Source: Micromonospora pattaloongensis (GTDB lineage Bacteria > Actinomycetota > Actinomycetes > Mycobacteriales > Micromonosporaceae). From it: a stretch of DNA of 64,000 nt. The notes under the pieces were generated by a model that was not told where the DNA came from, ran no database searches, and saw nothing but the letters and a program-made list of their open reading frames with translations. Made by a program: the position numbers and the translations under genes. Positions 1 to 64,000 of this stretch are shown in pieces (within the stretch, counting starts at the first letter, position 1; each line of letters opens with the position of its first letter). Location: assembly GCF_900107255.1 (NCBI RefSeq), contig NZ_FNPH01000001.1:1-64000 (forward strand), read 5' to 3'.

Positions 1-78
1 AACCGTGTTGTCGTCACTACGCAAATTCCGCTCCGCGCCGGAGTCAGGCACCTGCTTGACGAGTACGACGATGTTCAT
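1..78 (-). CDS. etfB: electron transfer flavoprotein beta subunit, N-terminal fragment (cut by window edge)
   Basis: Only the first 26 codons lie in the window; the gene continues past the left edge. The peptide opens MNIVVLVKQVPDSGAE, the characteristic N-terminus of EtfB (beta-strand, then the KQVPD motif that binds AMP/FAD-side elements). EtfB with EtfA forms a cytoplasmic heterodimer that takes electrons from acyl-CoA dehydrogenases and passes them to the quinone pool. The ATG at 76-78 has purine-rich AAGG just upstream and AGGAGGG a little further out. Identification comes from the motif alone; most of the gene cannot be seen. Confidence 0.85.
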   Translation of the reverse strand, partial: MNIVVLVKQVPDSGAERNLRSDDNTV

Positions 79-191
79 CGCCTTCGACGACCCTCCTGTA
101 GGTGGTGCGACGCTCGCCCAGTCTCGGGCGCAGCCTCCCGCGTTCCTTAACGCTCGGTCAACCACGAGCGCTGGGGGGATACCCACGAGCG

Positions 192-219
192 ATGTTACTC
201 GCTAGTAGCATTCCGCCAA
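192..219 (-). promoter_or_regulatory. putative etfB promoter
   Basis: Read on the minus strand, TTGGCG (214-219) and TAACAT (192-197) are separated by 16 nt and sit about 115 nt upstream of the etfB start. Both hexamers fit actinobacterial housekeeping-sigma promoters. The rest of 79-314 shows no convincing gene. Confidence 0.4.
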
Positions 220-314
220 CCGGCACCTAGCGTGACACAGCTCACCGGCCCCATCCATCGGTGGGGGTACGCGGCGTTCGCCCGAAAGAGTGCGATCCGG
301 CACCGGTCCCGGCC

Positions 315-728
315 TCAGTCACACCGACCGAGCGCGGCCCTGACCTTACTCACCGTGGCAGCCTCGGCCGCGTTCACGCCCCCCTCGGCGGCGGCGGCGC
401 GCAGCGCGGCCCCGAGCACGGTGTCCTGGTAGTTGTCGACCTCGTGCGGCGCCTTCGCGCGCAGGATCTCCACCGCTCGCCGCAGCGCCGGCAGCACCTC
501 GGCCTCGAGCTCGGCCGGCCCGCGCTCGGCCAGCCGCGGCGGACGCCCGGTCGTCAGCACCTCGTTGACCAGACCCGTCGACCCGGCGAACGCGTCCGCG
601 GCGGCGAAGCTCTCCCGCACCATCGGCAACAGGCCGGGGTCCGCGTTGGAGACCAGGAAGACCGCGCCGAACGCGGCGGCCTTCAACGTCATCCGCTCGT
701 CCTCGGTCACCGGGCCCGCCACAGTCAC
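315..728 (-). CDS. conserved hypothetical protein, 137 aa
   Basis: Function not recognised. The GTG start at 726-728 overlaps the stop of the upstream acetyltransferase gene (GTGA), so the pair is probably translationally coupled. The product is mostly alpha-helical by composition, with no signal peptide or membrane segment. It has an Ala/Leu-rich central helix and an Ala-rich C-terminus ending GRCD. Codon usage matches the neighbours, and the strict start-stop overlap argues for a real gene. It is probably a cytosolic partner or passenger of the GNAT gene. Confidence 0.65.
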   Translation of the reverse strand: MTVAGPVTEDERMTLKAAAFGAVFLVSNADPGLLPMVRESFAAADAFAGSTGLVNEVLTTGRPPRLAERGPAELEAEVLPALRRAVEILRAKAPHEVDNYQDTVLGAALRAAAAEGGVNAAEAATVSKVRAALGRCD

Positions 729-1543
729 GGAGTGTAGACGTACGGAGTGGTCGTGGTGACCGCGACGAAGCCCAGCCGTTGCAGGATCGGGCGGCTGTCG
801 TCGGACGCGTCCACCTGCAGCAGCGTGTGTCCGCGCGCCGAGGCCAGCCGCGCCCGGTAGGCGACCAGCGCCCGGTAGATGCCGCGCTGCCGCCACTCGG
901 GCAGGGTCGAGCCGCCCCACAGGGTCGCGAAGCCGGTCCCCGGCACGTACCGCACCCAGCCGGCGGCGACCACGTCGCCGTCCGGGGCGTCGTCGCGCGG
1001 CCCCGCCTCGGCCACCACCACGGTCAGCGCGCCCGGATCGGCCGCGATCTCCTTCTCCAGGCCGTCGGCGAGCCACTCGCGCGGGTCGCCCCAGACCGCC
1101 GTCTCCAGCGCCGCGATCCGGTCCAGGTCCGCGCGCGCGGTCACCTCGCGCAGCCGTACGCCCTCCGGCGGCACCGGCAGCGTGTCCGCCAGCGGCGCGA
1201 CCGGCCCGATCATCACGGTCTCCTGCGCCTGCGGCTCGAAGCCGGCCGCGCGCAGCCGGTCGGGCAGGTCCACGGGCTCGTCGTGGCCGTGCAGCTTCCA
1301 CTCCACCGGCTCGCCCCGCTCGGCGAAGAGCGCGCGCTGCCGGGCGATCAGCTCGTCCAGCCCGGCGCCGTCGAGCCCGTCGAGCCGCCGGTACGTGAGG
1401 AAGCCACCGGGGTCGAGGCCGCGAACCCGGATCAGCGGCCCGTCCCGCTCGACGGTGACGCCCGCCGGCGCCGGGTCCGGCACGTACGCCCGCAGCCGGG
1501 CGTCGTAGGCGTCGCGCAGCGTCCTGACGTCCAGATCGGTCAC
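725..1543 (-). CDS. GNAT family N-acetyltransferase, 272 aa
   Basis: The C-terminal half (about residues 125-272) is a GNAT fold. LPEWRQRGIYRALV corresponds to the acetyl-CoA pyrophosphate-binding motif A (Q/RxxGxG/A-like, here RQRGIY), followed by a strand and a terminal LGF segment typical of GNATs. The N-terminal 120 residues are a less conserved, actinobacterial-type extension that may itself be a degenerate GNAT repeat. The substrate cannot be predicted. The gene diverges from the DUF202 pair over a 41-nt gap and is followed by a coupled hypothetical gene. Confidence 0.8.
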   Translation of the reverse strand: MTDLDVRTLRDAYDARLRAYVPDPAPAGVTVERDGPLIRVRGLDPGGFLTYRRLDGLDGAGLDELIARQRALFAERGEPVEWKLHGHDEPVDLPDRLRAAGFEPQAQETVMIGPVAPLADTLPVPPEGVRLREVTARADLDRIAALETAVWGDPREWLADGLEKEIAADPGALTVVVAEAGPRDDAPDGDVVAAGWVRYVPGTGFATLWGGSTLPEWRQRGIYRALVAYRARLASARGHTLLQVDASDDSRPILQRLGFVAVTTTTPYVYTP

Positions 1544-1584
1544 CGGTTCAGGCTACGGCGGGAGGCAACCGGATAATCGGAGTT

Positions 1585-1974
1585 GTGTTCGGGGCGCTGA
1601 AGAGCTGGTTCGATCCGCAGGAGCTGCGGCAGGTGGGCAGCACGCCCGACTACCGGTTCTCCCTCGCGAACGAACGCACGTACCTCGCCTGGCTGCGCAC
1701 GGCGCTGGCGTTCGTGGCCGGCGGCCTCGCCGCCGCCCAGTTCCTGCCGCCGATGCCGTTGCCGCACCTGCGGGAGGCGATCGCGGTCGTGCTGCTGCTG
1801 CTCGGCGGCGCCGTGGCGCTGCGCGCCGTGCATCACTGGACGCGGATCGAGCGGGCCATGCGGCTCGGCCGGGACCTCCCCGCGTCGCGCTTTCCCGCGC
1901 TGCTGGCGATCGCGGTCGGGCTCGGCGCGCTGCTGTTGATCGTCGCGGTGCTGGCGCAGCCGTATGCCGCGTGA
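1585..1974 (+). CDS. DUF202 (YidH-like) membrane protein, 129 aa
   Basis: Small inner-membrane protein of the DUF202/YidH family. It has a cytosolic N-terminus with the family's conserved ANERTYLAWLRTALAF segment (residues 29-44), then three hydrophobic stretches at about 38-56, 69-86 and 103-122. The GTG at 1585 is the first start consistent with that N-terminus. The molecular function of the family is not established. The next gene, also DUF202, overlaps by 11 nt, so the two are likely co-translated and may form a hetero-oligomer. Confidence 0.8.
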   Translation: MFGALKSWFDPQELRQVGSTPDYRFSLANERTYLAWLRTALAFVAGGLAAAQFLPPMPLPHLREAIAVVLLLLGGAVALRAVHHWTRIERAMRLGRDLPASRFPALLAIAVGLGALLLIVAVLAQPYAA

Positions 1975-2275
1975 TCCGGGGCTGCAGCCCGAGCGCACCC
2001 GGTTGGCGTGGCGGCGTTCCGCGCTCGCGCTGACCGGCGTCACGGTGCTCGCGCTCCGGCTGGCGATCACCCGGGGCACGCTCGGCGCGCTGCTCGCCGC
2101 GGCGACGCTGCTCGGCTGGGCGACGCTCGTCGTGGTCGGCTCCCGCCGGATCGCCGCGCTGCGGACACCCGTGGCCACCGGCCCGACGGTGCCGCTCGCG
2201 GCGCTGCTCGTCGCCGGTTTTGCGGTGATCGGGCTCGTACTCGTGGTGACCGGGGTAGGCCCAGCGCCCCGGTGA
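1964..2275 (+). CDS. second DUF202 membrane protein, 103 aa
   Basis: Shorter DUF202 homologue. QPERTRLAWRRSALAL near the N-terminus (residues 8-23) is the family signature, followed by three hydrophobic segments. The ATG lies inside the end of the preceding DUF202 gene in another frame (11-nt overlap), which indicates coupling. Tandem DUF202 pairs of one long and one short member are common in actinobacteria. Function unknown. Confidence 0.8.
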   Translation: MPRDPGLQPERTRLAWRRSALALTGVTVLALRLAITRGTLGALLAAATLLGWATLVVVGSRRIAALRTPVATGPTVPLAALLVAGFAVIGLVLVVTGVGPAPR

Positions 2276-2291
2276 GGTCCATCATGGCGGC

Positions 2292-2723
2292 ATGGCCCGC
2301 CTGTACCTGCTTCTCTTCGTCGCCCAGATCGTGCTCGCCGCGATCGCCTTGATCGGCTGCCTTTCGGCCGAGGAGGGCGAGATCCGCGCCCTGCCCCGGA
2401 TCGCCTGGGTGCTGATCATCCTGTTCTTCCCGCTGCTCGGCTCGATCGCCTGGTTCGTCGCCGGGCGTCCCGTCGCCGCCGCCGGCAAGCCCGGCGCGTG
2501 GCGGGTCGGCGGCGCCTTCCCCGAGCACCAACGGCCGCGGCCGCTCGCCCCGGACGACGACCCCGAGTTCCTCCGCTCCGTCGACGCGCAGCGGTCCACA
2601 CAGGATCGCGAGCTCTTCGACCGCTGGGAGGAGGACCTGCGCCGCCGCGAGGAGGAGCTGCGGCGGCGCGACACGGACGATCCCCCGCAGGAGGAGCGCC
2701 GCCCCGACGCCTCGGACGCCTGA
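2292..2723 (+). CDS. PLDc_N domain membrane protein, 143 aa
   Basis: Two hydrophobic helices (about residues 3-24 and 35-58) form a phospholipase D N-terminal-like (PLDc_N) module; RIAWVLIILFFPLLGSIAWF is its second helix. No HKD catalytic motif follows, so this is not a phospholipase. The C-terminal 60 residues are highly charged, with a predicted coiled coil rich in Arg/Glu (DRWEEDLRRREEELRRRD). It is probably a membrane-anchored structural or stress-related protein. It lies 16 nt downstream of the DUF202 pair and may share their transcript. Confidence 0.75.
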   Translation: MARLYLLLFVAQIVLAAIALIGCLSAEEGEIRALPRIAWVLIILFFPLLGSIAWFVAGRPVAAAGKPGAWRVGGAFPEHQRPRPLAPDDDPEFLRSVDAQRSTQDRELFDRWEEDLRRREEELRRRDTDDPPQEERRPDASDA

Positions 2724-2748
2724 CCCGTCGCCCGCGCGCCGGGGACGG

Positions 2749-4392
2749 TCAGGCCAGGTTGGACGAGCGGGGGTAGGCGTCGGCCGGGTCGGTCAGCACG
2801 TTGACCAGGTACGGCACGCCGGAGTCGAACGCGCGCTGCAGCGCCGGCCCCAGATCGGCGGCCTTCGCGACCGTCTCCCCCGCACCGCCGAGCGCCCGCA
2901 CCACGTCGTCGTAGCGCAGCTCCGGCTGCAGGTCCGCGGCGACGTCGTAGCCGTACATGGCGCGCATCGGGTGCTTCTCCAGGCCCCAGATGCCGTTGTT
3001 GCCGACCACGATGACGACGGGCAGCTGCTGCCGGACCAGCGACTCGACGTCCATCAGCGAGAAGCCGGCGGCGCCGTCACCCATCAGCACGCAGATCTGC
3101 CGGTCCGGGTAGGTCACCCGCGCGCCCATCGCGTAGCCCATGCCGGTGCCGAGGCAGCCGTACGGGCCGGGGTCGAGCCAGGTGCCGGGCACCGACGGCT
3201 CCAGGTACTTGCCGGCGTACGAGACGAAGTCGCCGCCGTCGCCGATCGTGACCGCGTCCGGCGCGAGCACCCGGCGCAGCTCGCCGTAGACCCGCGCGGG
3301 CCGGATCGGGTCGGTCTCGGCGGCCATCTCCTCGGCGTCGCGCGCCTTCGCCGCGTCCTCCGCCGCCCGCAGGTCGGCGATCCATCCGCTGTGGTCCTCC
3401 CGGTCGCCGGTGTGGTCGGCGAGCGCGGAGAGGATCAGCCGCAGGTCGCCGGCGGGCGAGACGGCCGGTTGCACGTGGGTGGCGCGCTGGCTGGGGGCGT
3501 CGACGATGTGCACGACCTGCGCCGCGCCGAAGTCGCCGAAGCCGAGCCGGAAGTCCAGCGGAGTGCCGATCACCACGACGACGTCGGCGCCGCGCAGCGC
3601 GGTGCGGCGGGCCTTGGCGAAGGCGAGCGGGTGGTGGCCGGGGAGCGCGCCGCGCCCCATCCCGTTGGTGAAGACCGGCACCTGGAGCGTCTCGGCGGCC
3701 TCGCGCAGCGCGGCGACGGCGTCGCCGGCGTACACGTCGGAGCCGGCGATGATGACCGGGCGCTGCGCGGCCGCGATCAGCCGCGCCGCCCTGCCGACCT
3801 CCTCCGGGTCCGGCTCGACCACGTCGACGACGGGCGCGCCGGGCGCGGTGGCCTCGGCGACGGAGAAGACGACCTCCAGCGGCAGGTCGAGGAAGACCGG
3901 CCCGCGGTGCGGGGTGAGCGCGGTGGCGAGCGCCCCGGTCACCGCGGCGGGGATCTCGTCGGTGGCGAGGACCGTCGCGGCGTGCTTGGTCACCGGGGCG
4001 ACCAGCGGCAGATGGTCGATCTCCTGAAGGCTGCCGGAGCCCCACCGGAACGCCGGGGCGCGCCCGCCCATCACGAGCACCGGCGAGGCGTTGAAGTACG
4101 CGCTGGTCAGCCCGGAGATGCCGTTGGTGACGCCGGGCCCGGCGGTGAGCACGGCCAGACCCGGGCGGCGCTGCAGCTTGGCGACGGCCTCGGCCGCGAA
4201 GACCGCGGACTGCTCGTGGCGTACGTCGATGATGCGCATCGCCGCCTCGTCAGTGCCCGGCACGGTCTGGTGCGCGGCGTCGTAGAGCGGGAAGACGTGC
4301 CCGCCGGAGAGGGTGAACATCTCGGTGACGCCGGCCGCGCGCAGCGCCGCCACCGCGAGGGCTCCGCCGTGCCCCTCGATCCGCTCCGTCAT
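2749..4392 (-). CDS. ilvG: IlvG-like thiamine diphosphate enzyme (acetolactate synthase-like), 547 aa
   Basis: ThDP-dependent enzyme of the acetolactate synthase large-subunit superfamily. The N-terminal Pyr domain (1-170) carries the catalytic Glu in IIDVRHEQSAVFAAEA. A central FAD/CoA-type domain follows, then the C-terminal PP domain with GDGAAGFS and the Mg/ThDP Asn pair in VVGNNGIWGLEKHPM. Length and end (NVLTDPADAYPRSSNLA) closely match, from memory, the mycobacterial protein called IlvG (Rv1820). No ilvN or other branched-chain gene lies nearby, so a role in valine/isoleucine synthesis is unproven; a different 2-oxoacid substrate is possible. The start ATG has an AGGAG Shine-Dalgarno sequence. 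Confidence 0.8.
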   Translation of the reverse strand: MTERIEGHGGALAVAALRAAGVTEMFTLSGGHVFPLYDAAHQTVPGTDEAAMRIIDVRHEQSAVFAAEAVAKLQRRPGLAVLTAGPGVTNGISGLTSAYFNASPVLVMGGRAPAFRWGSGSLQEIDHLPLVAPVTKHAATVLATDEIPAAVTGALATALTPHRGPVFLDLPLEVVFSVAEATAPGAPVVDVVEPDPEEVGRAARLIAAAQRPVIIAGSDVYAGDAVAALREAAETLQVPVFTNGMGRGALPGHHPLAFAKARRTALRGADVVVVIGTPLDFRLGFGDFGAAQVVHIVDAPSQRATHVQPAVSPAGDLRLILSALADHTGDREDHSGWIADLRAAEDAAKARDAEEMAAETDPIRPARVYGELRRVLAPDAVTIGDGGDFVSYAGKYLEPSVPGTWLDPGPYGCLGTGMGYAMGARVTYPDRQICVLMGDGAAGFSLMDVESLVRQQLPVVIVVGNNGIWGLEKHPMRAMYGYDVAADLQPELRYDDVVRALGGAGETVAKAADLGPALQRAFDSGVPYLVNVLTDPADAYPRSSNLA

Positions 4393-4507
4393 GGCAACTC
4401 TCCTTCGTGCCGTGCCGCTGTTGCGGAGGAGGTTACCGCCCGGTCACATCAGGAGTGGACCCACGATCGACCGGCGTGCCGCTCGATGACAGGTGGTCGC
4501 GGCGGGG

Positions 4508-4699
4508 CTACGGCCGGGGCGCGACCTCGGCGACGAAGGCCCGCCACGCGACCGGGCCGAACGTCAGCACGGGCCCCGGTCGGTCCTTGGAGTCGCGCAC
4601 CAGCACGACACCGGGCAGGTTGTCGGCCACCTCGACGCAGGATCCCCCGTTGTTGCCGCTGCGCGTGCTCGTGCGCCACTCGGCGCCGGTCAGGTCCAT
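4508..4699 (-). CDS. DUF397 domain protein, 63 aa
   Basis: Small DUF397 protein with the family hallmarks EWRTSTRSGNNGGSCVEVA near the start and an AWRAFVAEV end. DUF397 proteins are encoded beside Scr1-type XRE regulators across actinobacteria. In Streptomyces such pairs (for example Scr1/Scr2 and relatives of AbaA ORFs) affect antibiotic production and differentiation, and the DUF397 protein is thought to modulate the regulator. The ATG lies 10 nt inside the 3' end of the upstream regulator gene, which indicates translational coupling. Confidence 0.9.
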   Translation of the reverse strand: MDLTGAEWRTSTRSGNNGGSCVEVADNLPGVVLVRDSKDRPGPVLTFGPVAWRAFVAEVAPRP

Positions 4700-5487
4700 G
4701 ATGTCGCCGCTTTCCTGATGAGCTCCAGGGACTGTTGCCGCGAGAGCGCGTCGCCACGGATTCGCTCCCATCGACATTCGAGCATAGCAATATCGTCGGC
4801 GCGATCGACTATCTGCGCCGCTAGCTGCCCGTCCGCGTGCGCCACCCGCCCGCCATCCGGGGTCTCCGCGATGATGAAGCCTCCGCCGAAGCCCGGATAC
4901 ATGCCGGTGTCGGCGGGCACAACGTGCACCTGCACGTTCGGCAGCTCGGCGCAGCGCGCCAGATGCTCCAGCTGCGCGGCCATCAGTCCGGCGTCGTGAT
5001 AGACGTGCCGCCGCAGCACCGCCTCGTCGAGCACCACGACCAGCAGCGGCGGCCGCTCCCGGCTCAGCACCTCCTGCCGGCCGAGCCGCGACGCCACGAG
5101 CTTCTCGACCTCCTCGGCGGTCAGTAGTTCGCCAGCGAGCGTCGCCCGCGCGTACGCCTCGGTCTGGAGCAGGCCCGGCACCCACGCCGGCTCGAACCAC
5201 CGCAGCGATGACGCCTCGCGCTCGATCTCGATCCACTCGCGCAGCCACGGCGGGGCGCTGTCCAGGCTGGCGAGCCGCTCCAGCAGTCGCGTGAAGATCC
5301 CGCCGGTGTCGAGCGCCTCGTCGAGCGCCGCCACGTACTCCGGTTTGGGCGCGCGCTGCCCGGTCTCCACCGCGCTCACGTGCGACCCCGAATAATTGAT
5401 CATCTTTCCGAGGTCGTCCTGATTCAGGCCACGCCGCACGCGCGCCGCACGTAATTCGCCGATCAGGAAATCCGCCGCGTTCCCCAC
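4690..5487 (-). CDS. Scr1-type XRE family transcriptional regulator, 265 aa
   Basis: N-terminal helix-turn-helix of Cro/CI type (about residues 8-62, RVRRGLNQDDLGKMINYSGS) followed by the DUF5753 domain typical of Scr1-like regulators, with the landmark FEPAWVPGLLQTEAYARA. The GTG at 5487 is preferred because GAGGAAA precedes it at good spacing; an in-frame GTG at 5505 is possible. It overlaps the DUF397 gene by 10 nt and diverges from two small Cys/Trp proteins. The palindromes in the intergenic region at 5561-5590 are candidate autoregulatory operators. Confidence 0.9.
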   Translation of the reverse strand: MGNAADFLIGELRAARVRRGLNQDDLGKMINYSGSHVSAVETGQRAPKPEYVAALDEALDTGGIFTRLLERLASLDSAPPWLREWIEIEREASSLRWFEPAWVPGLLQTEAYARATLAGELLTAEEVEKLVASRLGRQEVLSRERPPLLVVVLDEAVLRRHVYHDAGLMAAQLEHLARCAELPNVQVHVVPADTGMYPGFGGGFIIAETPDGGRVAHADGQLAAQIVDRADDIAMLECRWERIRGDALSRQQSLELIRKAATSWT

Positions 5488-5560
5488 GATTTCCTCAGCC
5501 TCCACACAGTCGCCGTCGCCGATTCCACGCCGTCGGCCGATCGCCGCCGGGAGCCGCCCC

Positions 5561-5590
5561 GAACACGGTGTTCCATATCGACCGCGGTCG
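5561..5590. promoter_or_regulatory. putative XRE operator: two palindromes
   Basis: GAACACGGTGTTC (5561-5573) is a perfect 6+1+6 inverted repeat, and CGACCGCGGTCG (5579-5590) is a perfect 12-nt palindrome. They lie six nucleotides apart, in the divergent gap between the XRE gene and the small-protein gene at 5665. The placement suits binding by the dimeric XRE regulator and control in both directions. The binding assignment is inferred. Confidence 0.45.
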
Positions 5591-5664
5591 GTGACGAACA
5601 AGACTCTGGACCAGCACCGCTGCGCCTGTCCAGCCCGCCGCATGTCATTGATTGGAGGAAATAC

Positions 5665-5946
5665 ATGCGACAACCGGAGCCCATTCGGTACGCCCCACAC
5701 CACCGTCGCGACTGGCGCCGATTCGGACGGCGCTGCATCTGCGGCCTCCGCTGGCCGTGCCCGGACCGGATCTACCGGCCGCGACTCTCCCGCCGCACGG
5801 TCGCCGCGGTCGACGATGAGCTGAGTGAGCGCATCCGCCGCGCGACCGCGTGGAACGCGCCGACGATCGCGTACCCGCGGGTCGGCGATCCGGGGCGACT
5901 GACGCCGGCCCAGGAGTTCCGGGCGAACGCCGGCCGGCGCTGGTGA
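5665..5946 (+). CDS. small Cys/Trp-motif protein, 93 aa
   Basis: Not a named family I recognise. A strong GGAGGAAATAC Shine-Dalgarno sequence precedes the ATG. The product is Arg-rich with RRCICGLRWPCPDR at about residues 22-35, a CxC-x4-WPC arrangement that could bind a metal or form disulfides. The following gene has a variant of the same motif and overlaps this one by 4 nt. It diverges from the XRE/DUF397 pair, and genes of this type are often seen next to such pairs in Micromonosporaceae, so a functional link is plausible. Confidence 0.6.
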   Translation: MRQPEPIRYAPHHRRDWRRFGRRCICGLRWPCPDRIYRPRLSRRTVAAVDDELSERIRRATAWNAPTIAYPRVGDPGRLTPAQEFRANAGRRW

Positions 5947-6215
5947 CCCGCGATCGCCCCCGCGCCGGAGCGCCACACGGGCCGGACCGCCCGTCGTGGC
6001 GGTGCCGCGCCTGCGCGCACCCGTGGCCGTGCGGTCCGGCGAAGCTCGACCTGGTCCGGACGTACGCCGGCGATCCGGTCGGGCTTTGCGTCTATCTCTG
6101 CGCGCAACTGCACGACGCCGTGGCCGACCTCTGCGCCGCCGACCCCGCCGGGCAACCCGACGCCGGCGCGCTCTTCACCCGGTTCATCGGCTGGGCACTC
6201 CGCCGCCGCGACTGA
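5943..6215 (+). CDS. small Cys/Trp-motif protein, 90 aa
   Basis: The GTG at 5943 overlaps the stop of the preceding gene (GTGA). The product carries WRCRACAHPWPC at about residues 18-29, a CxxC-x4-C pattern with the same Trp-Pro-Cys ending as its upstream neighbour. A helical segment containing LCVYLCAQLHDAVADLC follows, with three more Cys. Likely a small zinc-binding or thiol-containing cytosolic protein; function unknown. Tandem placement and the shared motif suggest the two products are paralogues or partners. Confidence 0.6.
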   Translation: MTRDRPRAGAPHGPDRPSWRCRACAHPWPCGPAKLDLVRTYAGDPVGLCVYLCAQLHDAVADLCAADPAGQPDAGALFTRFIGWALRRRD

Positions 6216-6225
6216 CTCTCGCGCG

Positions 6226-6468
6226 GCGCCTTTGCTCTGCTTACCCGGAGGAAACAGCAGCCCGCCCGGACAGCAGCCCCGCCCGGACAGCAGCCCCGCC
6301 CGGACAACCGCACGGCCGGAATACCGGAGGTGAGCGTTTCCTATAGGTAAGCAAAGCAAAGGCGCGGCAACAGACATCCCCGCCCGGCCAACCGCGCGGT
6401 CGGCATATCGGAGGTGAGCGTTTCCTATGGGTAAGCAGAGCAAAGGCGCGGCAACAGACATCCCCGCC
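6226..6468. repeat. inverted and direct repeat cluster
   Basis: Three elements overlap here. An 84-nt unit is repeated directly (6305-6388 and 6389-6468, with few substitutions). A 30-nt arm at 6226-6255 (GCGCCTTTGCTCTGCTTACC...) is the reverse complement of 6420-6449 with two mismatches, and of 6336-6365 with about four. Between the arms lie three tandem copies of a 16-17-nt CAGCAGCCCCGCCCGGA unit. No transposase is present. This resembles a REP- or MITE-like palindromic cluster. It also fills the 301-nt gap between the small protein and the enoyl-CoA hydratase gene. Confidence 0.8.
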
Positions 6469-6516
6469 TCGCCCCGCCGGCCCCGCCCCGCCCCGCCCGC
6501 GTCGGCGCGCCTCGCT

Positions 6517-7290
6517 TTAGCGGCCGGTGAAGTCCGGCTTGCGCTTCTCGACGAACGCGGTCATGCCCTCGCGCTTGTCCTCGGTGGCGAACAGCCCGGC
6601 GAAGAGCTGGCTCTCCCAGGCCAGGCCCGAGGCGAGATCCAGCTCCAGGCCGCCGTCGACCGCCAGCTTCGCGGCGCGCAGCGCCTGCGCCGGCCCGTTG
6701 ACGTACGGCCCCACCAGCGCGACCGCCGCGTCGTAGACCTCGGCCGCCGGCACCACGCGGTCGGCGAGCCCGATCCGGAGCGCCTCCTCGGCGTCGACCA
6801 TCCGCCCGGAGAAGATCAGATCCTTGGCGCGGGCCGGCCCGACCAGCCGGGCCAGCCGCTGGGTGCCGCCGGCGCCGGGAATGATGCCGAGCTTGATCTC
6901 CGGTTGGCCGAGCTTGGCGTCGTCCGCCACGACCCGCCAGTCGCACGCCAACGCCAGCTCGCAGCCGCCGCCGAGCGCGTACCCGGTGATCGCCGCGACC
7001 ACGGGCTTCGGGATGCGGGCGATCGCGTCGAAGGCGCTGGAGAGGTGCGCGGCCCGCGCCGACATGTCCACGTACGACATGTCGGCCATCTCCTTGATGT
7101 CCGCGCCGGCCGCGAAGACCTTCTCGCCGCCGTACACGATCACCGCGCGGACCTCGGGGTCGGCGCCGGTCTGCGCGGCCGCGGCGCGCAACCCCTCCTG
7201 CACCTGCGTGTTCAGCGCGTTCATCGGCGGCCGCTCCAGCCGGATCGTCGCGATGCCGTCGTTGATCTCCACGCGCACGAAGTCGCCCAC
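6517..7290 (-). CDS. enoyl-CoA hydratase (crotonase family), 257 aa
   Basis: Crotonase-fold enzyme hydrating trans-2-enoyl-CoA in fatty-acid or amino-acid degradation. The oxyanion-hole segments are KVFAAGADI and GYALGGGCELALACD. Both catalytic Glu residues of hydratases are present, one in GGGCELA and one in GQPEIKLG. The length is typical of the EchA8/FadB1-like group. The start is set at the GTG at 7290, which has GGAGGT six nucleotides upstream; a TTG at 7320 would add ten residues. The gene stands alone and diverges from a DUF6232 gene. Confidence 0.9.
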   Translation of the reverse strand: MGDFVRVEINDGIATIRLERPPMNALNTQVQEGLRAAAAQTGADPEVRAVIVYGGEKVFAAGADIKEMADMSYVDMSARAAHLSSAFDAIARIPKPVVAAITGYALGGGCELALACDWRVVADDAKLGQPEIKLGIIPGAGGTQRLARLVGPARAKDLIFSGRMVDAEEALRIGLADRVVPAAEVYDAAVALVGPYVNGPAQALRAAKLAVDGGLELDLASGLAWESQLFAGLFATEDKREGMTAFVEKRKPDFTGR

Positions 7291-7379
7291 GCCCACACCT
7301 CCACGTTGAAGTTCCGGCAAAGACTACGACGGCCGCGGATGGGTAAGTAACCTGGTGCCAGTTCGACGAGGACAGCGAG

Positions 7380-7847
7380 ATGATCACGTACTACGACGAC
7401 CGGTTCGTGCAGGTCACCTCGGCGGCCATCCGGGTGGGTGGGCGCAGCTACCCGCTGGCCGAGCTGGCCGGGGTGTGGCACCGGCGCGGTGAGCGCTCCT
7501 GGGGCGCGCTCGCCGGCCGCGGCGCCGTCGGCGTCGCGCTGATCGCTCCGATCGTGGCCGCCGCCATCGGCATCGCGGTCGCGCTGAGTCTGCACGCCTC
7601 GATCAGCACGACCGTCGCCCTCGTCGGCGGCGCGTGCCTGGTCGGGCTCGCCGTCGGGCCGCTGGCCGACCTGCTGCTCGACCGGATGGACCGCTCCTAT
7701 GACCGCGGCACCCGCGACCTGCAGCTCTGGGCCGAGGTCCGTGGCGCGCCGGTGCTGGTGCTGCAGACCCGCGACGCCCTGAAGTTTGGCCAGATCTACC
7801 GGGCGCTGCAACGCGCCATGGAGCGCCGGGCGCTGGCCCACCGCTGA
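7380..7847 (+). CDS. DUF6232 family membrane protein, 155 aa
   Basis: Short beta-rich N-terminus (VTSAAIRVGGRSYPLAELAGV), two transmembrane helices (about 50-69 and 74-92), then a cytosolic C-terminus with a helix ending GQIYRALQRAM. The layout matches the gene at 35911-36390, which has the same N-terminal pattern and a C-terminal YGQVTRALLRAQ, so the two are paralogues. The family has no established function; a PH-like membrane-associated fold is possible. SD AGGACAG precedes the ATG. Confidence 0.75.
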   Translation: MITYYDDRFVQVTSAAIRVGGRSYPLAELAGVWHRRGERSWGALAGRGAVGVALIAPIVAAAIGIAVALSLHASISTTVALVGGACLVGLAVGPLADLLLDRMDRSYDRGTRDLQLWAEVRGAPVLVLQTRDALKFGQIYRALQRAMERRALAHR

Positions 7848-7931
7848 GGCGTCACCCGACCCGACCCGGCAGCCCTTGATCGACGGGCGTCGTGCACGAG
7901 TCCGGCGGGACGGGCCGCGACGGCCGACAAT

Positions 7932-8633
7932 ATGTTCATGGTGCTTCCCATCCCCCGACCCGGCATGGTCGTCGACCTGGCACGGGCCGCCGTCGGCCAG
8001 GCGCTGACAACCGCGGCCGCCCTCGCCGCGCTCCCCGGCCGCGCGTTCACCGTCCTCGACGAGATCGAGGCGTTGGTCAAGCGGATCAACGGGGTGGTGG
8101 ACCGCGCCGAGGTGCTGCTCACCCGGGCCGACGTCGTGGTCGAGGACGCCGAGGAAGCGGCGGTCCGGGTCGCGGCGATCGCGACCGCGGCGACCGCCGC
8201 GGTCGAGGAGGCCACCCGGATGGCGGCCGCGGTGGCGGTCGTGGTCACGAACGCGGAACAGGTCGCCGCCGAGGCGGGCACGCTGGTCGCCGGCGGCACG
8301 GAGCTGGCCGATCAGGCCCGGCAACTGCTGTCGGCGTACGAGCCGACGCTGCGGCGGGCCGCCCCGATGGCGGGACGGTTCGTCGAGCAGCTCACGCCGG
8401 AGGAGGTCGACGCGGCGATCCGGCTCGTCGACGAACTGCCGGCACTGACCCGGCACATCACCGCGGACGTACTGCCGATCCTCGCCACCCTGGACCGGGT
8501 CGGCCCGGACATCCACGAGCTGCTGGAGGTCACCCGCGACCTGCGGCTCGCCGTCGCCGGCATCCCCGGCCTGCAGCGGCTGATCCGCCGGGGTGAGGAC
8601 CGGCTCGCCGACGAGGATGCCGCGTCGCGTTGA
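7932..8633 (+). CDS. conserved hypothetical coiled-coil protein, 233 aa
   Basis: Long helical protein without a signal peptide. A short Pro-containing N-terminus is followed by Ala/Val/Glu heptad-rich helices (about 20-140) with no hydrophobic segment long and pure enough to call transmembrane, then a second helical half. Similar proteins are widespread in Micromonosporaceae and Streptomyces without an assigned role. The composition resembles apolipoprotein- or methyl-accepting-like coiled coils. An internal ATG at 7938 is an alternative start. The stop codon lies inside the first copy of a 16-nt tandem repeat. Confidence 0.65.
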   Translation: MFMVLPIPRPGMVVDLARAAVGQALTTAAALAALPGRAFTVLDEIEALVKRINGVVDRAEVLLTRADVVVEDAEEAAVRVAAIATAATAAVEEATRMAAAVAVVVTNAEQVAAEAGTLVAGGTELADQARQLLSAYEPTLRRAAPMAGRFVEQLTPEEVDAAIRLVDELPALTRHITADVLPILATLDRVGPDIHELLEVTRDLRLAVAGIPGLQRLIRRGEDRLADEDAASR

Positions 8634-8672
8634 TCAGGGGCCGCGTTGATCAGGGGCCGCGTTAATCAGGGG
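8626..8672. repeat. 16-nt tandem repeat, three copies, containing TGATCA
   Basis: CGCGTTGATCAGGGGC occurs at 8626-8641 and 8642-8657, and with one change (TTAATCA) at 8658-8672. The array spans the convergent 3' ends of the coiled-coil gene and the ribokinase gene and supplies both stop codons. It shares the TGATCA core with other intergenic palindromes in the window. Confidence 0.85.
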
Positions 8673-9568
8673 AAGTGGGCCTCGTAGAGAGCCTCGATGT
8701 CGGGGCGGTGGGGTAGGGAGACCGAGGCGCCGAGGCGGCGTACGCAGGCCGCGCCGGCGGCGCACGCCCAGCGCACCGCGTCCGGCAGCTCGCGCCCCTC
8801 GCCCCAGGCGACCGCGAGCGCCCCGGTGAAGGCGTCGCCGGCCGCCGTCGAGTCGACGGTCTCCACCGGCACGCCCGGCACCCGGACCGACGTCCCGTCC
8901 CGGTCTCCGTACCAGGCGCCCCCCGCGCCCAGGGTGAGCACGGCCCGCGGCGCGACGCGCAGCAGCGCCTCCGGGTTGTCCCGGCCCGCCCCGGCCAGCT
9001 CCTGGGCCTCCACCTCGTTCACGACCAGCAGATCGACCGCGTCGAGCAGCTCGCCCGGCAACTGTCGGGCGGGGGCGGCGTTGAGCACCACCCGGGTGCC
9101 GGCCGCGCGGGCGGCGAGCGCCGCCTCGGTCACGGTCTCGACCGGGATCTCCAGCTGCGCGACGAGCACGTCGGCGTCCCGGATCGTGATCAGCTCGGGC
9201 TCGGTCAAGCCGGTGAACGCGCCGTTGGCGCCGGGCGTGACGACGATGGTGTTCTCGCCGTCGGCGTCGACCACGATCACCGCGACGCCCGAGGCGCCGT
9301 AGAGCACCCGCACCTGCGAGGCGTCGACGCCGGCCGCGCCGATCCGGGCCTTCAGCGTGACGCCGAACGAGTCGGAGCCGATCGCGCCCAGAAAGGCACA
9401 GTCACCGCCGGCCCGGACCGCCGCGATGGCCTGGTTGGCCCCCTTGCCGCCGGGCACGGTGACGAAGTCGGTGCCGAGCACCGTCTCGCCCGGTCGCGGC
9501 AGCGCCGGCGCGGTCGCGACCAGGTCCATGTTGGCGCTGCCGACCACGACCACCCGTGGACGCGTCAT
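8666..9568 (-). CDS. rbsK: ribokinase (PfkB family), 300 aa
   Basis: ATP-dependent kinase phosphorylating D-ribose at O5, feeding the pentose phosphate pathway. The N-terminal PfkB signature GGKGANQAIAAVRAGG and the C-terminal signature DSTAAGDAFTGALAVAW, with the catalytic Asp in GD, are both present. Length is normal for RbsK. No ribose transporter or RbsR lies beside it, so it may serve nucleoside salvage. The gene converges on a coiled-coil gene and ends inside the TGATCA tandem repeat. Confidence 0.88.
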   Translation of the reverse strand: MTRPRVVVVGSANMDLVATAPALPRPGETVLGTDFVTVPGGKGANQAIAAVRAGGDCAFLGAIGSDSFGVTLKARIGAAGVDASQVRVLYGASGVAVIVVDADGENTIVVTPGANGAFTGLTEPELITIRDADVLVAQLEIPVETVTEAALAARAAGTRVVLNAAPARQLPGELLDAVDLLVVNEVEAQELAGAGRDNPEALLRVAPRAVLTLGAGGAWYGDRDGTSVRVPGVPVETVDSTAAGDAFTGALAVAWGEGRELPDAVRWACAAGAACVRRLGASVSLPHRPDIEALYEAHFP

Positions 9569-9656
9569 GCCTCAGCCTCCCGCGAGCTGCAACGGGCGCG
9601 CGACGGGGCGCGCCGCACCGACGGCCGCGACGCGGCGGCCGTCGCCGGTGGATCGG

Positions 9657-10466
9657 TCAGGCGGCGCGGGCGGTGAACCGCTCGCCGGCCCGCTCGACCG
9701 ACAGCGGCAGCCCGAACGTCTTCGACAGATTCTCGCTCGTCAGCGTCTCGCCGAGCAGCCCCTGCGCGACGATGGTCCCCTCGCGCAGCAGCAGGGCGTG
9801 CGTGAAGCCCGGCGGGATCTCCTCGACGTGGTGCGTGATCAGCACCAGCGCCGGCGCGTCCGGGTCGTACGCCAACTCGGCGAGGCGGGCGACGAGGTCC
9901 TCCCGGCCGCCGAGGTCGAGCCCGGCCGCCGGCTCGTCGAGCAGCATCAGCTCGGGGTCGGTCATCAGCGCCCGCGCGATCTGCACCCGCTTGCGCTCAC
10001 CCTCGGAGAGCGTCCCGTACGCCCGGTCGGCGAGCCCCGCGACGCCGAACTGGTCGAGCAGCGCGCGGGCCCGGATCTCGTCCATCGTGTCGTACCGCTC
10101 GCGCCAGCGGCCCACCACCGACCAGGCGGCGGTCACCACCACGTCGTGCACGCGCTCGTCCGCCGGGATCCGTTCGGCCACCGCCGCGGTGGTGATCCCG
10201 ATCCGGGTACGCAGCTCGGCGAGCTCGGTGCGCCCGATCTGCTCCCCGAGCACGTGGACCGCGCCGGTCGTCGGGTGCAGCCGGCCCGCGGCGAGATTGA
10301 GCAGCGTGGTCTTGCCGGCGCCGTTCGGCCCGAGCACGACCCATCGCTCGTCCAGCTCCACCCGCCACGTCACGCCGTGCAGCAGCGATTTTCCGGAGCG
10401 CGTCACGCCGACCCCGTCGAGGTCGATCACCAGGTCGTCGTCCACGGTAGGCACCCGCCCATCCAA
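9657..10466 (-). CDS. ABC transporter ATP-binding protein, 269 aa
   Basis: Single nucleotide-binding domain: Walker A GPNGAGKTT, Q-loop region, signature LSEGERKR, Walker B LMLLDEP followed by the D-loop, and H-switch in LITHHVEEIP. The sequence resembles the ATPases near ModF/YlmA-type clusters, where no permease is encoded alongside, as here. Its membrane partner is unknown and it could be a cytosolic ABC-F-like or orphan component. It lies between the ribokinase and amidase genes on the same strand without overlap. Confidence 0.85.
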   Translation of the reverse strand: MDGRVPTVDDDLVIDLDGVGVTRSGKSLLHGVTWRVELDERWVVLGPNGAGKTTLLNLAAGRLHPTTGAVHVLGEQIGRTELAELRTRIGITTAAVAERIPADERVHDVVVTAAWSVVGRWRERYDTMDEIRARALLDQFGVAGLADRAYGTLSEGERKRVQIARALMTDPELMLLDEPAAGLDLGGREDLVARLAELAYDPDAPALVLITHHVEEIPPGFTHALLLREGTIVAQGLLGETLTSENLSKTFGLPLSVERAGERFTARAA

Positions 10467-10533
10467 TCACGCGCCCCGCGCATGCCCCCCACGGGCATCG
10501 CGTTGCTGACCGCGCCGGACACCGAGCTTCCGT

Positions 10534-12081
10534 TCACACCCGCGTGACGCGGACCGCGTCGGCGATCACGTAGCCGGCGCCGGCCGTCCACCGGCTCACC
10601 CCGACCGTGCGCCGGTCGCCGCGGGCGAGGCGGAACGCGCCCAGGCTGCGCCATTGGCCCCCAGCGATCCGCTGGTTGAGGTGCACGCTGCGGAGACCGG
10701 TCGTCGTCGCGATCAGGTACGGCGTCCGGTCGTTGTAGCCGGGGTCGGCCGGGTGCCAGACGTCGACGCGGTAGCTCGCGGTCTCCGGGATGTTCACCAG
10801 GAACCATGCCGGGTCGCTGGCGGCGACCGGGCGGGCGAAGCGGTAGCCGTCGCCGTAGCGCTGACCGGAGTACGCGGAACTGCCCCAGTTGCGGCTGGCG
10901 GTGAAGCGCCCCGGCGTCCGGTTGTCCACGGTTGTCGACCAGCCGCCGCGCACCAGCCGCAGGTAGTGGTTCCAGTTCCAGTACCGCCCCGGGTCGGTGT
11001 GGGTCGCGCCGGGCACCTCGATGTGGCCGATGATGTGCGCCCGGTCCTTCGGGATGCGGTAGCGGTTGCACAGGTGCCGGGTCAGCGCCGCCGAGGAGCG
11101 GTACATCGTGTCGGTGAACCAGGACGCCTGGCTGATGTAGCCCTCGTGCTCGATGCCGATCGAGTGCAGGTTGTACGTCCAGTCGCCGGCGTGCCAGGCG
11201 ATGTCCTTGTCCCGCACCGACTGGGTGATCGCGCCGTCCCGGGACCGGACGGTGTAGTGGGCGCTGACCTCGGAGATCGGATTCCGGAACCAGTTGATCG
11301 TGCCGGCGTACGAGCCCTGGGTGACGTGCACGACGACGTAGTTGATGTTGTGCGAGCGTTCCCGGTTGGCGACCGTGTAGTTGCGGCGACTGGCCGGCAC
11401 CCACGCCGCCGGCCCGTAGTCGGCGCTCAGCGTGCCGACCGCCTCGGGTCCGCCGACCGGCGGGACGTTGGCCAGCGCGCCGCGGCGCGGGGTGACCGAC
11501 CGGGGCGCCACCCGCAGCGCTCCGACCTCCGCCGGGGCGGTGAAGCCGGAGGCGAGCAGGTCGTAGACCGCGTCGCCGTACAGCCGCGCCATCGCCGGGT
11601 CCGTCACGCCGCCGTAGCGCACCACGGGCCCGTACCACCGGCTCAGGTCGCGGCGCTGCGCCGCGGTCAGTCCGGCGGCGTCGGCGTAGCTGCGCAGCAC
11701 CGCGGCGGCGCCGGCGATGTTGGCCGCCGGCTGGGTGCGCAGCGCGCCCGCGGACAGGCCGGTGAGCGCGGCCGCCTCGTCGAGGGTGTCGGTGTTCCCG
11801 TTGTCGGCCAGGTGCATCACGCCGTACCCGCCGGAGGCGCTGGGCGCCCCGGCGTGCCCGTCGAGGTGCGTCTCCGCGTAGCCGAGCGCGGCGAGCAGGT
11901 CGCGCGGGACCTCGTAGCGCCGGGCGGCGCGATCGAAGGCCGCCGCCAACCCGCCGGGCCGGCGCGGGTCGGGGCGGGGCGCCCCGAACGCGACCTCAGC
12001 GGAGAGGCCGACCGCCAGGCCGACCGCGCCCAGGGTGAAGGTCCGGCGGCCGCATGCGGAGCGGCGGAAGATTTCGGCCAC
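10534..12081 (-). CDS. secreted N-acetylmuramoyl-L-alanine amidase, multidomain, 515 aa
   Basis: A Tat-like signal (RRSACGRRTFTLGAVGLAVG, then AFGAP) occupies residues 1-35. Residues 40-165 form a helical, lysozyme-like segment with YAETHLDGH and a GYGVMHL motif. Residues 225-380 are an Amidase_2 domain with Zn-ligand segments VVVHVTQG and ATHTDPGRYWNWNHY, which cleaves the lactyl-Ala bond of peptidoglycan. The last 130 residues resemble the golvesin/xylanase-type wall-binding domain (YRVDVWHPAD). The GTG at 12081 has a GGAAGGAG Shine-Dalgarno sequence; upstream in-frame codons lack one. Confidence 0.88.
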   Translation of the reverse strand: MAEIFRRSACGRRTFTLGAVGLAVGLSAEVAFGAPRPDPRRPGGLAAAFDRAARRYEVPRDLLAALGYAETHLDGHAGAPSASGGYGVMHLADNGNTDTLDEAAALTGLSAGALRTQPAANIAGAAAVLRSYADAAGLTAAQRRDLSRWYGPVVRYGGVTDPAMARLYGDAVYDLLASGFTAPAEVGALRVAPRSVTPRRGALANVPPVGGPEAVGTLSADYGPAAWVPASRRNYTVANRERSHNINYVVVHVTQGSYAGTINWFRNPISEVSAHYTVRSRDGAITQSVRDKDIAWHAGDWTYNLHSIGIEHEGYISQASWFTDTMYRSSAALTRHLCNRYRIPKDRAHIIGHIEVPGATHTDPGRYWNWNHYLRLVRGGWSTTVDNRTPGRFTASRNWGSSAYSGQRYGDGYRFARPVAASDPAWFLVNIPETASYRVDVWHPADPGYNDRTPYLIATTTGLRSVHLNQRIAGGQWRSLGAFRLARGDRRTVGVSRWTAGAGYVIADAVRVTRV

Positions 12082-12211
12082 GTCACTCCTTCCGAGTGCT
12101 GCCTGGTGGCCGTAACGTATGGCTCCGCCCCGACCCGGCTCGCCGGGTACGCCGCAAACCGGCCCGCACGCGGGCCCGGCCGGCACCGCCGGCCCCCCCG
12201 GCGTCGGCGGA

Positions 12212-13387
12212 TCAGCCGACCGTGGAGCCGAACACCTCGTCGCGGACCGCGTCCAGCGCGGTGCGCAGCGCGCCCTCCAGGACGGGTTCGGCCGTCACCT
12301 CGGTCACCACGACGCGCGGCGAGACGAGGGTGATCGCGGCGACCTCGTTCTGCACGCGTTCGGCGAGCGCGGTCCCGCCGGCCTGCCCGACTTCGCCGGC
12401 GAGCACCACCAGCGGCGGGTCGAGCACCACACAGGTGCTGGCGACGCCGAGCGCGAGTCGGCGCGCGACCTCGTCGAGCATCGCGCCGCCGCGGGTGCCG
12501 GCGGCGATCGCGGCGCGCAGCGCCTGCGCCGCGCTGGGCGCCCTGAAGCCGTGCTCGCGCGCCACCGCGCGGACCGCCTCCGCCCCCGCCACCTGCTGGA
12601 ACGCCGGCTTGGCGCGGCGCGACGCGTCGCGCGGGATCGACGCGCCCGGCACGGGCAGGTAGCCGACCTCGCCCGCCGCGCCGGAGCTGCCGTGGTGCAG
12701 CCGGCCACCGAGCATGACGGCGACGCCGAGCCCGACCCCCGCCCAGACCAGGACGAAGTCCTGCACGCCGCGGGCCGCGCCGGCGTGCGCCTCGGCGACG
12801 GCGGCGAGGTTGACGTCGTTCTCGAAGACGACCGGGGTGCGCAGGTCCTCGCGGAGCGCGGCGAGCAGGCCGCGGTGCCAGCGGGGCAGGTTGAACGCGA
12901 AGGTGATGTCGCCGGTCGCCGGGTCGACCAGGCCCGGCGTGCCGAGCACCACGCGGCGGACGCTGGCCAGCTTGGCCTGGGCGCTCCCCGCCGCCTGCAC
13001 GACCGCGTTGTGCACCACCCCGACGGGGTCGTCGGTGTCCTTCGTGGACTGCTCCACCCGACCGATCACGGTGCCGGTGATGTCGGCGCAGGCGGCCACC
13101 ACCCGGTCGGGTCCGACGTCGACGCCGACGACGTGCGCGCTGTCCGGCGTCACGGCGTACAGCTGCGCGTTCGGTCCACGGCCGCCGGCCTGCTCCCCCA
13201 CCCGGCTCACCAGGCCGCGTTCCTCCAGCCGCTCGACGAGCTGGGACGCGGTCACCTTGGAGAGCCCGGTCAGCTCGCCGAGCTGGGCGCGGGTCAGCGG
13301 TCCCCGGGCCAGCAGCAGCTCCAGGGCCGCCCGGTCGTTGAGCGCGCGCAGCAGCCGGGGGGTGCCGGGTAGGCGGGTGGAACCCAT
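12212..13387 (-). CDS. ROK family transcriptional regulator, 391 aa
   Basis: MarR-like winged HTH (about 15-75, LTRAQLGELTGLSKVTASQL) fused to a ROK sugar-kinase-like domain with the DxGxT-type VGVDVGPDRV and VFENDVNLAAVAEA. The Cys cluster CxCGxxGCxE normally found in ROK proteins is absent after GEVGYLPV, so this member may not bind zinc there. It diverges from the NagZ-like GH3 gene, which suggests it represses amino-sugar or muropeptide recycling. A TTAG-N5-CTAA site lies just upstream of its start. Confidence 0.88.
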   Translation of the reverse strand: MGSTRLPGTPRLLRALNDRAALELLLARGPLTRAQLGELTGLSKVTASQLVERLEERGLVSRVGEQAGGRGPNAQLYAVTPDSAHVVGVDVGPDRVVAACADITGTVIGRVEQSTKDTDDPVGVVHNAVVQAAGSAQAKLASVRRVVLGTPGLVDPATGDITFAFNLPRWHRGLLAALREDLRTPVVFENDVNLAAVAEAHAGAARGVQDFVLVWAGVGLGVAVMLGGRLHHGSSGAAGEVGYLPVPGASIPRDASRRAKPAFQQVAGAEAVRAVAREHGFRAPSAAQALRAAIAAGTRGGAMLDEVARRLALGVASTCVVLDPPLVVLAGEVGQAGGTALAERVQNEVAAITLVSPRVVVTEVTAEPVLEGALRTALDAVRDEVFGSTVG

Positions 13388-13400
13388 GCCGTCATCCTCT

Positions 13401-13420
13401 AGTATTTAGGAAAGCTAACT
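13401..13420. promoter_or_regulatory. putative ROK operator
   Basis: TTAGGAAAGCTAA (13406-13418) has TTAG/CTAA arms around GAAAG, resembling NagC/ROK-type operators of actinobacteria. It is AT-rich against a very GC-rich background, overlaps the likely promoter of the ROK gene, and lies about 160 nt upstream of the GH3 gene. Binding is inferred. Confidence 0.45.
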
Positions 13421-13577
13421 GTTGGGCTGGTCAACCTTAACGGGTAGCCGTAGCGTAATCGCCGGTAACGACGGGAGCGCTCACACGACCCGGCACTCGC
13501 CGATCACCGGGACGGCCGGCGTCCGGCGTCCGGCGCGACACTCGGGGCACCCGAGGTCGCCGAAGGGGGGAGACACC

Positions 13578-15029
13578 ATGGCGGTCGATCCGGGGCTTCG
13601 CCGGCTGGCGCTGCGGACGTTGCTCGCGGCGTTCCGCGGCAGCACCCCGCCGGAATGGGCGGTCGAGCTGATCGCGGACGGGCTGGCCGGGCACACGCTG
13701 TTCGGCTACAACATCGAGCACCCCGAGCAGATCGCCGCGATCACCGCCGCGCTGCGCGCCGCCCGACCCGACGCGCTCATCGCCATCGACGAGGAGGGCG
13801 GCGACGTCACCCGGCTCGCCCACGCCACCGGCAGCCCGTACCCGGGCAACGCGGCGCTCGGCGCGGTCGACGACACCGCGCTGACCGGCCGGGTCTACCA
13901 GGCGATCGGCGCCGAGCTCGCGGCGCTGGGCATCAACCTCAACCTCGCCCCCACCGTCGACGTGAACACCGCCGACGACAACCCGATCATCGGTACCCGG
14001 TCGTTCGGCGCCGCCCCCGACCGGGTCGCCGCGCACTCCGCCGCCGCGGTCGCCGGGCTGCAGGCCACCGGCGTGGCCGCCTGCGCCAAGCACTTCCCCG
14101 GGCACGGCGCCACCGTCGCCGACTCGCACTACGAGCTGCCCACCGTCGACGTCGAGCCCGACGTGCTGCGCGCCCGGGACCTGCCGCCGTTCGCCGCCGT
14201 CGTCGACGCCGGGGTCAAGGCCATCATGACCGCGCACATCCGGGTCCCGCGGCTGACCGGCGAGCTGCCGGCCACCTTCAGCCGTGCCGTGCTGGTCGAC
14301 CTGCTCCGCCGGGAATACGGCTTCACCGGCGCGATCGTGACCGACGCGCTGGAGATGAAGGGGGCCGCGATCTCCGCCGGCGGCATCGGGCCCGCCGCCG
14401 TCCGGGCGCTCGCGGCCGGCGCCGACCTGCTCTGCATCGGCGCCCAGGTGGACGCCGCGCTGGTCGAGGACGTCGCGGCCGAGATCGTCGCGGCGCTCGG
14501 CGACGGGCGGCTCGACGTCGCCCGCGTCGAGGAGGCCGCGGCCCGCGCCGACGCGCTCGCCGCCTGGACGCTGCGCTCCGCCGTGGACCCGGCCGCCCCC
14601 ACGGACCTCGGGTACGCCGCGGCGCGCCGCGCCGTGCGGGTCGAGGGCGAACTGTCCGGGCTCGCCAGCCCGCTCGTGGTGCACCTCGCCGCCTCCTCCA
14701 CCATCGCCGAGGGGCGGGTGCCGTGGGGGTTGGGACCGCACCTCAACGGGACCGAGCAGCTGCAGGTCGTGCCGGCCGAGACCGACGCGGACGCGCTGCT
14801 GCGCCGGGCCGGGCAGCGGCCGATCGTGGTGGTCGGGCGGCACACCCACCGGGTCGCGGGCGCCCGCGAGCTGGTCGAGGCGCTGGCCGCCCGGCACCCG
14901 GTGACCGTCGTGGAGATGGGCTGGCCGTCGCGGTGGCGACCCGCCGGCGTCCGGGCGTTCGTCACCACGTACGGCGCGAGCCACGCCAACGGCCGCGCCG
15001 CGGCCCAGACGCTCGGCCTCGCCGCCTGA
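13578..15029 (+). CDS. glycoside hydrolase family 3, NagZ-like beta-N-acetylhexosaminidase, 483 aa
   Basis: GH3 catalytic barrel in residues 1-330 with IDEEGGDVTRL, the NagZ signature KHFPGHGATVADSHYELP that supplies the His/Asp acid-base pair, and the nucleophile Asp in TDALEMKG. A C-terminal domain of about 150 residues follows. No signal peptide is present, so it acts in the cytosol, consistent with removal of GlcNAc from imported muropeptides. The ATG at 13578 has GGGGGAGA in good position; the open frame extends upstream but lacks a better start. Probably regulated by the divergent ROK protein. Confidence 0.88.
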   Translation: MAVDPGLRRLALRTLLAAFRGSTPPEWAVELIADGLAGHTLFGYNIEHPEQIAAITAALRAARPDALIAIDEEGGDVTRLAHATGSPYPGNAALGAVDDTALTGRVYQAIGAELAALGINLNLAPTVDVNTADDNPIIGTRSFGAAPDRVAAHSAAAVAGLQATGVAACAKHFPGHGATVADSHYELPTVDVEPDVLRARDLPPFAAVVDAGVKAIMTAHIRVPRLTGELPATFSRAVLVDLLRREYGFTGAIVTDALEMKGAAISAGGIGPAAVRALAAGADLLCIGAQVDAALVEDVAAEIVAALGDGRLDVARVEEAAARADALAAWTLRSAVDPAAPTDLGYAAARRAVRVEGELSGLASPLVVHLAASSTIAEGRVPWGLGPHLNGTEQLQVVPAETDADALLRRAGQRPIVVVGRHTHRVAGARELVEALAARHPVTVVEMGWPSRWRPAGVRAFVTTYGASHANGRAAAQTLGLAA

Positions 15030-15075
15030 CGCCTTCGGCCGGAGTGCGCGCCCCGCGGTGACCGGCGGGGATACC

Positions 15076-15783
15076 GTGACACCGATGAGCGAACCGACCG
15101 CGCGGCCGGGCGCGGCGGCCGAACCGGCCGGCGCGCATGACGAGCAGACCCGGCGGCTCATCCTGGACACCGCGGTCCGACTGTTCGGCGACCGTGGCTA
15201 CACCGAGACCACCATGCGGGCGGTCGCGCAGGAGGCGGGCGTCGCCGTCGGTGACGCCTACTACCACTTCGGCTCGAAGGAAGAGCTGATCCAGGGGTTC
15301 TACCTGGGGACACAGCTGGAACACCGGACGGTCGCCCGGCCGGTGCTGGCCCGGGAGAGCGACCTGGGCCCGCGGCTGGGCGGGGTGCTGCACGCCGGGT
15401 TGGACGTGCTCGCCCCCCATCGCGCGTTCGCCGGGACGTTGCTGGGGGCCGCGGCCGTCCCGACGTCACCGCTGAGCCCGTTCTCCGCCGAGTCCGCCGA
15501 GCCGCGACACGTCGGCATCGGCCTCTTCCGCGAGGTCCTGGAGGGCTCGTCCACCCGGATCGACCCGGAGGTCCGCAGTGAACTGCCCGATCTGCTGTGG
15601 CTGGCGTACCTGGCCCTGATCTTCTACTGGCTGCACGACCGCTCGCCGGATCAGGCCAGGACGCGGGCGCTGATCGACATCGCGGTGCCCCTGATCGAGC
15701 GCGGGATCGGACTCTCCCGGGTGCGCGTGCTGCGCCCGATCACCCGGCACGTTCTCGATGTGATCCAGACGGTGCGCCCGTGA
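15076..15783 (+). CDS. TetR family transcriptional regulator, 235 aa
   Basis: TetR N-terminal HTH at about residues 25-70, with ILDTAVRLFGDRGYTETTMRA and GVAVGDAYYHFGSKEEL as the canonical landmarks. The ligand domain contains a helix-rich C-terminus that ends in a basic tail. The GTG at 15076 is chosen for its GGCGGGG upstream; an ATG at 15085 is also possible. The stop overlaps a possible GTG start of the following glycosyltransferase gene, so the two may be co-expressed, with the regulator responding to an envelope-related ligand. Confidence 0.85.
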   Translation: MTPMSEPTARPGAAAEPAGAHDEQTRRLILDTAVRLFGDRGYTETTMRAVAQEAGVAVGDAYYHFGSKEELIQGFYLGTQLEHRTVARPVLARESDLGPRLGGVLHAGLDVLAPHRAFAGTLLGAAAVPTSPLSPFSAESAEPRHVGIGLFREVLEGSSTRIDPEVRSELPDLLWLAYLALIFYWLHDRSPDQARTRALIDIAVPLIERGIGLSRVRVLRPITRHVLDVIQTVRP

Positions 15784-15842
15784 GCGTCACCGCACGCGCG
15801 GCCCGGCACGGCCGCCCGGAGGGGCTGTGCCAGACTCCTGCG

Positions 15843-17423
15843 GTGACTGCGTGGGAGCACAGGACGCGGTTCGATGTGTCGCGGGCGGCCGCGGCGGCGA
15901 CGCTGCTGGGCCTGACCGGCATCGCCTTCCGGCTCTGGCTGATCCTCACCGGCGCGCCGCCGACCAACAGCGACGAGGCGACGATGGGGCTCGCCGCGTT
16001 GCACATCTCGCAGGGGCGGGACTTCCCGATCTTCTTCTACGGCCAGCACTACATGGGCACGATCGAGGCGTACCTGGCCGCCCCGCTGGTCGCCGCGTTC
16101 GGCCCGTCGCCGCTGATGCTGCGGATCCCGACGCTGCTGCTCTACGCCGCGTTCCTCGTGCTGGCGTACCGGCTGAGCCGGCGGCTGTTCACGCCCGGTT
16201 TCGCGGTCGCCACCGTCGGGCTGCTGGCGTTCGGCGCGGACCGCACGGTCAAGAACCAGCTGATCGCGGGCGGCGGATACCCGGAGGTCAGCCCCGCGGC
16301 GGTCGCGCTCTTCCTGCTCGCCGCCGCGCTCGGGATGCGGGCCACCCGGCGGCGGCTGCCGGCCTTCGCCGCCTGGGGCGTCGTCGCTGGGCTGCTGGTC
16401 TGGAACCACTGGCTGGGGCTGCCGTACCTCGCCGCGGCCACCGCCGTGCTGATCGTCGGTTGCGCGCGCGAGCTGTGGGGCCGCGCCGGGCTGGTCACGC
16501 TCGTCGGCTTCGGGCTCGGCGCCGCGCCGCTGATCGGGCACAACCTCGTCGCGCCCCTGGCGCAGAGCTCCCCGGTGGTCTTCTTCCAGCTCAACGGGGT
16601 CACCGAGGACGCCCCGTGGCCGGACCGGCTGGTGGGGGGCTTCGTCGAGGGGCTGCCGCTGGGCACGGGGCTGTGTGCGCCGAGCCGGTGCGAGCCGTGG
16701 CAGCTCTGGTGGGGGCCGGTGTTCCTGGTGCTCGCGCTGGTCGCGGCCGGGTTCTACCTGCGGGCCGCGTCGCGGGCGGAGCGCGCCGAACGGGTCCGGC
16801 ACGCCACCGCGCTTGCGCTGGTGGTCGCCGGCGTGGTCAGCCTGATCTCGTACGCGCGCAGCCCGGCCGCCGGTCACACCCCGATCGAGAGCGCCCGCTA
16901 TCTCAGCCTGGTGCTGGTCTCCGTCCCGGCGGTGATCTGGCCGCTCTGGCGGGCGGCGACCCGACCCGGACCGGCGTGGCGGCGCGTCGCCGCCGGCGCC
17001 CCGGTCGCCGCGCTCGCGGCCACCATGGCGGCCGCCACCGTCCTGCTCGCGGCCGAGGCGCCGGCGTACGCCGAGCGGACCCGCCGGCAGGACGGGCTGG
17101 TCGCGGCGCTGGAACGGCTCGGCGTCACCCACTTCTACACCGAGTACTGGAGCTGCAACCGGGTCGCGTTCGCCACCGCCGAACGCGTCCGCTGCGCGGT
17201 CCTCGGCGACGAGCTGCAGCCGGGCCTGGACCGCTATCCGCCGCTGCGCGACGCGGTCGCCGCCGCCGCGGCGCCGGCGTACGTCGCGCCCGTGCCGTCG
17301 CCGTTCGACGCCGCCGTCGCGCGGCACCTCGCGGACGCCGGGACGCCGGTCACGGTGGACGAGGTGCCGGGCTACCGGATCTACCGTCCCGCGACCCGGG
17401 TCGCGCCCCCGCAGCTCGGCTGA
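15843..17423 (+). CDS. GT-C type membrane glycosyltransferase (PMT/ArnT-like), 526 aa
   Basis: Polytopic membrane protein with about nine to eleven hydrophobic helices. The first outer loop carries PPTNSDEATMG, where the acidic pair is the usual GT-C catalytic/metal motif of lipid-linked sugar transferases. The C-terminal 110 residues are a soluble extracytoplasmic domain. It probably moves a sugar from a polyprenyl-phosphate donor to a wall or lipid acceptor. Start uncertain: the GTG at 15843 gives the normal N-terminus, and an in-frame GTG at 15780 would overlap the TetR stop (GTGA) and add 21 residues. Confidence 0.75.
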   Translation: MTAWEHRTRFDVSRAAAAATLLGLTGIAFRLWLILTGAPPTNSDEATMGLAALHISQGRDFPIFFYGQHYMGTIEAYLAAPLVAAFGPSPLMLRIPTLLLYAAFLVLAYRLSRRLFTPGFAVATVGLLAFGADRTVKNQLIAGGGYPEVSPAAVALFLLAAALGMRATRRRLPAFAAWGVVAGLLVWNHWLGLPYLAAATAVLIVGCARELWGRAGLVTLVGFGLGAAPLIGHNLVAPLAQSSPVVFFQLNGVTEDAPWPDRLVGGFVEGLPLGTGLCAPSRCEPWQLWWGPVFLVLALVAAGFYLRAASRAERAERVRHATALALVVAGVVSLISYARSPAAGHTPIESARYLSLVLVSVPAVIWPLWRAATRPGPAWRRVAAGAPVAALAATMAAATVLLAAEAPAYAERTRRQDGLVAALERLGVTHFYTEYWSCNRVAFATAERVRCAVLGDELQPGLDRYPPLRDAVAAAAAPAYVAPVPSPFDAAVARHLADAGTPVTVDEVPGYRIYRPATRVAPPQLG

Positions 17424-17564
17424 TTTGTCAGCGGCCGGTCCGGATTCGGCCCGCGTTCGTGCCTCATGACCATGGATGGAAGGTCGTGACTGTACGGGCC
17501 TTCATCGGGGGTTCAGAATCGAGTAGGCCGTTGTCCGCATATGCACCCGGACGGGAGCAGAACA

Positions 17565-17963
17565 GTGACTGTTTCGTATTTCGAGCGGTTGGGCGGAGCG
17601 GCCGTCGTGAAGCAGGCGATCTCCCGCTTCTACGACCTGGTGCTCGCCGACGAGGAGCTGCGGCCGTACTTCGCCAAGGCCGACCTCGGGCAGCTCAAGG
17701 CGCATCAGACCGCGTTGCTGGCCCGGGTGCTCCGCGGCCCGGGGCAGCACGTTCCGCCGGATCTCGCCTCGGCCCACCGCGACCTCGGCATCACCGACGA
17801 ACAGTATGCGCGGGTCGCCCACTACCTGCTCACCGCGCTGCGCGCGCACGGCGCGACCCAGGAGATCGTCGAGGGCGTCGAGCTGACCCTGACCGCCGCG
17901 CGCCACACCATCGTCCGGCACGACCCGCTGCCACTCGGCGGCCGCGAAGAGGGTTGGAGCTAG
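17565..17963 (+). CDS. glbN: truncated haemoglobin, group I (GlbN-like), 132 aa
   Basis: 2-on-2 globin binding haem, with roles in NO detoxification or oxygen handling. It begins YFERLGGAAVV, has Tyr at position B10 (residue 23 in RFYDLVL), Leu and Gln in LKAHQ matching E7 and E11 of the mycobacterial TrHbN, and the proximal His F8 in SAHRDLGIT (residue 71). The GTG start has GGGAG upstream; an ATG at 17541 would add eight residues. The stop codon overlaps that of the convergent F420-type reductase gene by CTAG. Confidence 0.9.
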   Translation: MTVSYFERLGGAAVVKQAISRFYDLVLADEELRPYFAKADLGQLKAHQTALLARVLRGPGQHVPPDLASAHRDLGITDEQYARVAHYLLTALRAHGATQEIVEGVELTLTAARHTIVRHDPLPLGGREEGWS

Positions 17964-18595
17964 TCGCGCGCGAGCGCGAAGCCGATCTCCCCGCCGAGCG
18001 CCTGCCGGTGCCCGAGCTGCATGAGCAGTCCCGTGACCGGCTCCAGGTAACGCGCGGTGCTCAGTGGCCCCACGTCGATCGCCTCGAAGCCGAGTTCCGT
18101 GCCGAGGTCGAGCACCCGCCGCTTCGCCACCGGATCGTCGCCGGCCACCGGCAGCGACTGCCGCACGCCGCCGAGCACCGGCCGGGCGTGGTTCGGGGCC
18201 AGCACCGTGTTGAACGCCTTCACCACCCTGGCCTCGGGAAGCAGCCCGGCGACGGCCTCCGCCGCCGACGTGGTGTGCCCGATCTCCAACGCCATCAGGT
18301 CCTCGGTCAGCGGGTTGCTCACGTCGACGACGGTCTTGCCGGCGACCGCGCCGACGACGTCGCTGTTGAGCGCCGCCTCCATCGCCGTGAACGGGACGGC
18401 GAGGATGACGACGTCGCCGTAGGACGCCGCCTTGACCGCCGTGGTCGCGGTCGCGCCGGCGGCGGCCGCGGCACTCGCCAGCCGGGGGGACTCCGTGCTG
18501 GAGGCCGCGATCGCCACCGAGTGACCGAGTTCGTTCAGGCGGCGGGCCAGGACGGATCCGACGTTGCCGGCCCCGATGATGCCGATGTTCATCAA
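17960..18595 (-). CDS. NADPH-dependent F420 reductase-type oxidoreductase, 211 aa
   Basis: Rossmann-fold protein of the F420H2:NADP+ oxidoreductase (F420_oxidored) family. It has the dinucleotide motif GIIGAGNVGS at residues 5-14, SNPLTED and KAFNTVLAPNHA. It may transfer hydride between NADPH and coenzyme F420, which Micromonosporaceae make, though many homologues act as NADP-dependent reductases on other substrates. Two adjacent ATG codons (18595 and 18592) are possible starts. It converges with the truncated haemoglobin, sharing CTAG. Confidence 0.82.
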   Translation of the reverse strand: MMNIGIIGAGNVGSVLARRLNELGHSVAIAASSTESPRLASAAAAAGATATTAVKAASYGDVVILAVPFTAMEAALNSDVVGAVAGKTVVDVSNPLTEDLMALEIGHTTSAAEAVAGLLPEARVVKAFNTVLAPNHARPVLGGVRQSLPVAGDDPVAKRRVLDLGTELGFEAIDVGPLSTARYLEPVTGLLMQLGHRQALGGEIGFALARD

Positions 18596-18678
18596 TAAGT
18601 CCTTCCGGTCGTCTGCGCTCCGCGCGGGTACCCCGCCAGCCCGCCCGGAAACGGTCGCCCGACCCCCGGCCCGAACGT

Positions 18679-19983
18679 TCAGCGGGCGGTGCGCACCAAC
18701 TCCGGCGCGTCGTTGTCCAGCGGCACCGCGTGCGCCGGGAGCAGCCCGAGCTGCACGCCCTGCCGGGGCAGCACCGCGTCGAGCAGCCAGTCGACCGCGA
18801 CCCGCACGCGGTTGCCCGGCATCGACAGCAGGTGGTAGCCGCGGGTGACCAGCTTGGCCGCCGGCCCGGAGAGGTTGACGTCGAACGGATTCGCCGCCGC
18901 GTCCTTCCCGCCGAGATCCACCGCGAAGCCGAGCTCCCGATGCCGGTACGGACGCCGCGTCCCCTGCCCGTACGACGCCGCGATGTTGTACGCGACCAGT
19001 TTCCCGTGCCGCACCGCGTGCTGCGCGGTCATCGGGGTGAACTCGCCCGGGCGGGTGGAGTCGGGCACCGCGGCCGCATCGCCGCAGGCGAAGACGTCGG
19101 GATGACCGGGCACCGTCAGGTACTCGTCAACGAGCAGGCGACCCTTGACGGTCTTCAGCCCCAGGTCCGCGACGATCGGGTCCGGCCGGACCCCGACGCA
19201 CCAGATCAGCGACCGCGTCGGCACCGTCTGGCCGTCGGTGAGCACCACCCCGTCCTTGCGCACCTCGGTGACCGAGGTTCCCATCCGGACGTCCACACCG
19301 CGTCCGCGCAGCACGCGGTCGGCGGTCTCCGACATCCGCGGGTCGAGCTCCGGCAGCACGCGCTGCGCGATGTCGAGCAGCAGCCACCGTGGACGCTCGC
19401 CGTCGAGCCGCGGATGACGGCGCGCCAACTCGTCGGTGTAGAGCACGCCGTGCGCGGCGACCTCCGTGCCGGTGTAACCCGCGCCCACCACCACGAACGT
19501 GCAGCGGGCGGCGCGGTCGACGAGGTCGTCGGTCGCGTCGGCCAGCTCGATCTGCCGGGTGACGTGGTCCCGCAGGAAGAGTGCCTCGGGCAGGCCGCGG
19601 AAGCCGTGCGCGTGCTCGGTGGCGCCCGGGATCGGCAGCAGCTTGTTCACGCTCCCCGCCGCGAGCACCAGGCGGTTGTAGTCGAGCTCGCCCGGGTTGC
19701 CCTCCGGGTCGACGTAGCGCACGCGTCGCGCGTTCAGGTCGACCGCGTTCACCTCGCCGAGCACGAGGCGGACGCCGGGAAGGGTGTCGGGCAGCGCCAC
19801 GGTAACCCGCCGGGGTTCCAGCACGCCCGCGGCGACCTCGGGAAGCAGCGGCACGTAGAGGAAGTAGTCGGTCGGGTTGATCAGCACGATCTCGGCGGCG
19901 CCGCGGGCGAGCCGGGAGAGCGTACGGGCGGTCTGGTAGCCGGCGAAGCCGGCGCCCACGATGACCACGCGGGGTGGGCTCAT
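18679..19983 (-). CDS. ndh: type II NADH dehydrogenase, 434 aa
   Basis: Single-subunit, non-proton-pumping NADH:quinone oxidoreductase. The FAD-binding GAGFAGYQTA lies at residues 10-19 and the NADH-binding VVVGAGYTGTEVAA in the middle. The FAD-contact FACGDAAAVPD and quinone-side TAQHAVRHGKLVAYNI follow. The hydrophobic C-terminus attaches it to the membrane face. The ATG at 19983 has GGAGG at good spacing; the frame remains open upstream without a better start. It is preceded on the same strand by a CBS-domain gene, suggesting control by energy or redox state. Confidence 0.9.
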   Translation of the reverse strand: MSPPRVVIVGAGFAGYQTARTLSRLARGAAEIVLINPTDYFLYVPLLPEVAAGVLEPRRVTVALPDTLPGVRLVLGEVNAVDLNARRVRYVDPEGNPGELDYNRLVLAAGSVNKLLPIPGATEHAHGFRGLPEALFLRDHVTRQIELADATDDLVDRAARCTFVVVGAGYTGTEVAAHGVLYTDELARRHPRLDGERPRWLLLDIAQRVLPELDPRMSETADRVLRGRGVDVRMGTSVTEVRKDGVVLTDGQTVPTRSLIWCVGVRPDPIVADLGLKTVKGRLLVDEYLTVPGHPDVFACGDAAAVPDSTRPGEFTPMTAQHAVRHGKLVAYNIAASYGQGTRRPYRHRELGFAVDLGGKDAAANPFDVNLSGPAAKLVTRGYHLLSMPGNRVRVAVDWLLDAVLPRQGVQLGLLPAHAVPLDNDAPELVRTAR

Positions 19984-20114
19984 CTCGCCTCCGATCGGAT
20001 GGCAGTGGGTGGTGGGTGCCGTGCTCCGCGGACCGCCGACGGCGGTCGCGACCCGGCAGGGACACGGACCGACACCCACCACTGTGTACGGTCGTACGAC
20101 CGCGCGGCCGGCGG

Positions 20115-20531
20115 TCAGTTGTTCGGTTCGTCGGTGCTGATGTCCGCCAGCACCGAGTCGGGCTCCCACTCGACGGCGAGGTCACCGATCGAGACGACGC
20201 CCACCAGCCGGCCGTCATCCACTACCGGCAGCCGTCGGACGGAGTAGGTCCGCATGAGTTCGGCTGCCGCCACCGCATCGTCCTGCGGTGACACCATCAC
20301 CACATCCTCGGTGAGGATCTGGTTGAGCGTGGTGGCGCGGGGGTCCATCTCGGCGGCGACGGCCCGGACCGCGATGTCGCGGTCGGTCAGGATGCCACGG
20401 ACCTCGCCACCGTTGGTCACGATGATGTCCCCGATGTCCGCGTCACGCATCTGTCGTGCCGCGTCGCACAAGCTGCTCCCCGCGTCCATCGTCATGGGTC
20501 GGGCCGTCATGAACTCTCCGACGGTCGTCAT
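20115..20531 (-). CDS. tandem CBS domain protein, 138 aa
   Basis: Two CBS motifs fill the protein: TARPMTMDAGSSLCDAARQM to GILTDRDIAVRA, and MVSPQDDAVAAAELMRTYSV to VGVVSIGDLA. A stand-alone CBS pair normally binds adenine nucleotides such as ATP, AMP or NAD and signals cell energy state. It lies 130 nt upstream of ndh on the same strand; no partner enzyme domain is fused. Actinobacterial homologues are linked to hypoxia-type regulons, though nothing in this sequence proves that. Confidence 0.88.
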   Translation of the reverse strand: MTTVGEFMTARPMTMDAGSSLCDAARQMRDADIGDIIVTNGGEVRGILTDRDIAVRAVAAEMDPRATTLNQILTEDVVMVSPQDDAVAAAELMRTYSVRRLPVVDDGRLVGVVSIGDLAVEWEPDSVLADISTDEPNN

Positions 20532-20592
20532 CGGTGTGCTCCTCTCGTGTGGGCGCCGGATTTCGGGTACCCCCGGTCCTCGCCGAGTAACG

Positions 20593-20626
20593 CCGCGCGC
20601 GGGCCGGTGGACCGGCCCGCGCGCGG
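20593..20626 (-). terminator. hairpin terminator downstream of pobA
   Basis: CCGCGCGCGGGCCGG (20593-20607) pairs perfectly with 20612-20626 around a TGGA loop, giving a 15-bp stem 24 nt past the pobA stop. No U-tract follows, as is usual in high-GC actinobacteria. Confidence 0.7.
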
Positions 20627-20649
20627 GTGGACGGAGGAGAACGGCACGC

Positions 20650-21822
20650 TCAGTCGAAGGGCAGCCCGACGTAGTTCTCGGCGAGGCTGGTGGCGGCGGC
20701 CGGCGACGTCGCGGTGTAGCGCAGCTGCGACAGTTGGATCTGGTGCTGGAACGCGTCGGCGTCCGGGAACCGGTGCAGCATGGACGTCATCCACCAGGAG
20801 AAGTGCTGGGCGCGCCAGATGCGGCGCAGGCACGCCTGCCCGTACCCGTCGATCGGCTCCGTACGACCCTCCCGCAACCACGCGGTCAGCGCCCGGGACA
20901 GGTGCCGCACGTCGGCGATCGCGAGGTTCATGCCCTTAGCGCCGGTGGGCGGCACGATGTGCGCGGCGTCCCCGGCGAGGAAGAGCCGGCCGTGCCGCAT
21001 CGGCTCGACCACGAAGCTGCGCATCGGCGTGATGCTCTTCTCCAGCAGCGGCCCCTCGGTCAGCGCGAACCCGTCGGCGGCCAGCCGGACGTGCAGCTCG
21101 TCCCAGATCCGCGCGTCCGACCAGTCCTCGATCCGCTCGTCCGGCGGGACCTGGAGGTAGAGGCGGGTGACCTGCGGGGAGCGCATGCTGTGCAGCGCGA
21201 AGCCGTGCTCGTGGTAGCAGTAGATCAGCTCGTCGTGCGAGGGCGGGGTCTCGGCGAGGATGCCGAGCCAGGCGAACGGGTAGCTCCGCTCGTACGTGGT
21301 CAGCACGCCCGCCGGGATCGAGCCGCGGCTCACCCCGCGGAACCCGTCGCAGCCGGCGACCGCGTCGCAGCGCAGCTCCTGCCGCACCCCGTCGGCGTCC
21401 CGGAACGTCACGCGCGGCGCGTCCGAGTCGAGGTCGTGCAGCGCCACGTCGGTGACCTCGAAGCGCAGGTCGCCTCCGGCCGCGGTGCGGGCGGCGATCA
21501 GGTCCTTCACCACCTCCTGCTGCCCGTACACGGTGATGGAGCGGCCGGTCAGCGCCGCGAAGTCGATCCGGTGGTCCGCGCCGTCGAAGCGCAGCGAGAT
21601 CCCCTCGTGCGGCAGGCCCTCCCGGTCCATCCGCTCGCCCAGGCCGACCTCGCGCAGCAGCTCCACCGTCGGCTGCTCCAGCACGCCCGCCCGGATGCGC
21701 CGCTCCACGTACTCCCGGCTCCGCGTCTCGAGCACGACGGAGTCGATGCCGGACATCGCCAGGAGATGGGAGAGGAGCAGGCCGGCGGGCCCCGCGCCGA
21801 CGATCACGACCTGGGTACGCAC
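20650..21822 (-). CDS. pobA: 4-hydroxybenzoate 3-monooxygenase, 390 aa
   Basis: FAD-dependent hydroxylase converting 4-hydroxybenzoate to protocatechuate with NAD(P)H and O2. It has FAD-binding GAGPAG (residues 9-14), RAGVLEQPTVELL near the substrate side, the DG motif in AGCDGFRGVSR, and the GD motif LAGDAAHIVPPTGAKG that closes the FAD site. The C-terminal region with WMTSMLH and LAENYVGLPFD is typical of PobA. The divergent IclR-family gene and the CTTCCG-N5-CGGAAG palindrome between them indicate substrate-responsive control. The downstream protocatechuate (pca) genes are not in this window. Confidence 0.93.
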   Translation of the reverse strand: MRTQVVIVGAGPAGLLLSHLLAMSGIDSVVLETRSREYVERRIRAGVLEQPTVELLREVGLGERMDREGLPHEGISLRFDGADHRIDFAALTGRSITVYGQQEVVKDLIAARTAAGGDLRFEVTDVALHDLDSDAPRVTFRDADGVRQELRCDAVAGCDGFRGVSRGSIPAGVLTTYERSYPFAWLGILAETPPSHDELIYCYHEHGFALHSMRSPQVTRLYLQVPPDERIEDWSDARIWDELHVRLAADGFALTEGPLLEKSITPMRSFVVEPMRHGRLFLAGDAAHIVPPTGAKGMNLAIADVRHLSRALTAWLREGRTEPIDGYGQACLRRIWRAQHFSWWMTSMLHRFPDADAFQHQIQLSQLRYTATSPAAATSLAENYVGLPFD

Positions 21823-21896
21823 AACGCCTCCGGGTAGTCACAGGAGTGGAATCTGACGGTGATCATGTGGCACGGAGCACGCCACGTCAGCGGCCT

Positions 21897-21913
21897 CTTC
21901 CGTTGAGCGGAAG
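21897..21913. promoter_or_regulatory. putative IclR/PobR operator
   Basis: CTTCCG-TTGAG-CGGAAG is a perfect 6-bp inverted repeat with a 5-nt centre in the 115-nt gap between pobA and the IclR-type regulator. Its spacing and TTCCG/CGGAA arms fit IclR-family sites. It lies 25 nt before the regulator's start, so autoregulation is likely. Confidence 0.55.
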
Positions 21914-21937
21914 GCAACCTGAGGGCACGATCGGAAA

Positions 21938-22690
21938 ATGCCGCACTCCCCGTCGGGCGAAACCGTCACAAGCCGCGCACTGCGGGTGCTCGCGACGTTC
22001 TCCGCGCAACGCCGCGAGCTGACCCTCTCCGATCTCGCCCGGCTCACCGGACTGCCGCTCACCACCACCCACCGGCTCGTCGGCGAGCTCGCCACCTGGG
22101 GCGCGCTGGAGCGCGACGAACAGGGGCTGTACCGGATCGGCCTCCGGCTCTGGGAGATCGCCGCGCTCGCCCCGCGCAGCGTCGGGCTGCGCGAGGCGGC
22201 GCTGCCGTTCCTGGAGGACCTGTACGAGGCGACGCACGAGAACGTGCACCTCGCCGTCCGGGACGGCGACGAGGCCCTGTACGTGGAGCGCATCTCGGGA
22301 CGGCACGCGGTGAGCGTCGTCTCGCGGGTCGGCGGACGACTGCCGCTGCACGCCACCGGCGTCGGGCTCGTGCTGCTCGCGTACGCCGACGTGGAGGTGC
22401 AGGAGCGGGTGATGGCGGGGCCGCTGCGGCGGTTCACCGACCGGACGGTGACGTCACCGCCGGAGCTGCGCCGACTGCTGGCCGAGGTGCGGCGGACCCG
22501 GACCGCCATCAGCCCCGGCTACCTGGAGAACAACGCGCTCTCGGTCGCGGCGCCGGTGTGGGGGCCCGCCGGCGACGTCGTCGCCGCGCTGTCGATCGTC
22601 GTACCGATCTCGCGGGCGCCGGGGCCCTTCCTGCCGGCCGTCACCGCCGCCGCCCGCGGCGTCTCCCGCGCCCTCGGCGCCCGCCTGTAG
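21938..22690 (+). CDS. IclR family regulator of pobA, 250 aa
   Basis: N-terminal winged HTH (about 10-70, LTLSDLARLTGLPLTTTHRL) and a C-terminal GAF-like effector domain with HENVHLAVRDGDEALYVE and LPLHATGVGLVLLA, as in PobR/PcaR members. Divergent from pobA, so it probably senses 4-hydroxybenzoate or protocatechuate. Whether it activates or represses cannot be read from sequence. Converges with asd across a hairpin terminator. Confidence 0.88.
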   Translation: MPHSPSGETVTSRALRVLATFSAQRRELTLSDLARLTGLPLTTTHRLVGELATWGALERDEQGLYRIGLRLWEIAALAPRSVGLREAALPFLEDLYEATHENVHLAVRDGDEALYVERISGRHAVSVVSRVGGRLPLHATGVGLVLLAYADVEVQERVMAGPLRRFTDRTVTSPPELRRLLAEVRRTRTAISPGYLENNALSVAAPVWGPAGDVVAALSIVVPISRAPGPFLPAVTAAARGVSRALGARL

Positions 22691-22695
22691 CGACA

Positions 22696-22734
22696 GGGCC
22701 CCTTCGCGCCGCGTCACGCGCCGCCAAGGGGCCC
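22696..22734. terminator. bidirectional terminator between the IclR gene and asd
   Basis: GGGCCCCTT (22696-22704) pairs with AAGGGGCCC (22726-22734) around a 21-nt loop that contains further GCG/CGC pairing. The hairpin lies between two convergent genes, 5 nt past the IclR stop and 12 nt past the asd stop. Confidence 0.65.
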
Positions 22735-22746
22735 CTTGCGCACACG

Positions 22747-23784
<1,038 letters not shown>

Positions 23785-23916
23785 CTACCGACGAAACGGC
23801 CCTGATCAGGAATCAAATCCCGCGTTGTGGCCGGTACCGCCCCGGCGACCCCGCACCCCCCGTCGATCTTGCTGCGACCGTCGCTGAACCCGGCAAAGTT
23901 TCCGCCGAGCCGCGTG

Positions 23917-23939
23917 CGACGGCGACGACGACGCCGTCG
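23917..23939 (-). terminator. hairpin downstream of the M16 operon
   Basis: CGACGGCG (23917-23924) pairs with CGCCGTCG (23932-23939) around ACGACGA, 3 nt past the stop of the second M16 gene. It is a short, GC-rich hairpin without a U-tract. Confidence 0.5.
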
Positions 23940-23942
23940 GGC

Positions 23943-25289
23943 TCAGAACGTGGCGGTCACCACATCGCCGAGCCCGGTCGCGGCGAGCTCGTCGCGGATC
24001 ACCGCGGCGTCCCCCTCGACCACCAGGGTCAGCCCCTCCGGGTGCAGGTGCGCCGCCGCCGCGGCGGAGACGTCGTCGACGGAGGCGGCGAGCAGCTCCC
24101 CGCGCAGCCGGGCGTGGTAGTCGTCGGGGAGCCCGTACACGACCAGCGTGGCGAGCGCGCCGGCGACGGCGCGCGGCGTTTGCAGCTCCACGGAGAGCTG
24201 CCCGGCCCGCCAGGAGCGCGCCACCTCCAGCTCCGGCTCGGTCACCCCGGCGGACTGGGTGCGGGCGATCTCCGCCACCGCGTCGACCAGCGCCGGCGCG
24301 GTGACGGCGGTCTGGACGTTCGAGCTGACCACGAACCGGCCGAACCGGCGGGACAGCCCGAAATCGGACCGGATGCCGTACGTGTAGCCACGCACCTCGC
24401 GGATCAGGTGGTTGAGCCGGGACGTGAACGCGCCGCCGAGCACCGTCGAGGCCAGCGACATCGGCACGTAGTCGGGGTGCGCCCGGTGCGGCGCCGGGTG
24501 GCCCAACCGCAGCGTGGACTGCACGGAGCCGGGGCGGTCCACCAGGATGATCCGGCGTTCGGCCCGGGTCGGCACCGCCAGCGGCGGGCCGGCATCGGCC
24601 GGCTCGGCCCGGGTGTCGGCGAACGCGGTGGCGCCCAGCACGTCCAGGTCCAGCCGCTCCAGATCACCGACGACCAGCAGCGTTCCGGCGCGGGTGAGCC
24701 AGCCGCGGTGGAAGTCGACCACGTCCTCGACGGTCACCGCCTGCACCGAGTCGGGGTCGCCGTCCATCGGCCGCCCCGCCCGCTGATCCACGCCGAACAG
24801 GTCGGCGCGCAGCGCGGCGTCGGCGCGCGGGCCGGGGTTCGCCCAGTACATCCGCAGCGACGTCACCTCGTCGTCGCGGACCCGCGTGACATCCGCGGGG
24901 TCCAGCCGCGGCGTCCGGACCGCCTCGGCGAGCAGCTCCACGGCGAGCGGAAGGCGTTCAACCGGCACCTGCACGCCGACCCGGAACGAGTCCCAGTCGA
25001 CCGCCATGGACAGCTCGGTGCCGAGCCCCTCCAACGCCAGCGCGTACGCGGTCGAGTCCCGCGCCGCGGTCCCCTCCTCCAGGGCCTTGGCGACCACGCC
25101 GGCCAGCCCTTCCCGCCCCGCCGGCTCGCGCAGCGCGCCGGCGTCGAGCAGCAGCGTCGCGACCGCGAGCTGGTGGCCGGGGACATGCGCCGCGACGATG
25201 TTCCCGCCGGCGACGGAGCGCCGGACCACGGCGGGGAAACGGTACGGGCGGGCCTCGCCGGTCGCGGGCCGCTGCGCTGTCAGGGTCAC
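23943..25289 (-). CDS. M16 family peptidase-like protein lacking the zinc motif, 448 aa
   Basis: Two-lobed M16 (pitrilysin/MPP) fold. At the place where active M16 enzymes carry HxxEH the sequence reads EGLAGVVAKALEEGT, so it should not bind catalytic zinc. The C-terminal half has the M16C landmark FTSRLNHLIREVRGYTYGI. The GTG start overlaps the stop of the active M16 gene (GTGA). The pair is therefore likely an alpha/beta heterodimer, as in mitochondrial processing peptidase and bacterial two-gene M16B enzymes, with this subunit shaping the cleft. Confidence 0.85.
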   Translation of the reverse strand: MTLTAQRPATGEARPYRFPAVVRRSVAGGNIVAAHVPGHQLAVATLLLDAGALREPAGREGLAGVVAKALEEGTAARDSTAYALALEGLGTELSMAVDWDSFRVGVQVPVERLPLAVELLAEAVRTPRLDPADVTRVRDDEVTSLRMYWANPGPRADAALRADLFGVDQRAGRPMDGDPDSVQAVTVEDVVDFHRGWLTRAGTLLVVGDLERLDLDVLGATAFADTRAEPADAGPPLAVPTRAERRIILVDRPGSVQSTLRLGHPAPHRAHPDYVPMSLASTVLGGAFTSRLNHLIREVRGYTYGIRSDFGLSRRFGRFVVSSNVQTAVTAPALVDAVAEIARTQSAGVTEPELEVARSWRAGQLSVELQTPRAVAGALATLVVYGLPDDYHARLRGELLAASVDDVSAAAAAHLHPEGLTLVVEGDAAVIRDELAATGLGDVVTATF

Positions 25290-26578
25290 GCCATCGCCTC
25301 CGGCACGTAGGTCAGGGTCGCCCGATCGATCGGGCGCAGCAGCTCGGCGGCGAGCCCGCTGGCCCGCTCCGCGGTGACGGAGAGCCAGCCGGGCAGCCGC
25401 TCGGCGGCCCGCGCCGGATCGCCGAACTGCACGGCGTAGCGACCCAGGGTGTCCGCCCGCCCCTCGAAGGTGGCGAGCTGCCGCCACCAGCTCGTGGTCA
25501 GCAGGGCCCGGGCCCGGTCGAGCTCGGCCTCGGTCACCCCGCCGGACGCGAGCTCGTCGACCACCTCGACCAGCCCCGCCTCGAGCTGCTCGGCGGTGAC
25601 GCCGGGCCGGGCGGTCGCGGTCACGATCAGCGGCGCCGGGCCGTGCGCGAGGTCGACGCCGTACGCCCCGATGTTGTCCGGTTGCGCCAGCCGCGCCCCG
25701 TCGGCGAGCCGCTGGTAGAGCCGGCTGCCCCGGCCGCTGCCCAGTACCACGGCGAGCACCGTGAGCGCGTCGTACTCGGCGGTGCCGAACGGATAGGTCC
25801 GGTGGGCGAGGTAGACACGGGGCGCCGGGACGTCGGCGGCCACCCGGTCACGCGCCGGCCCCCCGGCGATCACCACCTGCCGCCCCTCCGGTGCGGCCGG
25901 GATGTCCGGGCGCGGCGCCAGCCCGCCGAAGAACTTCTCGGCCAGGCCGAACACCTCGGCCGGGTCGGCGTCGCCGACCACGGTCAGCACCGCGTTGTTC
26001 GGCGCGTAGTAGGTCTCGTGGAAGTTCTTGAAGGTCGCCAGGTCGGCGGCGTTGAGGTCCTCCATCGAGCCGATCGTGGCGTGGTGATACGGGTGCCCCG
26101 GCGGGTAGAGCATGGGGAGCAGGCGCAGCCAGGCGTCGCCGTACGGCACGTTCTCGTACCGCTGCCGGCGCTCGTTCTTGACCACCTCGCGCTGGTTATC
26201 CAGCGTCTCCTGGCTCAGCGCCGGGACGAGGCCGCCCATCCGGTCGGCCTCCAGCCACAACGCCAACGCCAGGTGCTCAGCCGGCACGGTCTCGAAGTAG
26301 TTGGTGCGGTCGGGGTTGGTCGTCGCGTTGAGCGAGCCCCCGGCCCCTTGGATGAGCTGCATGTGCTCGGACTTCGCGACGTGCACCGAGCCCTCGAACA
26401 TCAGGTGCTCGAAGAGGTGGGCGAAGCCGGTGCAGCCGTGCGGCTCGTGCCGGGAGCCGACGTCGTACCAGAGGTTGACGGCGACGACGGGCGCGCTGCG
26501 GTCCTGGCTGACGGTCACCCGCAGTCCGTTGTCCAGGCGCGTCGTCTCGATCGGCCAGGGATACCCGTTCGGCGGCAT
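25286..26578 (-). CDS. M16 family zinc peptidase, 430 aa
   Basis: Active partner of the M16 pair. The inverted zinc motif HLFEH lies at residues 54-58 inside GFAHLFEHLMFEG, with the distal Glu about 75 residues on in a helix near QREVVKNERRQRYENVPYG. M16B enzymes degrade or process peptides, for example targeting peptides or cofactor precursors; the substrate here is unknown. No signal peptide is seen, so the complex is cytosolic. The ATG at 26578 begins MPPNGYPWPIETTRLDNGL, matching family N-termini. Confidence 0.9.
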   Translation of the reverse strand: MPPNGYPWPIETTRLDNGLRVTVSQDRSAPVVAVNLWYDVGSRHEPHGCTGFAHLFEHLMFEGSVHVAKSEHMQLIQGAGGSLNATTNPDRTNYFETVPAEHLALALWLEADRMGGLVPALSQETLDNQREVVKNERRQRYENVPYGDAWLRLLPMLYPPGHPYHHATIGSMEDLNAADLATFKNFHETYYAPNNAVLTVVGDADPAEVFGLAEKFFGGLAPRPDIPAAPEGRQVVIAGGPARDRVAADVPAPRVYLAHRTYPFGTAEYDALTVLAVVLGSGRGSRLYQRLADGARLAQPDNIGAYGVDLAHGPAPLIVTATARPGVTAEQLEAGLVEVVDELASGGVTEAELDRARALLTTSWWRQLATFEGRADTLGRYAVQFGDPARAAERLPGWLSVTAERASGLAAELLRPIDRATLTYVPEAMA

Positions 26579-26640
26579 GTCGCCGACGTTATCGGATCGG
26601 GTGACCGTCCGCCCCGACAGCCACGCAGGGGGTACGGCGG

Positions 26641-26859
26641 TCAGTCCGGTGGCTCCGGCGGCGCCGCCGCCTCCGTCGAGGTGCGGCGCTCCAGGAACGA
26701 GTCCGGCGCGGCGTGCTGGTCGGCCTCGCGCCGGTCGGACTCGGCGAGGATCGCCGCCGCCTGCGCCTGTGGGTCATCGCTGCCGGCGGCCCGCTCCTCG
26801 GGGAGCAGATGCTCGGCCCGCGACTCGATCCGTTCCTGATCATCGATCGGTGCGCTCAT
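26641..26859 (-). CDS. small hydrophilic protein, 72 aa
   Basis: A GAGGGG Shine-Dalgarno sequence precedes the ATG at 26859. The product is acidic and rich in Glu, Ala, Asp and Gln, beginning MSAPIDDQERIESRAEHLLP, with no hydrophobic segment and probably disordered. Short Glu/Ala-rich proteins of this kind are common in Micromonosporaceae and unassigned. A frame extension to 26916 would lack a good ribosome site. It is upstream of the M16 operon on the same strand but separated by 62 nt. Confidence 0.55.
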   Translation of the reverse strand: MSAPIDDQERIESRAEHLLPEERAAGSDDPQAQAAAILAESDRREADQHAAPDSFLERRTSTEAAAPPEPPD

Positions 26860-26944
26860 GGTCACCCCTCTTACCCCGTCCCACCAATCGGTAGTCCTCG
26901 TCGCCGGGCGACCCACCGCCGTCGCGTCGGGTAACGTTGGCCGC

Positions 26945-27004
26945 GTGACGCGGTGCTATCGATGGTTTGAGCAGCCGGCCCTGGTGCCGGTGACTCGGCC
27001 ATGA
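26945..27004 (+). CDS. aromatic amino acid attenuator leader peptide, 19 aa
   Basis: GTG-initiated peptide MTRCYRWFEQPALVPVTRP with Tyr, Trp and Phe codons packed at positions 5, 7 and 8. It lies 126 nt upstream of the DAHP synthase start and is followed at once by a long hairpin and an intrinsic terminator. This is the layout of a classical ribosome-mediated transcription attenuator sensing aromatic aminoacyl-tRNAs. A -10-like TAACGT at 26932-26937 would start transcription close to the GTG, so the leader peptide may be translated from a leaderless end. Confidence 0.82.
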   Translation: MTRCYRWFEQPALVPVTRP

Positions 27005-27030
27005 CCTGACGTCACCACACCAGAGCCGGC
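26974..27030 (+). promoter_or_regulatory. attenuator control hairpin of the DAHP synthase leader
   Basis: Three short stems stack in one hairpin: GCCGGC (26974-26979) with 27025-27030, CTGGTG (26981-26986) with CACCAG (27018-27023), and GGTGAC (26989-26994) with GTCACC (27011-27016). The left half lies inside the leader peptide, downstream of its Tyr/Trp/Phe codons, so a ribosome stalled there would disrupt the base of this hairpin. CCCTG (26979-26983) could alternatively pair with CAGGG (27036-27040) in the terminator, giving an antiterminator. Confidence 0.65.
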
Positions 27031-27060
27031 AAGGGCAGGGACGCCGTCCCTGCCCTTTCG
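27031..27060 (+). terminator. intrinsic terminator of the aromatic attenuator
   Basis: AAGGGCAGGGAC (27031-27042) pairs perfectly with GTCCCTGCCCTT (27046-27057) around GCC, a 12-bp stem ending in a short T run. It abuts the control hairpin and lies 70 nt before the DAHP synthase start. Confidence 0.85.
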
Positions 27061-27129
27061 CATGCGACACGCAGCCGGCTCGATCCCGGGACGCCGGCCC
27101 CGGGGGAACGCCGGCGGAAGGAGCCTGCA

Positions 27130-28224
<1,095 letters not shown>

Positions 28225-28242
28225 GGCGGCGGCGCGCGCCGT

Positions 28243-28266
28243 GGGCGGAGCAACGGCGCTCCGCCC
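28243..28266 (+). terminator. terminator hairpin after aroF
   Basis: GGGCGGAGC (28243-28251) pairs with GCTCCGCCC (28258-28266) around AACGGC, 19 nt after the aroF stop. Imperfect copies of the same GC-rich words follow up to about 28320. Confidence 0.6.
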
Positions 28267-28363
28267 GGCCACCGGGCCGGGCAACGGCCGGGCAACGACG
28301 CTCTGCCCGGCCGCCGGGCGGCGAGGCCCCGGCCGTCCCCACCCGAGCGGCCCGGCGATGGCG

Positions 28364-28648
28364 TCAGCGCGTCACGCGGCGCGGCTCGGGACGGTTGGCG
28401 CTGATCCGCGCGGCCAGGGCGACGAAGAGCGCCGCCAGCGCCACCTGGATCAGATGCCGGATCCAGTCCACCCCGCGGGTCGCGCCCACACCGAGCCACA
28501 TGGCGAGGACGCCACCGATGAGCGCCGCTGCGATACCGACGCCGATCGTCGCCCAGACCGAGATGTTCTGCCGGCCGGGCAGGACCAGGCGCCCCAGGGC
28601 TCCGATGATCGCACCGGCGACGATCGCCCAGATGATTGTTCCGATCAT
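28364..28648 (-). CDS. GlsB/YeaQ/YmgE family stress-response membrane protein, 94 aa
   Basis: Three hydrophobic helices with Gly-zipper character: IIWAIVAGAIIGALGRLVLPG (residues about 5-25), WATIGVGIAAALIGGVLAMW, and a third helix near 64-82. The GRLVLPG loop after helix 1 is the family hallmark. Such proteins are small inner-membrane stress proteins of unknown mechanism. Compared with the usual 82-88 residues, this one has a slightly extended basic C-terminus. Confidence 0.85.
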   Translation of the reverse strand: MIGTIIWAIVAGAIIGALGRLVLPGRQNISVWATIGVGIAAALIGGVLAMWLGVGATRGVDWIRHLIQVALAALFVALAARISANRPEPRRVTR

Positions 28649-28789
28649 TGTTCCCCCTCCTGGTCACCGCCGCGGCACGGCGGCGACTGATGCAGGAGCC
28701 GACGAAGGTGTCGTCGTCCACGGATCTTCCCAGCGTAGGCCGACCACCCCTCCACCCGCGCCGGAACGCCCCAGCCCACCCCACCCTCG

Positions 28790-28848
28790 GTTGATCAAGG
28801 GACGGGCAGCGGGGGGGCGCCGCGCGGGCAGCCGACGCCTTGATCAAC
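28790..28848. repeat. TGATCA-type intergenic palindrome
   Basis: GTTGATCAAGG (28790-28800) pairs perfectly with CCTTGATCAAC (28838-28848) across a GC-rich 37-nt loop. It sits between the YeaQ-type gene promoter and the 3' end of the MEDS/HATPase gene, so it may terminate the latter. It is one of a family of similar elements in the window. Confidence 0.8.
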
Positions 28849-28871
28849 GCAACGGGGGTCAGAAGTGGGGG

Positions 28872-29804
28872 TCAGATCAGCATGTGGAGGCGGGTCGTGA
28901 TGGCGTCCGGCTGGACGTAGGTCTGCACCAGGTCGCAGAGGCGGTTGGCGAGCAGCAGGCCGCGGCCGCGCGCGCTGTCCGGCGGCGGGAGCAGCCGCCC
29001 GGCCATCCAGTCCGTCAGCTCGCCCGGGCCGCGCACCTCGCACAGCACCCGCAGCCCCTCCTGCCACACCCGCACCGCGCCGAAGCCGTCGGCGTGGGTG
29101 ACCGCGTTGGTGGCGATCTCGTTGACCGCCAGCTGCAGGTCGACGACGCGCCGCGGGGCGAGCCCGGCGCGGCGGGCGCGGTCGCCGACGAGGTCACGGA
29201 CGCCGGCGAGGCCGAGGCGGTCGAAGGTCAGCTCGGCGGCCGGCGCCGTCGGCTCGGGCAGCGGCAGATTGAGCAGCGCGACCAGGGCGTACGGGTCGGC
29301 GTAGCCGGGGTGGCGACGGCGTTCGCCGTCCTCGACGAGCACGGGGTGGGTGCGACCCGTGTAGAGCAGCACCCCGGCGTCGAGCGCGTTGGCGTCGTAC
29401 GGGCAGAGCACGGCGGCGGGTGCGTCCGCGAGCGCGACGTTGATCAGCGCCTCGTGCTGGACGCAGAGCGGGATCTCCTCGGGGGCGCGGCCGGGCCAGA
29501 TGGGTTCGCCGATGATCCGGACGGGCCGGCCGCGGAACTCGTCGACGAAGCCCCGCAGCACCCACGGGATGATCCGGTTCGGGTTACGACCGGCCTTCGC
29601 CATGTCCAGGAACCGCACCTGGCCGGCGTCGCCGCCGAGCTCGTCGCTGATCAGCTCGACGTGCGGTTGGGGGACGGCGACCAGGACCGGTTCGCCGGCG
29701 TCGAGGCCGTCCCGCACGAACGGCACGGTGCCGGCGAGGTAATCGGCGCAGCCGCGGTAGAGGAGCCCTTCGTGAACGAACGTTTCCGTCGTGCGCGGGG
29801 TCAT
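28872..29804 (-). CDS. MEDS domain anti-sigma factor/ATPase protein, 310 aa
   Basis: The N-terminal MEDS (DcmR-type sensory) domain, about residues 8-165, begins HEGLLYRGCADYLAGTVPF. The C-terminal HATPase_c domain of anti-sigma (RsbW/SpoIIAB) type has an N box LQLAVNEIATNAVTH and a G box SARGRGLLLANRLCD. The product probably senses a small molecule and binds an antisigma partner or sigma factor in the cytosol. The ATG overlaps the stop of the upstream STAS gene (ATGA), so the two form a partner-switching module. No sigma gene is adjacent; the group 2 sigma factor is 8.5 kb away. Confidence 0.85.
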   Translation of the reverse strand: MTPRTTETFVHEGLLYRGCADYLAGTVPFVRDGLDAGEPVLVAVPQPHVELISDELGGDAGQVRFLDMAKAGRNPNRIIPWVLRGFVDEFRGRPVRIIGEPIWPGRAPEEIPLCVQHEALINVALADAPAAVLCPYDANALDAGVLLYTGRTHPVLVEDGERRRHPGYADPYALVALLNLPLPEPTAPAAELTFDRLGLAGVRDLVGDRARRAGLAPRRVVDLQLAVNEIATNAVTHADGFGAVRVWQEGLRVLCEVRGPGELTDWMAGRLLPPPDSARGRGLLLANRLCDLVQTYVQPDAITTRLHMLI

Positions 29805-30166
29805 GGCGGGTCCACTTCGATGGTGGCCGGTTGCCCCCACAACATATCGATGATGCGCCGCAGCTCGTACGGTGGGTCGTGCAGGATCATCCGGCAGCCC
29901 TGCCGGAGCCGGCTGGCCCAGAGCACGAGGGAGGTCGCCCCTCCGACGTCGATGAAGGTGAGTTCGGCCAGGTCGAGGTGCACGTCGCCGGCGTCCACGC
30001 AGAGGGTTTCGAGCGCGGCGTCCAGGATGTGCCGGGTGGCGCAGTCCACCTCTCCGACCAGGCGCAGGCCGGGCCGTCCGGTAGCGGACAGGATGGCGAA
30101 CTCGGCGGCCCGCCGGGGAAGTTCGAGGACCGGTGTATCGGGGGTCTCGCCGTGCCGTTGCAGCAC
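29801..30166 (-). CDS. STAS domain anti-anti-sigma-like protein, 121 aa
   Basis: Compact STAS fold with LRLVGEVDCATRHILDAAL at the start of the domain. The region around the usual phosphorylation site reads LTFIDVGGATSLV: the Asp is kept but the phosphorylatable Ser of canonical DSSG is Gly (residue 75). It should therefore not be switched by Ser phosphorylation. The GTG at 30166 has GGAGGT eight nucleotides upstream, and the stop overlaps the MEDS/HATPase start. It is presumably the antagonist or scaffold partner of that protein. Confidence 0.85.
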   Translation of the reverse strand: MLQRHGETPDTPVLELPRRAAEFAILSATGRPGLRLVGEVDCATRHILDAALETLCVDAGDVHLDLAELTFIDVGGATSLVLWASRLRQGCRMILHDPPYELRRIIDMLWGQPATIEVDPP

Positions 30167-30297
30167 GTCCCGGCACCTCCGATCACCGTGAGCGACGCCG
30201 TGATTCCGCACCGACCCTAGTGCCCACGTCCGTCGAGTCCCATCACCCACATGGGGCACAACGGGTAGGGACACGAACACGAAACGGGTTCGTGAAC

Positions 30298-30468
30298 GAA
30301 AAAGCGCCGCCCACGGTCGAGACCGTGGGCGGCGCGGGTGCCGGTGTGTAGGTCGCCTCGCGGCGAGTGGCGCGACGCGGCTCCAGCCGAACGGTATTCC
30401 GCGAAGGCAAATGGGATGAGGCCCGGGGACACTGAACACACCGACAGTGAGCACAACCAGCACCGGGG
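30298..30468 (-). ncRNA. candidate small RNA, copy 1 of a duplicated 171-nt unit
   Basis: This segment and 30520-30690 are the same 171 nt with one visible difference. On the minus strand the unit ends in a perfect 15-bp hairpin (30304-30318 with 30321-30335, GA loop) followed by five T residues (A tract at 30299-30303), a textbook intrinsic terminator. A TTGTGC near the 5' end of the unit could be a -35 element; the -10 is weak. Near-identity at all codon positions argues for RNA- or DNA-level function. The strand is set by the terminator; expression is inferred. Confidence 0.5.
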
Positions 30469-30519
30469 GCCGGATGTTCCGGGCGGCGTGTCGCGCCCGT
30501 CACTGGGCGGGAAGCGCAA

Positions 30520-30690
30520 GAAAAAGCGCCGCCCACGGTCGAGACCGTGGGCGGCGCGGGCGCCGGTGTGTAGGTCGCCTCGCGGCGAGTGGCGCGACGC
30601 GGCTCCAGCCGAACGGTATTCCGCGAAGGCAAATGGGATGAGGCCCGGGGACACTGAACACACCGACAGTGAGCACAACCAGCACCGGGG
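30520..30690 (-). ncRNA. candidate small RNA, copy 2 of a duplicated 171-nt unit
   Basis: Same unit as at 30298-30468, offset by 222 nt. The terminator stem is 30526-30540 with 30543-30557, and the A tract (T run on the minus strand) is 30521-30525. Flanking sequences differ between the copies, so the boundaries of identity define the unit. Together with the spacers these copies account for the 603-nt stretch without a recognised gene from 30167 to 30769; the remaining sequence there shows nothing else. Confidence 0.5.
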
Positions 30691-30769
30691 CGGGGATCTT
30701 CCGCGCCGGCCGGTGACCCACGTCACCGCCGCCGGGTTTGGTTTCTCCGGGCCCGGGTAGCTGACGGGC

Positions 30770-30979
30770 GTGACCGACGAAGCGCCCAGCCATGAGCTGA
30801 ACACCCTCCTCAACGGTGTCTACGTCGGCCGGGACCGGGTGACGCAGGCGGACATTCACCGCGCGGCCGTCGCCGCCGACCTGCCGGCCGATCTGATGAC
30901 CCGCATCGGAGCCATGCCCGAGGGCGAGTACGCCCTGGACGAGGCCGCCGAGGTCCTGGACCGGGGGCAGGCGACGTGA
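30770..30979 (+). CDS. DUF2795-like small protein, 69 aa
   Basis: Helical protein with VTQADIHRAAVAADLPADLM and RIGAMPEGEYALDEAAEVLD, resembling DUF2795 (a fold of small actinobacterial proteins in which a helix pair is followed by LPxxxYxxxxEV). Starts with GTG and ends within GTGA, overlapping the next start. Function unknown; cytosolic. Confidence 0.7.
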   Translation: MTDEAPSHELNTLLNGVYVGRDRVTQADIHRAAVAADLPADLMTRIGAMPEGEYALDEAAEVLDRGQAT

Positions 30980-31188
30980 CCGACCGGGGAAGCCCCGACC
31001 GGGAGAGGCCGCTGCCGGCGCTCGGCCAGCCCGACGAGGAACCGGAGCCGGAGACCGAGAACGACTTCGCGGGCGAACACGACGACACCGCGGTCGATGA
31101 GGACATCCTTGTCGGCACCGACGACCGGGAGCCCGAGTCCCCCCGTGGTTGGGCCGGGCTCGAACGCCCCGAGGTCACCGCGGACTGA
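30976..31188 (+). CDS. acidic hypothetical protein, 70 aa
   Basis: The GTG start overlaps the stop of the DUF2795-like gene. The product is highly acidic and Pro/Glu/Asp-rich, with no hydrophobic segment, so it is probably disordered. Translational coupling is the main evidence that it is real. Function unknown; it may accompany the DUF2795-like protein. Confidence 0.55.
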   Translation: MTDRGSPDRERPLPALGQPDEEPEPETENDFAGEHDDTAVDEDILVGTDDREPESPRGWAGLERPEVTAD

Positions 31189-31248
31189 GCCGGCTGCCCG
31201 ACCCCGCTCCCGCGACGTCGGGCAGCCGGTCTGTACGCACCAGTCGCT

Positions 31249-31776
31249 CTACCGCTTCGGCGGGGCGGAGGCGACCCGTTGCGCCGTCGCGTACGCCATC
31301 TGCAGGAAGTCGGAGGCGGCGACCGCGGTCAGCGCGGTGGCCGCGAGCCGGGTCAGCCGCGGCGCCAGCACGAGTCCCCCGGTGAAGCCGGTGGCGACCC
31401 AGACCGCCAGACAGAACGGGCAGCTGAGCAACTCGCCGACGGCGTGCCGCGTGCTGCTGCCCTCGTCGCGTACCTGTTCCATCACCTCGCCGCTGCCACT
31501 CGGCTTCTCGTACTCGGTGAAGGGTGCCCGCAGCGGGCTGGTGATGGCGTCCTTGGTGAGCAGGCGGCTCAGTTTGTGCGTGGCGATGGAGATCAGGACG
31601 ACGTCGCTGGCGCTCGGCCGCTCCGGCACGGGTCGGCCGGTGGCTCTGACCAGCGCGGCGAGGCCGCCGGCGACGCCCGCGTAGACCCCCATCGCCGCTA
31701 CGTAGCCGCCGAGCGGGCGGTTCTCGTGCGGCGCGTACGCCTTCCGCAGCCGCGTCAGCCGCTCCGTGACGCTCAT
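31249..31776 (-). CDS. DUF1360 family membrane protein, 175 aa
   Basis: Hydrophobic N-terminal helix ([20 protein letters not shown]), a central conserved part with [21 protein letters not shown], and the DUF1360 signature [18 protein letters not shown] ending in a further helix. The Cys pair in SCPFC is conserved in the family and may be redox-active or metal-binding. Homologues are found in spore-forming and actinobacterial species, including Bacillus YkuS/YwkD-like neighbourhoods. Function unknown. Confidence 0.82.
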
Positions 31777-31864
31777 GCGGCCGCTCCCCGCCGGTCCTTC
31801 TCCTCGGTCATCTCGTTTCCTCTCCTCTGCGCGACGCCGGTCCGCGACGCCGGTCCGCGACGCC

Positions 31865-32200
31865 TCAGCCGGCGGTGAGCCGGTCCCCCACCATCCGGGT
31901 GAGGTTCGCGACGGTCTCCTCCGCCAGCGCGGACAGCTGGTCGCGCGGGGCGTCCCCGGTCAGCTCCAGCCGCACGGTCGCGCCGCCGGCCTCGATGGTG
32001 TGCACCCGCAGCGCCAGCGACCAGCCCGACGATCCGGCGTCCCAGCGCACGGTCAGATCGTCCGCGTCCCGGCTCGGCCGGACCCCGCGGAGTTGTTCGG
32101 GCAGCCAGGCGGGCCGCAGGTCGGGGTCGGTCGCGGTGTCGAAGGCCACCTCCGGCGGGGCGGAGACGCCACGCTCGACGCGGGCGGTCTCAGTCGGCAT
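31865..32200 (-). CDS. SRPBCC family protein, 111 aa
   Basis: START/Bet v1-like (SRPBCC) small-ligand-binding fold: [24 protein letters not shown] opens the domain (quoted in two parts [10 protein letters not shown] and [13 protein letters not shown]), with alternating beta strands and a C-terminal helix [12 protein letters not shown]. It is shorter than the usual 140-150 residues, though the terminal helix is present. The start overlaps the upstream DUF6158-like gene by 11 nt. Ligand unknown; cytosolic. Confidence 0.75.
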
Positions 32201-32534
32201 CGCGCAGCCGATCCGGGTCGACCTCCCGGCCGGGGTAGCGGGTCAGGTACTCGGTCTCCAGCTCCGCGGTCCGGCGCAGGTGGGTGGCGAGCGCCGTGTC
32301 GGCGGCGTGCCGCAGCGTGTCCATCCGGGTGCGGTGCAGGCTGCCCATCTCGCGCAGCAGGTCCTCGTCGCTCAGCTCGGCGGGGTCGATGCCGAGGTCC
32401 TCATCGGGCTCGGCGATGCCGGTGTCCCGGACATGGTCACCGTCCCAACCCGCGCGTCTCGGCTCGGCGGTGGGCTCGAACGCGGTACCGGAGCTGGCCG
32501 GTGAGTAATCGCCGTAGCGGACTGAGTCGGTCAT
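32190..32534 (-). CDS. DUF6158-like hypothetical protein, 114 aa
   Basis: Conserved actinobacterial protein with [20 protein letters not shown] at about residues 47-66 and a helical C-terminus ending [16 protein letters not shown]. These features match proteins I recall as DUF6158. The ATG at 32534 is chosen because GGGAG precedes it; an upstream codon at 32552 is possible. It is translationally coupled to the SRPBCC gene. Function unknown. Confidence 0.7.
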
Positions 32535-32671
32535 CGTCGCTCCCGGGTTCATCTCGTCTGGGCCGGTATGGCCTAGACGTTGCCCGAACGCGTTGTCACC
32601 AAACCCACTCCGCGCGGCGTACTACGACCGTCTGTCGGAGATCGCCGGGCGTCGCCGGTACGCTCGTGCGC

Positions 32672-33064
32672 ATGAAGCGGCTGTTGACCCCGGCGTGGAT
32701 CGTCCGCCACGTGGTCGCCGTCGTCCTCGTCGTGGCGTTCCTGCTGCTCGGCTGGTGGCAGATCAGCCGGGCGGCCGGAGGCAACACGCTGAGTTGGGCG
32801 TACGCGGTCGAGTGGCCGGTCTTCGCGGGGTTCGTCGTGTTCGTGTGGCTCCGGGAGTTGCGCCACACGCTGGCCGGGGAGCCGTCGCCGGCCGCGGAGC
32901 CCGACCCGCCGACGGAGGCCGGCTACCGTCGCCCGGTCCGGAGCAACCGTGTGCCGGCGCCGGTGCCCGACAACGGCGGCGACGCCGAGCTGACCGAGTA
33001 CAACCGCTACCTGGCGTGGCTGAACGAGAACCCGGGCGCCCGGCCCGGCGACTACCCCGGCTGA
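32672..33064 (+). CDS. conserved actinobacterial two-helix membrane protein, 130 aa
   Basis: Short basic N-terminus, a helix at about 12-28 ([18 protein letters not shown]), a connecting [16 protein letters not shown] segment and a second helix, then a cytosolic tail ending [20 protein letters not shown]. This tail motif is highly conserved in an actinobacterial membrane-protein family of unknown role. It is followed after 27 nt by a DUF3817 gene, an arrangement widespread in the phylum. No strong Shine-Dalgarno sequence is seen before the ATG. Confidence 0.75.
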
Positions 33065-33091
33065 TCGCCGGCAGGAAGGAACGGAACCGAC

Positions 33092-33424
33092 GTGGGCGCT
33101 GCCCTGACCCGATACCGCCTGATCGCCTACATCGTCGGCGTCGTGCTGATCGCGCTCGTGGTGATCGGGATGCCGCTGAAGTATCTGTTCGATCAGCCGG
33201 TGGTCGTCGAGACCATCGGCCCGGCGCACGGCTTCCTCTACATGGTCTACCTGGTCGCGGCGTTCGACCTCGCCCGGCGGGGCAACTGGTCGCTCAAGCG
33301 GATGGCGCTCGTGATGCTCGCCGGCACCGTTCCGTTCGTGTCGTTCTACGCCGAGCGGGTCGTGACGCGGTGGGCGCGCCCGAGCACCCCGGCCGAGCCG
33401 GAGAAGGTGCCGGTCACACGCTGA
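33092..33424 (+). CDS. DUF3817 family membrane protein, 110 aa
   Basis: Three hydrophobic helices (about 10-28, 43-61, 70-88) with the family landmarks RYRLIAYIVGVVL and GPAHGFLYMVYLVAAFDLAR (quoted as GPAHGFLYMVYLVAAFDL). A GGAAGGAAC-type ribosome site precedes the start. It probably acts with the preceding two-helix membrane protein. Its 3' end overlaps the convergent strictosidine synthase-like gene by 11 nt. Biochemical role unknown. Confidence 0.82.
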   Translation: MGAALTRYRLIAYIVGVVLIALVVIGMPLKYLFDQPVVVETIGPAHGFLYMVYLVAAFDLARRGNWSLKRMALVMLAGTVPFVSFYAERVVTRWARPSTPAEPEKVPVTR

Positions 33425-34424
33425 CCCGGGCCACCGCCGGCTCGGTCAGGCTGCCGAGCCAGAGCCGGTCGCCGTCCTGCCGCACCCCGGTCACGAACCG
33501 GTAGCTCCCGCTCGGCCCGTGCAGCGTCCGCAACACCCGCCCGGCCCCGTCGACGAGCGCGACGAGGCCGTACCGGCGGGGTTGCGGCTGCAGCGCGTCC
33601 GGCAGCAGCGCCGCCAGCTGCCGGATGAAGGGGTACGGCAGCAGCCGCTCCTCGATCGGCAGTCGCGGGCTGGGCAGCGCCACCCAGTAGGTGCCGTCGC
33701 CGACGGCGGAGAGGTTGTCCGGGTAGGCCGGCAGGTCGACGAGTTCGGTCACGGCGCCGTCCAGGGTGACCCGGAGCAGCCGGTGCGTGCTCGTCTCGGC
33801 GACCACCAACGCCGACCCGTCCGGGGTGAGCGCCACCCCGTTCGGGAAGTACAGCCCCGTCGCCAGCACGTCGACCGCCCCGCTGCCCGGGTCGTAGCGC
33901 AGCAGCCGCCCGTTGGGCCGGTGTTCCAGCAGATCGCGCTTCCAGGTGTGCACCCCGTACCGGTCGGAGCTGTCGGTGAAAAAGACGGCGCCGTCGGCGG
34001 CGACGGCCGCGTTGTTGCAGAAGCGCAGCGGCGCGCCGCCGGCCGCGTCGGCGAGCTTCGTCACCGCGCCGTCGGCGCGGACCCGCAGCAGCCCCCGCTC
34101 GGCGTCGCAGACCACGAGGCTGCCGTCGGTCGGATCGAGCTCGATGCCGAGCGGGCGCCCGCCGGTCTCCGCGAGCTGCTCGGGCTCGTCCCCCGGCCGT
34201 GCGCCGGCCGCCCAGCGCCACAACCGCCCGTCGTCGCCGCCCGTGACGAGCCGCCCCTCATCGTCGACGAGGACGTCCTCGGGCCCGACTCCGCTGGGCA
34301 GTGTGAACCGCTCGACGGAGTCGAGCCGCAGGTCGAGCGGGGCCCAGTCGCCGTCGAGCGGCGGCGGGACGGTCGCGGGCGCCTTCGCGGCGCGGATCCA
34401 GCGGGGCGCGGAACGTGAGTCCAT
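33414..34424 (-). CDS. SMP-30/strictosidine synthase-like beta-propeller, 336 aa
   Basis: Six-bladed beta-propeller of the gluconolactonase/strictosidine synthase superfamily. Repeated blade motifs include PEDVLVDDEGRLVTGGDDGR, GIELDPTDGSLVVCDAERGL and YFPNGVALTPDGSALVVAE. In bacteria such proteins are lactonases, esterases or calcium-binding proteins; the substrate is not evident. No signal peptide is clear. Start uncertain between the ATG at 34424 and an in-frame GTG at 34439, neither with a strong ribosome site. Confidence 0.78.
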   Translation of the reverse strand: MDSRSAPRWIRAAKAPATVPPPLDGDWAPLDLRLDSVERFTLPSGVGPEDVLVDDEGRLVTGGDDGRLWRWAAGARPGDEPEQLAETGGRPLGIELDPTDGSLVVCDAERGLLRVRADGAVTKLADAAGGAPLRFCNNAAVAADGAVFFTDSSDRYGVHTWKRDLLEHRPNGRLLRYDPGSGAVDVLATGLYFPNGVALTPDGSALVVAETSTHRLLRVTLDGAVTELVDLPAYPDNLSAVGDGTYWVALPSPRLPIEERLLPYPFIRQLAALLPDALQPQPRRYGLVALVDGAGRVLRTLHGPSGSYRFVTGVRQDGDRLWLGSLTEPAVARVSV

Positions 34425-34646
34425 CGTCCGTATTGTCACGTCCCGGCCTTGTCGGGGGAATGCCCGATCGCTAATGTTCTCGCGGCGCGCAGGTGGTGCA
34501 CATCAACCACAGAAGCCCGCACGGACACGATCCGGATAATCACCGCGAATTTAACAATCGCCGCTATACAGGCGTGCGCGCAACCGCACGCCCGGTCGGG
34601 CGCCGCGGCGCGCCCGGCCGGTGGAGACTGCCGCAAGGAGCGCAGG

Positions 34647-34832
34647 ATGGCCCAGATCGGTGCCCGGGGTACAACGGCCTGGCGCAAGAGCAGCCGTTGT
34701 GACTCCCACCAGTGCGTCGAGGTGGCGCTCGGCGACGGTGCCGCGGTGCGGGACTCGGCGTCCCCGGACCGCCACCTCAGCTTCCCCGCGCCCGCCTGGC
34801 GCCGCTTCATCGCCACCCTCCGAGCCGCCTGA
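34647..34832 (+). CDS. DUF397 domain protein, 61 aa
   Basis: Second DUF397 protein in the window: TAWRKSSRCDSHQCVEVA near the start and HLSFPAPAWRRFIATL at the end. AAGGAG precedes the ATG. Here the DUF397 gene precedes its XRE partner, the reverse of the first module, and the two are separated by a strong 18-bp hairpin. The stop codon is the first part of that hairpin's left arm. Confidence 0.88.
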   Translation: MAQIGARGTTAWRKSSRCDSHQCVEVALGDGAAVRDSASPDRHLSFPAPAWRRFIATLRAA

Positions 34833-34903
34833 TCCGCGTGATCAGGGGACCGCTCGGGCGTGTCGCCGGCGCGCGGTGATCCGCGCCCCTGATCACGCGG
34901 ATC
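34831..34903. repeat. TGATCA-type perfect 18-bp inverted repeat
   Basis: GATCCGCGTGATCAGGGG (34831-34848) pairs without mismatch with 34886-34903. The left arm starts in the DUF397 stop codon. The hairpin separates DUF397 from its XRE partner and may terminate or attenuate transcription into it. Confidence 0.85.
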
Positions 34904-35019
34904 ATCACGGTCACGCGGAAAAGGCGAAACCTTCTCGGTGTACCCTCGGGGCCGCCCGGCCGGGGCGATTTCGGCTTCGTCACGCGGTGGTCCATCGCGT
35001 TCTCCGAGGGGTGCGTCCG

Positions 35020-35886
35020 ATGACGACCGTGCAGGGACCGACCGTCGGGCGACGGCGGCTCCGCTCGGCGCTGCGCCGCGCCCGCGACGCCGCGGGCATG
35101 ACCCAGGAGCAGGTCGCCGCCGCGATGGACTGGTCACTGTCCAAGGTGATCCGGATCGAGGCGGGCAGCGTCTCGGTCTCCACGAACGACCTCAAGGCGC
35201 TGCTCCAGCACTACCGGCTGACCGACCCTCGGCAGGTCGCCGAGCTGGTGGAGTTGGCCCGCGCGTCCCGCCGCCGCGCGTGGTGGTCGCAGTACCGGGA
35301 GGCGCTCGCGCCGAGCTACGCCGCGCTGATCGGGCTGGAGGCCGAAGCCGTCGGCCTGCGGTTCTTCCAGGCAGCGGGGATCCCCGGCCTGTTGCAGACC
35401 GAGGCGTACGCCCGCGCCATCTTCGCCGCCGCCGTCCCGCCGGAGCAGGCGGGCCCGGACGATGTGGACGTCGCCGTGGAGATCCGGCTGCGCCGCCAGC
35501 GGGAGGTGCTGGGGCGGCCGGAACCACCGGCGATGCACGTGGTGCTCGACGAGGCGACGCTGCGCCGGCAGACCGGCGGGGCGGCGTGCCTGCGCGAGCA
35601 GTTGCGGCATCTGGTGGCGATGGCGACCTCCGAGCGGGTGACGATCCAGGTGCTGCCGTTCACCGCGACGGACTATGCGGTCGCGGCGCCGTTCACGGTC
35701 CTGGAGTTCGCCGACCCGGACGACAGCGACGTCGTGTACGTCGAGGCGGCGATGGTCCAGGACGTGATCGACAATCCGGACGCGGTGAAGCCGTACCAGG
35801 CGATGTTCCGGCGGCTGCGGGACAAGTCGCTGAGCGCGACGGCGTCGCTGGCCCTGATCACGAAGATCGCCGACGAACTGCGGTGA
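35020..35886 (+). CDS. Scr1-type XRE family transcriptional regulator, 288 aa
   Basis: Cro/CI-type HTH at about residues 12-65 (RRARDAAGMTQEQVAAAMDW) followed by the DUF5753 domain with FFQAAGIPGLLQTEAYARA and LREQLRHLVAMA. It is a paralogue of the regulator at 4690-5487, with the same domain order but an extended linker. The ATG at 35020 follows GAGGGG. It is encoded downstream of a DUF397 gene, its presumed modulator. Regulators of this group control secondary metabolism or development in Streptomyces; the targets here are unknown. Confidence 0.88.
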   Translation: MTTVQGPTVGRRRLRSALRRARDAAGMTQEQVAAAMDWSLSKVIRIEAGSVSVSTNDLKALLQHYRLTDPRQVAELVELARASRRRAWWSQYREALAPSYAALIGLEAEAVGLRFFQAAGIPGLLQTEAYARAIFAAAVPPEQAGPDDVDVAVEIRLRRQREVLGRPEPPAMHVVLDEATLRRQTGGAACLREQLRHLVAMATSERVTIQVLPFTATDYAVAAPFTVLEFADPDDSDVVYVEAAMVQDVIDNPDAVKPYQAMFRRLRDKSLSATASLALITKIADELR

Positions 35887-35910
35887 TCCGCCGGCGTCCC
35901 GACCGCGGAG

Positions 35911-36390
35911 TCAGCGTGGACGCGGCACCCACACCTGGCTCGAGGCGATCGGCTCGGCGATGCCGCCCAGCCGGGTCACCTCCTGCGCGCGCAGCAGCGC
36001 CCGCGTCACCTGGCCGTACTGGCGCTCCTCGTCGGTGCTGAACAGCAGCGTGTTCAGCCCGTGGTAGTAGCCCCAGAGCTCGTACGACCTGGGCCGGAGC
36101 CGGTGGCCCGCCCAGGCCAGCGCTCCGGGCACGAAGGCCGCGACGGCGAGCGCGAGGTACGTCGCCCCGCTGAGGTGGTCGAGGCCGCGGAAGCCCAGCG
36201 CCGCCCCGACGACCACCAGGACGACCGCCGTGGCGCCGACCGCGCGCGTGGTCAGCCGATCCCGGGAGCCGCGTACGGTCTGCAGGTTGCTCAGCTCGCG
36301 CACCGCGAACCGACGTTCCGCGACGACGAACCATTCCGGCGTGACGCGGATGCCGGGCTGACGGTAGAGCAGCGCCGGCTTCCGCTCCAT
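35911..36390 (-). CDS. DUF6232 family membrane protein, 159 aa
   Basis: Paralogue of the gene at 7380-7847: N-terminal beta-rich segment (VTPEWFVVAERRFAVRELSNL), two membrane helices (about 49-66 and 77-98), then RSYELWGYYHGLNTLLFSTD and a helix with YGQVTRALLRAQE. The C-terminus ends in a basic Trp-containing tail. The start is placed at the ATG at 36390, whose N-terminus (MERKPALLYRQPGI) best matches the paralogue; the frame stays open to 36510. Ribosome site weak. Confidence 0.7.
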   Translation of the reverse strand: MERKPALLYRQPGIRVTPEWFVVAERRFAVRELSNLQTVRGSRDRLTTRAVGATAVVLVVVGAALGFRGLDHLSGATYLALAVAAFVPGALAWAGHRLRPRSYELWGYYHGLNTLLFSTDEERQYGQVTRALLRAQEVTRLGGIAEPIASSQVWVPRPR

Positions 36391-36443
36391 TACATGATCG
36401 GGCGTAACGGATTGTGCACCTGGTAGGCGCGGATTGTCGCGGG

Positions 36444-36540
36444 TAGCATGCACGTGTGCCTCCCACGGCTCGTGCGGCGGGCTGGTGTGGTGGTTTCTCC
36501 AGATCGGCACCTGGTGGCAGCCAGGTGCCGATCACCTTTT
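36444..36540 (+). ncRNA. candidate small RNA or leader ending in an intrinsic terminator
   Basis: A -10-like TAGCAT (36444-36449) is followed by about 85 nt and a perfect 13-bp hairpin, GATCGGCACCTGG (36502-36514) with 36521-36533 around TGGCAG, then ACCTTTT. Nothing upstream on the plus strand requires terminating here: the nearest plus-strand gene ends 555 nt away. In one frame the segment has four Trp codons (VWWF and TWWQ), but no trp gene lies nearby. A short, independently terminated transcript is the simplest reading. Confidence 0.45.
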
Positions 36541-36984
36541 CGGACGCGGTGTTTCGGTCTCGTGTCCATTGTGCAAAGAGCAAGCTCGACAGCGGAAGGT
36601 GTGCAATCTGCTACCTGGCAGATTGGCAGCGGGCAGGAAGCCGCCTGGACAGTGATTTGCGCCTTCCGTTGCCTTTTGCCGTGGGCGACGCTCGCGTTCG
36701 GCGCGCCAAGAGCGACGAAACCGGCAAACAGCCGCCGCGACCCGATCGCCACGGGCGGACGTGAGGGCGGGCGGTGTGACGCGCCCCGAACCCCGCGGCG
36801 GGTGACGGGCGTGCGGGGTGTTGTGACGCTTCGACGTGGAGTGCGTACGTTCAGCGATAAGGACATTCCGCCGATCGGCCCCTTGTGCGGCAGATCGCCC
36901 CGGAGTCACTTCCGCGTCCCGTACCGCGCAGCTAGGTTGGAAGTGCTGGTCCGGTAGGCAGTCGCCCCAATCGGGTGGCGCCGG
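36541..36984. other. gene-free interval upstream of the riboswitch
   Basis: No credible coding region was seen. Its first 150 nt are clearly less GC-rich than the surroundings. A promoter candidate for the riboswitch transcript, TTGTGA (36821-36826) and TACGTT (36846-36851), has 19-nt spacing. Frames through this stretch are open on both strands but show no ribosome site or recognisable protein. Confidence 0.5.
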
Positions 36985-37165
36985 CCCGGCGCTGCCGAAT
37001 CGTCGCCCGCCGCCACAGAGAGTCGCACGACGGCGCCCGCGGGCATACGGCGAACCGGGGACCCACCTTGCACCATCGGGGTGAATCCGCGCCCGGCGCG
37101 CGGTAGGGCGATCTTTCCCGCCCGAATCCGTCAGCTAACCCGGTAGGCGGCCAGGGGAAGAAAGG
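36985..37165 (+). promoter_or_regulatory. c-di-AMP riboswitch (ydaO/yuaA class)
   Basis: Conserved blocks of the actinobacterial ydaO class appear in order: CTGCCGAATCGTC, GAACCGGGGACCCACC, CATCGGGGTGAATCCGCGCC, then CCGCCCGAATCCGTCAGC, TAACCCGGTAGGCGG and GGGGAAGAAAGGTTCTGCC. It lies directly upstream of an NlpC/P60 wall hydrolase gene, the normal target of this riboswitch in actinobacteria, where c-di-AMP usually turns expression off. Boundaries are approximate. Confidence 0.9.
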
Positions 37166-37176
37166 TTCTGCCTGTT

Positions 37177-38136
37177 TTGTCATCCTCACGGATGCTGCTG
37201 CGCGCCGTCCTGCTTACCGGCCTGTCGATCGGCCTCGTCGCGCCCGCCACGGCGGCCGCGGCCGAGCCGTCACCCGCGCAGCTCACGCAGCAGATCACCA
37301 CGTACTCGGTCCAGCTGGAAAAGGTCGTCGAGTCCTACAACCGGCTGAACGAGGAGAGAAAACAGACCAAGGCCGCGGCGGACGCGCTCGCCAAGAAGCT
37401 CGCGCCGCTCGAGCAGCAGCTGGGCACGGCCCGCTCCGAGCTCGGCGAGCTGGCCTCCACCGCCTACAAGAACGGCGGGCTGAGCACGGCCGGAGCGCTG
37501 TTGGACGCCGAGAGCGACACGTTGCTCAGCCAGCTCGGGGCGCTCGACCAGCTCGCCCGCAGCCGCCAGGAGCGGGTCGACGGGTACACGGCGACGCGCC
37601 AGCGGTACGACACCGAGCAGAAGCGGCTCAGCGCGGCGCTGGCGCGCCAGAACGCGCAGGCGAAGCAGCTCGGGGCACGGAAAAAGAAGATCGAGGCCCA
37701 GCTCGACAAGCTGTACGAGATGCGCCGCAACGCCTACGGCTCGGCCACCTCGGCCGGCTCCGGCTACCGCGGTCCGGTTCCGTCGGTGCTCGGCTCGGCC
37801 GGCGTCGCGGTGCGCTACGCGTACGGCGCGATCGGCAAGCCGTACGTCTGGGCCGCCGAGGGGCCGGGCGGGTACGACTGCTCCGGGCTGACGCTCGCGG
37901 CCTGGCGGGCGGCGGGCACGTCGTTGCCGCACAACACCGAGATGCAGTGGAACGTGGTGAGCCACATCAGCCGTTCCGCGCTGAGCCCCGGCGACCTGGT
38001 GTTCTACAGCGGGCTGGGCCACGTCGCCCTCTACGTGGGCGGCGGCAAGGTGATCCACGCACCGACCTTCGGCGAGAGCGTCACGCTCGCCAGCGTGGAC
38101 ATGATGCCCCCGATGGGCTACGGCCGAGTCCGCTGA
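37177..38136 (+). CDS. secreted coiled-coil NlpC/P60 peptidoglycan endopeptidase, 319 aa
   Basis: Signal peptide at 1-29 (LLRAVLLTGLSIGLVAPATA, cut near AAAAE). Residues 30-185 form a long coiled coil like that of RipA and Mtb Rv-type D,L-endopeptidases. Residues 205-319 are NlpC/P60 with catalytic Cys235 in GYDCSG, His282 in GLGHVALY and a third polar residue His294. It cleaves stem peptides during growth or division. The TTG start at 37177 is uncertain; an ATG at 37192 also leaves a signal peptide. Expression is probably controlled by the adjacent c-di-AMP riboswitch. Confidence 0.92.
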   Translation: MSSSRMLLRAVLLTGLSIGLVAPATAAAAEPSPAQLTQQITTYSVQLEKVVESYNRLNEERKQTKAAADALAKKLAPLEQQLGTARSELGELASTAYKNGGLSTAGALLDAESDTLLSQLGALDQLARSRQERVDGYTATRQRYDTEQKRLSAALARQNAQAKQLGARKKKIEAQLDKLYEMRRNAYGSATSAGSGYRGPVPSVLGSAGVAVRYAYGAIGKPYVWAAEGPGGYDCSGLTLAAWRAAGTSLPHNTEMQWNVVSHISRSALSPGDLVFYSGLGHVALYVGGGKVIHAPTFGESVTLASVDMMPPMGYGRVR

Positions 38137-38158
38137 CCCCGCCCCACCGGATCCGCTC

Positions 38159-38221
38159 CGTTGATCAAGGGATCGGCGGCCCGGAAGGGCCTACTTCCCG
38201 CCGCCGCCCCCTTGATCAACG
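38159..38221. repeat. TGATCA-type intergenic palindrome
   Basis: CGTTGATCAAGGG (38159-38171) pairs with CCCTTGATCAACG (38209-38221); inner GGCGGC/GCCGCC and GGAAG/CTTCC pairs extend the stem. It sits 23 nt past the NlpC/P60 stop and next to a second, stronger terminator. Confidence 0.85.
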
Positions 38222-38236
38222 CGGATTTCCGGGAAT

Positions 38237-38283
38237 ACGGCGAACGGCCGGCGTCCGATTGGACGCCGGCCGTTCGCCGTTTT
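38237..38283 (+). terminator. strong terminator between the NlpC/P60 gene and the sigma factor gene
   Basis: ACGGCGAACGGCCGGCGTCC (38237-38256) pairs perfectly over 20 bp with 38261-38280 around GATT, then TTT. It lies between convergent genes and probably ends both transcripts; the T run favours the plus strand. Confidence 0.85.
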
Positions 38284-38305
38284 CGCCGCGCGGTGCGCGG
38301 ACTGA

Positions 38306-39307
38306 TCAGGCGGCCTGCAGACCCTCGGCGCGGGCGAGCTCACGGAGCCGCCCCAGCGCCTGGATCTCGAGCTGCCGGATCCGCTCCCGGGAGAGCGAGA
38401 AGCGCGACGCGACCTCGGTGAGCGAGTGCTCCCGCCCGTCCTCCAGCCCGTAGCGCGCCCGCATGATGCCCGCGGAGCGGTCGTCGAGGTGGTTGAGCAG
38501 ACCCTCGATGCGCTGCCGCTCGAGCGCGGTCAGCACGATCTCCTCCGGCGACGGGGCGTCGCTGTCGGCGACCAGGTCACCGAGGTTGGTGTCGCCGTCG
38601 TCGCCGACCGGGGTGTCCAGGGACACCGTGTCCTGCGACCAGCGCACCAGCTCGTGGACCCGCTCGACCGGCACGCCGAGCGCGGCCGCGATCTGCTCCG
38701 GCTCGGGGTCCGAGCCGAGCTCACGGGTGAGCTGACGGGCGACGTTGCGCATCCGGTTGACGTCCTCGACCAGGTGCACGGGGAGTCGCACGGTGCGCTC
38801 CTGCTGCGCGATCGCCCGGCTGATCGCCTGGCGGATCCACCACGTCGCGTACGTCGAGAACTTGTAACCGCGCTCGTAGTCGAACTTCTCCACGGCGCGG
38901 ACCAGGCCGGTGTTGCCCTCCTGGATCAGGTCGAGCATCGGCATGCCGGACCGCACGTACCGTCGGGCGATCGAGACGACCAGGCGCAGGTTCGCGCGGA
39001 TGAACAGGTCCTTGCCCCGAACGCCCTCGGCGACCAGACGCTCCAGTTCCTCGCGGCTGACGCCCTTGGGGAGCGTGCCCTCGTCGAGCAGGTGCTCGGC
39101 GTAGAGCCCCGCCTCGATGGCCTTGGAGAGGTCGACCTCCGCGGCCGCGTCCAGCAGCGGCGTCCGGGAGATTTCGTGCAGGTAGACGCCGACCAGGTCG
39201 CGCTCCTCGGCAACCTCGTCGGTCCGCATCACCACGTTCTTCTCCACGTTGCCCACGGTCCCCTCGTTTACCCGACGTACCCTCTTACCTGCGGTGCCCA
39301 CGTTCAT
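38306..39307 (-). CDS. group 2 RNA polymerase sigma factor (SigB/HrdD-like), 333 aa
   Basis: Sigma-70 family. Region 1.2 begins [19 protein letters not shown]; region 2 includes the core-binding [22 protein letters not shown] and the -10 recognition [20 protein letters not shown]. Region 3 and region 4.2 HTH ([21 protein letters not shown]) follow. It lacks the long region 1.1 of the primary sigma and, at 333 residues, has the size of mycobacterial SigB or Streptomyces HrdD. A GGGGGAGGG ribosome site fixes the ATG at 39307. It may belong to stress or stationary-phase control; no anti-sigma gene is adjacent. Confidence 0.92.
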
Positions 39308-39764
39308 CAGCCCTCCCCCGTTCCGTCCGCTGCGGCGATGGCCGGCCCGTCGTGGCCGAAACCATGCCCGGCGGCGCTGACACCTACACAACAGCTGTGA
39401 CGTGTCGGGGATTCCGTATCGTGAGTCGAAACTGTCACGAATGCCTGAGTAGTTGCTGGGAGTGCGGTTAGTGTTACCTGCAAAGCGCCCCTGATCAGGG
39501 CGTCTGTCGCGGGGCGCCACCCCGCGTCGGCCCCGGCTGCGCGTGCTTTTGTCCGATTAATCACATCATCGCCGCTGCGGTGGCCGCAGCGACCCGGGTC
39601 ACTGGCCCACTGCGATCCTCGTCACTGCTCAGCAGTACGGTCGGCGGGCCCGAATGGTTCACCGCTCGGTCCCGGTCTACCCCGTCCCGAGAGAGAACAA
39701 CCGGCACCGCGGGATGATGCCCGCGCTGCACCCGAACGGGTGAGGCCGGGGCGAGGCGGGTCGG
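39308..39764. other. gene-free interval upstream of the sigma factor gene
   Basis: No gene was recognised. On the minus strand it holds the sigma factor promoter region and the 3' end of the murQ transcript; a small hairpin CGCGGG-ATGATG-CCCGCG spans 39708-39725. The AT-richer part at 39400-39470 is the most likely promoter zone, but no hexamer pair stands out. Confidence 0.4.
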
Positions 39765-40760
39765 CTAGCCGAGCAGCGCGAGCGCGTCGCGCACCTGCCG
39801 GGCGGAGCGGTCCAGCGCCGCGCGGGCGTCGGCGACCTTCGCGCCGGAGACGAGCGAGACGAGCGCGGTCTTCAGCTCGCCGTCCGCCTCGGTCAACGCC
39901 GCCGCGCAGACCTCCTCCGTCGCGCCGGTCGCCTCCATGAGGATCGAGATCATCCGGCCGCGCAGCTTCGCGTTGGTGGCGACCACGTCGACCATCAGGT
40001 TGGAGTAGACCCGTCCGAGCCGCACCATCACCGCGGTGGAGAAGGCGTTGAGCACCAGTTTCTGCGCGGTGGCCGCCTTCATCCGGGTGGACCCGGTGAC
40101 GATCTCGGGACCGGTGTCCACGCCGATGAACACGTCGACCTCGTCGGCGACCCGCGCCTCGGGGTTCGCGCTCAGCAGCACCGTCCGCGCCCCGCCCTCC
40201 CGCGCGGCGCGCAGCGCCGCGAGCACGAACGGGGTACGGCCGCTGGCCGCCAGGCCGACCACGAGGTCACCGGCGCGCACGCAGTCCCGGGCCTCACCGG
40301 CGCCGGCCGGCTCGTCGTCCTCGGCGTCCTCGACCGCCCGCCACATCGCCGCGGGCCCGCCGGCGAGGTGCGCGCAGAACCAGTCGGGCGGGCAGTTGAA
40401 GGTCGGCGGCAGCTCGGCCGCGTCCAGCACGCCGAGCCGACCGGAGGTGCCCGCGCCGAAGTAGTGCACCCGCCGCCCGGCGCGCAGCGCGGCCACCGCG
40501 ATGTCGACCGCGGCGACGATCTCGTCGAGCACGGCCGCGACCGCGACCGGCACCCGGCAGTCGGCATCGTTGATGACCCGCAGCACGTCGCGGGTGGACA
40601 TCAGATCCAGGTCGGCGCTGTGTGGGTTGCGGCGTTCCGTCGGGGCCGACACCCGCACCCGGACCCGCCCGTCGTGTCCGTTCGGACGGTGCGGCACCGA
40701 CGCGGCCGGGTCGGGACGCGGGGTGGCGGTCGCGGGACCGCCGCCCCCCTCCGTGGTCAT
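39765..40760 (-). CDS. murQ: N-acetylmuramic acid 6-phosphate etherase, 331 aa
   Basis: Cleaves the D-lactyl ether of MurNAc-6-phosphate to GlcNAc-6-phosphate during wall recycling. It has SIS-domain landmarks VHYFGAGTSGRLGVLDAAEL and PPTFNCPPDWFCAHLAGG, the GTSGR and STRMKAATAQKLVLNAFST motifs, and the C-terminal helical subdomain. The ATG overlaps the stop of the upstream rpiR-type gene (ATGA). The N-terminal 40 residues are a low-complexity extension compared with E. coli MurQ. The murein transporter MurP is absent from the window. Confidence 0.93.
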   Translation of the reverse strand: MTTEGGGGPATATPRPDPAASVPHRPNGHDGRVRVRVSAPTERRNPHSADLDLMSTRDVLRVINDADCRVPVAVAAVLDEIVAAVDIAVAALRAGRRVHYFGAGTSGRLGVLDAAELPPTFNCPPDWFCAHLAGGPAAMWRAVEDAEDDEPAGAGEARDCVRAGDLVVGLAASGRTPFVLAALRAAREGGARTVLLSANPEARVADEVDVFIGVDTGPEIVTGSTRMKAATAQKLVLNAFSTAVMVRLGRVYSNLMVDVVATNAKLRGRMISILMEATGATEEVCAAALTEADGELKTALVSLVSGAKVADARAALDRSARQVRDALALLG

Positions 40761-41671
40761 CCCCGCCTCCGCGCGGCGCCCGTCCGGTGCTGCTGCACCG
40801 CGTCGGCGGTCACCTCCAGCGCGCGTCTGGCGCGATTGCGGTTGCGGGCGGCGACGCCGACGAAGAGGCAGTCGACGACGGTGAGCTGGGCGAGCCGGCT
40901 GGCCATCGCCCCGGACCGGTACGTCGTCTCCCGCGCCGCGGTGGTGAGCACGAAGTCGGCGACCTCGGTGATCGGGGCCCGCGGGAAGTTGGTCAGCGCC
41001 ACCGTGGTGGCGCCGCGGGAACGCGCCTGCTCGAGCACCTCGATCGCGTCGGAGGTGGTGCCGGTGTGGGAGATGCCCACCGCGACGTCGCCCTTGCCGA
41101 GCAGGGCGGCGGAGGTCAGTGCGGTGTGCACGTCCGGAAAATAGAACGCGGTGCGCCCGATGCGGTGCAGCTTCTGCTGGAAGTCGGAGGCGACGAAGCC
41201 GCTGGCGCCGGCGCCGTAGATGTCGATCCGGCCGGCCGCGTTGATGGCCTCCACCACCCGTTCGCAGACCGCCGGGTCGAGCTGCTCGGCGGTCTCCTCG
41301 ACCGCACGCGCGTCGTTGAAGGCGATCGTCGCGATGATCTGGGCGAGGTCGGCGCCGGGTGGGATGTCGCCGCCGACCACGCGGGCGTCCGGCGGCTCCA
41401 CCCGGCGCGCCGCCTCGGCGGCGAGCCGGATGCGCAGCTGCGGGTAGCCCTCCATGCCGACCGAGCGGCAGAACCGGATCACGGTGGCCTCGGAGGTCTC
41501 CGCAGCCGTGGCGAGGTCCGTGATCGTCCGCCGCGCGGCGTCCGCGGGGTTGGCGACCACGAGTCGGGCGACGCGCTGCTCGGCCGGCGACAGCGACGGG
41601 AGCAGGCCGCTGATGTGCACGATCAGCCCACTCGACTCGCTGGTCGCAGAAACTTTCGCAGTCTTCGCCAC
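40757..41671 (-). CDS. RpiR/MurR family transcriptional regulator, 304 aa
   Basis: N-terminal RpiR HTH (about 20-95, LSPAEQRVARLVVANPADAA with SEATVIRFCRSVGMEGYPQL) and a C-terminal SIS phosphosugar-binding domain with IDIYGAGASGFVASDFQQK and HTGTTSDAIEVLEQAR. It is translationally coupled to murQ, so the probable ligand is MurNAc-6-phosphate and it probably controls its own operon. The GTG at 41671 begins VAKTAKVSATSES. A TGAAA-N5-TTTCA operator lies 3 nt upstream of the start codon. Confidence 0.9.
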   Translation of the reverse strand: MAKTAKVSATSESSGLIVHISGLLPSLSPAEQRVARLVVANPADAARRTITDLATAAETSEATVIRFCRSVGMEGYPQLRIRLAAEAARRVEPPDARVVGGDIPPGADLAQIIATIAFNDARAVEETAEQLDPAVCERVVEAINAAGRIDIYGAGASGFVASDFQQKLHRIGRTAFYFPDVHTALTSAALLGKGDVAVGISHTGTTSDAIEVLEQARSRGATTVALTNFPRAPITEVADFVLTTAARETTYRSGAMASRLAQLTVVDCLFVGVAARNRNRARRALEVTADAVQQHRTGAARRRG

Positions 41672-41674
41672 ACT

Positions 41675-41689
41675 TGAAACTTACTTTCA
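41675..41689. promoter_or_regulatory. putative RpiR/MurR operator
   Basis: TGAAACTTACTTTCA is a 5-bp inverted repeat (TGAAA/TTTCA) around 5 nt and overlaps the ribosome-binding region of the rpiR-type gene. Additional half-sites GAAAGTTTC and TTTCGCAG lie just inside the gene. The layout fits autorepression. This is a sequence inference. Confidence 0.55.
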
Positions 41690-41762
41690 CAATGCCCGGA
41701 GAGTCAACCACGACACCGGGTTCCTGCGAAAGTACGCCCGGCCGGCCGGCCCGCGGCCCCGT

Positions 41763-42776
41763 TCAGGCCCGCCGACCGTGCCATTCCCGCAGCACGTTCG
41801 TCTCGTCCTCGCGGGACAGACCGCCAGCCACGCCCGGCCGATGGGCCGCGCCGAGCCACTCCAGAGTCGCCCGGGCGGTCTCGGCCAACGGCCGGGTGGT
41901 CAGCCCCGCCGCGAGCGACGCCGAGACGTCGCGGGCCATGAACCCGGCGTACTCCGGCAACGGCAGCCAGAGCGGCAGCGCCCGCTCCCCCGCCCACGGG
42001 CGCACGTCGCGCTCGATGAGGAAGTCCTGATCGACCCAGGTGAGCCGGGGCTGCGGGCGACCGACCCCGGCCGCCACCGCGGCGAGGAACGCCGCGCGCG
42101 GCATCGGCGCGCCGATACCGTCGTACGTCCCGGCGAGCCCGGTCTTGCCGGCCCGCACCAGCCACCCGGCCAGGTCCGCCACGTCGACGCACTGCACCGG
42201 CGCGTCCGGGGTCCCGGGCGCCAGCACCTCGCCACCGTCGGCGAGCCGCCGCACCCAGTACCCGAAGCGCTCGGTCGGATCCTCCGGCCCCACGATCAGC
42301 CCCGCCCGGCAGACGAACAGCCGCTGTTCGTCCACGACCGCCCGGAAGGCCTCCTCGCACGCCACCTTGCATGGTCCGTACCACTGCTGGGCGTCGCCGG
42401 TCGGGTCGTCGATCTCCGGGGGCGGCGGTGGCAGCAGCGGCGTGGTCGCGACCGTCCCGCCCGGCGTGCCGTGGTCGGCGTAGACCGAGCCGGTCGAGAC
42501 GTACGACCAGTGGCCGACCCGGCCGGCGAGCGCGGCGACCGCGTGCCGGGCGTGACTCGGGCGGCGCGTGACGTCCACCACCGCGTCGAAGGTCTCGCCC
42601 TCCAGCATGGACAACCCCTGCGGCGAGTCCCGATCCACGGCGACGAACCGGACACCCGGCACGGGCGTCCCCGCGACGCCGCGCGCCGCGCAGGTCACCT
42701 CGTGGCCGGCGTCGCGGGCGTGCCGGGCGACGGCCCGGCCGAGGAAGACGGTGCCACCGAGAACAAGAATCCGCAT
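41763..42776 (-). CDS. NAD-dependent epimerase/reductase family protein, 337 aa
   Basis: Extended SDR Rossmann fold: MRILVLGGTVFLGRAVARHA opens with the nucleotide-binding GGTxFLG, followed by VVDVTRRPSHARHAVAALAG and VSTGSVYADHG with Ser/Tyr of the active site. C-terminal DVADLAGWLVRAG and WVDQDFL are typical of a reductase subgroup common in actinobacteria. The ATG at 42776 gives the canonical N-terminus; the frame is open to 42833. The substrate is probably a nucleotide sugar or a carbonyl, not determined. Confidence 0.82.
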   Translation of the reverse strand: MRILVLGGTVFLGRAVARHARDAGHEVTCAARGVAGTPVPGVRFVAVDRDSPQGLSMLEGETFDAVVDVTRRPSHARHAVAALAGRVGHWSYVSTGSVYADHGTPGGTVATTPLLPPPPPEIDDPTGDAQQWYGPCKVACEEAFRAVVDEQRLFVCRAGLIVGPEDPTERFGYWVRRLADGGEVLAPGTPDAPVQCVDVADLAGWLVRAGKTGLAGTYDGIGAPMPRAAFLAAVAAGVGRPQPRLTWVDQDFLIERDVRPWAGERALPLWLPLPEYAGFMARDVSASLAAGLTTRPLAETARATLEWLGAAHRPGVAGGLSREDETNVLREWHGRRA

Positions 42777-42868
42777 ACGCCGATGGTGCGGCGCGACGTC
42801 GCCGCTGTCGGCACGCTTTCGCCGGCAGCGCAACGATTACGCGCTCCGCGTACCGGTACGGTGTCGCC

Positions 42869-43552
42869 ATGCGACGGCGCAGTGTCCTGGTCACCGGCGG
42901 TACGGGCGGACTCGGCGGGGCGGTGGTGGCCGCCTTCGCCCAGGCGGGTTGGCGGGTGGTCGCGGCGGCGCGCTCCGCCGACGCCGACGCCGCGGGCCCG
43001 GTCGTGCCGGTCCGCGCCGACCTGACCGACGCGGCGGCGGTGGACCGGGCGGTGGCGGTCGCGGCCGGCGACCCGGACGCGCCGCTGCGGGCGGTGGTGA
43101 ACCTCGTCGGCGGGTACGCGGCCGGCGGACGGGTGCACGAGACCGACGTGGCCGAGTTCGAGCGGATGATGACGCTCAACCTGCGCCCCACCCACCTGGT
43201 GACCCGCGCCGCCCTGCCCCACCTGATCGCGGCCGGCGGCGGCGCGGTCGTCTGCGTCTCGTCGCGCGCGGCGCTCGCGCCGTTTCCCGGGGCGGCCGGC
43301 TACGCCACCGCCAAGGCGGCGGTGTCGGCGTTCGCCGCCGCGGTCGCGGTCGAATACCGCCCCTTCGGCGTGCGCTGCAACACCGTCGTGCCGGGCGTCA
43401 TCGACACCCCGGCCAACCGGGCCGCCCAGCCCGACGCCGACCACGGGCGCTGGGTCGACCCCGCCGACATCGCGCCCGTGATCCGGTTCCTCGCCGACGA
43501 CGAGTCGGCGCCGACGACCGGGGCGGTGATCCCCGTCTACGGCCGCAGCTGA
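42869..43552 (+). CDS. SDR family oxidoreductase, 227 aa
   Basis: Classical short-chain dehydrogenase: nucleotide motif VTGGTGGLGGAV (residues 8-19), NLVGGYAAGG in place of the usual NNAG, active-site Ser in VCVSSRAAL, and catalytic YATAK. The C-terminus has the RCNTVVPGVIDTPANR loop. It probably reduces a ketone or hydroxyl substrate with NADP; the substrate is unknown. It diverges from the epimerase gene and its 3' end overlaps the convergent kinase gene by 16 nt. Confidence 0.88.
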   Translation: MRRRSVLVTGGTGGLGGAVVAAFAQAGWRVVAAARSADADAAGPVVPVRADLTDAAAVDRAVAVAAGDPDAPLRAVVNLVGGYAAGGRVHETDVAEFERMMTLNLRPTHLVTRAALPHLIAAGGGAVVCVSSRAALAPFPGAAGYATAKAAVSAFAAAVAVEYRPFGVRCNTVVPGVIDTPANRAAQPDADHGRWVDPADIAPVIRFLADDESAPTTGAVIPVYGRS

Positions 43553-44220
43553 CCCGCGGCCACCGGCTCCGGCCCGTCGGGCAGCCAGCCGCGCAGCTCC
43601 TCGTCGATCGCCCGGCTCACCTCGTCCGGGGTGCCGTTCGCGTCGACCACCACGAAGGTGCGCGACTCCGGCAGCGAACGGTAGGCGCAGGACGCCGCGG
43701 TCAGGAACTGCAGCGTCTCGGAGTCGGTGCCGCGCGCCTCGATCCGGCGCTGCGCCTCCTGCGGGTCGACGGTGAGCAGGAACGTCACGTCCGGCGGCGG
43801 GAAGACCGAGTACGCGATCCGCGCCACCGGCTCCCACTGCGGCGCGCCGTGCGAGCGGATGCTGGCGTACTGGCAGACGGCGTAGCGGTCCATCACCGCG
43901 ACCCGGCCGCCGAGAATCGACCTCAGCACCGCGCGGGCGATCGCCAGCCAGCGCAGCGTGGACTCGACCAGCAGCAGGCCGGTGCGCCCCAGGAGTCGTT
44001 GCGCGTCACCGCGCCCCAGCCGCGCCGCGAGCCGGCCGAACCACCGCCGGCCCCCCGCGTTCTGCGCGTACATCGCCGGCACGCCGCGCTGCGTCAACGC
44101 CGCCGCCAGCCGGTGGGCCTGGGTCGTCTTACCCGACCCGTCCACGCCGATCAGCGCCACCGAGCGCAACCGCCCCCGGCGCGGCGCGCCCCTCCGAAGG
44201 TGCTCCCGAGATCCGACCAT
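43537..44220 (-). CDS. thymidylate kinase-like P-loop protein, 227 aa
   Basis: P-loop kinase of the dTMP kinase-like group: SVALIGVDGSGKTTQAHRL (residues about 20-38, Walker A GVDGSGKT), the DRYAVCQYASIRSHG segment where dTMP kinase has DR(Y/F), and LLTVDPQEAQRRIEARG as the lid/Walker B region. Several bacterial members act on other phosphates, and the enzyme might be a lipid-sugar or polysaccharide-linked kinase. It ends by overlapping the convergent SDR gene. A true housekeeping tmk is expected elsewhere. Confidence 0.75.
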   Translation of the reverse strand: MVGSREHLRRGAPRRGRLRSVALIGVDGSGKTTQAHRLAAALTQRGVPAMYAQNAGGRRWFGRLAARLGRGDAQRLLGRTGLLLVESTLRWLAIARAVLRSILGGRVAVMDRYAVCQYASIRSHGAPQWEPVARIAYSVFPPPDVTFLLTVDPQEAQRRIEARGTDSETLQFLTAASCAYRSLPESRTFVVVDANGTPDEVSRAIDEELRGWLPDGPEPVAAGQLRP

Positions 44221-44418
44221 GCTCAGCAAGGCTACGAGGCGGCGACAACCGCGGATCGTGACGAAACGCCCGGTCGGGCGCGGACGGGTGGGTGCGGCAC
44301 CGACGAAGCGGCGGGGGTCACAGCGCGCCATCGCCGCAGAGGCGGCCGCAGAGGTGTGAACGGGCAGACCCGCGGGTACCGGTTGATTCCCTACCGACAC
44401 CGACCACGGGAGGCCAGG

Positions 44419-44997
44419 ATGGCTCACCGCGGAGACGAGGGGCTGCTGCACACCCTCAAACGCGTCGCCGCCACGCTGAAGCAGTCGGACGTGCCGTTCG
44501 CGCTGGGTGGCAGCTTCGCCGTCTACGCCCACGGCGGCCACTCCAGCGACCACGACGTCGACTTCCTGATCCGCGAGGAGGACGTCGAACGGGCGCTGGC
44601 CGCGCTCGTCGCGGAAGGGTTCACCGCGGAGCGACCGCCGGAGGACTGGCTCGTGAAGGTGTACGACGACCAGGGCCGGATGGTGGATCTGATCCACCGC
44701 CCGGTGGAGACGCCGGTCACGGACGAGACGTTCGGCGACACGGTGACCCGCTGCGTCGACGCCATCCACATGCCGGTGCTGTCGGCGTCCCAACTCATGG
44801 TGCACAAGCTGCTGAGCTTCTCCCAGCACTACTGCGACTTCGCCCGCGGCCTTCCGCTGGCCCGCTCGCTGCGCGAGCAGATCGACTGGGACCGGGTGCG
44901 CAAGGAGACCGCGAACTCGCCGTACGCCGAGGCGTTCCTGGTGCTGCTGGACCGGCTCGACGTCGTGCCGTCCGACGGAAAGGAGCTCGCGGCGTGA
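44419..44997 (+). CDS. nucleotidyltransferase family protein, 192 aa
   Basis: N-terminal minimal nucleotidyltransferase fold with FALGGSFAVYAHGGHSSDHD and DHDVDFLIRE; the GG/GS and DxD pattern supplies the metal and nucleotide sites. The second half (about 110-192) is a helical bundle. It starts with a GGGAGG ribosome site and ends overlapped by the next start (GTGA). The family includes MNT-type antitoxin-like and tRNA- or protein-modifying enzymes; without a HEPN partner a toxin-antitoxin role is unsupported. First of four coupled genes. Confidence 0.78.
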   Translation: MAHRGDEGLLHTLKRVAATLKQSDVPFALGGSFAVYAHGGHSSDHDVDFLIREEDVERALAALVAEGFTAERPPEDWLVKVYDDQGRMVDLIHRPVETPVTDETFGDTVTRCVDAIHMPVLSASQLMVHKLLSFSQHYCDFARGLPLARSLREQIDWDRVRKETANSPYAEAFLVLLDRLDVVPSDGKELAA

Positions 44998-45266
44998 GTG
45001 ACGACAACGCGACCGTCAAACCGCTCGACGAGTACGCGGAGGCGGCGGTGCAGCGGCTGCTCACCGAGCACGCGCAGGTCGCCGAGCAGGGCATCACCGT
45101 GGTCCGCCGGGACCACACCCTGCTGCTCCGCGGCGAGGTCGCGAGCCCGCAGCGCCGGGACGAGATTCTGCGGCTGGTCACCGAGCACTTCCCCGACGTC
45201 ACGATCGCCTGCGACATCGGGGTGACGCGGGCACCGGAACCGTCCGAGGTGGAGGAGCTGCCGTGA
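44994..45266 (+). CDS. BON-like domain protein, 90 aa
   Basis: GTG start overlaps the nucleotidyltransferase stop. The product has EAAVQRLLTEHAQVAEQGIT followed by VVRRDHTLLLRGEVASPQRRD and EHFPDVTIACDI, giving the beta-alpha-beta order of a BON domain with LRGEVxSxxxRDEI as the best match. BON domains bind phospholipids or other ligands, usually outside the membrane; no signal peptide is present here, so a cytosolic role is likely. Its stop overlaps the next start. Confidence 0.65.
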   Translation: MSDDNATVKPLDEYAEAAVQRLLTEHAQVAEQGITVVRRDHTLLLRGEVASPQRRDEILRLVTEHFPDVTIACDIGVTRAPEPSEVEELP

Positions 45267-46033
45267 TCCGCATTGCCGCCGTCGGCGACGTGCACATGGA
45301 CGAGGACGTGCTGGGCCGCTACCGGCCGGCGCTGGAGCACCTGCCCGACCGGGCGGACGTGCTGCTGCTGGCCGGCGACCTGACGCGGCACGGCACCGAG
45401 TCGGAGGCGCGCTGTGTGGCCGCCGAGTTCGGCGGGCTGGGCGTGCCGGTGGTGACCGTGCTGGGCAACCACGACCATCATTGCGACCAGGTGCCGCAGG
45501 TGGTGAAGGTGCTGTCCGACGCCGGTATCACCGTGCTGGAGGGGAACAGCACCGTGATCGACGTCGGTGGCGTCCGGCTCGGTGTCGCCGGCGCGAAGGG
45601 CTTCGGCGGCGGCTTCGCCGGGCGGTGCGCCAGCGAGTTCGGCGAGCCGGAGATGAAGGCGTTCGTGCGCACCACCGGGGCGATCGCCGAGCGGCTGGGC
45701 ACGGCGCTGCGCGAGCTGGACTGCGACGTACGGGTGGCGCTGACCCACTACTCCCCGGTGCCGGACACGCTCGCCGGTGAGCCGCTGGAGATCTATCCGT
45801 TCCTCGGCTCCTACCTGCTGGGTGAGGCGATCGACTCCGCGCCGACCGCGCTGGCCCTGCACGGCCACGCGCATCTGGGCAGCGAACGGGGCACCACGCC
45901 GGGGGGCGTGCGGGTCCGTAACGTCGCGCACCCGGTGATCAAGCAGGCGTACAGCGTGTTCCATCTGAGCGAGACCGAGCTGGCGGGATCCTCGACACAG
46001 GTTTCCGGCGCGGCCAGCGGGGTACATCAATAG
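45263..46033 (+). CDS. metallophosphoesterase, 256 aa
   Basis: Calcineurin-like phosphoesterase with all metal-binding motifs in order: GDVHMDE (residues 8-14), LLAGDLTRHG, VLGNHDHHCD, a His in LTHYSPVPDT, and LHGHAHLGSERG. Two metals, commonly Mn or Fe/Mn, hydrolyse a phosphomonoester or diester. Substrate unknown; bacterial homologues act on cyclic nucleotides, RNA or phosphosugars. It is coupled to the BON-like gene by GTGA and followed after 2 nt by a tiny membrane-protein gene. Confidence 0.9.
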   Translation: MIRIAAVGDVHMDEDVLGRYRPALEHLPDRADVLLLAGDLTRHGTESEARCVAAEFGGLGVPVVTVLGNHDHHCDQVPQVVKVLSDAGITVLEGNSTVIDVGGVRLGVAGAKGFGGGFAGRCASEFGEPEMKAFVRTTGAIAERLGTALRELDCDVRVALTHYSPVPDTLAGEPLEIYPFLGSYLLGEAIDSAPTALALHGHAHLGSERGTTPGGVRVRNVAHPVIKQAYSVFHLSETELAGSSTQVSGAASGVHQ

Positions 46034-46035
46034 CC

Positions 46036-46179
46036 ATGGACCTTCTACTCTGGATTCTCGCAGTCGTACTGGTCGTGGCCGGTGTGCTCGCGCTGTTCCG
46101 CCGGCAGATCCTGTGGGGCGTCGTCCTCATCATCGTCGGGCTGCTGGTCGGCCCCGGCGGAGTCAGCATCTTCAGTTAA
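46036..46179 (+). CDS. GPGG-motif small membrane protein, 47 aa
   Basis: Two hydrophobic helices (LLLWILAVVLVVAGVLAL and GVVLIIVGLLVG) separated by FRRQILW, ending GPGGVSIFS. This short membrane protein with a terminal GPGG motif is widespread in actinobacteria. Start ATG at 46036 with the ribosome site embedded in the preceding gene's end. Role unknown. Confidence 0.8.
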   Translation: MDLLLWILAVVLVVAGVLALFRRQILWGVVLIIVGLLVGPGGVSIFS

Positions 46180-46438
46180 CCGCCGCTCCCACTGCTATCC
46201 CCTCGTATTCCCCCCGTTCCATACCTCCCTCCGTATCCCCGGACCCGCCGGGGCCGTCGCATCCGGGCCTTCGTCCTCCCCGACTGGTGGACCCGGCCGC
46301 GGCGGCCCCGGCGCTCTCGTGTGGGCACCGGCCGCCCCTCCGTCACGGCCGGATGTCGCGTCGCCACCGGCCATTCGCGGTCGCCGGGTTTCTGAATCGT
46401 TACGGGCTCGTGCCCGTTCAGCGCTGGACGACGATCGC
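46180..46438. other. gene-free promoter region upstream of the alpha-glucoside operon
   Basis: A pyrimidine-rich stretch (46185-46260) is followed by low-information GC-rich sequence. No credible gene was seen on either strand. It presumably carries the promoter of the transport operon; the operator at 46439-46452 lies at its right end. Confidence 0.4.
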
Positions 46439-46452
46439 TGCAAGCGCTTACA
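46439..46452. promoter_or_regulatory. putative LacI-family operator of the aglEFG-like operon
   Basis: TGCAAGCGCTTACA contains the LacI-type core AAGC-GCTT with near-symmetric flanks (TG/CA). It lies 75 nt upstream of the solute-binding protein start. The LacI-family gene at 50010 in the same operon is the likely binder. Inference. Confidence 0.6.
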
Positions 46453-46526
46453 TGTGGTGACGCCCACAGTGACGGCGACCGGCGCGAGCCACCCGGCTCC
46501 GGGCGCCGGAGAGGAAGGAGGACGGC

Positions 46527-47867
46527 ATGGCGGTCTTTTCCCGGCCCCGCCAAGCCCTCATGCTCGCCAGCGTGCTGGGCCTGGCCATGAGCGCCACGGC
46601 CTGCGGCGGCAGCGACGACAGCAAAAACAACTCGGGGTCCGGCGACTGCGCGGCCTACGAGCAGTACCAGGGCAACGACGGCAAGACGGTCTCCATCTAC
46701 GCGTCGATCCGTGACGCCGAGGCCGACCTGCTGCAGCAGTCCTGGGAGGAGTTCAGCGACTGCACCGGCATCGAGATCGAATACGAGGGCAGCGGCGAGT
46801 TCGAGGCCCAGTTGCAGGTACGGGTCGACGGCGGCAACGCCCCCGACATCGCGTTCGTGCCGCAGCCCGGTCTGCTCGCCCGCTTCGCCGAGAGCGGCAA
46901 GCTCAAGCCGGCGTCGGCCGAGACCAAGACGATGGCCGAGAAGAACTACCCGGCTGACTGGCTGAAATACAGCACCGTCAAGGGCACCTTCTACGGCGCG
47001 CCGCTCGGCTCCAACGTGAAGTCCTTCGTCTGGTACTCGCCGAAGATGTTCGCCGAGAAGGGCTGGAAGGTCCCGACGACCTGGGCCGAGCTGATGACGC
47101 TCAGCGACCAGATCGCGGCCGCCGGCACCAAGCCGTGGTGCGCCGGCATCGAATCCGGCGACGCGACCGGCTGGCCGGCGACCGACTGGATCGAAGACCT
47201 CATGCTGCGTACGCAGACGCCGGAGGTCTACGACCAGTGGACCACCCACGGCATCCCGTTCAACGACCCGCGGGTCGCGGCGGCGGTCGACCAGGCGGGC
47301 CAGATCCTGAAGAACCCGAAGTACGTCAACGGCGGCTTCGGTGACGTCAAGACCATCGCCTCCACCTCGTTCCAGGAGGCCGGCACGCCGATCGTCCAGG
47401 GCAAGTGCGCGCTGCACCGGCAGGCGTCGTTCTACGCCAACCAGTGGCCGCAGGGCACCAAGGTCGCCGAGGACGGGGACGTCTTCGCGTTCTACTTCCC
47501 GGCCATCGACCCGGCCAAGGGCAAGCCGGTGCTCGGCGGCGGCGAGTTCACCGTCGCGTTCGCCGACCGGCCGGAGGTGCAGGCGGTGCAGACGTACCTC
47601 GCCTCGTCCGAGTACGCCAACAGCCGCGCCAAGCTCGGCAACTGGGTGTCGGCGAACAAGGGTCTGGACATCAACAACGTCAAGAACCCGATCGACAAGC
47701 TCTCCGTCCAGATCCTGCAGGACCAGCAGACCACCTTCCGGTTCGACGGTTCCGACCTGATGCCGGCCGCGGTCGGCGCCGGCACCTTCTGGAAGGGCAT
47801 GGTCGACTGGATCAACGGCAAGGACACCGCGTCGACGCTCACCTACATCGAGAACTCCTGGAAGTGA
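46527..47867 (+). CDS. aglE: ABC transporter alpha-glucoside-binding lipoprotein (AglE-like), 446 aa
   Basis: Lipoprotein signal with lipobox at MSATACGGSDDSK (Cys about residue 26). A solute-binding fold typical of carbohydrate uptake family follows, with VRVDGGNAPDIAFVPQPGL and LPSNVKSFVWYSPKMF-like motifs (observed PLGSNVKSFVWYSPKMF). In context it feeds the two permeases and the GH13 glucosidase downstream, matching the aglEFG maltose or trehalose systems of Streptomyces and Actinoplanes. The substrate could be maltose, trehalose, sucrose or another alpha-glucoside. Strong GGAAGGAGG ribosome site. Confidence 0.85.
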   Translation: MAVFSRPRQALMLASVLGLAMSATACGGSDDSKNNSGSGDCAAYEQYQGNDGKTVSIYASIRDAEADLLQQSWEEFSDCTGIEIEYEGSGEFEAQLQVRVDGGNAPDIAFVPQPGLLARFAESGKLKPASAETKTMAEKNYPADWLKYSTVKGTFYGAPLGSNVKSFVWYSPKMFAEKGWKVPTTWAELMTLSDQIAAAGTKPWCAGIESGDATGWPATDWIEDLMLRTQTPEVYDQWTTHGIPFNDPRVAAAVDQAGQILKNPKYVNGGFGDVKTIASTSFQEAGTPIVQGKCALHRQASFYANQWPQGTKVAEDGDVFAFYFPAIDPAKGKPVLGGGEFTVAFADRPEVQAVQTYLASSEYANSRAKLGNWVSANKGLDINNVKNPIDKLSVQILQDQQTTFRFDGSDLMPAAVGAGTFWKGMVDWINGKDTASTLTYIENSWK

Positions 47868-47945
47868 CCGCGGTGGTGGTCCGGCCCGGTCGACCGGGCC
47901 GGACCACCCGGCGGCAGTGGCTCGCACATCCCGCGGGGAGGGCGG

Positions 47946-49004
47946 ATGAACTTCGACGTCGCGGCTGAGGCCGACAAACTCACGATGTTGGGCTACGGCC
48001 TGCTGGCCTTCGTCGTGGTCGTCGGCGGCCTGCTGCTCCTGCTCGACATCGTGCCGAGCTGGTTCGCCCGGCAGCGCGAGCAGCGCCTCGCGATGGCGGT
48101 CGCCGGCGTTGACCCGGCGGCGCCCCCACCGGCGCGGCGGAAGCCACGGGAATGGCTGTTCGGACTCTTCTTCCTGCTCCCGGCGGTCCTGCTGCTCCTC
48201 GTCGGGCTGGTCGTGCCGGCGATCCGCACCGTCCTGCTCTCCTTGATGGACGGCCGGTCGGAGAGCTGGGTCGGGCTCGACAACTACTCCTGGATGTTCT
48301 CCCAGGACGAGATCCTCAGCGTGCTGACCAACACGCTCGTCTGGGTGCTCCTGGTGCCGTTGCTGGCCACCTCGGTCGGCCTCATCTACGCCGTGCTGGT
48401 GGACCGGGCCCGACTCGAGTCGCTGGCCAAGGCGCTGGTCTTCATGCCGACCGCGATCTCGTTCGTCGGCGCCGGCATCATCTGGAAGTTCGTGTACGCC
48501 TACCGCGGCCCGGAACAGGAGCAGATCGGCCTGCTCAACCAGCTCGTGGTGGGGTTCGGCGGCGAGCCCCAGCAGTGGCTGCAGAACCCGCCGCTCAACA
48601 CGCTCTTCCTGATCGTCGTCATGGTCTGGATTCAGGCCGGCTTCGCGATGGTCGTGCTCTCCGCGGCCATCAAGGCGATCCCCGCCGACGTGGTCGAGGC
48701 GGCCCGGCTCGACGGCGTGAACTCCTGGCAGATGTTCTGGCGGATCACGATGCCGAGCATCCGGCCCGCGCTGATCGTGGTCGTGGTCACCATCTCGATC
48801 GCCACGCTCAAGCTCTTCGACATCGTCCGGACGATGACCAACGGCAACTACGACACCAACGTCATCGCCACCGAGATGTACAACCAGGCGTTCCGGTACG
48901 GCCAGACCGGCCAGGGCTCGGCGCTCGCCGTGTTCCTCTTCGTCCTGGTCATCCCGATCGTGATCTACCAGATCCGTAACCTCCGGAAGCAGCGGGAGGC
49001 GTGA
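47946..49004 (+). CDS. aglF: ABC sugar transporter permease (AglF-like), 352 aa
   Basis: MalF-type inner-membrane permease with six or more helices. An N-terminal helix (LLAFVVVVGGLLLLLDIVP) and cytosolic loop precede the core. The EAA loop that contacts the ATPase reads VVEAARLDGVNSWQMFWRITM. ATG at 47946 follows GGGAGGG. It pairs with the next gene; the ATPase is absent, as expected for systems that use a shared MsiK-type ATPase encoded elsewhere. Confidence 0.87.
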   Translation: MNFDVAAEADKLTMLGYGLLAFVVVVGGLLLLLDIVPSWFARQREQRLAMAVAGVDPAAPPPARRKPREWLFGLFFLLPAVLLLLVGLVVPAIRTVLLSLMDGRSESWVGLDNYSWMFSQDEILSVLTNTLVWVLLVPLLATSVGLIYAVLVDRARLESLAKALVFMPTAISFVGAGIIWKFVYAYRGPEQEQIGLLNQLVVGFGGEPQQWLQNPPLNTLFLIVVMVWIQAGFAMVVLSAAIKAIPADVVEAARLDGVNSWQMFWRITMPSIRPALIVVVVTISIATLKLFDIVRTMTNGNYDTNVIATEMYNQAFRYGQTGQGSALAVFLFVLVIPIVIYQIRNLRKQREA

Positions 49005-49008
49005 CAGC

Positions 49009-49971
49009 ATGACCACCACCCCGACCCGGCCCGCTCCCGCCACCGCCGCCGCACCGCCGGGGGGCGCCGCCGCCCGCGTCCGCAAGAGGCTGAACACGCG
49101 GACCGCGACGGTCGTCTCGATCATCATCGCGGTCCTCTGGACGATCCCCACGTTCGGGCTGTTCATCTCCTCGTTCCGGCCCGAGAACGACATCAAGAGC
49201 ACCGGCTGGTGGACGTTCTTCACGGACCCGCAGGTGACGCTGGAGAACTACCAGGAGGTGCTCTTCGGACGGACCGCGTCGTCGGGGCAGCTCGCCAGCT
49301 ACTTCATCAACTCGCTCGTGATCACTCTGCCGTCGGTGCTCTTCCCGCTGGCCTTCGCCGCGCTCGCCGCGTACGCGCTGGCGTGGATCAACTTCCGCGG
49401 CCGCGACTGGATCTACATCTGCGTGTTCGCGCTGCAGATCGTGCCGCTGCAGATGGCGCTCGTGCCGTTGCTGAGCTTCTTCTCCGAGGGCGTCACCGTG
49501 GGCGGCGTGACGCTGCTGCCCGCCTGGGGACTCACCGGTGAGGAGCGGTTCATTCAGGTCTGGTTCGCGCACACCTGCTTCGCGCTGCCGCTCGGCATCT
49601 TCCTGCTGCACAACTTCGTGTCGCAGCTGCCGCGCGACCTGATGGAGGCGGCCCGGGTCGACGGCGCCACCCATCCCAAGATCTTCCGCACCATCGTGCT
49701 GCCGCTGATCACACCGGCGCTCGCCGCCTTCGGCATCTTCCAGTTCCTCTGGGTCTGGAACGACCTGCTGGTGGCGCTGATCTTCGCGGGCGGCGGCAAG
49801 CAGACCGCCCCGCTGACCGTCCGGCTGGCCGAACTGGCCGGCACCCGCGGCAACGAGTGGCAGCGGCTCACCTCCGGGGCGTTCGTGTCGATCGTCATAC
49901 CGTTGATCGTCTTCCTGTCTCTGCAGCGCTACTTCGTCCGCGGCCTGCTCTCCGGGAGCGTGAAGGGCTGA
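49009..49971 (+). CDS. aglG: ABC sugar transporter permease (AglG-like), 320 aa
   Basis: MalG-type permease with six membrane helices and an Ala/Pro-rich N-terminal tail. The EAA motif is LMEAARVDGATHPKIFRTIVLP. It starts 4 nt after the AglF gene with a GGAGG ribosome site, so the two are translated together as a heterodimeric channel. The C-terminus LQRYFVRGLLSGSVKG is typical of MalG proteins. Confidence 0.88.
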   Translation: MTTTPTRPAPATAAAPPGGAAARVRKRLNTRTATVVSIIIAVLWTIPTFGLFISSFRPENDIKSTGWWTFFTDPQVTLENYQEVLFGRTASSGQLASYFINSLVITLPSVLFPLAFAALAAYALAWINFRGRDWIYICVFALQIVPLQMALVPLLSFFSEGVTVGGVTLLPAWGLTGEERFIQVWFAHTCFALPLGIFLLHNFVSQLPRDLMEAARVDGATHPKIFRTIVLPLITPALAAFGIFQFLWVWNDLLVALIFAGGGKQTAPLTVRLAELAGTRGNEWQRLTSGAFVSIVIPLIVFLSLQRYFVRGLLSGSVKG

Positions 49972-50009
49972 GCTCACCGACCGTTCCGGGTCGGCGCAAG
50001 GTGACTGCC

Positions 50010-51035
50010 GTGACCAGAATCGACGACGTCGCCCGCCTGGCGGGCGTCTCCACCGCGACCGTCTCGCGGGCCCTGCGCGGCCTGCCGACCGTGTCGGACG
50101 GCACCCGGCAACGGGTGCTGGAGGCGGCGGCGCGGCTGGGCTACACGGCGTCGCCCAGCGCGTCCCGGCTCGCCGGCGGGAAGACCCGCTCGGTCGCGGT
50201 CGTCGTGCCCCGGATCACCCGCTGGTTCTTCAGCACCGTCGTCGAGGCCGCCGAGGAGGCGCTGCACCACGCCGGCTACGACCTGCTGCTGTACAACCTC
50301 GGCGGCCGGGAACGGACGCGGCAACGGCTGCTGCACACCACCAACCTGCACAAGCGGGTCGACGCCCTGATGCTGGTCGCCACCCCGCTGCAGGCGGCGG
50401 ACGTCGCGATGATCGGCAAGCTCGCGCTGCCCGGCATCACGGTCAGCTCGGGCACCGACGTCCCCGGCTGGCCGAGCATCCGGATCGACGACGTCGCCGC
50501 CGCGCGGACCGCCACCGGTCACCTGCTCGCCCTCGGGCACCGCCGGATCGCGCACATCTGCGGCGACGGCGCCGACGAGCTGGCGGTCAGCACCCACCTC
50601 GACCGCCGCCGCGGCTACCTGGCGGCGCTGGCCGACGCCGGCGTACCGGCCGACCCGCGGCTGAACGTGGAGGCCGAGTTCACGATCGGCGGCGGCGAGC
50701 GGGCGATGACCGAGCTGCTGCGCCGCGAGCCGCCGCCGACCGCGGTCTTCGCCGCCTCCGACGAGATGGCGATGGGCGCGATGGCCGCGCTGCGCCAGGC
50801 GGGGCTACGCGTGCCGCAGGACGTCAGCGTGATCGGGATCGACGACCACGATCTGGCCGGGGTGGTCGGGCTCAGCACCGTCGCGCAGCCCGCCGCCGAA
50901 CAGGGCCGACTCGCCGCACTGGCACTGCTCCGCCCGCTGCGCGACGGCACCGGGCACCATGATGGAGCGGATCCGGTGATCCTGCCCACACGTCTGGTCG
51001 TTCGTGAGTCGACCGCGCCACCACCGGGAAGCTAA
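50010..51035 (+). CDS. LacI family repressor of the alpha-glucoside locus, 341 aa
   Basis: HTH with hinge at residues 1-60 (RIDDVARLAGVSTATVSRAL) and a periplasmic-binding-like effector domain with SVAVVVPRITRWFFSTVVEA and DVSVIGIDDHDLAG. The GTG at 50010 follows AAGGTG; another GTG at 50001 is possible. Placed between the permease and the glucosidase genes, so it is the likely autoregulator of the locus, acting at 46439-46452. The inducer is presumably an alpha-glucoside or a breakdown product. Confidence 0.88.
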   Translation: MTRIDDVARLAGVSTATVSRALRGLPTVSDGTRQRVLEAAARLGYTASPSASRLAGGKTRSVAVVVPRITRWFFSTVVEAAEEALHHAGYDLLLYNLGGRERTRQRLLHTTNLHKRVDALMLVATPLQAADVAMIGKLALPGITVSSGTDVPGWPSIRIDDVAAARTATGHLLALGHRRIAHICGDGADELAVSTHLDRRRGYLAALADAGVPADPRLNVEAEFTIGGGERAMTELLRREPPPTAVFAASDEMAMGAMAALRQAGLRVPQDVSVIGIDDHDLAGVVGLSTVAQPAAEQGRLAALALLRPLRDGTGHHDGADPVILPTRLVVRESTAPPPGS

Positions 51036-51080
51036 CCGACGCGGCCGGGAGGCGAGCAGCAGAAACGACGGGAGAGCGCC

Positions 51081-52766
51081 CTGAACACGCACGAGACGAC
51101 TCGTACCGCCGCAGCCGGCGCCGCCGGACGCGCCCAGCGGCAGTGGTGGCGCAACGCGGTCATCTACCAGATCTACCCCCGCTCCTTCGCCGACTCCGAC
51201 GGCGACGGCATCGGCGACCTGCCCGGCATCACCGCGCGCCTCGACCACCTCGTCGAGCTCGGCGTCGACGCGGTCTGGCTGTCCCCGTTCTATCCGTCCC
51301 CGCAGGCCGACGCGGGCTACGACGTGGCCGACTACCGCGACGTCGACGCGGTCTTCGGGCGGCTGGAGGACATCGACAAGCTGCTGCTGCGGGCGCACGC
51401 CCGCGGCCTACGGGTGATCGTCGACCTGGTGCCCAACCACACCTCGTCGGCGCATCCGTGGTTCGCCGAGGCGCTCGCCGCCGGCCCGGGCAGCGCCGCC
51501 CGGCAGCGCTACATCTTCCGCGACGGCCGCGGCGCCGACGGCGACCAGCCGCCGAACGGCTGGCGCAGCGTCTTCGGCGGCCCCGCCTGGACCCGGGTCA
51601 CCTCCTCCGACGGGAAACCCGGCCAGTGGTACCTGCACCTGTTCGACGCCGGGCAGCCCGACCTCAACTGGGACCACCCGGAGGTCCGGGCGGAGTTCCG
51701 GGAGATCCTGCGCTTCTGGCTCGACCGCGGCGTGGACGGCTTCCGGGTGGACGTCGCGCACGGCCTGATCAAGCAGGCCGACCTGGCGGAGTGGCACTAC
51801 CCGGAGGAGCCGCTCTCGGTCGAGCCGGTCGAGGGGCCGCGCCCGCCGATGTGGGACCAGGACGGGGTGCACGAGATCTACCGGGACTGGCGGGAGATCG
51901 TGGACAGCTACCCCGGTGACCGGGTGCTGGTCGCCGAGGCCTGGGTGCAGCCGGCCGAACGACTCGCCGCGTACGTGCGGCCCGACGAGATGCACCAGGC
52001 GTTCAACTTCGAATACCTCGAAGCCCCGTGGACCGCGACCGCCCAGTACGCGGTCATAGACCGGTCGCTGGCCGCGACCGGCGCGGTGGGGGCGCCGACG
52101 ACCTGGGTCCTCTCCAACCACGACGTGCTCCGGCACGCCTCGCGGCTCGGCCTGCCGGTCGGGACCCGCCGGCCCCGCGGCATCGGTGCCGACGACCCGC
52201 AGCCGGACGGCGCCCTCGGTCTGCGTCGCGCCCGCGCGGCCACCCTGCTGATGCTCGCCCTGCCCGGCTCCGCCTACCTCTACCAGGGCGAGGAGCTCGG
52301 GCTGCCCGAGCACACCACGATGCCGGACGAGGCGCGGCAGGACCCGACGTGGCAGCGCAGCGGCGGCGCCGAGCGCGGCCGCGACGGCTGCCGGGTGCCG
52401 ATCCCGTGGGAGGCGGACGCCCCGTCGTACGGCTTCGGGCCGACCGACGCCAGCTGGCTGCCACAGCCTCCGGTGTGGGCGGAGTACGCGCTGGACCGGC
52501 AGCGCGGCGTGGCCGGCTCGACGTACGAGCTGTACCGCACGGCGCTGCGGCTGCGCCGCGAACTCGGGCTCGGCGACGGCCGGCTGGAGTGGGTGGACAG
52601 CCCCGACGACGTGCTGGCGTTCCGCACCGGCGACCTGCTGGTGGTGACGAACTTCGGCGCGGAGCCGGCCGAACTCCCGGCCGGCGCGGAGCCCGTGCAC
52701 ACCAGCGCCCCGCTGGACCCCGACGGCCGCATCCCCACCGACGTCACCGTCTGGGCGCGCGCCTGA
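51081..52766 (+). CDS. aglA: GH13 alpha-glucosidase, CTG start, 561 aa
   Basis: Intracellular GH13 enzyme (oligo-1,6-glucosidase/trehalose- or sucrose-hydrolase group). Regions I-IV are DLVPNH (115-120), GFRVDVAH with nucleophile Asp224, EAW with acid-base Glu286 and LSNHD with Asp348. The only in-frame initiation codon after the upstream stop at 51033 and before residue 82 is CTG at 51081, preceded by GGGAG at good spacing; ATG, GTG and TTG are absent there, and starting at 51324 would remove the first beta strand with YQIYPRSF. It hydrolyses the imported glucoside. The gene symbol is by context. Confidence 0.85.
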   Translation: MNTHETTRTAAAGAAGRAQRQWWRNAVIYQIYPRSFADSDGDGIGDLPGITARLDHLVELGVDAVWLSPFYPSPQADAGYDVADYRDVDAVFGRLEDIDKLLLRAHARGLRVIVDLVPNHTSSAHPWFAEALAAGPGSAARQRYIFRDGRGADGDQPPNGWRSVFGGPAWTRVTSSDGKPGQWYLHLFDAGQPDLNWDHPEVRAEFREILRFWLDRGVDGFRVDVAHGLIKQADLAEWHYPEEPLSVEPVEGPRPPMWDQDGVHEIYRDWREIVDSYPGDRVLVAEAWVQPAERLAAYVRPDEMHQAFNFEYLEAPWTATAQYAVIDRSLAATGAVGAPTTWVLSNHDVLRHASRLGLPVGTRRPRGIGADDPQPDGALGLRRARAATLLMLALPGSAYLYQGEELGLPEHTTMPDEARQDPTWQRSGGAERGRDGCRVPIPWEADAPSYGFGPTDASWLPQPPVWAEYALDRQRGVAGSTYELYRTALRLRRELGLGDGRLEWVDSPDDVLAFRTGDLLVVTNFGAEPAELPAGAEPVHTSAPLDPDGRIPTDVTVWARA

Positions 52767-52790
52767 CGGCGGACGCCCCCACCCGCTTGA

Positions 52791-52840
52791 TCATGAGGTT
52801 TGCCGCACGGCCTCAGGCCATCCCGCGGCAAACCTCATGA
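52791..52840. repeat. TGATCA-related intergenic palindrome
   Basis: TCATGAGGTTTGCCGC (52791-52806) pairs without mismatch with 52825-52840, 24 nt past the glucosidase stop. TTGA precedes the left arm and CCAA follows the right, so the ends recall the TTGATCA elements. It probably terminates the alpha-glucoside operon. Confidence 0.8.
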
Positions 52841-52862
52841 CCAACGCGTGGAGCCCGGCGCG

Positions 52863-53132
52863 TCAGGCCGTCCAGTTGAGCCAGATTTGGCCGGCGGTCA
52901 GGGCGCCGATCCAGATCACGGCGGCGGCGATGGGGACCAGCGGCACCAGCAACGGGCGGGAGCGCAACAGCCGGACCGCCACGGCGAGCAGCCCGGCCCA
53001 GACCATCATGAGCAGCACGATCGCCCACGACGGGGCGACCAGCCCGCTCACCGCGTACCAGAAGAGCATGAAGGCGTGACCGGCCAGGCCGAGCCAGCCG
53101 ACCACCCGTGCCCACAGTGGAGCGTGTTCCAT
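52863..53132 (-). CDS. three-helix hypothetical membrane protein, 89 aa
   Basis: ATG at 53132 with GGGAG upstream. Three hydrophobic helices (VVGWLGLAGHAFMLFWYA, WAIVLLMMVWAGLLAV and PLVPIAAAVIWIGALTAG) in a protein of normal small-membrane-protein size. No family recognised. It lies downstream of the MFS carrier on the same strand, separated by 17 nt, and may be a minor accessory of it. Confidence 0.65.
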   Translation of the reverse strand: MEHAPLWARVVGWLGLAGHAFMLFWYAVSGLVAPSWAIVLLMMVWAGLLAVAVRLLRSRPLLVPLVPIAAAVIWIGALTAGQIWLNWTA

Positions 53133-53149
53133 GGCTCCCACTGTGGGGC

Positions 53150-54607
53150 TCAGCGCGGCGCTCCGCCCTCCTCCGTACGGTCAGCACCGGCCCCGACGGC
53201 GACCAGCGCGCGGTCGGCCAGCAACTGCTCGACCCGCGCGATGTCGCGCGGCGCGGTGCGGGACGACAGCCAGTACATCAGGCCGGTGGGCACGAAGAAG
53301 AGCTGGAACAACGCGAGCCCGGCCGCGACGTTCAGCGGCGGCGGGAACGGCGCCTGCAGCGCCCGCAGCGCCACCGGGAACAGCGCGTTGCCGGCCGCCC
53401 GGCCGACCCCGTTGACGAGATTGCCGAGGCTGTAGACGGTGCCGCGGTGCTCCGGCGGGTTGACGTCGGCGATCAACGCGAACCAGTTCGGCGAGTTCGC
53501 CGAGGTCAGGGCGAGTGCCAACAGCGCGGCCAGCAGGCTCAGGCCGACCGTCGGCTCGGTGACGACGCTGGACAGCACCGCCCGCACCACCACGCCCGCC
53601 GACGCCCCGTCCGGCGCGTCGATCCGCATCGGGACGAAGAACAGCACCAGGTAGAACGGCACCGCCGCGAGGATGCCCACGGCGGCGACCAGCGCCCGGC
53701 CCCGGGGCGTACGCCGTTGCAGCCGGTCGCCGACCAGCCCGCCCACGATCGCGAACGCGCCACCGAGCTGGAAGAGCGTCGCGAAGACGCTCCCGACGAT
53801 GATCGCGGTCCCCTCCGAGAAGCCCTGCGCCTCGGCGCGGCCCCGGAACAGCGCCGGCAACCAGACCAGCGAGCCGAACGCGATCTGCGCGGTGAGGCCC
53901 TGCAGCACGAGCCACACGTTCGTGCGCCGCCCGAGGATCCCCGGCAGGTCACGCCGGCTGATCCGGTAGTCGTACTCGCGGCCGACCGCGAACGCCGCCG
54001 CCAGCCGCGGCTCGCTCTCGCCGCGCCGGATGTCGTACGTGAACAGGTAGGCGACCGTCGCCGCCAGCCCGACCGCGGTCAGCACGAGGAACGGCCGGCG
54101 CCAGGCCTGGTAGCCCAGCAGCCCGCCGAGCAGCGTGCCGGCGAGCGTGCCGACGCCCTGGGACAGCCCCCAGAGGCTCATCACCAGTCCGCGGCGGCGA
54201 GGCGAGATGAGGTCGCTGACCACCGAGAAGCCCACCGACGCGACCGCGCCCAGCCCGACCGCCGCGACGAGCTGCGCCACGAAGAAGATCGGGTACGCGC
54301 CCGCGAGCCCCGTCCCCGCGGTGCCGGCCGCCCAGAACAGCGTCCCGGTCATCAGCAGCGGCTTACGGTGCCCGCGGTCACCCACGTACGCCCACGCGAC
54401 CGCGGCCACCGCGCTGACCAGGAACGTCGCGGCCGTGACCGCGCTGATCGCGCCCTCGCCGACCCCGAAGGAGCCGCTGATCCTGCTGTAGAGCGGTGGG
54501 ACGAGCCCGATCGCCACGTTGTCCAGCGAGGCGAGGACGGTGAAGACCACGACGCTGTAGCGGCGGTGGCCACGGCCGCCGCCGGACCGGGAGCGCCCGA
54601 TGCCCAT
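53150..54607 (-). CDS. major facilitator superfamily transporter, 485 aa
   Basis: Twelve predicted membrane helices in two six-helix halves. The MFS motif A between helices 2 and 3 is GDRGHRKPLLMTGTLFWAAG (AYVGDRGHRK), and its counterpart in the second half is GDRLQRRTPRGRAL. The substrate is not evident; the position upstream of xylB could suggest a sugar proton symporter, but the helix sequences are equally consistent with drug or lipid efflux. Start at the ATG at 54607 is preferred, with a GTG at 54634 as alternative. Confidence 0.8.
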   Translation of the reverse strand: MGIGRSRSGGGRGHRRYSVVVFTVLASLDNVAIGLVPPLYSRISGSFGVGEGAISAVTAATFLVSAVAAVAWAYVGDRGHRKPLLMTGTLFWAAGTAGTGLAGAYPIFFVAQLVAAVGLGAVASVGFSVVSDLISPRRRGLVMSLWGLSQGVGTLAGTLLGGLLGYQAWRRPFLVLTAVGLAATVAYLFTYDIRRGESEPRLAAAFAVGREYDYRISRRDLPGILGRRTNVWLVLQGLTAQIAFGSLVWLPALFRGRAEAQGFSEGTAIIVGSVFATLFQLGGAFAIVGGLVGDRLQRRTPRGRALVAAVGILAAVPFYLVLFFVPMRIDAPDGASAGVVVRAVLSSVVTEPTVGLSLLAALLALALTSANSPNWFALIADVNPPEHRGTVYSLGNLVNGVGRAAGNALFPVALRALQAPFPPPLNVAAGLALFQLFFVPTGLMYWLSSRTAPRDIARVEQLLADRALVAVGAGADRTEEGGAPR

Positions 54608-54671
54608 TCCGGCACTGAACCAGGCCACGGTCACGCTCGCATGCCGCCACGCCGCGCGCCCCACCCCCTGA

Positions 54672-56087
54672 TCAGGTGGGGCGGCGATCCAGGACGTGGT
54701 CGCGGGCGGCGGCGTACTGCTCCCGGATGGCCGGGACCGGCTCGGCCTCGTACCGCTGGATCTCCGCCGCCGACCACGCGGGCGGCGCCTGTCCGCCGAG
54801 CGCGACCCAGGCGGCCTGGCGCGCGGCGCCGTCGGCGACGTACTCGCCGGGCGGCGGCACCAGGACCGGGCAGCCGAAGACCTGCGGCGCGATCCGGCGG
54901 ACCGCCGCGGAGCGCGCCCCACCGCCGACGAGAATGACCCGGTTGACGGTGGCGCCCTGCGCGACCAGCGCGTCCAGGCCGTCGGCGAGGGCACAGAGCA
55001 TGCCCTCCACCGCGGCGCGCGCCAGGTGCGCGGGGGTCGAGGAACCGAGCGTCAGCCCGTGCACCGCGCCCGTCGCCAGTGGACGGTTCGGGGTGCGTTC
55101 GCCCTCCAGGTACGGCACCAGGACGAGCCCGTCGGCGCCGGCCGGCGCGGCCAGCGCCAGGTCGGCGAGCTCGTCGTGGCCGACCCGGAGCAGCCCGGCC
55201 GCGGCGTCGAGCACCCGGGCCGCGTTGAGCGTGCAGACCAGCGGCAGGAACCGGCCGGTGGTGTCGGCGAAGCCCGCCACGGCGCCGGTCGGGTCGCCGG
55301 CCGGGGTCTCCGACACGCTGAAGACCGTCCCGGAGGTGCCGATCGAGACGACCACGTCGCCGGGGAGCGCGCCGACCCCGAGGGCGGCGGCGGCGTTGTC
55401 GCCGGCCCCGGCGCCGAGCGGGGCGCCGCTGCGCAGCGCGCCGGCGGTCGCGGTCGGCGCGAGCACCGCCGGCAGCAGCGGCTCGCGCCCGAAGGCGTGC
55501 ACGAGCAGGTCGCGGCGGTAGTCGCCGGTGGCGGTGGACCAGTAGCCGGTGCCGCTGGCGTCGCTGCGGTCGGTGCGCAGCGCCTCCAGGCCGGTCGCGC
55601 CGGCCAGCTTCCAGGTGAGCCAGTCGTGCGGCAGGCAGACCGCGGCGGTCCGGGCGGCGGCCTCGGGCTCGTGCCGGGCCAGCCAGCGCAGCTTCGTGAC
55701 GGTGAAGCTGGCGACCGGTACGGAGCCGGTCGCCTCCACCCAGGCGCGCCGGCCGGCCTCGCCGCCGCCGAACTCGTCGATCAGCTCGACCGCGTCCGGG
55801 GCGGACCGGGTGTCGTTCCAGAGCAGCGCCGGCCGGACCACCTCACCGGCCTCGTCGAGGCAGACCATCCCGTGCTGCTGGCCGGCGACCGACACGGCCG
55901 CCACGTCGTCCACTCCGCCCGCCTGGGCGATCGCGTCGCCGAGCGCCGTCCACCACGCGTCCGGGTGCACCTCGGTGCCGTCGGGGTGCGACGCCCGCCC
56001 CTCGCGCACCAACTCCCCGGTCTCCGCGTCGCGGATCACCACCTTGCACGACTGGGTCGACGAGTCCACCCCAGCAACAAGCGTCAC
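54672..56087 (-). CDS. xylB: xylulokinase, 471 aa
   Basis: FGGY kinase phosphorylating D-xylulose to xylulose 5-phosphate. N-terminal [13 protein letters not shown] (phosphate loop), [14 protein letters not shown] and [11 protein letters not shown] are xylulokinase signatures. The C-terminal half has [12 protein letters not shown] and [15 protein letters not shown] with the FGGY ATP motif. Encoded downstream of xylA on the same strand, it completes the isomerase pathway. Its stop codon lies in a short TGATCA palindrome. Symbol well supported by context. Confidence 0.93.
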
Positions 56088-56117
56088 GTTCGGCCCTTCC
56101 TGGCGTCATCGGAGGAA

Positions 56118-56190
56118 GATCGCCGTGATCAGGGAGCTGGGTCGGCGACGCGCTGGCGACACGCCGAACCCGTCCCTGATCACGGCGATC
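56118..56190. repeat. TGATCA-type perfect 18-bp inverted repeat
   Basis: GATCGCCGTGATCAGGGA (56118-56135) pairs without mismatch with 56173-56190. It lies 7 nt past the xylA stop and upstream of xylB, so it could reduce read-through from xylA to xylB. Confidence 0.85.
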
Positions 56191-56197
56191 ATGCGGG

Positions 56198-57385
56198 TTA
56201 GCGGGCGGCTAGGAGGTGTTCGAGGGCTAGCTGGTTGAGGCGGACGAAGTGGAAGCCGCGGGAGGCCACCGCATCCACGTCGAGGTCCTCGAAGGCGGTG
56301 GTGTCGGCTCGCAGGTCGGCGTAGGTCTCGCCGGGGTTGAGCGTCGGGGTGCGCAGCTCGTCGACCTTGCTGGCCGCCAGCGCCTCCTGCACCTCCGGGT
56401 CGGCGCGGAACGCCGCGGCCCGCTCCTTCAGCAGCAGGTAGGTGCGCATGTTGGCGGCGGCCGACGCCCAGACGCCGTCGAAGTCCTCGGTGCGGGACGG
56501 CTTGTAGTCGAAGTGGCGCGGGCCGTCGTACGCCGGGCCGCCGTCCGGGCCGCCGTGTTCGAGCAGGTCCACCAGGGCGAACGCGTTGAGCAGGTCACCG
56601 TGGCCGAAGACCAGGTCCTGGTCGAACTTCACGCCCCGCTGGCCGTTGAGGTCGATGTGGAAGAGCTTGCCGTGCCAGAGCGCCTGGGCGATGCCGTGCG
56701 CGAAGTTGAGCCCGGCCATCTGCTCGTGCCCGACCTCCGGGTTGAGCCCGACCAGCTCGGGGTGCTCCAGGCTCTCGATGAACGCCAGCGCGTGCCCGAC
56801 GGTCGGCAGCAGGATGTCGCCGCGGGGCTCGTTCGGCTTGGGCTCGATGGCGAAGCGCAGGTCGTAGCCGCGGTCGATGACGTACTGCCCGAGCAGGTCG
56901 ACCGCCTCGCGGTAGCGGTCCAGCGCCGCGCGGATGTCCTTGGCGACGTCGTACTCCGAGCCCTCGCGCCCGCCCCACATCACGAACGTCTTCGCGCCGA
57001 GCTCGGCGGCGAGGTCGATGTTGCGGAGCACCTTACGGAGCGCGAAGCGGCGCACCTGACGGTCGTTGCTGGTGAAGCCGCCGTCCTTGAAGATCGGGTG
57101 GCTGAAGAGGTTGGTGGTGACCATCGGTACCACCAGGCCGGTCTCGTCGAGCGCCTTCCGGAACCGGCTGATCTCGCCGTCCCGCGTCGCGTTGTCCGCG
57201 CCGAACGGGATCAGGTCGTCGTCGTGGAACGTGATGCCGTACGCGCCGAGCTCGGCGAGCTTGTGCACCGCCTCCACGGCGTCGAGCGGCGGCCGGCTGG
57301 CGTCGCCGAACTGGTCGCGGGCCTGCCAGCCCACGGTCCAGAGGCCGAAGGAGAACTTGTCGGCGGGAGTGGGCTGCGCTGCCAT
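56198..57385 (-). CDS. xylA: xylose isomerase, 395 aa
   Basis: Converts D-xylose to D-xylulose with two divalent metals. Catalytic His54 and Asp57 lie in [13 protein letters not shown]; metal ligands are in [25 protein letters not shown] and [16 protein letters not shown]. The length is that of the short, actinobacterial class (about 390 residues). ATG at 57385 follows GGAGG. It diverges from a ROK-type XylR across an AT-rich operator region. Confidence 0.96.
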
Positions 57386-57400
57386 GCTGATCCTCCACGG

Positions 57401-57430
57401 AATGATTTGTTTAGCGATTGAATTATTTGA
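57401..57430. promoter_or_regulatory. putative XylR operator and divergent promoter
   Basis: A run of AT-rich sequence (AATGATTTG at 57401-57409 and TGAATTATT at 57419-57427) stands out in very GC-rich DNA. The two words form an imperfect inverted repeat (6 of 9 pairs). It sits 15 nt upstream of xylA and 24 nt upstream of xylR, suitable for repression in both directions. Confidence 0.5.
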
Positions 57431-57454
57431 GCCGGCTGTGGCATTGTCAAGGCC

Positions 57455-58720
57455 ATGAAAGCTGGCGGCCTCCGCACCCCGACCCGCCCCGCCGGCGACC
57501 GCCCCGTCCGCCAGGCCAGCCTCCGCGAGCACAACCTCGCGCTGGTGCTGCGGCACGTCGGCGCGGCGCCCCGGCCACCCTCCCGGGCCGACATCGCCGC
57601 CGCCACCGGGCTCACCCGGGCCACCGTCTCGGCGCTCGTCGACGACCTCATCGGCGGGCGACTGCTCACCGAGGTCGACCCCGCCCCGCGCAGCGGGGCC
57701 GGCCGACCCGCCGTGGGCCTGGTGCTCGGCGCGAACGGGCCCGCCGGGCTCGGCCTGGAGATCAACGTCGACTACCTGGCGGCCTGCGTCGTGGACCTCG
57801 CCGGCACGGTGCGGCACCGCGTCGCGCACCGCGCCGACCAGCGACCCCACTCCGCCGCCGAGGTGCTCACCCGACTCGCGGACCTCGCCGGCGCCGCCCG
57901 CGCCGCCGCCGACGCCGACGGGCTGATCCTGGCCGGCGCCGCGCTCGCCGTGCCCGGGTTGGTCACCGCCGACGGGCTGGTCCGGCTCGCCCCCAACCTC
58001 GGCTGGCGCGACGTCGACGCCCCCGGACTCCTCAGTGGACACCCGGCCCTCGCCGACCTGCCGCTGACCGTCGACAACGAGGCCAACCTCGCCGCCCTCG
58101 GCGAGCTGCACGCCGCGACCGCCGACGCCCCCAACTTCCTCTACATCTCCGGCGAGATCGGCATCGGCGCCGGGATCGTGCTGCACGGCACGCTGTTCCG
58201 CGGCGCGCGCGGCTGGAGCGGCGAGCTCGGCCACGTACCGGTCCGCCCCGACGGCCCCGCCTGCCGGTGCGGGTCGCACGGCTGCCTCGAGCAGTACGCG
58301 GGGCAGGAGGCGATCCTGCGGGCGGCGGGGCTCGCCGGTTACGGCCTCGCCCCGGACGCCGCGATAGTCCGACTCACCGAGCTGGCCACGGCCCGGGACC
58401 GGGACACCGTCGAGGCGCTCGCCGGCGCGGCCACCGCGCTCGGCGTCGCCGTCGCCGGGGTGGTCAACCTGCTCGACGTCGACACCGTCGTGCTCGGCGG
58501 CGTCTACGCGCCGCTCGCGCCGTGGCTGCGCCCCACCGTCGAGGCGGAACTCGCCCGCCGGGTGCTCACCGCCAGCTGGTCGCCGGTGGCGGTACGCCCG
58601 TCAGTGCTCGGTGGGGACGCCGCCGCGGTCGGCGCGGCCGGCTCGGTCGTCCGCGCCGTCCGGGACCACCCGGCCCGCTGGCTCGCCGGCGCCCCGGACT
58701 CCAGCGGCGGGGGCCGCTAG
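57455..58720 (+). CDS. xylR: ROK family xylose repressor, 421 aa
   Basis: N-terminal winged HTH (about 20-80, [20 protein letters not shown]) and a ROK sugar-sensing domain with the zinc cluster [14 protein letters not shown] after GELGHVPV. It diverges from xylA and is the expected xylose-responsive repressor of xylAB. The gene overlaps the convergent MarR gene by CTAG. Compared with the ROK protein at 12212, this one has the full Cys cluster. Confidence 0.9.
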
Positions 58721-59199
58721 GCCGAGCGGGCCTCCCGCCCGCGCTCCCGACCCGCCCGCGTCGCCACGTCGAACTCCTGCAGACCGGCCAGCAGCGCCTG
58801 CCGCCCCGCCGGCGACATCGCCGCCAGCACCGTCGCCAGCCGCGCCCGCCGGGCGGCCCGCAACTGTTCGAGCAGCGCGTGTCCCGCGGGCGTCAGGTGC
58901 AGGGCGATCTCCCGGCGATCCGCGCGGCCGGGCTCGCGTTCGAGCACGCCGGCGGCGACCAGCCGGTCGCAGAGGCGGCTCGCGGACGACAGGATCATGC
59001 CGAGCCGGCCGGCGAGCCCCCGCAGGTTCACCCCGTCGCACTGCTCGACCACGAGCAGCGCCCGCAGCTGCGAGCTGGACAGCCGGCTCGTCGCCTGCTC
59101 CCGGGCGGCATCCCAGACCGCGAGCAGCGCTTCGGCGGCGGCATCGACCGCGGCCGCCGTGCTGAGGTCCGGTCCGTATGGACCATAGTGTTCGGGCAT
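58717..59199 (-). CDS. MarR family transcriptional regulator, 160 aa
   Basis: Winged-helix MarR fold: TSRLSSSQLRALLVVEQCDG, NLRGLAGRLGMILSSASRLCDRL as recognition region (quoted in two parts, NLRGLAGRLGM and ILSSASRLCDRL), and the beta-wing GREPGRADRREIALHLTPAG-like segment. Divergent from the SpoIIE phosphatase gene over 55 nt, so it may control it. Ligand unknown. Overlaps xylR by 4 nt at its end. Confidence 0.85.
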   Translation of the reverse strand: MPEHYGPYGPDLSTAAAVDAAAEALLAVWDAAREQATSRLSSSQLRALLVVEQCDGVNLRGLAGRLGMILSSASRLCDRLVAAGVLEREPGRADRREIALHLTPAGHALLEQLRAARRARLATVLAAMSPAGRQALLAGLQEFDVATRAGRERGREARSA

Positions 59200-59254
59200 G
59201 GTGGGGACGAGACTACTCGTGCGATCAGCACCACCGACCGCACGAGAGGGCCCA

Positions 59255-60385
59255 ATGCCGCACCGATTGGCCGACGTACGACGCGCACTCACCGACGCCC
59301 CCGCCGACCTGCTGGTCGAACACCTCGCCGAGGTGCTGCGCAAGCTCTACAACCTCACCGACGTGGCGTACTTCCAGGTCGACTACCGGCTCGCCGCGCT
59401 ACTGCCGCTGCACGGCGGCGCCCCGCCGACCGCACCCGGCAGCCCGGCCTGGCGCAGCTTCGACCACCAGACCGAGGTGATCGCCGACGGTGCCCTTCAC
59501 CTGCCGGTCGGCTCGCGGGGCGAGCGGATGGGCGTGCTGCGGCTCGCGCCGGCGGCGACCGAGCCCGAGGTACGGGCCGAGCTGTCCGAGGTCGCCACGC
59601 TGCTCGGCCACGAGCTGGCCGCCGTGGACGCCACCACCGACCGGTACCGCGTCGCCGCCCGCTCCCGCCGGTTGACCCTCGCCGCCGAGATGCAGTGGGA
59701 GCTGCTGCCCGGCCGCAGCCGGCGGGGCACCGCGTTCAGCCTCGCCGGGCAGCTCGAACCGGCGTACGCCGTACGCGGCGACAGCTTCGACTGGGCCGAT
59801 GACGAGCGCCGGCTCTGGCTGTCGGTGATGAACGGGATGGGCGAGGGCGTCGCCGCGGCCACCGCGACCTGCCTCGGCACGTACGCGCTGCGCAACGCCC
59901 GCCGGGCCGGGCTGGACCTCGCCGATCAGGCGGCCCTCGCCGACCAGGCGCTCTACGCGCATTACACCGGCGTCCAGCATCTGGCGGCGCTGCTGATGGA
60001 GCTCGACCTCGCGACCGGCACGCTGACCGTCGTGGACGCCGGATCGCCACGGCTGATCGTGCAGCGGGACGGGGAGCTGCACCACCAGGAGCTGGAGCAG
60101 CAGTTCCCGCTGGGGATGTTCGACGGCACCGTCTACCACGAGCAGCGGCTCGATCTGTCGGTTGGCGACCGGCTGGTGGTGGTGAGCGACGGCGTCCTCA
60201 ACGCCGCGAAGGAAGCCGGCCGGTACGGGGAGGCGACGCTCGAGCGGTGTCTGCGGCGTACCCGTTCGCTGCCGCCGATGGAGGCGGTGCGCGCGGTCGT
60301 GGGCGACCTGCGCGCGTTCGTCGGCGGCGACCTGGTCGACGACGCGGTCGTGGTCTGCCTCGACTGGACCGGGCCGGGCCGCTGA
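59255..60385 (+). CDS. SpoIIE/PP2C-type phosphatase with GAF-like sensor, 376 aa
   Basis: N-terminal GAF-like domain (about 15-140, LTDVAYFQVDYRLAALLPLH), then a SpoIIE phosphatase domain (about 155-376) with LTLAAEMQWELLPG, FDWADDERRLWLSVMNGMGEGVAAA (the metal site is shifted from the usual GDG; observed GDSFDWADD), and VVVSDGVLNAAKEAG. PP2C-like Ser/Thr phosphatases dephosphorylate STAS antagonists. ATG at 59255 follows GAGAGG. The nearest STAS gene (29801) lacks the phosphorylatable Ser, so the partner is elsewhere. Confidence 0.82.
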   Translation: MPHRLADVRRALTDAPADLLVEHLAEVLRKLYNLTDVAYFQVDYRLAALLPLHGGAPPTAPGSPAWRSFDHQTEVIADGALHLPVGSRGERMGVLRLAPAATEPEVRAELSEVATLLGHELAAVDATTDRYRVAARSRRLTLAAEMQWELLPGRSRRGTAFSLAGQLEPAYAVRGDSFDWADDERRLWLSVMNGMGEGVAAATATCLGTYALRNARRAGLDLADQAALADQALYAHYTGVQHLAALLMELDLATGTLTVVDAGSPRLIVQRDGELHHQELEQQFPLGMFDGTVYHEQRLDLSVGDRLVVVSDGVLNAAKEAGRYGEATLERCLRRTRSLPPMEAVRAVVGDLRAFVGGDLVDDAVVVCLDWTGPGR

Positions 60386-60428
60386 CGCGGGTCGCCGGAC
60401 GCACCCGCGGCGGGGTGCGACCCGCCGG

Positions 60429-61988
60429 TCAGTACGCGCCGCGGCGCCGGATGACCGCGCCGAAGGTCTTCCACAGGATGGTGAGGTCGGCGGCGAGCGA
60501 CCAGTTCTCGACGTAGTAGAGGTCGAGCCGGATGCCGTCCTCCCAGGACAGGTCCGACCGCCCGCTGACCTGCCAGAGCCCGGTCATCCCCGGCTTCACC
60601 AGCAGCCGCCGCGCGACGTCGCCGTCGTAGCGCGCGACCTCGGCGGGCAGCGGCGGGCGCGGCCCGACAAGGCTCATGTCGCCGAAGAACACGTTGGCCA
60701 GCTGCGGCAGCTCGTCCAGCGACCACTTCCGGAGAAACCGGCCGACCCGGGTGACCCGCGGGTCGCGGCGCATCTTGAACATCAGACCGTCGGTCTCGTT
60801 CTGCCCGGCGAGCGTGCCGAGCAGCTCGTCGGCGTTGACCACCATGGTGCGGAACTTGTAGACGTGGAACTCGCGTCCGCCCCGACCGACCCGGATCTGC
60901 CGGAACAGCACCGGGCCGCGGGTATCCAGCTTGACGGCGAGCGCGATGACGGCCATCACCGGCAGGGCCAGGGTGAGCGCCAGCAGCGACAGCGCGCGGT
61001 CGACGAGACCCTTGACGAGCTTGCGCGCGCCGCGGAACTCGGGCGCCTCGACGTGGATGAGCGGCAGCCCGGCGACCGGCTGCATGTGGATCCGCGGGCC
61101 GGCGACGTCGGTCAGCGCCGGCGCGAGCACCAGGTCGATGCCGGTCCCCTCGAGCTGCCAGCCGAGGCGGCGCAGCCGGGCGGCGGTCAGCTCGCTGGAG
61201 GCGGTCACCGCGACGGTGTCGGCGCCCGCCGCCACGGCGGAGCCGACGATGTTGCGGAACGAGCCGGTGACGGGCACGTCGCCGAGCATCTGCGGCACCG
61301 GGGCGAGCAGCACGTCGGGGATGCAGGTGCCGACCACCCGGTAGCCGGCGTACGGTTCCCGGCGCAGCGTGTGCACCAGTTCGAGCACGTGCGGGGTGTC
61401 GCCGACGACCAGCACGCGGCGGAACCAGCCGGTGCCGTGGCGCCGGGCCCGGTGCAGCCGCTTGCGCGCGGCGAACCGCGCCCCGATCAAACCGACCGTG
61501 CCGACGGCGAAGGTGATGCCGAGAAAGCCCCGGGAGACCCCGACGTCGGCGATGTAGCCGGCGATGGCGACCGCGCCGGCGACCCGCAGGCTGGCCGTGC
61601 CGACCCGCCGGTACTCGTCGGCGCCGTAGCCGAGAACCCGGTCGTCGTAGCAGCGCATCAGCCGCAGCGAGAGCAGCCACGCGAGCACCAGCGCGGGGAC
61701 GACCAGCAGGTAGGAGATCTCGGCGCCGGACGGTTGGGCGCCGCGGAACCGGGCGAGGTAGCCGCCGAGCACGGCGAGCAGCAGCACGGCCGCGTCCAGC
61801 ACGACCATGCTCCGGACGTAGTTCCGTTCCCGGGCCTGCCGGGTCGCGGTGGGCGCCTCGGCGGCGACGTGCGGAGCCGTCACCACCGGGCCGAGGAGTG
61901 TCCCCGACGTCACTAGCCCTCCCCCAGCTCCGTCGTCCCGCCGAGCGCCGCGCACCTGCGTGCGCGGTACCACTTCGGCGATCTTCAC
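60429..61988 (-). CDS. polyprenyl glycosylphosphotransferase for exopolysaccharide synthesis, 519 aa
   Basis: Initiating sugar-phosphate transferase: four to five N-terminal helices, a cytosolic CoA-binding-like domain ([20 protein letters not shown]), a membrane hairpin and the C-terminal Bac_transf catalytic domain with [32 protein letters not shown] and LVGPRPPLP. It transfers a hexose 1-phosphate to undecaprenyl phosphate at the start of polysaccharide assembly. The start GTG at 61988 is the furthest upstream; others inside are possible. The rest of an exopolysaccharide cluster probably lies outside the window. Confidence 0.88.
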
Positions 61989-62071
61989 TCATGCCATCAC
62001 GGAACCGCCGGTTGCGACAGATTCCCGTCACTTCGGGGTGACAAGCGGAGCGGAGAATTACACGGAACGCA

Positions 62072-62113
62072 ACGACAAACGGACGGGCCGTGACCGACCC
62101 GTCCGTTTGTCGT
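62072..62113 (-). terminator. terminator hairpin after the VWA gene
   Basis: ACGACAAACGGACGGG (62072-62087) pairs perfectly with 62098-62113 around a 10-nt loop, 16 nt past the VWA gene stop on the minus strand. No T run follows. Confidence 0.75.
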
Positions 62114-62128
62114 GCCCATGACCGCTGG

Positions 62129-63907
62129 TTACTTGGCCGGTGCCGGCCGCCGCGCGATCGCGTTCAGGAAGATGTCACCGATCTTCGTCGGGTCCTCCGC
62201 GACGAACGCACCGCCGCCGGTGGCCTTCACGATGGACTCCAGCTCGGCCTTGTTGACCTCGTTGCCGATGCCGATCATGATCACCTGGATCGGGCGCTTC
62301 GGGTCCTTGATCCGCTTCAGCTCGGCGAGCAGCCTGGCCTGGGTGAGGCCAGCCGGGTTCTCGTTCTTGCCGTCGGTCATCACCACGATCGAGTTGACCC
62401 GGCCCGCCTGCCAGCCCTCCTGCGTCGTCTTGTACGCCGCGAGGACCGAGTCGTAGAGACCCGTGCTGCCGTTGCGCTTCGGCTTGATCGAGGCAAGGTT
62501 CGCCGTCAGGGAGCTGCGCTGGGCGGTCAGCGGCCCGATCGCCGCCAACTCCCTGTACGGCTTGCTGCCGTCGAGTTCGGTCGAGAAGATCCAGAGACCG
62601 ACGGCCCAGGAGTCGTCGAAGAGGGCCAGGCCACGCTGGGCCGCGTTGAGCGTCACCGCCATCCGGGTCGCGCCGCCGGCCGTCGGCACCGGCGTCTCCA
62701 TCGAGCCGGAGACGTCGAGCACGGCGAGCATCCGGCCCGGCAGGGTGACCGCGGTCCAGGCCGAGATCGCCCGGTCGACGCTGGCCGGGTCCAGCCCACC
62801 CGCGGCCTTGCCGCCGGCGTCCGGCGAAGCGGCCGGGGCGGACGTGCCGGCCGGGCTGGGCGCGCCCGGCGGCGCCGAGAAACCGGCGCCCCAGGTGCCG
62901 TCGGGGGCGCGCAGCCCCCGCTCTCCCAGCCGGTTGCGGAAGGCACCGGTGCCGAGCACCTCGAAGAGCCCCTGCGCCGCGCCGGCCTTGGCCGGGTCGG
63001 TGCCGGGCATGACCGCGAACGGGTAGTCGAGCGACGGCGGTGCCGGCTCGAGGTAGAGCGCGGCCAGCGGGATCGGCGGCTTCGCCTTGTTGTACTCGAT
63101 CACGTCCTCTTCGGACAGCGGCGCGGCGCTGAGCGCGGAGGCGACCGCGGCGGCATCCGAGGAGCGCGGGAAGCGCGCGATGAGATCCTCGCGCAGCGCG
63201 GACTTACCGGTGGCGAGCGCCCGCAGCGCAGCCGTGCTCGCCTTCCCCACGGCCTCGGGGTTGCCGGCCTGCTGGGCGGCCGCGCTCAGCGCGAGCAGTC
63301 CGGAGAGGCCGGCCGCGTCGCGGCTCGGCTCGACGATGCCGGTGCGCAGGCTGGTGCCCTGCGTCACCTGGGTGAGCAGGTCCTTCCAACCCAACTGCTT
63401 GTTGGGCCAGCCCAGCGTGCCGGCGACCGGCTCGGGCATCGCGACCACCACGGGGCTGCGCGCGACGGAGCCGCCGTTGCTCGGGGCGAAGCCCGAGGCG
63501 GCCAGGCTCAGCCGGGCGAGCCAGGTCGTCGAGTCCGGGATCCACACGTCGGGCGCGACGGCGGTGCCGCTCGCCTGACCGACGCCCGCGAGCGCGATGC
63601 CATGCTGACCGGCCACCACGGCGGCGACGTCAACCGGGTCGCTCGCGGCCACCTGCACCGCGACGCAGACGCCGTCGACGGCTCCACCGTCGGCGCTCCA
63701 CTGCGTGGCGGCGGCCTGGACGGCGGGCGCGATCTCCGGCGCGGCGGCCACGGTCAGCGGTAACTGACCCTCGCAGCTCGGCCCGGCGAGTTGCCGGTAC
63801 CCGAACCACCCTCCTACCAACACGACAACAAGCGCCATCGCTGCTGCGATGGCGCCCATTCCCCCGAACCGACTACGTATGCGATGGCGGCCTGACACGG
63901 CACCCAT
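62129..63907 (-). CDS. substrate-binding-like plus VWA domain protein, 592 aa
   Basis: N-terminal membrane anchor (AIAAAMALVVVLVGGWFGYR). A type 2 solute-binding-like domain spans about 45-350 (LPLTVAAAPEIAPAVQAAAT, LGWKDLLTQVTQG), followed by a Pro/Ala/Ser-rich linker. The C-terminal von Willebrand factor A domain (about 400-585) has a MIDAS metal site, LAVLDVSGSMET. It is a surface-anchored protein probably involved in ligand or protein contacts. Such fusions are a recognised actinobacterial family of unknown role, upstream of the glycosylphosphotransferase on the same strand. Confidence 0.85.
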   Translation of the reverse strand: MGAVSGRHRIRSRFGGMGAIAAAMALVVVLVGGWFGYRQLAGPSCEGQLPLTVAAAPEIAPAVQAAATQWSADGGAVDGVCVAVQVAASDPVDVAAVVAGQHGIALAGVGQASGTAVAPDVWIPDSTTWLARLSLAASGFAPSNGGSVARSPVVVAMPEPVAGTLGWPNKQLGWKDLLTQVTQGTSLRTGIVEPSRDAAGLSGLLALSAAAQQAGNPEAVGKASTAALRALATGKSALREDLIARFPRSSDAAAVASALSAAPLSEEDVIEYNKAKPPIPLAALYLEPAPPSLDYPFAVMPGTDPAKAGAAQGLFEVLGTGAFRNRLGERGLRAPDGTWGAGFSAPPGAPSPAGTSAPAASPDAGGKAAGGLDPASVDRAISAWTAVTLPGRMLAVLDVSGSMETPVPTAGGATRMAVTLNAAQRGLALFDDSWAVGLWIFSTELDGSKPYRELAAIGPLTAQRSSLTANLASIKPKRNGSTGLYDSVLAAYKTTQEGWQAGRVNSIVVMTDGKNENPAGLTQARLLAELKRIKDPKRPIQVIMIGIGNEVNKAELESIVKATGGGAFVAEDPTKIGDIFLNAIARRPAPAK

Positions 63908-63969
63908 GATGCGGATTCGGAGGCCGGACTGCCAGGTACGTTCGGACGAAAGTTACGTAGGAGAAACAC

Positions 63970-64000
63970 TTGATCTGGATTTGGCTACAGATTGTGACCC
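63970..64000 (+). CDS. possible start of a membrane protein gene (cut by window edge)
   Basis: A TTG at 63970 is preceded by AGGAG at good spacing and opens LIWIWLQIVT, a hydrophobic Trp-rich start. Only ten codons are visible before the edge. It diverges from the VWA gene over about 60 nt. Weak evidence: no family can be named. Confidence 0.3.
   Translation, partial: MIWIWLQIVT

Follow-up and report, generated by a model that had tools for sequence, protein, structure and literature searches.

A dispersed palindrome family and a small XRE-type regulator as a candidate protein-plus-site system in the Micromonosporaceae

The window analyzed here, a stretch of 64,000 nucleotides of the genome of Micromonospora pattaloongensis, contains a cluster of inverted and direct repeats in the vicinity of XRE/DUF5753 and DUF397 genes, flanked on either side by convergent genes, a small ORF and an enoyl-CoA hydratase gene (Table 1). 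A sequence-only reading of this DNA had described a 30-nt word present once in one orientation and twice in the other, an 84-nt direct repeat, and a 16-17-nt array between the arms, at the end of an XRE/DUF397 island, and each of these features was recovered. The arms measure 33 nt, one on the plus and two on the minus strand, and the left arm is 91% complementary to the inverted arm in the second copy of the duplication and 85% complementary to that in the first, where the arm word (6346-6360) carries one mismatch in the core. The two copies of the direct repeat are 90% identical, and the array comprises 3.2 copies of a 17-nt period. A 15-nt arm word is matched three times in the window with up to two mismatches, against 0.03 expected, and the cluster region, as single-stranded DNA, folds 4.6 s.d. 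below shuffles. Elsewhere in the window, a second tandem array with a period of 16 (CGCGTTGATCAGGGGC) and 2.9 copies is found at 8626-8672, and a c-di-AMP (ydaO/yuaA) riboswitch at 37024-37164 (Rfam RF00379, 74.5 bits).

Table 1. Coordinates of the repeat cluster and the neighboring genes in the window.
Feature	Position	Strand	Remarks
Left arm of the palindrome	6223..6255	+	14-nt word TTTGCTCTGCTTAC at 6231-6244
17-nt tandem array, palindrome interior	6254..6306	+	Missing from the 83-nt copies listed
84-nt tandem duplication, copy 1 (right half of the palindrome)	6291..6374	+	Right arm 6336-6368, one core mismatch
84-nt duplication, copy 2	6375..6458	+	Right arm 6420-6452, core intact
Likely flanking ORF, oriented toward the palindrome	5943..6215	+	No Pfam match
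Enoyl-CoA hydratase (ECH_1) gene, oriented toward the palindrome	6517..7296	-
XRE/DUF5753 gene	4690-5505
DUF397 gene	4508-4699

In the host genome, a 17-nt arm word has 23 matches with up to three mismatches (5 for the reversed-pattern control), and matches with at most one mismatch are found at 11 loci. Seven of these approximately 11 loci are hairpins of 83 nt (82 nt in one case), with the arm starts 65 or 66 nt apart. As the prevailing form in this genome is a palindrome of 82-83 nt, the cluster in the window represents a rearranged member of a dispersed palindrome family, with an expanded interior and a duplicated right half. The possibility that the word is unique to this locus, which would have refuted the sequence-only reading, was not borne out, as the word is dispersed in its own genome and, in the form of a single 14-nt arm, is present in 73 of the 354 genomes of the family (0 in the control).

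Each arm contains an asymmetric site, about 14 bp in length and composed of a fixed 10-nt core, TTTGCTCTGC, followed by four lineage-specific bases, which include the types TTAC, TTCA, TGCA, TGCC, ACCC, ATCC, AGCC, ACAC, GCAC, and TTCC, among others. The core is usually preceded by C, as in 72 of 81 exact instances at the loci of the partner gene described below and in 144 of 153 at other loci. When the last four nucleotides are relaxed, pairs of the fixed core (TTTGCTCTGC...GCAGAGCAAA, with a spacer of 31-61) are found in 148 of the 354 family genomes (reversed-pattern control 0), and a palindrome or arm is present in 153. Exact TTAC-type pairs occur in 5 of 61 genomes, counting that of M. 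pattaloongensis itself. A collection of named genomes yielded 27 stretches with the palindrome, from Rugosimonospora, Catenuloplanes, Micromonospora, Actinoplanes, a Micromonosporaceae MAG, and Actinoallomurus soli, the only species from outside the family. Contigs or loci shared with these stretches are the basis for the genus names Catenuloplanes, Rugosimonospora, and Actinoplanes given to genomes below. A phage origin was rejected, since exact TTAC-type pairs (spacer 30-60) are missing from the viral contigs, where the four matches to the core pattern are unlike the palindromes in their interior and G+C content (38-54%).

The palindromes are predicted to fold into strong hairpins. Three canonical copies from the host genome, as single-stranded DNA, fold 7.9-10.1 s.d. 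below shuffles, and single copies taken from G020 and G008 fold 7.5 and 6.7 s.d. below, respectively. Among the gene-linked palindromes, 16 have the same length; in these, 89.4% of the cells pair, and 36 cells have changed on both sides of the stem, against 16.8 +- 3.4 in shuffles (0/500). Template switching within palindromes could also produce matched arms, and the covariation alone is thus no proof of selection on pairing; this process does not explain the fixed core found across loci and genera.

The palindrome family is dispersed and mostly intergenic. Contexts defined by our own codon-usage gene caller, independently of the annotation, place 37 of 80 clusters between tandem genes, 30 between convergent and 7 between divergent genes, 2 inside genes, and 4 at edges. 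The cluster in the window was counted as tandem, as a stricter setting of the caller missed the small ORF. The element-free intergenic gaps of at least 100 bp comprise 39 tandem, 37 divergent, and 6 convergent cases, a background biased toward divergent gaps, so that 1:1 is the fairer null for the 30 convergent and 7 divergent placements. A comparison of 50 flanking proteins with Pfam revealed no recurring gene family (ECH_1 and MFS_1 were found twice, response-regulator domains three times). Some loci have a different architecture, such as the direct array of eight exact arms with a 23-nt period in G149 (C1:9597419-9597593), the arrays of L183 and L184 in G147, one with a left arm and six right arms and the other with five exact right arms, and L099 (2001-2954), where about 885 bp with no called gene separate the arms and a second, AT-richer palindrome is visible by eye.

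A candidate partner emerged from the comparison of the proteins in the flanks of the elements. When 261 flanking proteins were compared pairwise, orthologous loci were recovered, and the same small XRE-type gene was found beside elements in the host genome, Rugosimonospora, and Catenuloplanes. This gene is present in 130 of the 354 family genomes at E<=1e-20, with a second match only in G134 and G017 (132 in total). The palindrome or arm is found together with the gene in 126 genomes, the palindrome alone in 27, the gene alone in 4, and neither in 197 (Fisher p 1e-62, uncorrected for relatedness, which means that the p-values overstate the independence of the genomes). The corresponding counts are 102, 19, 1, and 38 in genus g4, taken as Micromonospora, and 24, 8, 3, and 159 outside it. 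The four genomes with the gene alone do have core arms upstream of it, just one arm in the case of G026. Genus g29 (Actinoplanes, by its member G122) comprises 67 genomes, of which 2 have the gene and 3 the TTAC arm, with two in common.

The association extends to the position of the sites. Fifty loci of the gene were inspected, the 30 best matches and 20 from other genera, out of the 132 in 130 genomes (in L262 the gene is a second copy, and L265 starts at the end of a contig). In 41 of these 50, the 700 bp upstream of the gene contain a core pair, and a DnaA box (consensus TTRTCCACA) is found near the start in 42, against 0.14 expected. This box occurs in only 2 of 78 neighborhoods of the elements, both of them at the XRE gene. 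At three further Catenuloplanes loci, the gene is preceded by the core pair at a distance of about 145-230 bp but lacks the box, and in Actinoallomurus soli, the gene (E 6e-60) is preceded by a TCAC-type palindrome, again with no box; these missing boxes weigh against the proposed partnership. The upstream neighbor is an ALAD/hemB-type gene in 24 of 30 loci, and the other six still keep the palindrome. This positional conservation is not unique to the XRE gene, given that a copy within an RlmA-like gene is likewise kept in many species, which counts against the proposed partnership.

The four lineage-specific bases are identical in both arms in 33 of 38 gene-linked palindromes (pairs 20-130 nt apart), against 9.5 in shuffles. 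In most comparable genomes, the common type, as judged by eye from a partial listing, is that of the copy upstream of the partner gene. G136 and G065 do not match and G126 is mixed, which weighs against the proposal. A long array of GCTCTGCGCAC-like half-sites precedes the gene at L247 of G126 (C58, about 28.7-29.3 kb).

In four Catenuloplanes genomes of one or two contigs each, the loci are crowded around the XRE gene, with 14 of 16, 12 of 22, 15 of 27, and 20 of 37 lying within 250 kb of it, its own locus excluded, where about 5% would be expected. These genomes are syntenic, and count as a single case. No crowding was seen in G008 or in the host genome, which counts against the proposal. 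Also unfavorable to the partnership are the 27 genomes with a palindrome or arm that have no homologue at E<=1e-20, and the presence of 15 and 9 pairs in G137 and G143, and 13 arms in G022, where only weaker XRE relatives were found. Remnants of the gene are likely in 5 of these 27 genomes, with an internal deletion in G271, fragments beside hemB in G205, G279, and G282, and a sequence in two frames in G370, although those of G279 and G282 rest on only 25-32 matched residues.

The XRE protein has about 168 aa, with an HTH_3/HTH_31 domain and a C-terminal part that has no Pfam match. This part, from residue 86, includes 28 of the 33 invariant residues of an alignment of 24 sequences, while the relatives in the PDB, judged from the best 60 of 69, match only the HTH part. 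Paralogues with a similar C-terminal motif are found in element-free genomes, and 12 of 13 further loci checked have no core arm (the other, L288, is the G205 remnant), so that this motif is not specific to the system. No match to the protein was found on plasmids or phages at E 1e-5, and a single-sequence AlphaFold2 model (mean pLDDT 56) was not used.

Taken at a probability of roughly 60%, the dispersed palindromes and the small XRE-type regulator form a previously undescribed protein-plus-site system, in which the regulator, to judge from co-occurrence and position, is likely to be the partner of the palindromes. The protein would bind the arm sites, regulating its own gene through the palindrome in front of it and occupying the dispersed copies, most of which lie behind or between genes, where the inverted site pairs could form road-blocks or insulators to transcription from either direction. 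The copies would multiply through some copying step and local tandem duplication, as in the window, and the population of sites would persist along with the gene. The linkage between the two may derive from one ancestral association. The near-identical interiors at unrelated sites call for a copying enzyme, which is perhaps not supplied by the XRE protein.

The history of the copies bears on this proposal and also on the possibility, which we consider unlikely, of a purely mobile REPIN- or MITE-like palindrome moved by a transposase, with an ancient copy in front of the XRE gene accounting for the link between them. Two identical and several near-identical copies are found in unrelated flanks, and interiors are similar within a lineage, as a mobile palindrome would predict. 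In genus g4, a palindrome lies in frame within an RlmA-like methyltransferase gene (L119:1948-2014, loci L186-L215), with codons that look rare for high-GC DNA. Among the 30 best orthologues of this gene from 160 genomes, 20 have recognizable arms, two have a degraded insert, and eight have none, in keeping with a mobile palindrome, and the arms have changed in pairs (TTCC/GGAA, ACCC/GGGT, and AGCC/GGCT). No target-site duplication was apparent by eye at the near-identical copies in unrelated flanks, nor at an element-free orthologous site or the RlmA-like gene, these sites being old or few.

What a mobile palindrome does not predict is the strong co-occurrence with the XRE gene, the crowding around it, or the exact arms that persist at old sites with diverged surroundings. 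In three largely collinear Catenuloplanes genomes (G148 and G150 about 90-95% identical across matched blocks, with flanks mostly 80-94% identical to those of G147), 138 comparisons were made of arms that are exact in one genome. In 67 of these, all 14 letters of the arm are unchanged in the aligned orthologue, in 7 there are 12 or 13 matching letters, and in the others the arm is missing or misaligned, while the other aligned letters of these segments are 52-67% identical. The count is based on 64 directed comparisons, in which most pairs were entered both ways, and excludes loci without both flanks on one stretch, left-flank identity below 85%, flank matches ending far from the element, and segments of more than 3 kb. 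At one locus, the element is present in G147 and G150 and missing in G148, where it has likely been lost, given its presence in the other two. Overall, the near-identical copies in unrelated flanks and the exact arms at orthologous sites indicate that copies spread and that many old ones keep their arms.

The likeness to REP/BIME or MITE elements suggested by the sequence-only reading holds for the dispersed, mostly intergenic palindromic repeats, but not for a Y1/RAYT partner. A profile search of 22 genomes for PF01797, the only transposase profile scanned, found none in any of the five Catenuloplanes genomes, G122, or G008 (the carriers with no match being G122, G147, G148, G006, G149, G150, and G008), so that seven of the eight most arm-rich genomes lack a full match, and a RAYT partner is not supported. 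Among the carriers, G020 (Rugosimonospora) yielded a full match and G304 three matches, with two fragments at contig ends in the host genome; the element-free G028, G124, and G153 also have matches. MITEs are short, with inverted ends and copies in unrelated flanks, features shared by these palindromes, which differ in showing no target duplication by eye and, within the scope of that single profile, no parent transposon with the same ends. The palindromic elements of Rickettsia lie in frame inside coding sequences, which resembles the copy in the RlmA-like gene, whereas the present family is mostly intergenic and has a linked partner gene.

A close parallel is offered by the REPIN-RAYT systems, which are described as scattered inverted palindromes that for the most part lie between genes or behind them and are locally amplified, with a single-copy partner gene beside the repeats, and more repeats where the partner is present (PMC8049555, PMC3733652). 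The present family is alike in its dispersed inverted palindromes, local amplification, and greater number of repeats in genomes with the likely partner, and, in form, in a linked gene that has a second match in only 2 of 130 genomes. Its pairs are also foldable, intergenic, and rarely placed between divergent genes, as in REPINs. It differs in that the gene linked to the repeats, and likely partner, encodes an XRE HTH protein rather than a Y1 tyrosine transposase, and in that the arms consist of the fixed core and the lineage-specific bases, with no GTAG or CGTC tag seen on inspection of consensus sequences for the arms and flanks in six groups.

The sites may, alternatively, organize the chromosome or be linked to replication, much as matS or Noc sites do, with the protein expressed under DnaA control. 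This is rather improbable, even though the DnaA boxes in the 42 promoters and the dense regional domain of Catenuloplanes are consistent with such a role. The domain surrounds the XRE gene, 0.55-0.58 Mb from parS, with only 0, 0, 4, and 2 loci lying within 250 kb of parS in the four genomes, the sites are scattered in G008, and the three Catenuloplanes promoters without a box argue in the same direction. Sites of an origin or terminus macrodomain were rejected on the position of this cluster, and identity with parS/ParB on the different sequence of the palindrome and the distance of the parS cluster from the partner gene. Least probable of all are ordinary two-way RNA terminators or stabilizing hairpins with no cognate protein, with which the strong hairpins, stem covariation, and excess of convergent over divergent placements would agree, but which would not need a 10-nt core common to several genera, and which fit poorly with the lack, by eye, of a T tract at the foot of the hairpin and with a copy (L081) directly behind what appears, also by eye, to be an ordinary intrinsic terminator.

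A more specific, and less probable, version of the protein-plus-site system is a host-chromosome "stoperator" network, in which an XRE protein, controlled by DnaA in many of the genera, would read the arms through two domains and block transcription in both directions, with a REPIN-like spread of the sites. The conserved C-terminal domain would read the fixed core and the variable HTH the four lineage-specific bases. The lack of a DnaA box at the three Catenuloplanes loci slightly lowers the odds of this version. The stoperators of cluster A mycobacteriophages are described as asymmetric 13-bp sites in promoter regions and short intergenic spaces throughout the genome, recognized in L5 by a protein of 183 residues that combines an N-terminal HTH with a C-terminal domain, and the repressors read these asymmetric sites with two domains (PMC9283540). 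The present system is similar in its dispersed asymmetric sites, which also precede the HTH gene, and in its small protein, where the HTH is N-terminal and a C-terminal part follows, while the division into fixed core and variable bases, and into conserved C-terminal part and variable HTH, recalls the two-domain reading of the sites. It is unlike the stoperators in being found on host chromosomes of many genera rather than in phages, and in its mostly inverted pairs inside palindromes, rather than single, transcription-oriented sites. The likeness is one of layout.

On present evidence, the system belongs to neither the REPINs nor the stoperators. When open-access full text was searched with the TTAC-type arm word, a variant of it, and the complements of both, the one paper recovered was an unrelated one on Arabidopsis, the top titles of topic searches contained no account of such palindromes, and within this open-access scope, no printed description was found of a REPIN-like population tied to an XRE regulator. 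The known REPIN-like populations are paired with Y1 transposases, and a plain HTH protein as partner would represent a second route by which short palindromes persist. Such a regulator would make the benefit of these palindromes to bacterial chromosomes testable, and the lineage-specific 4-nt types would provide natural specificity swaps.
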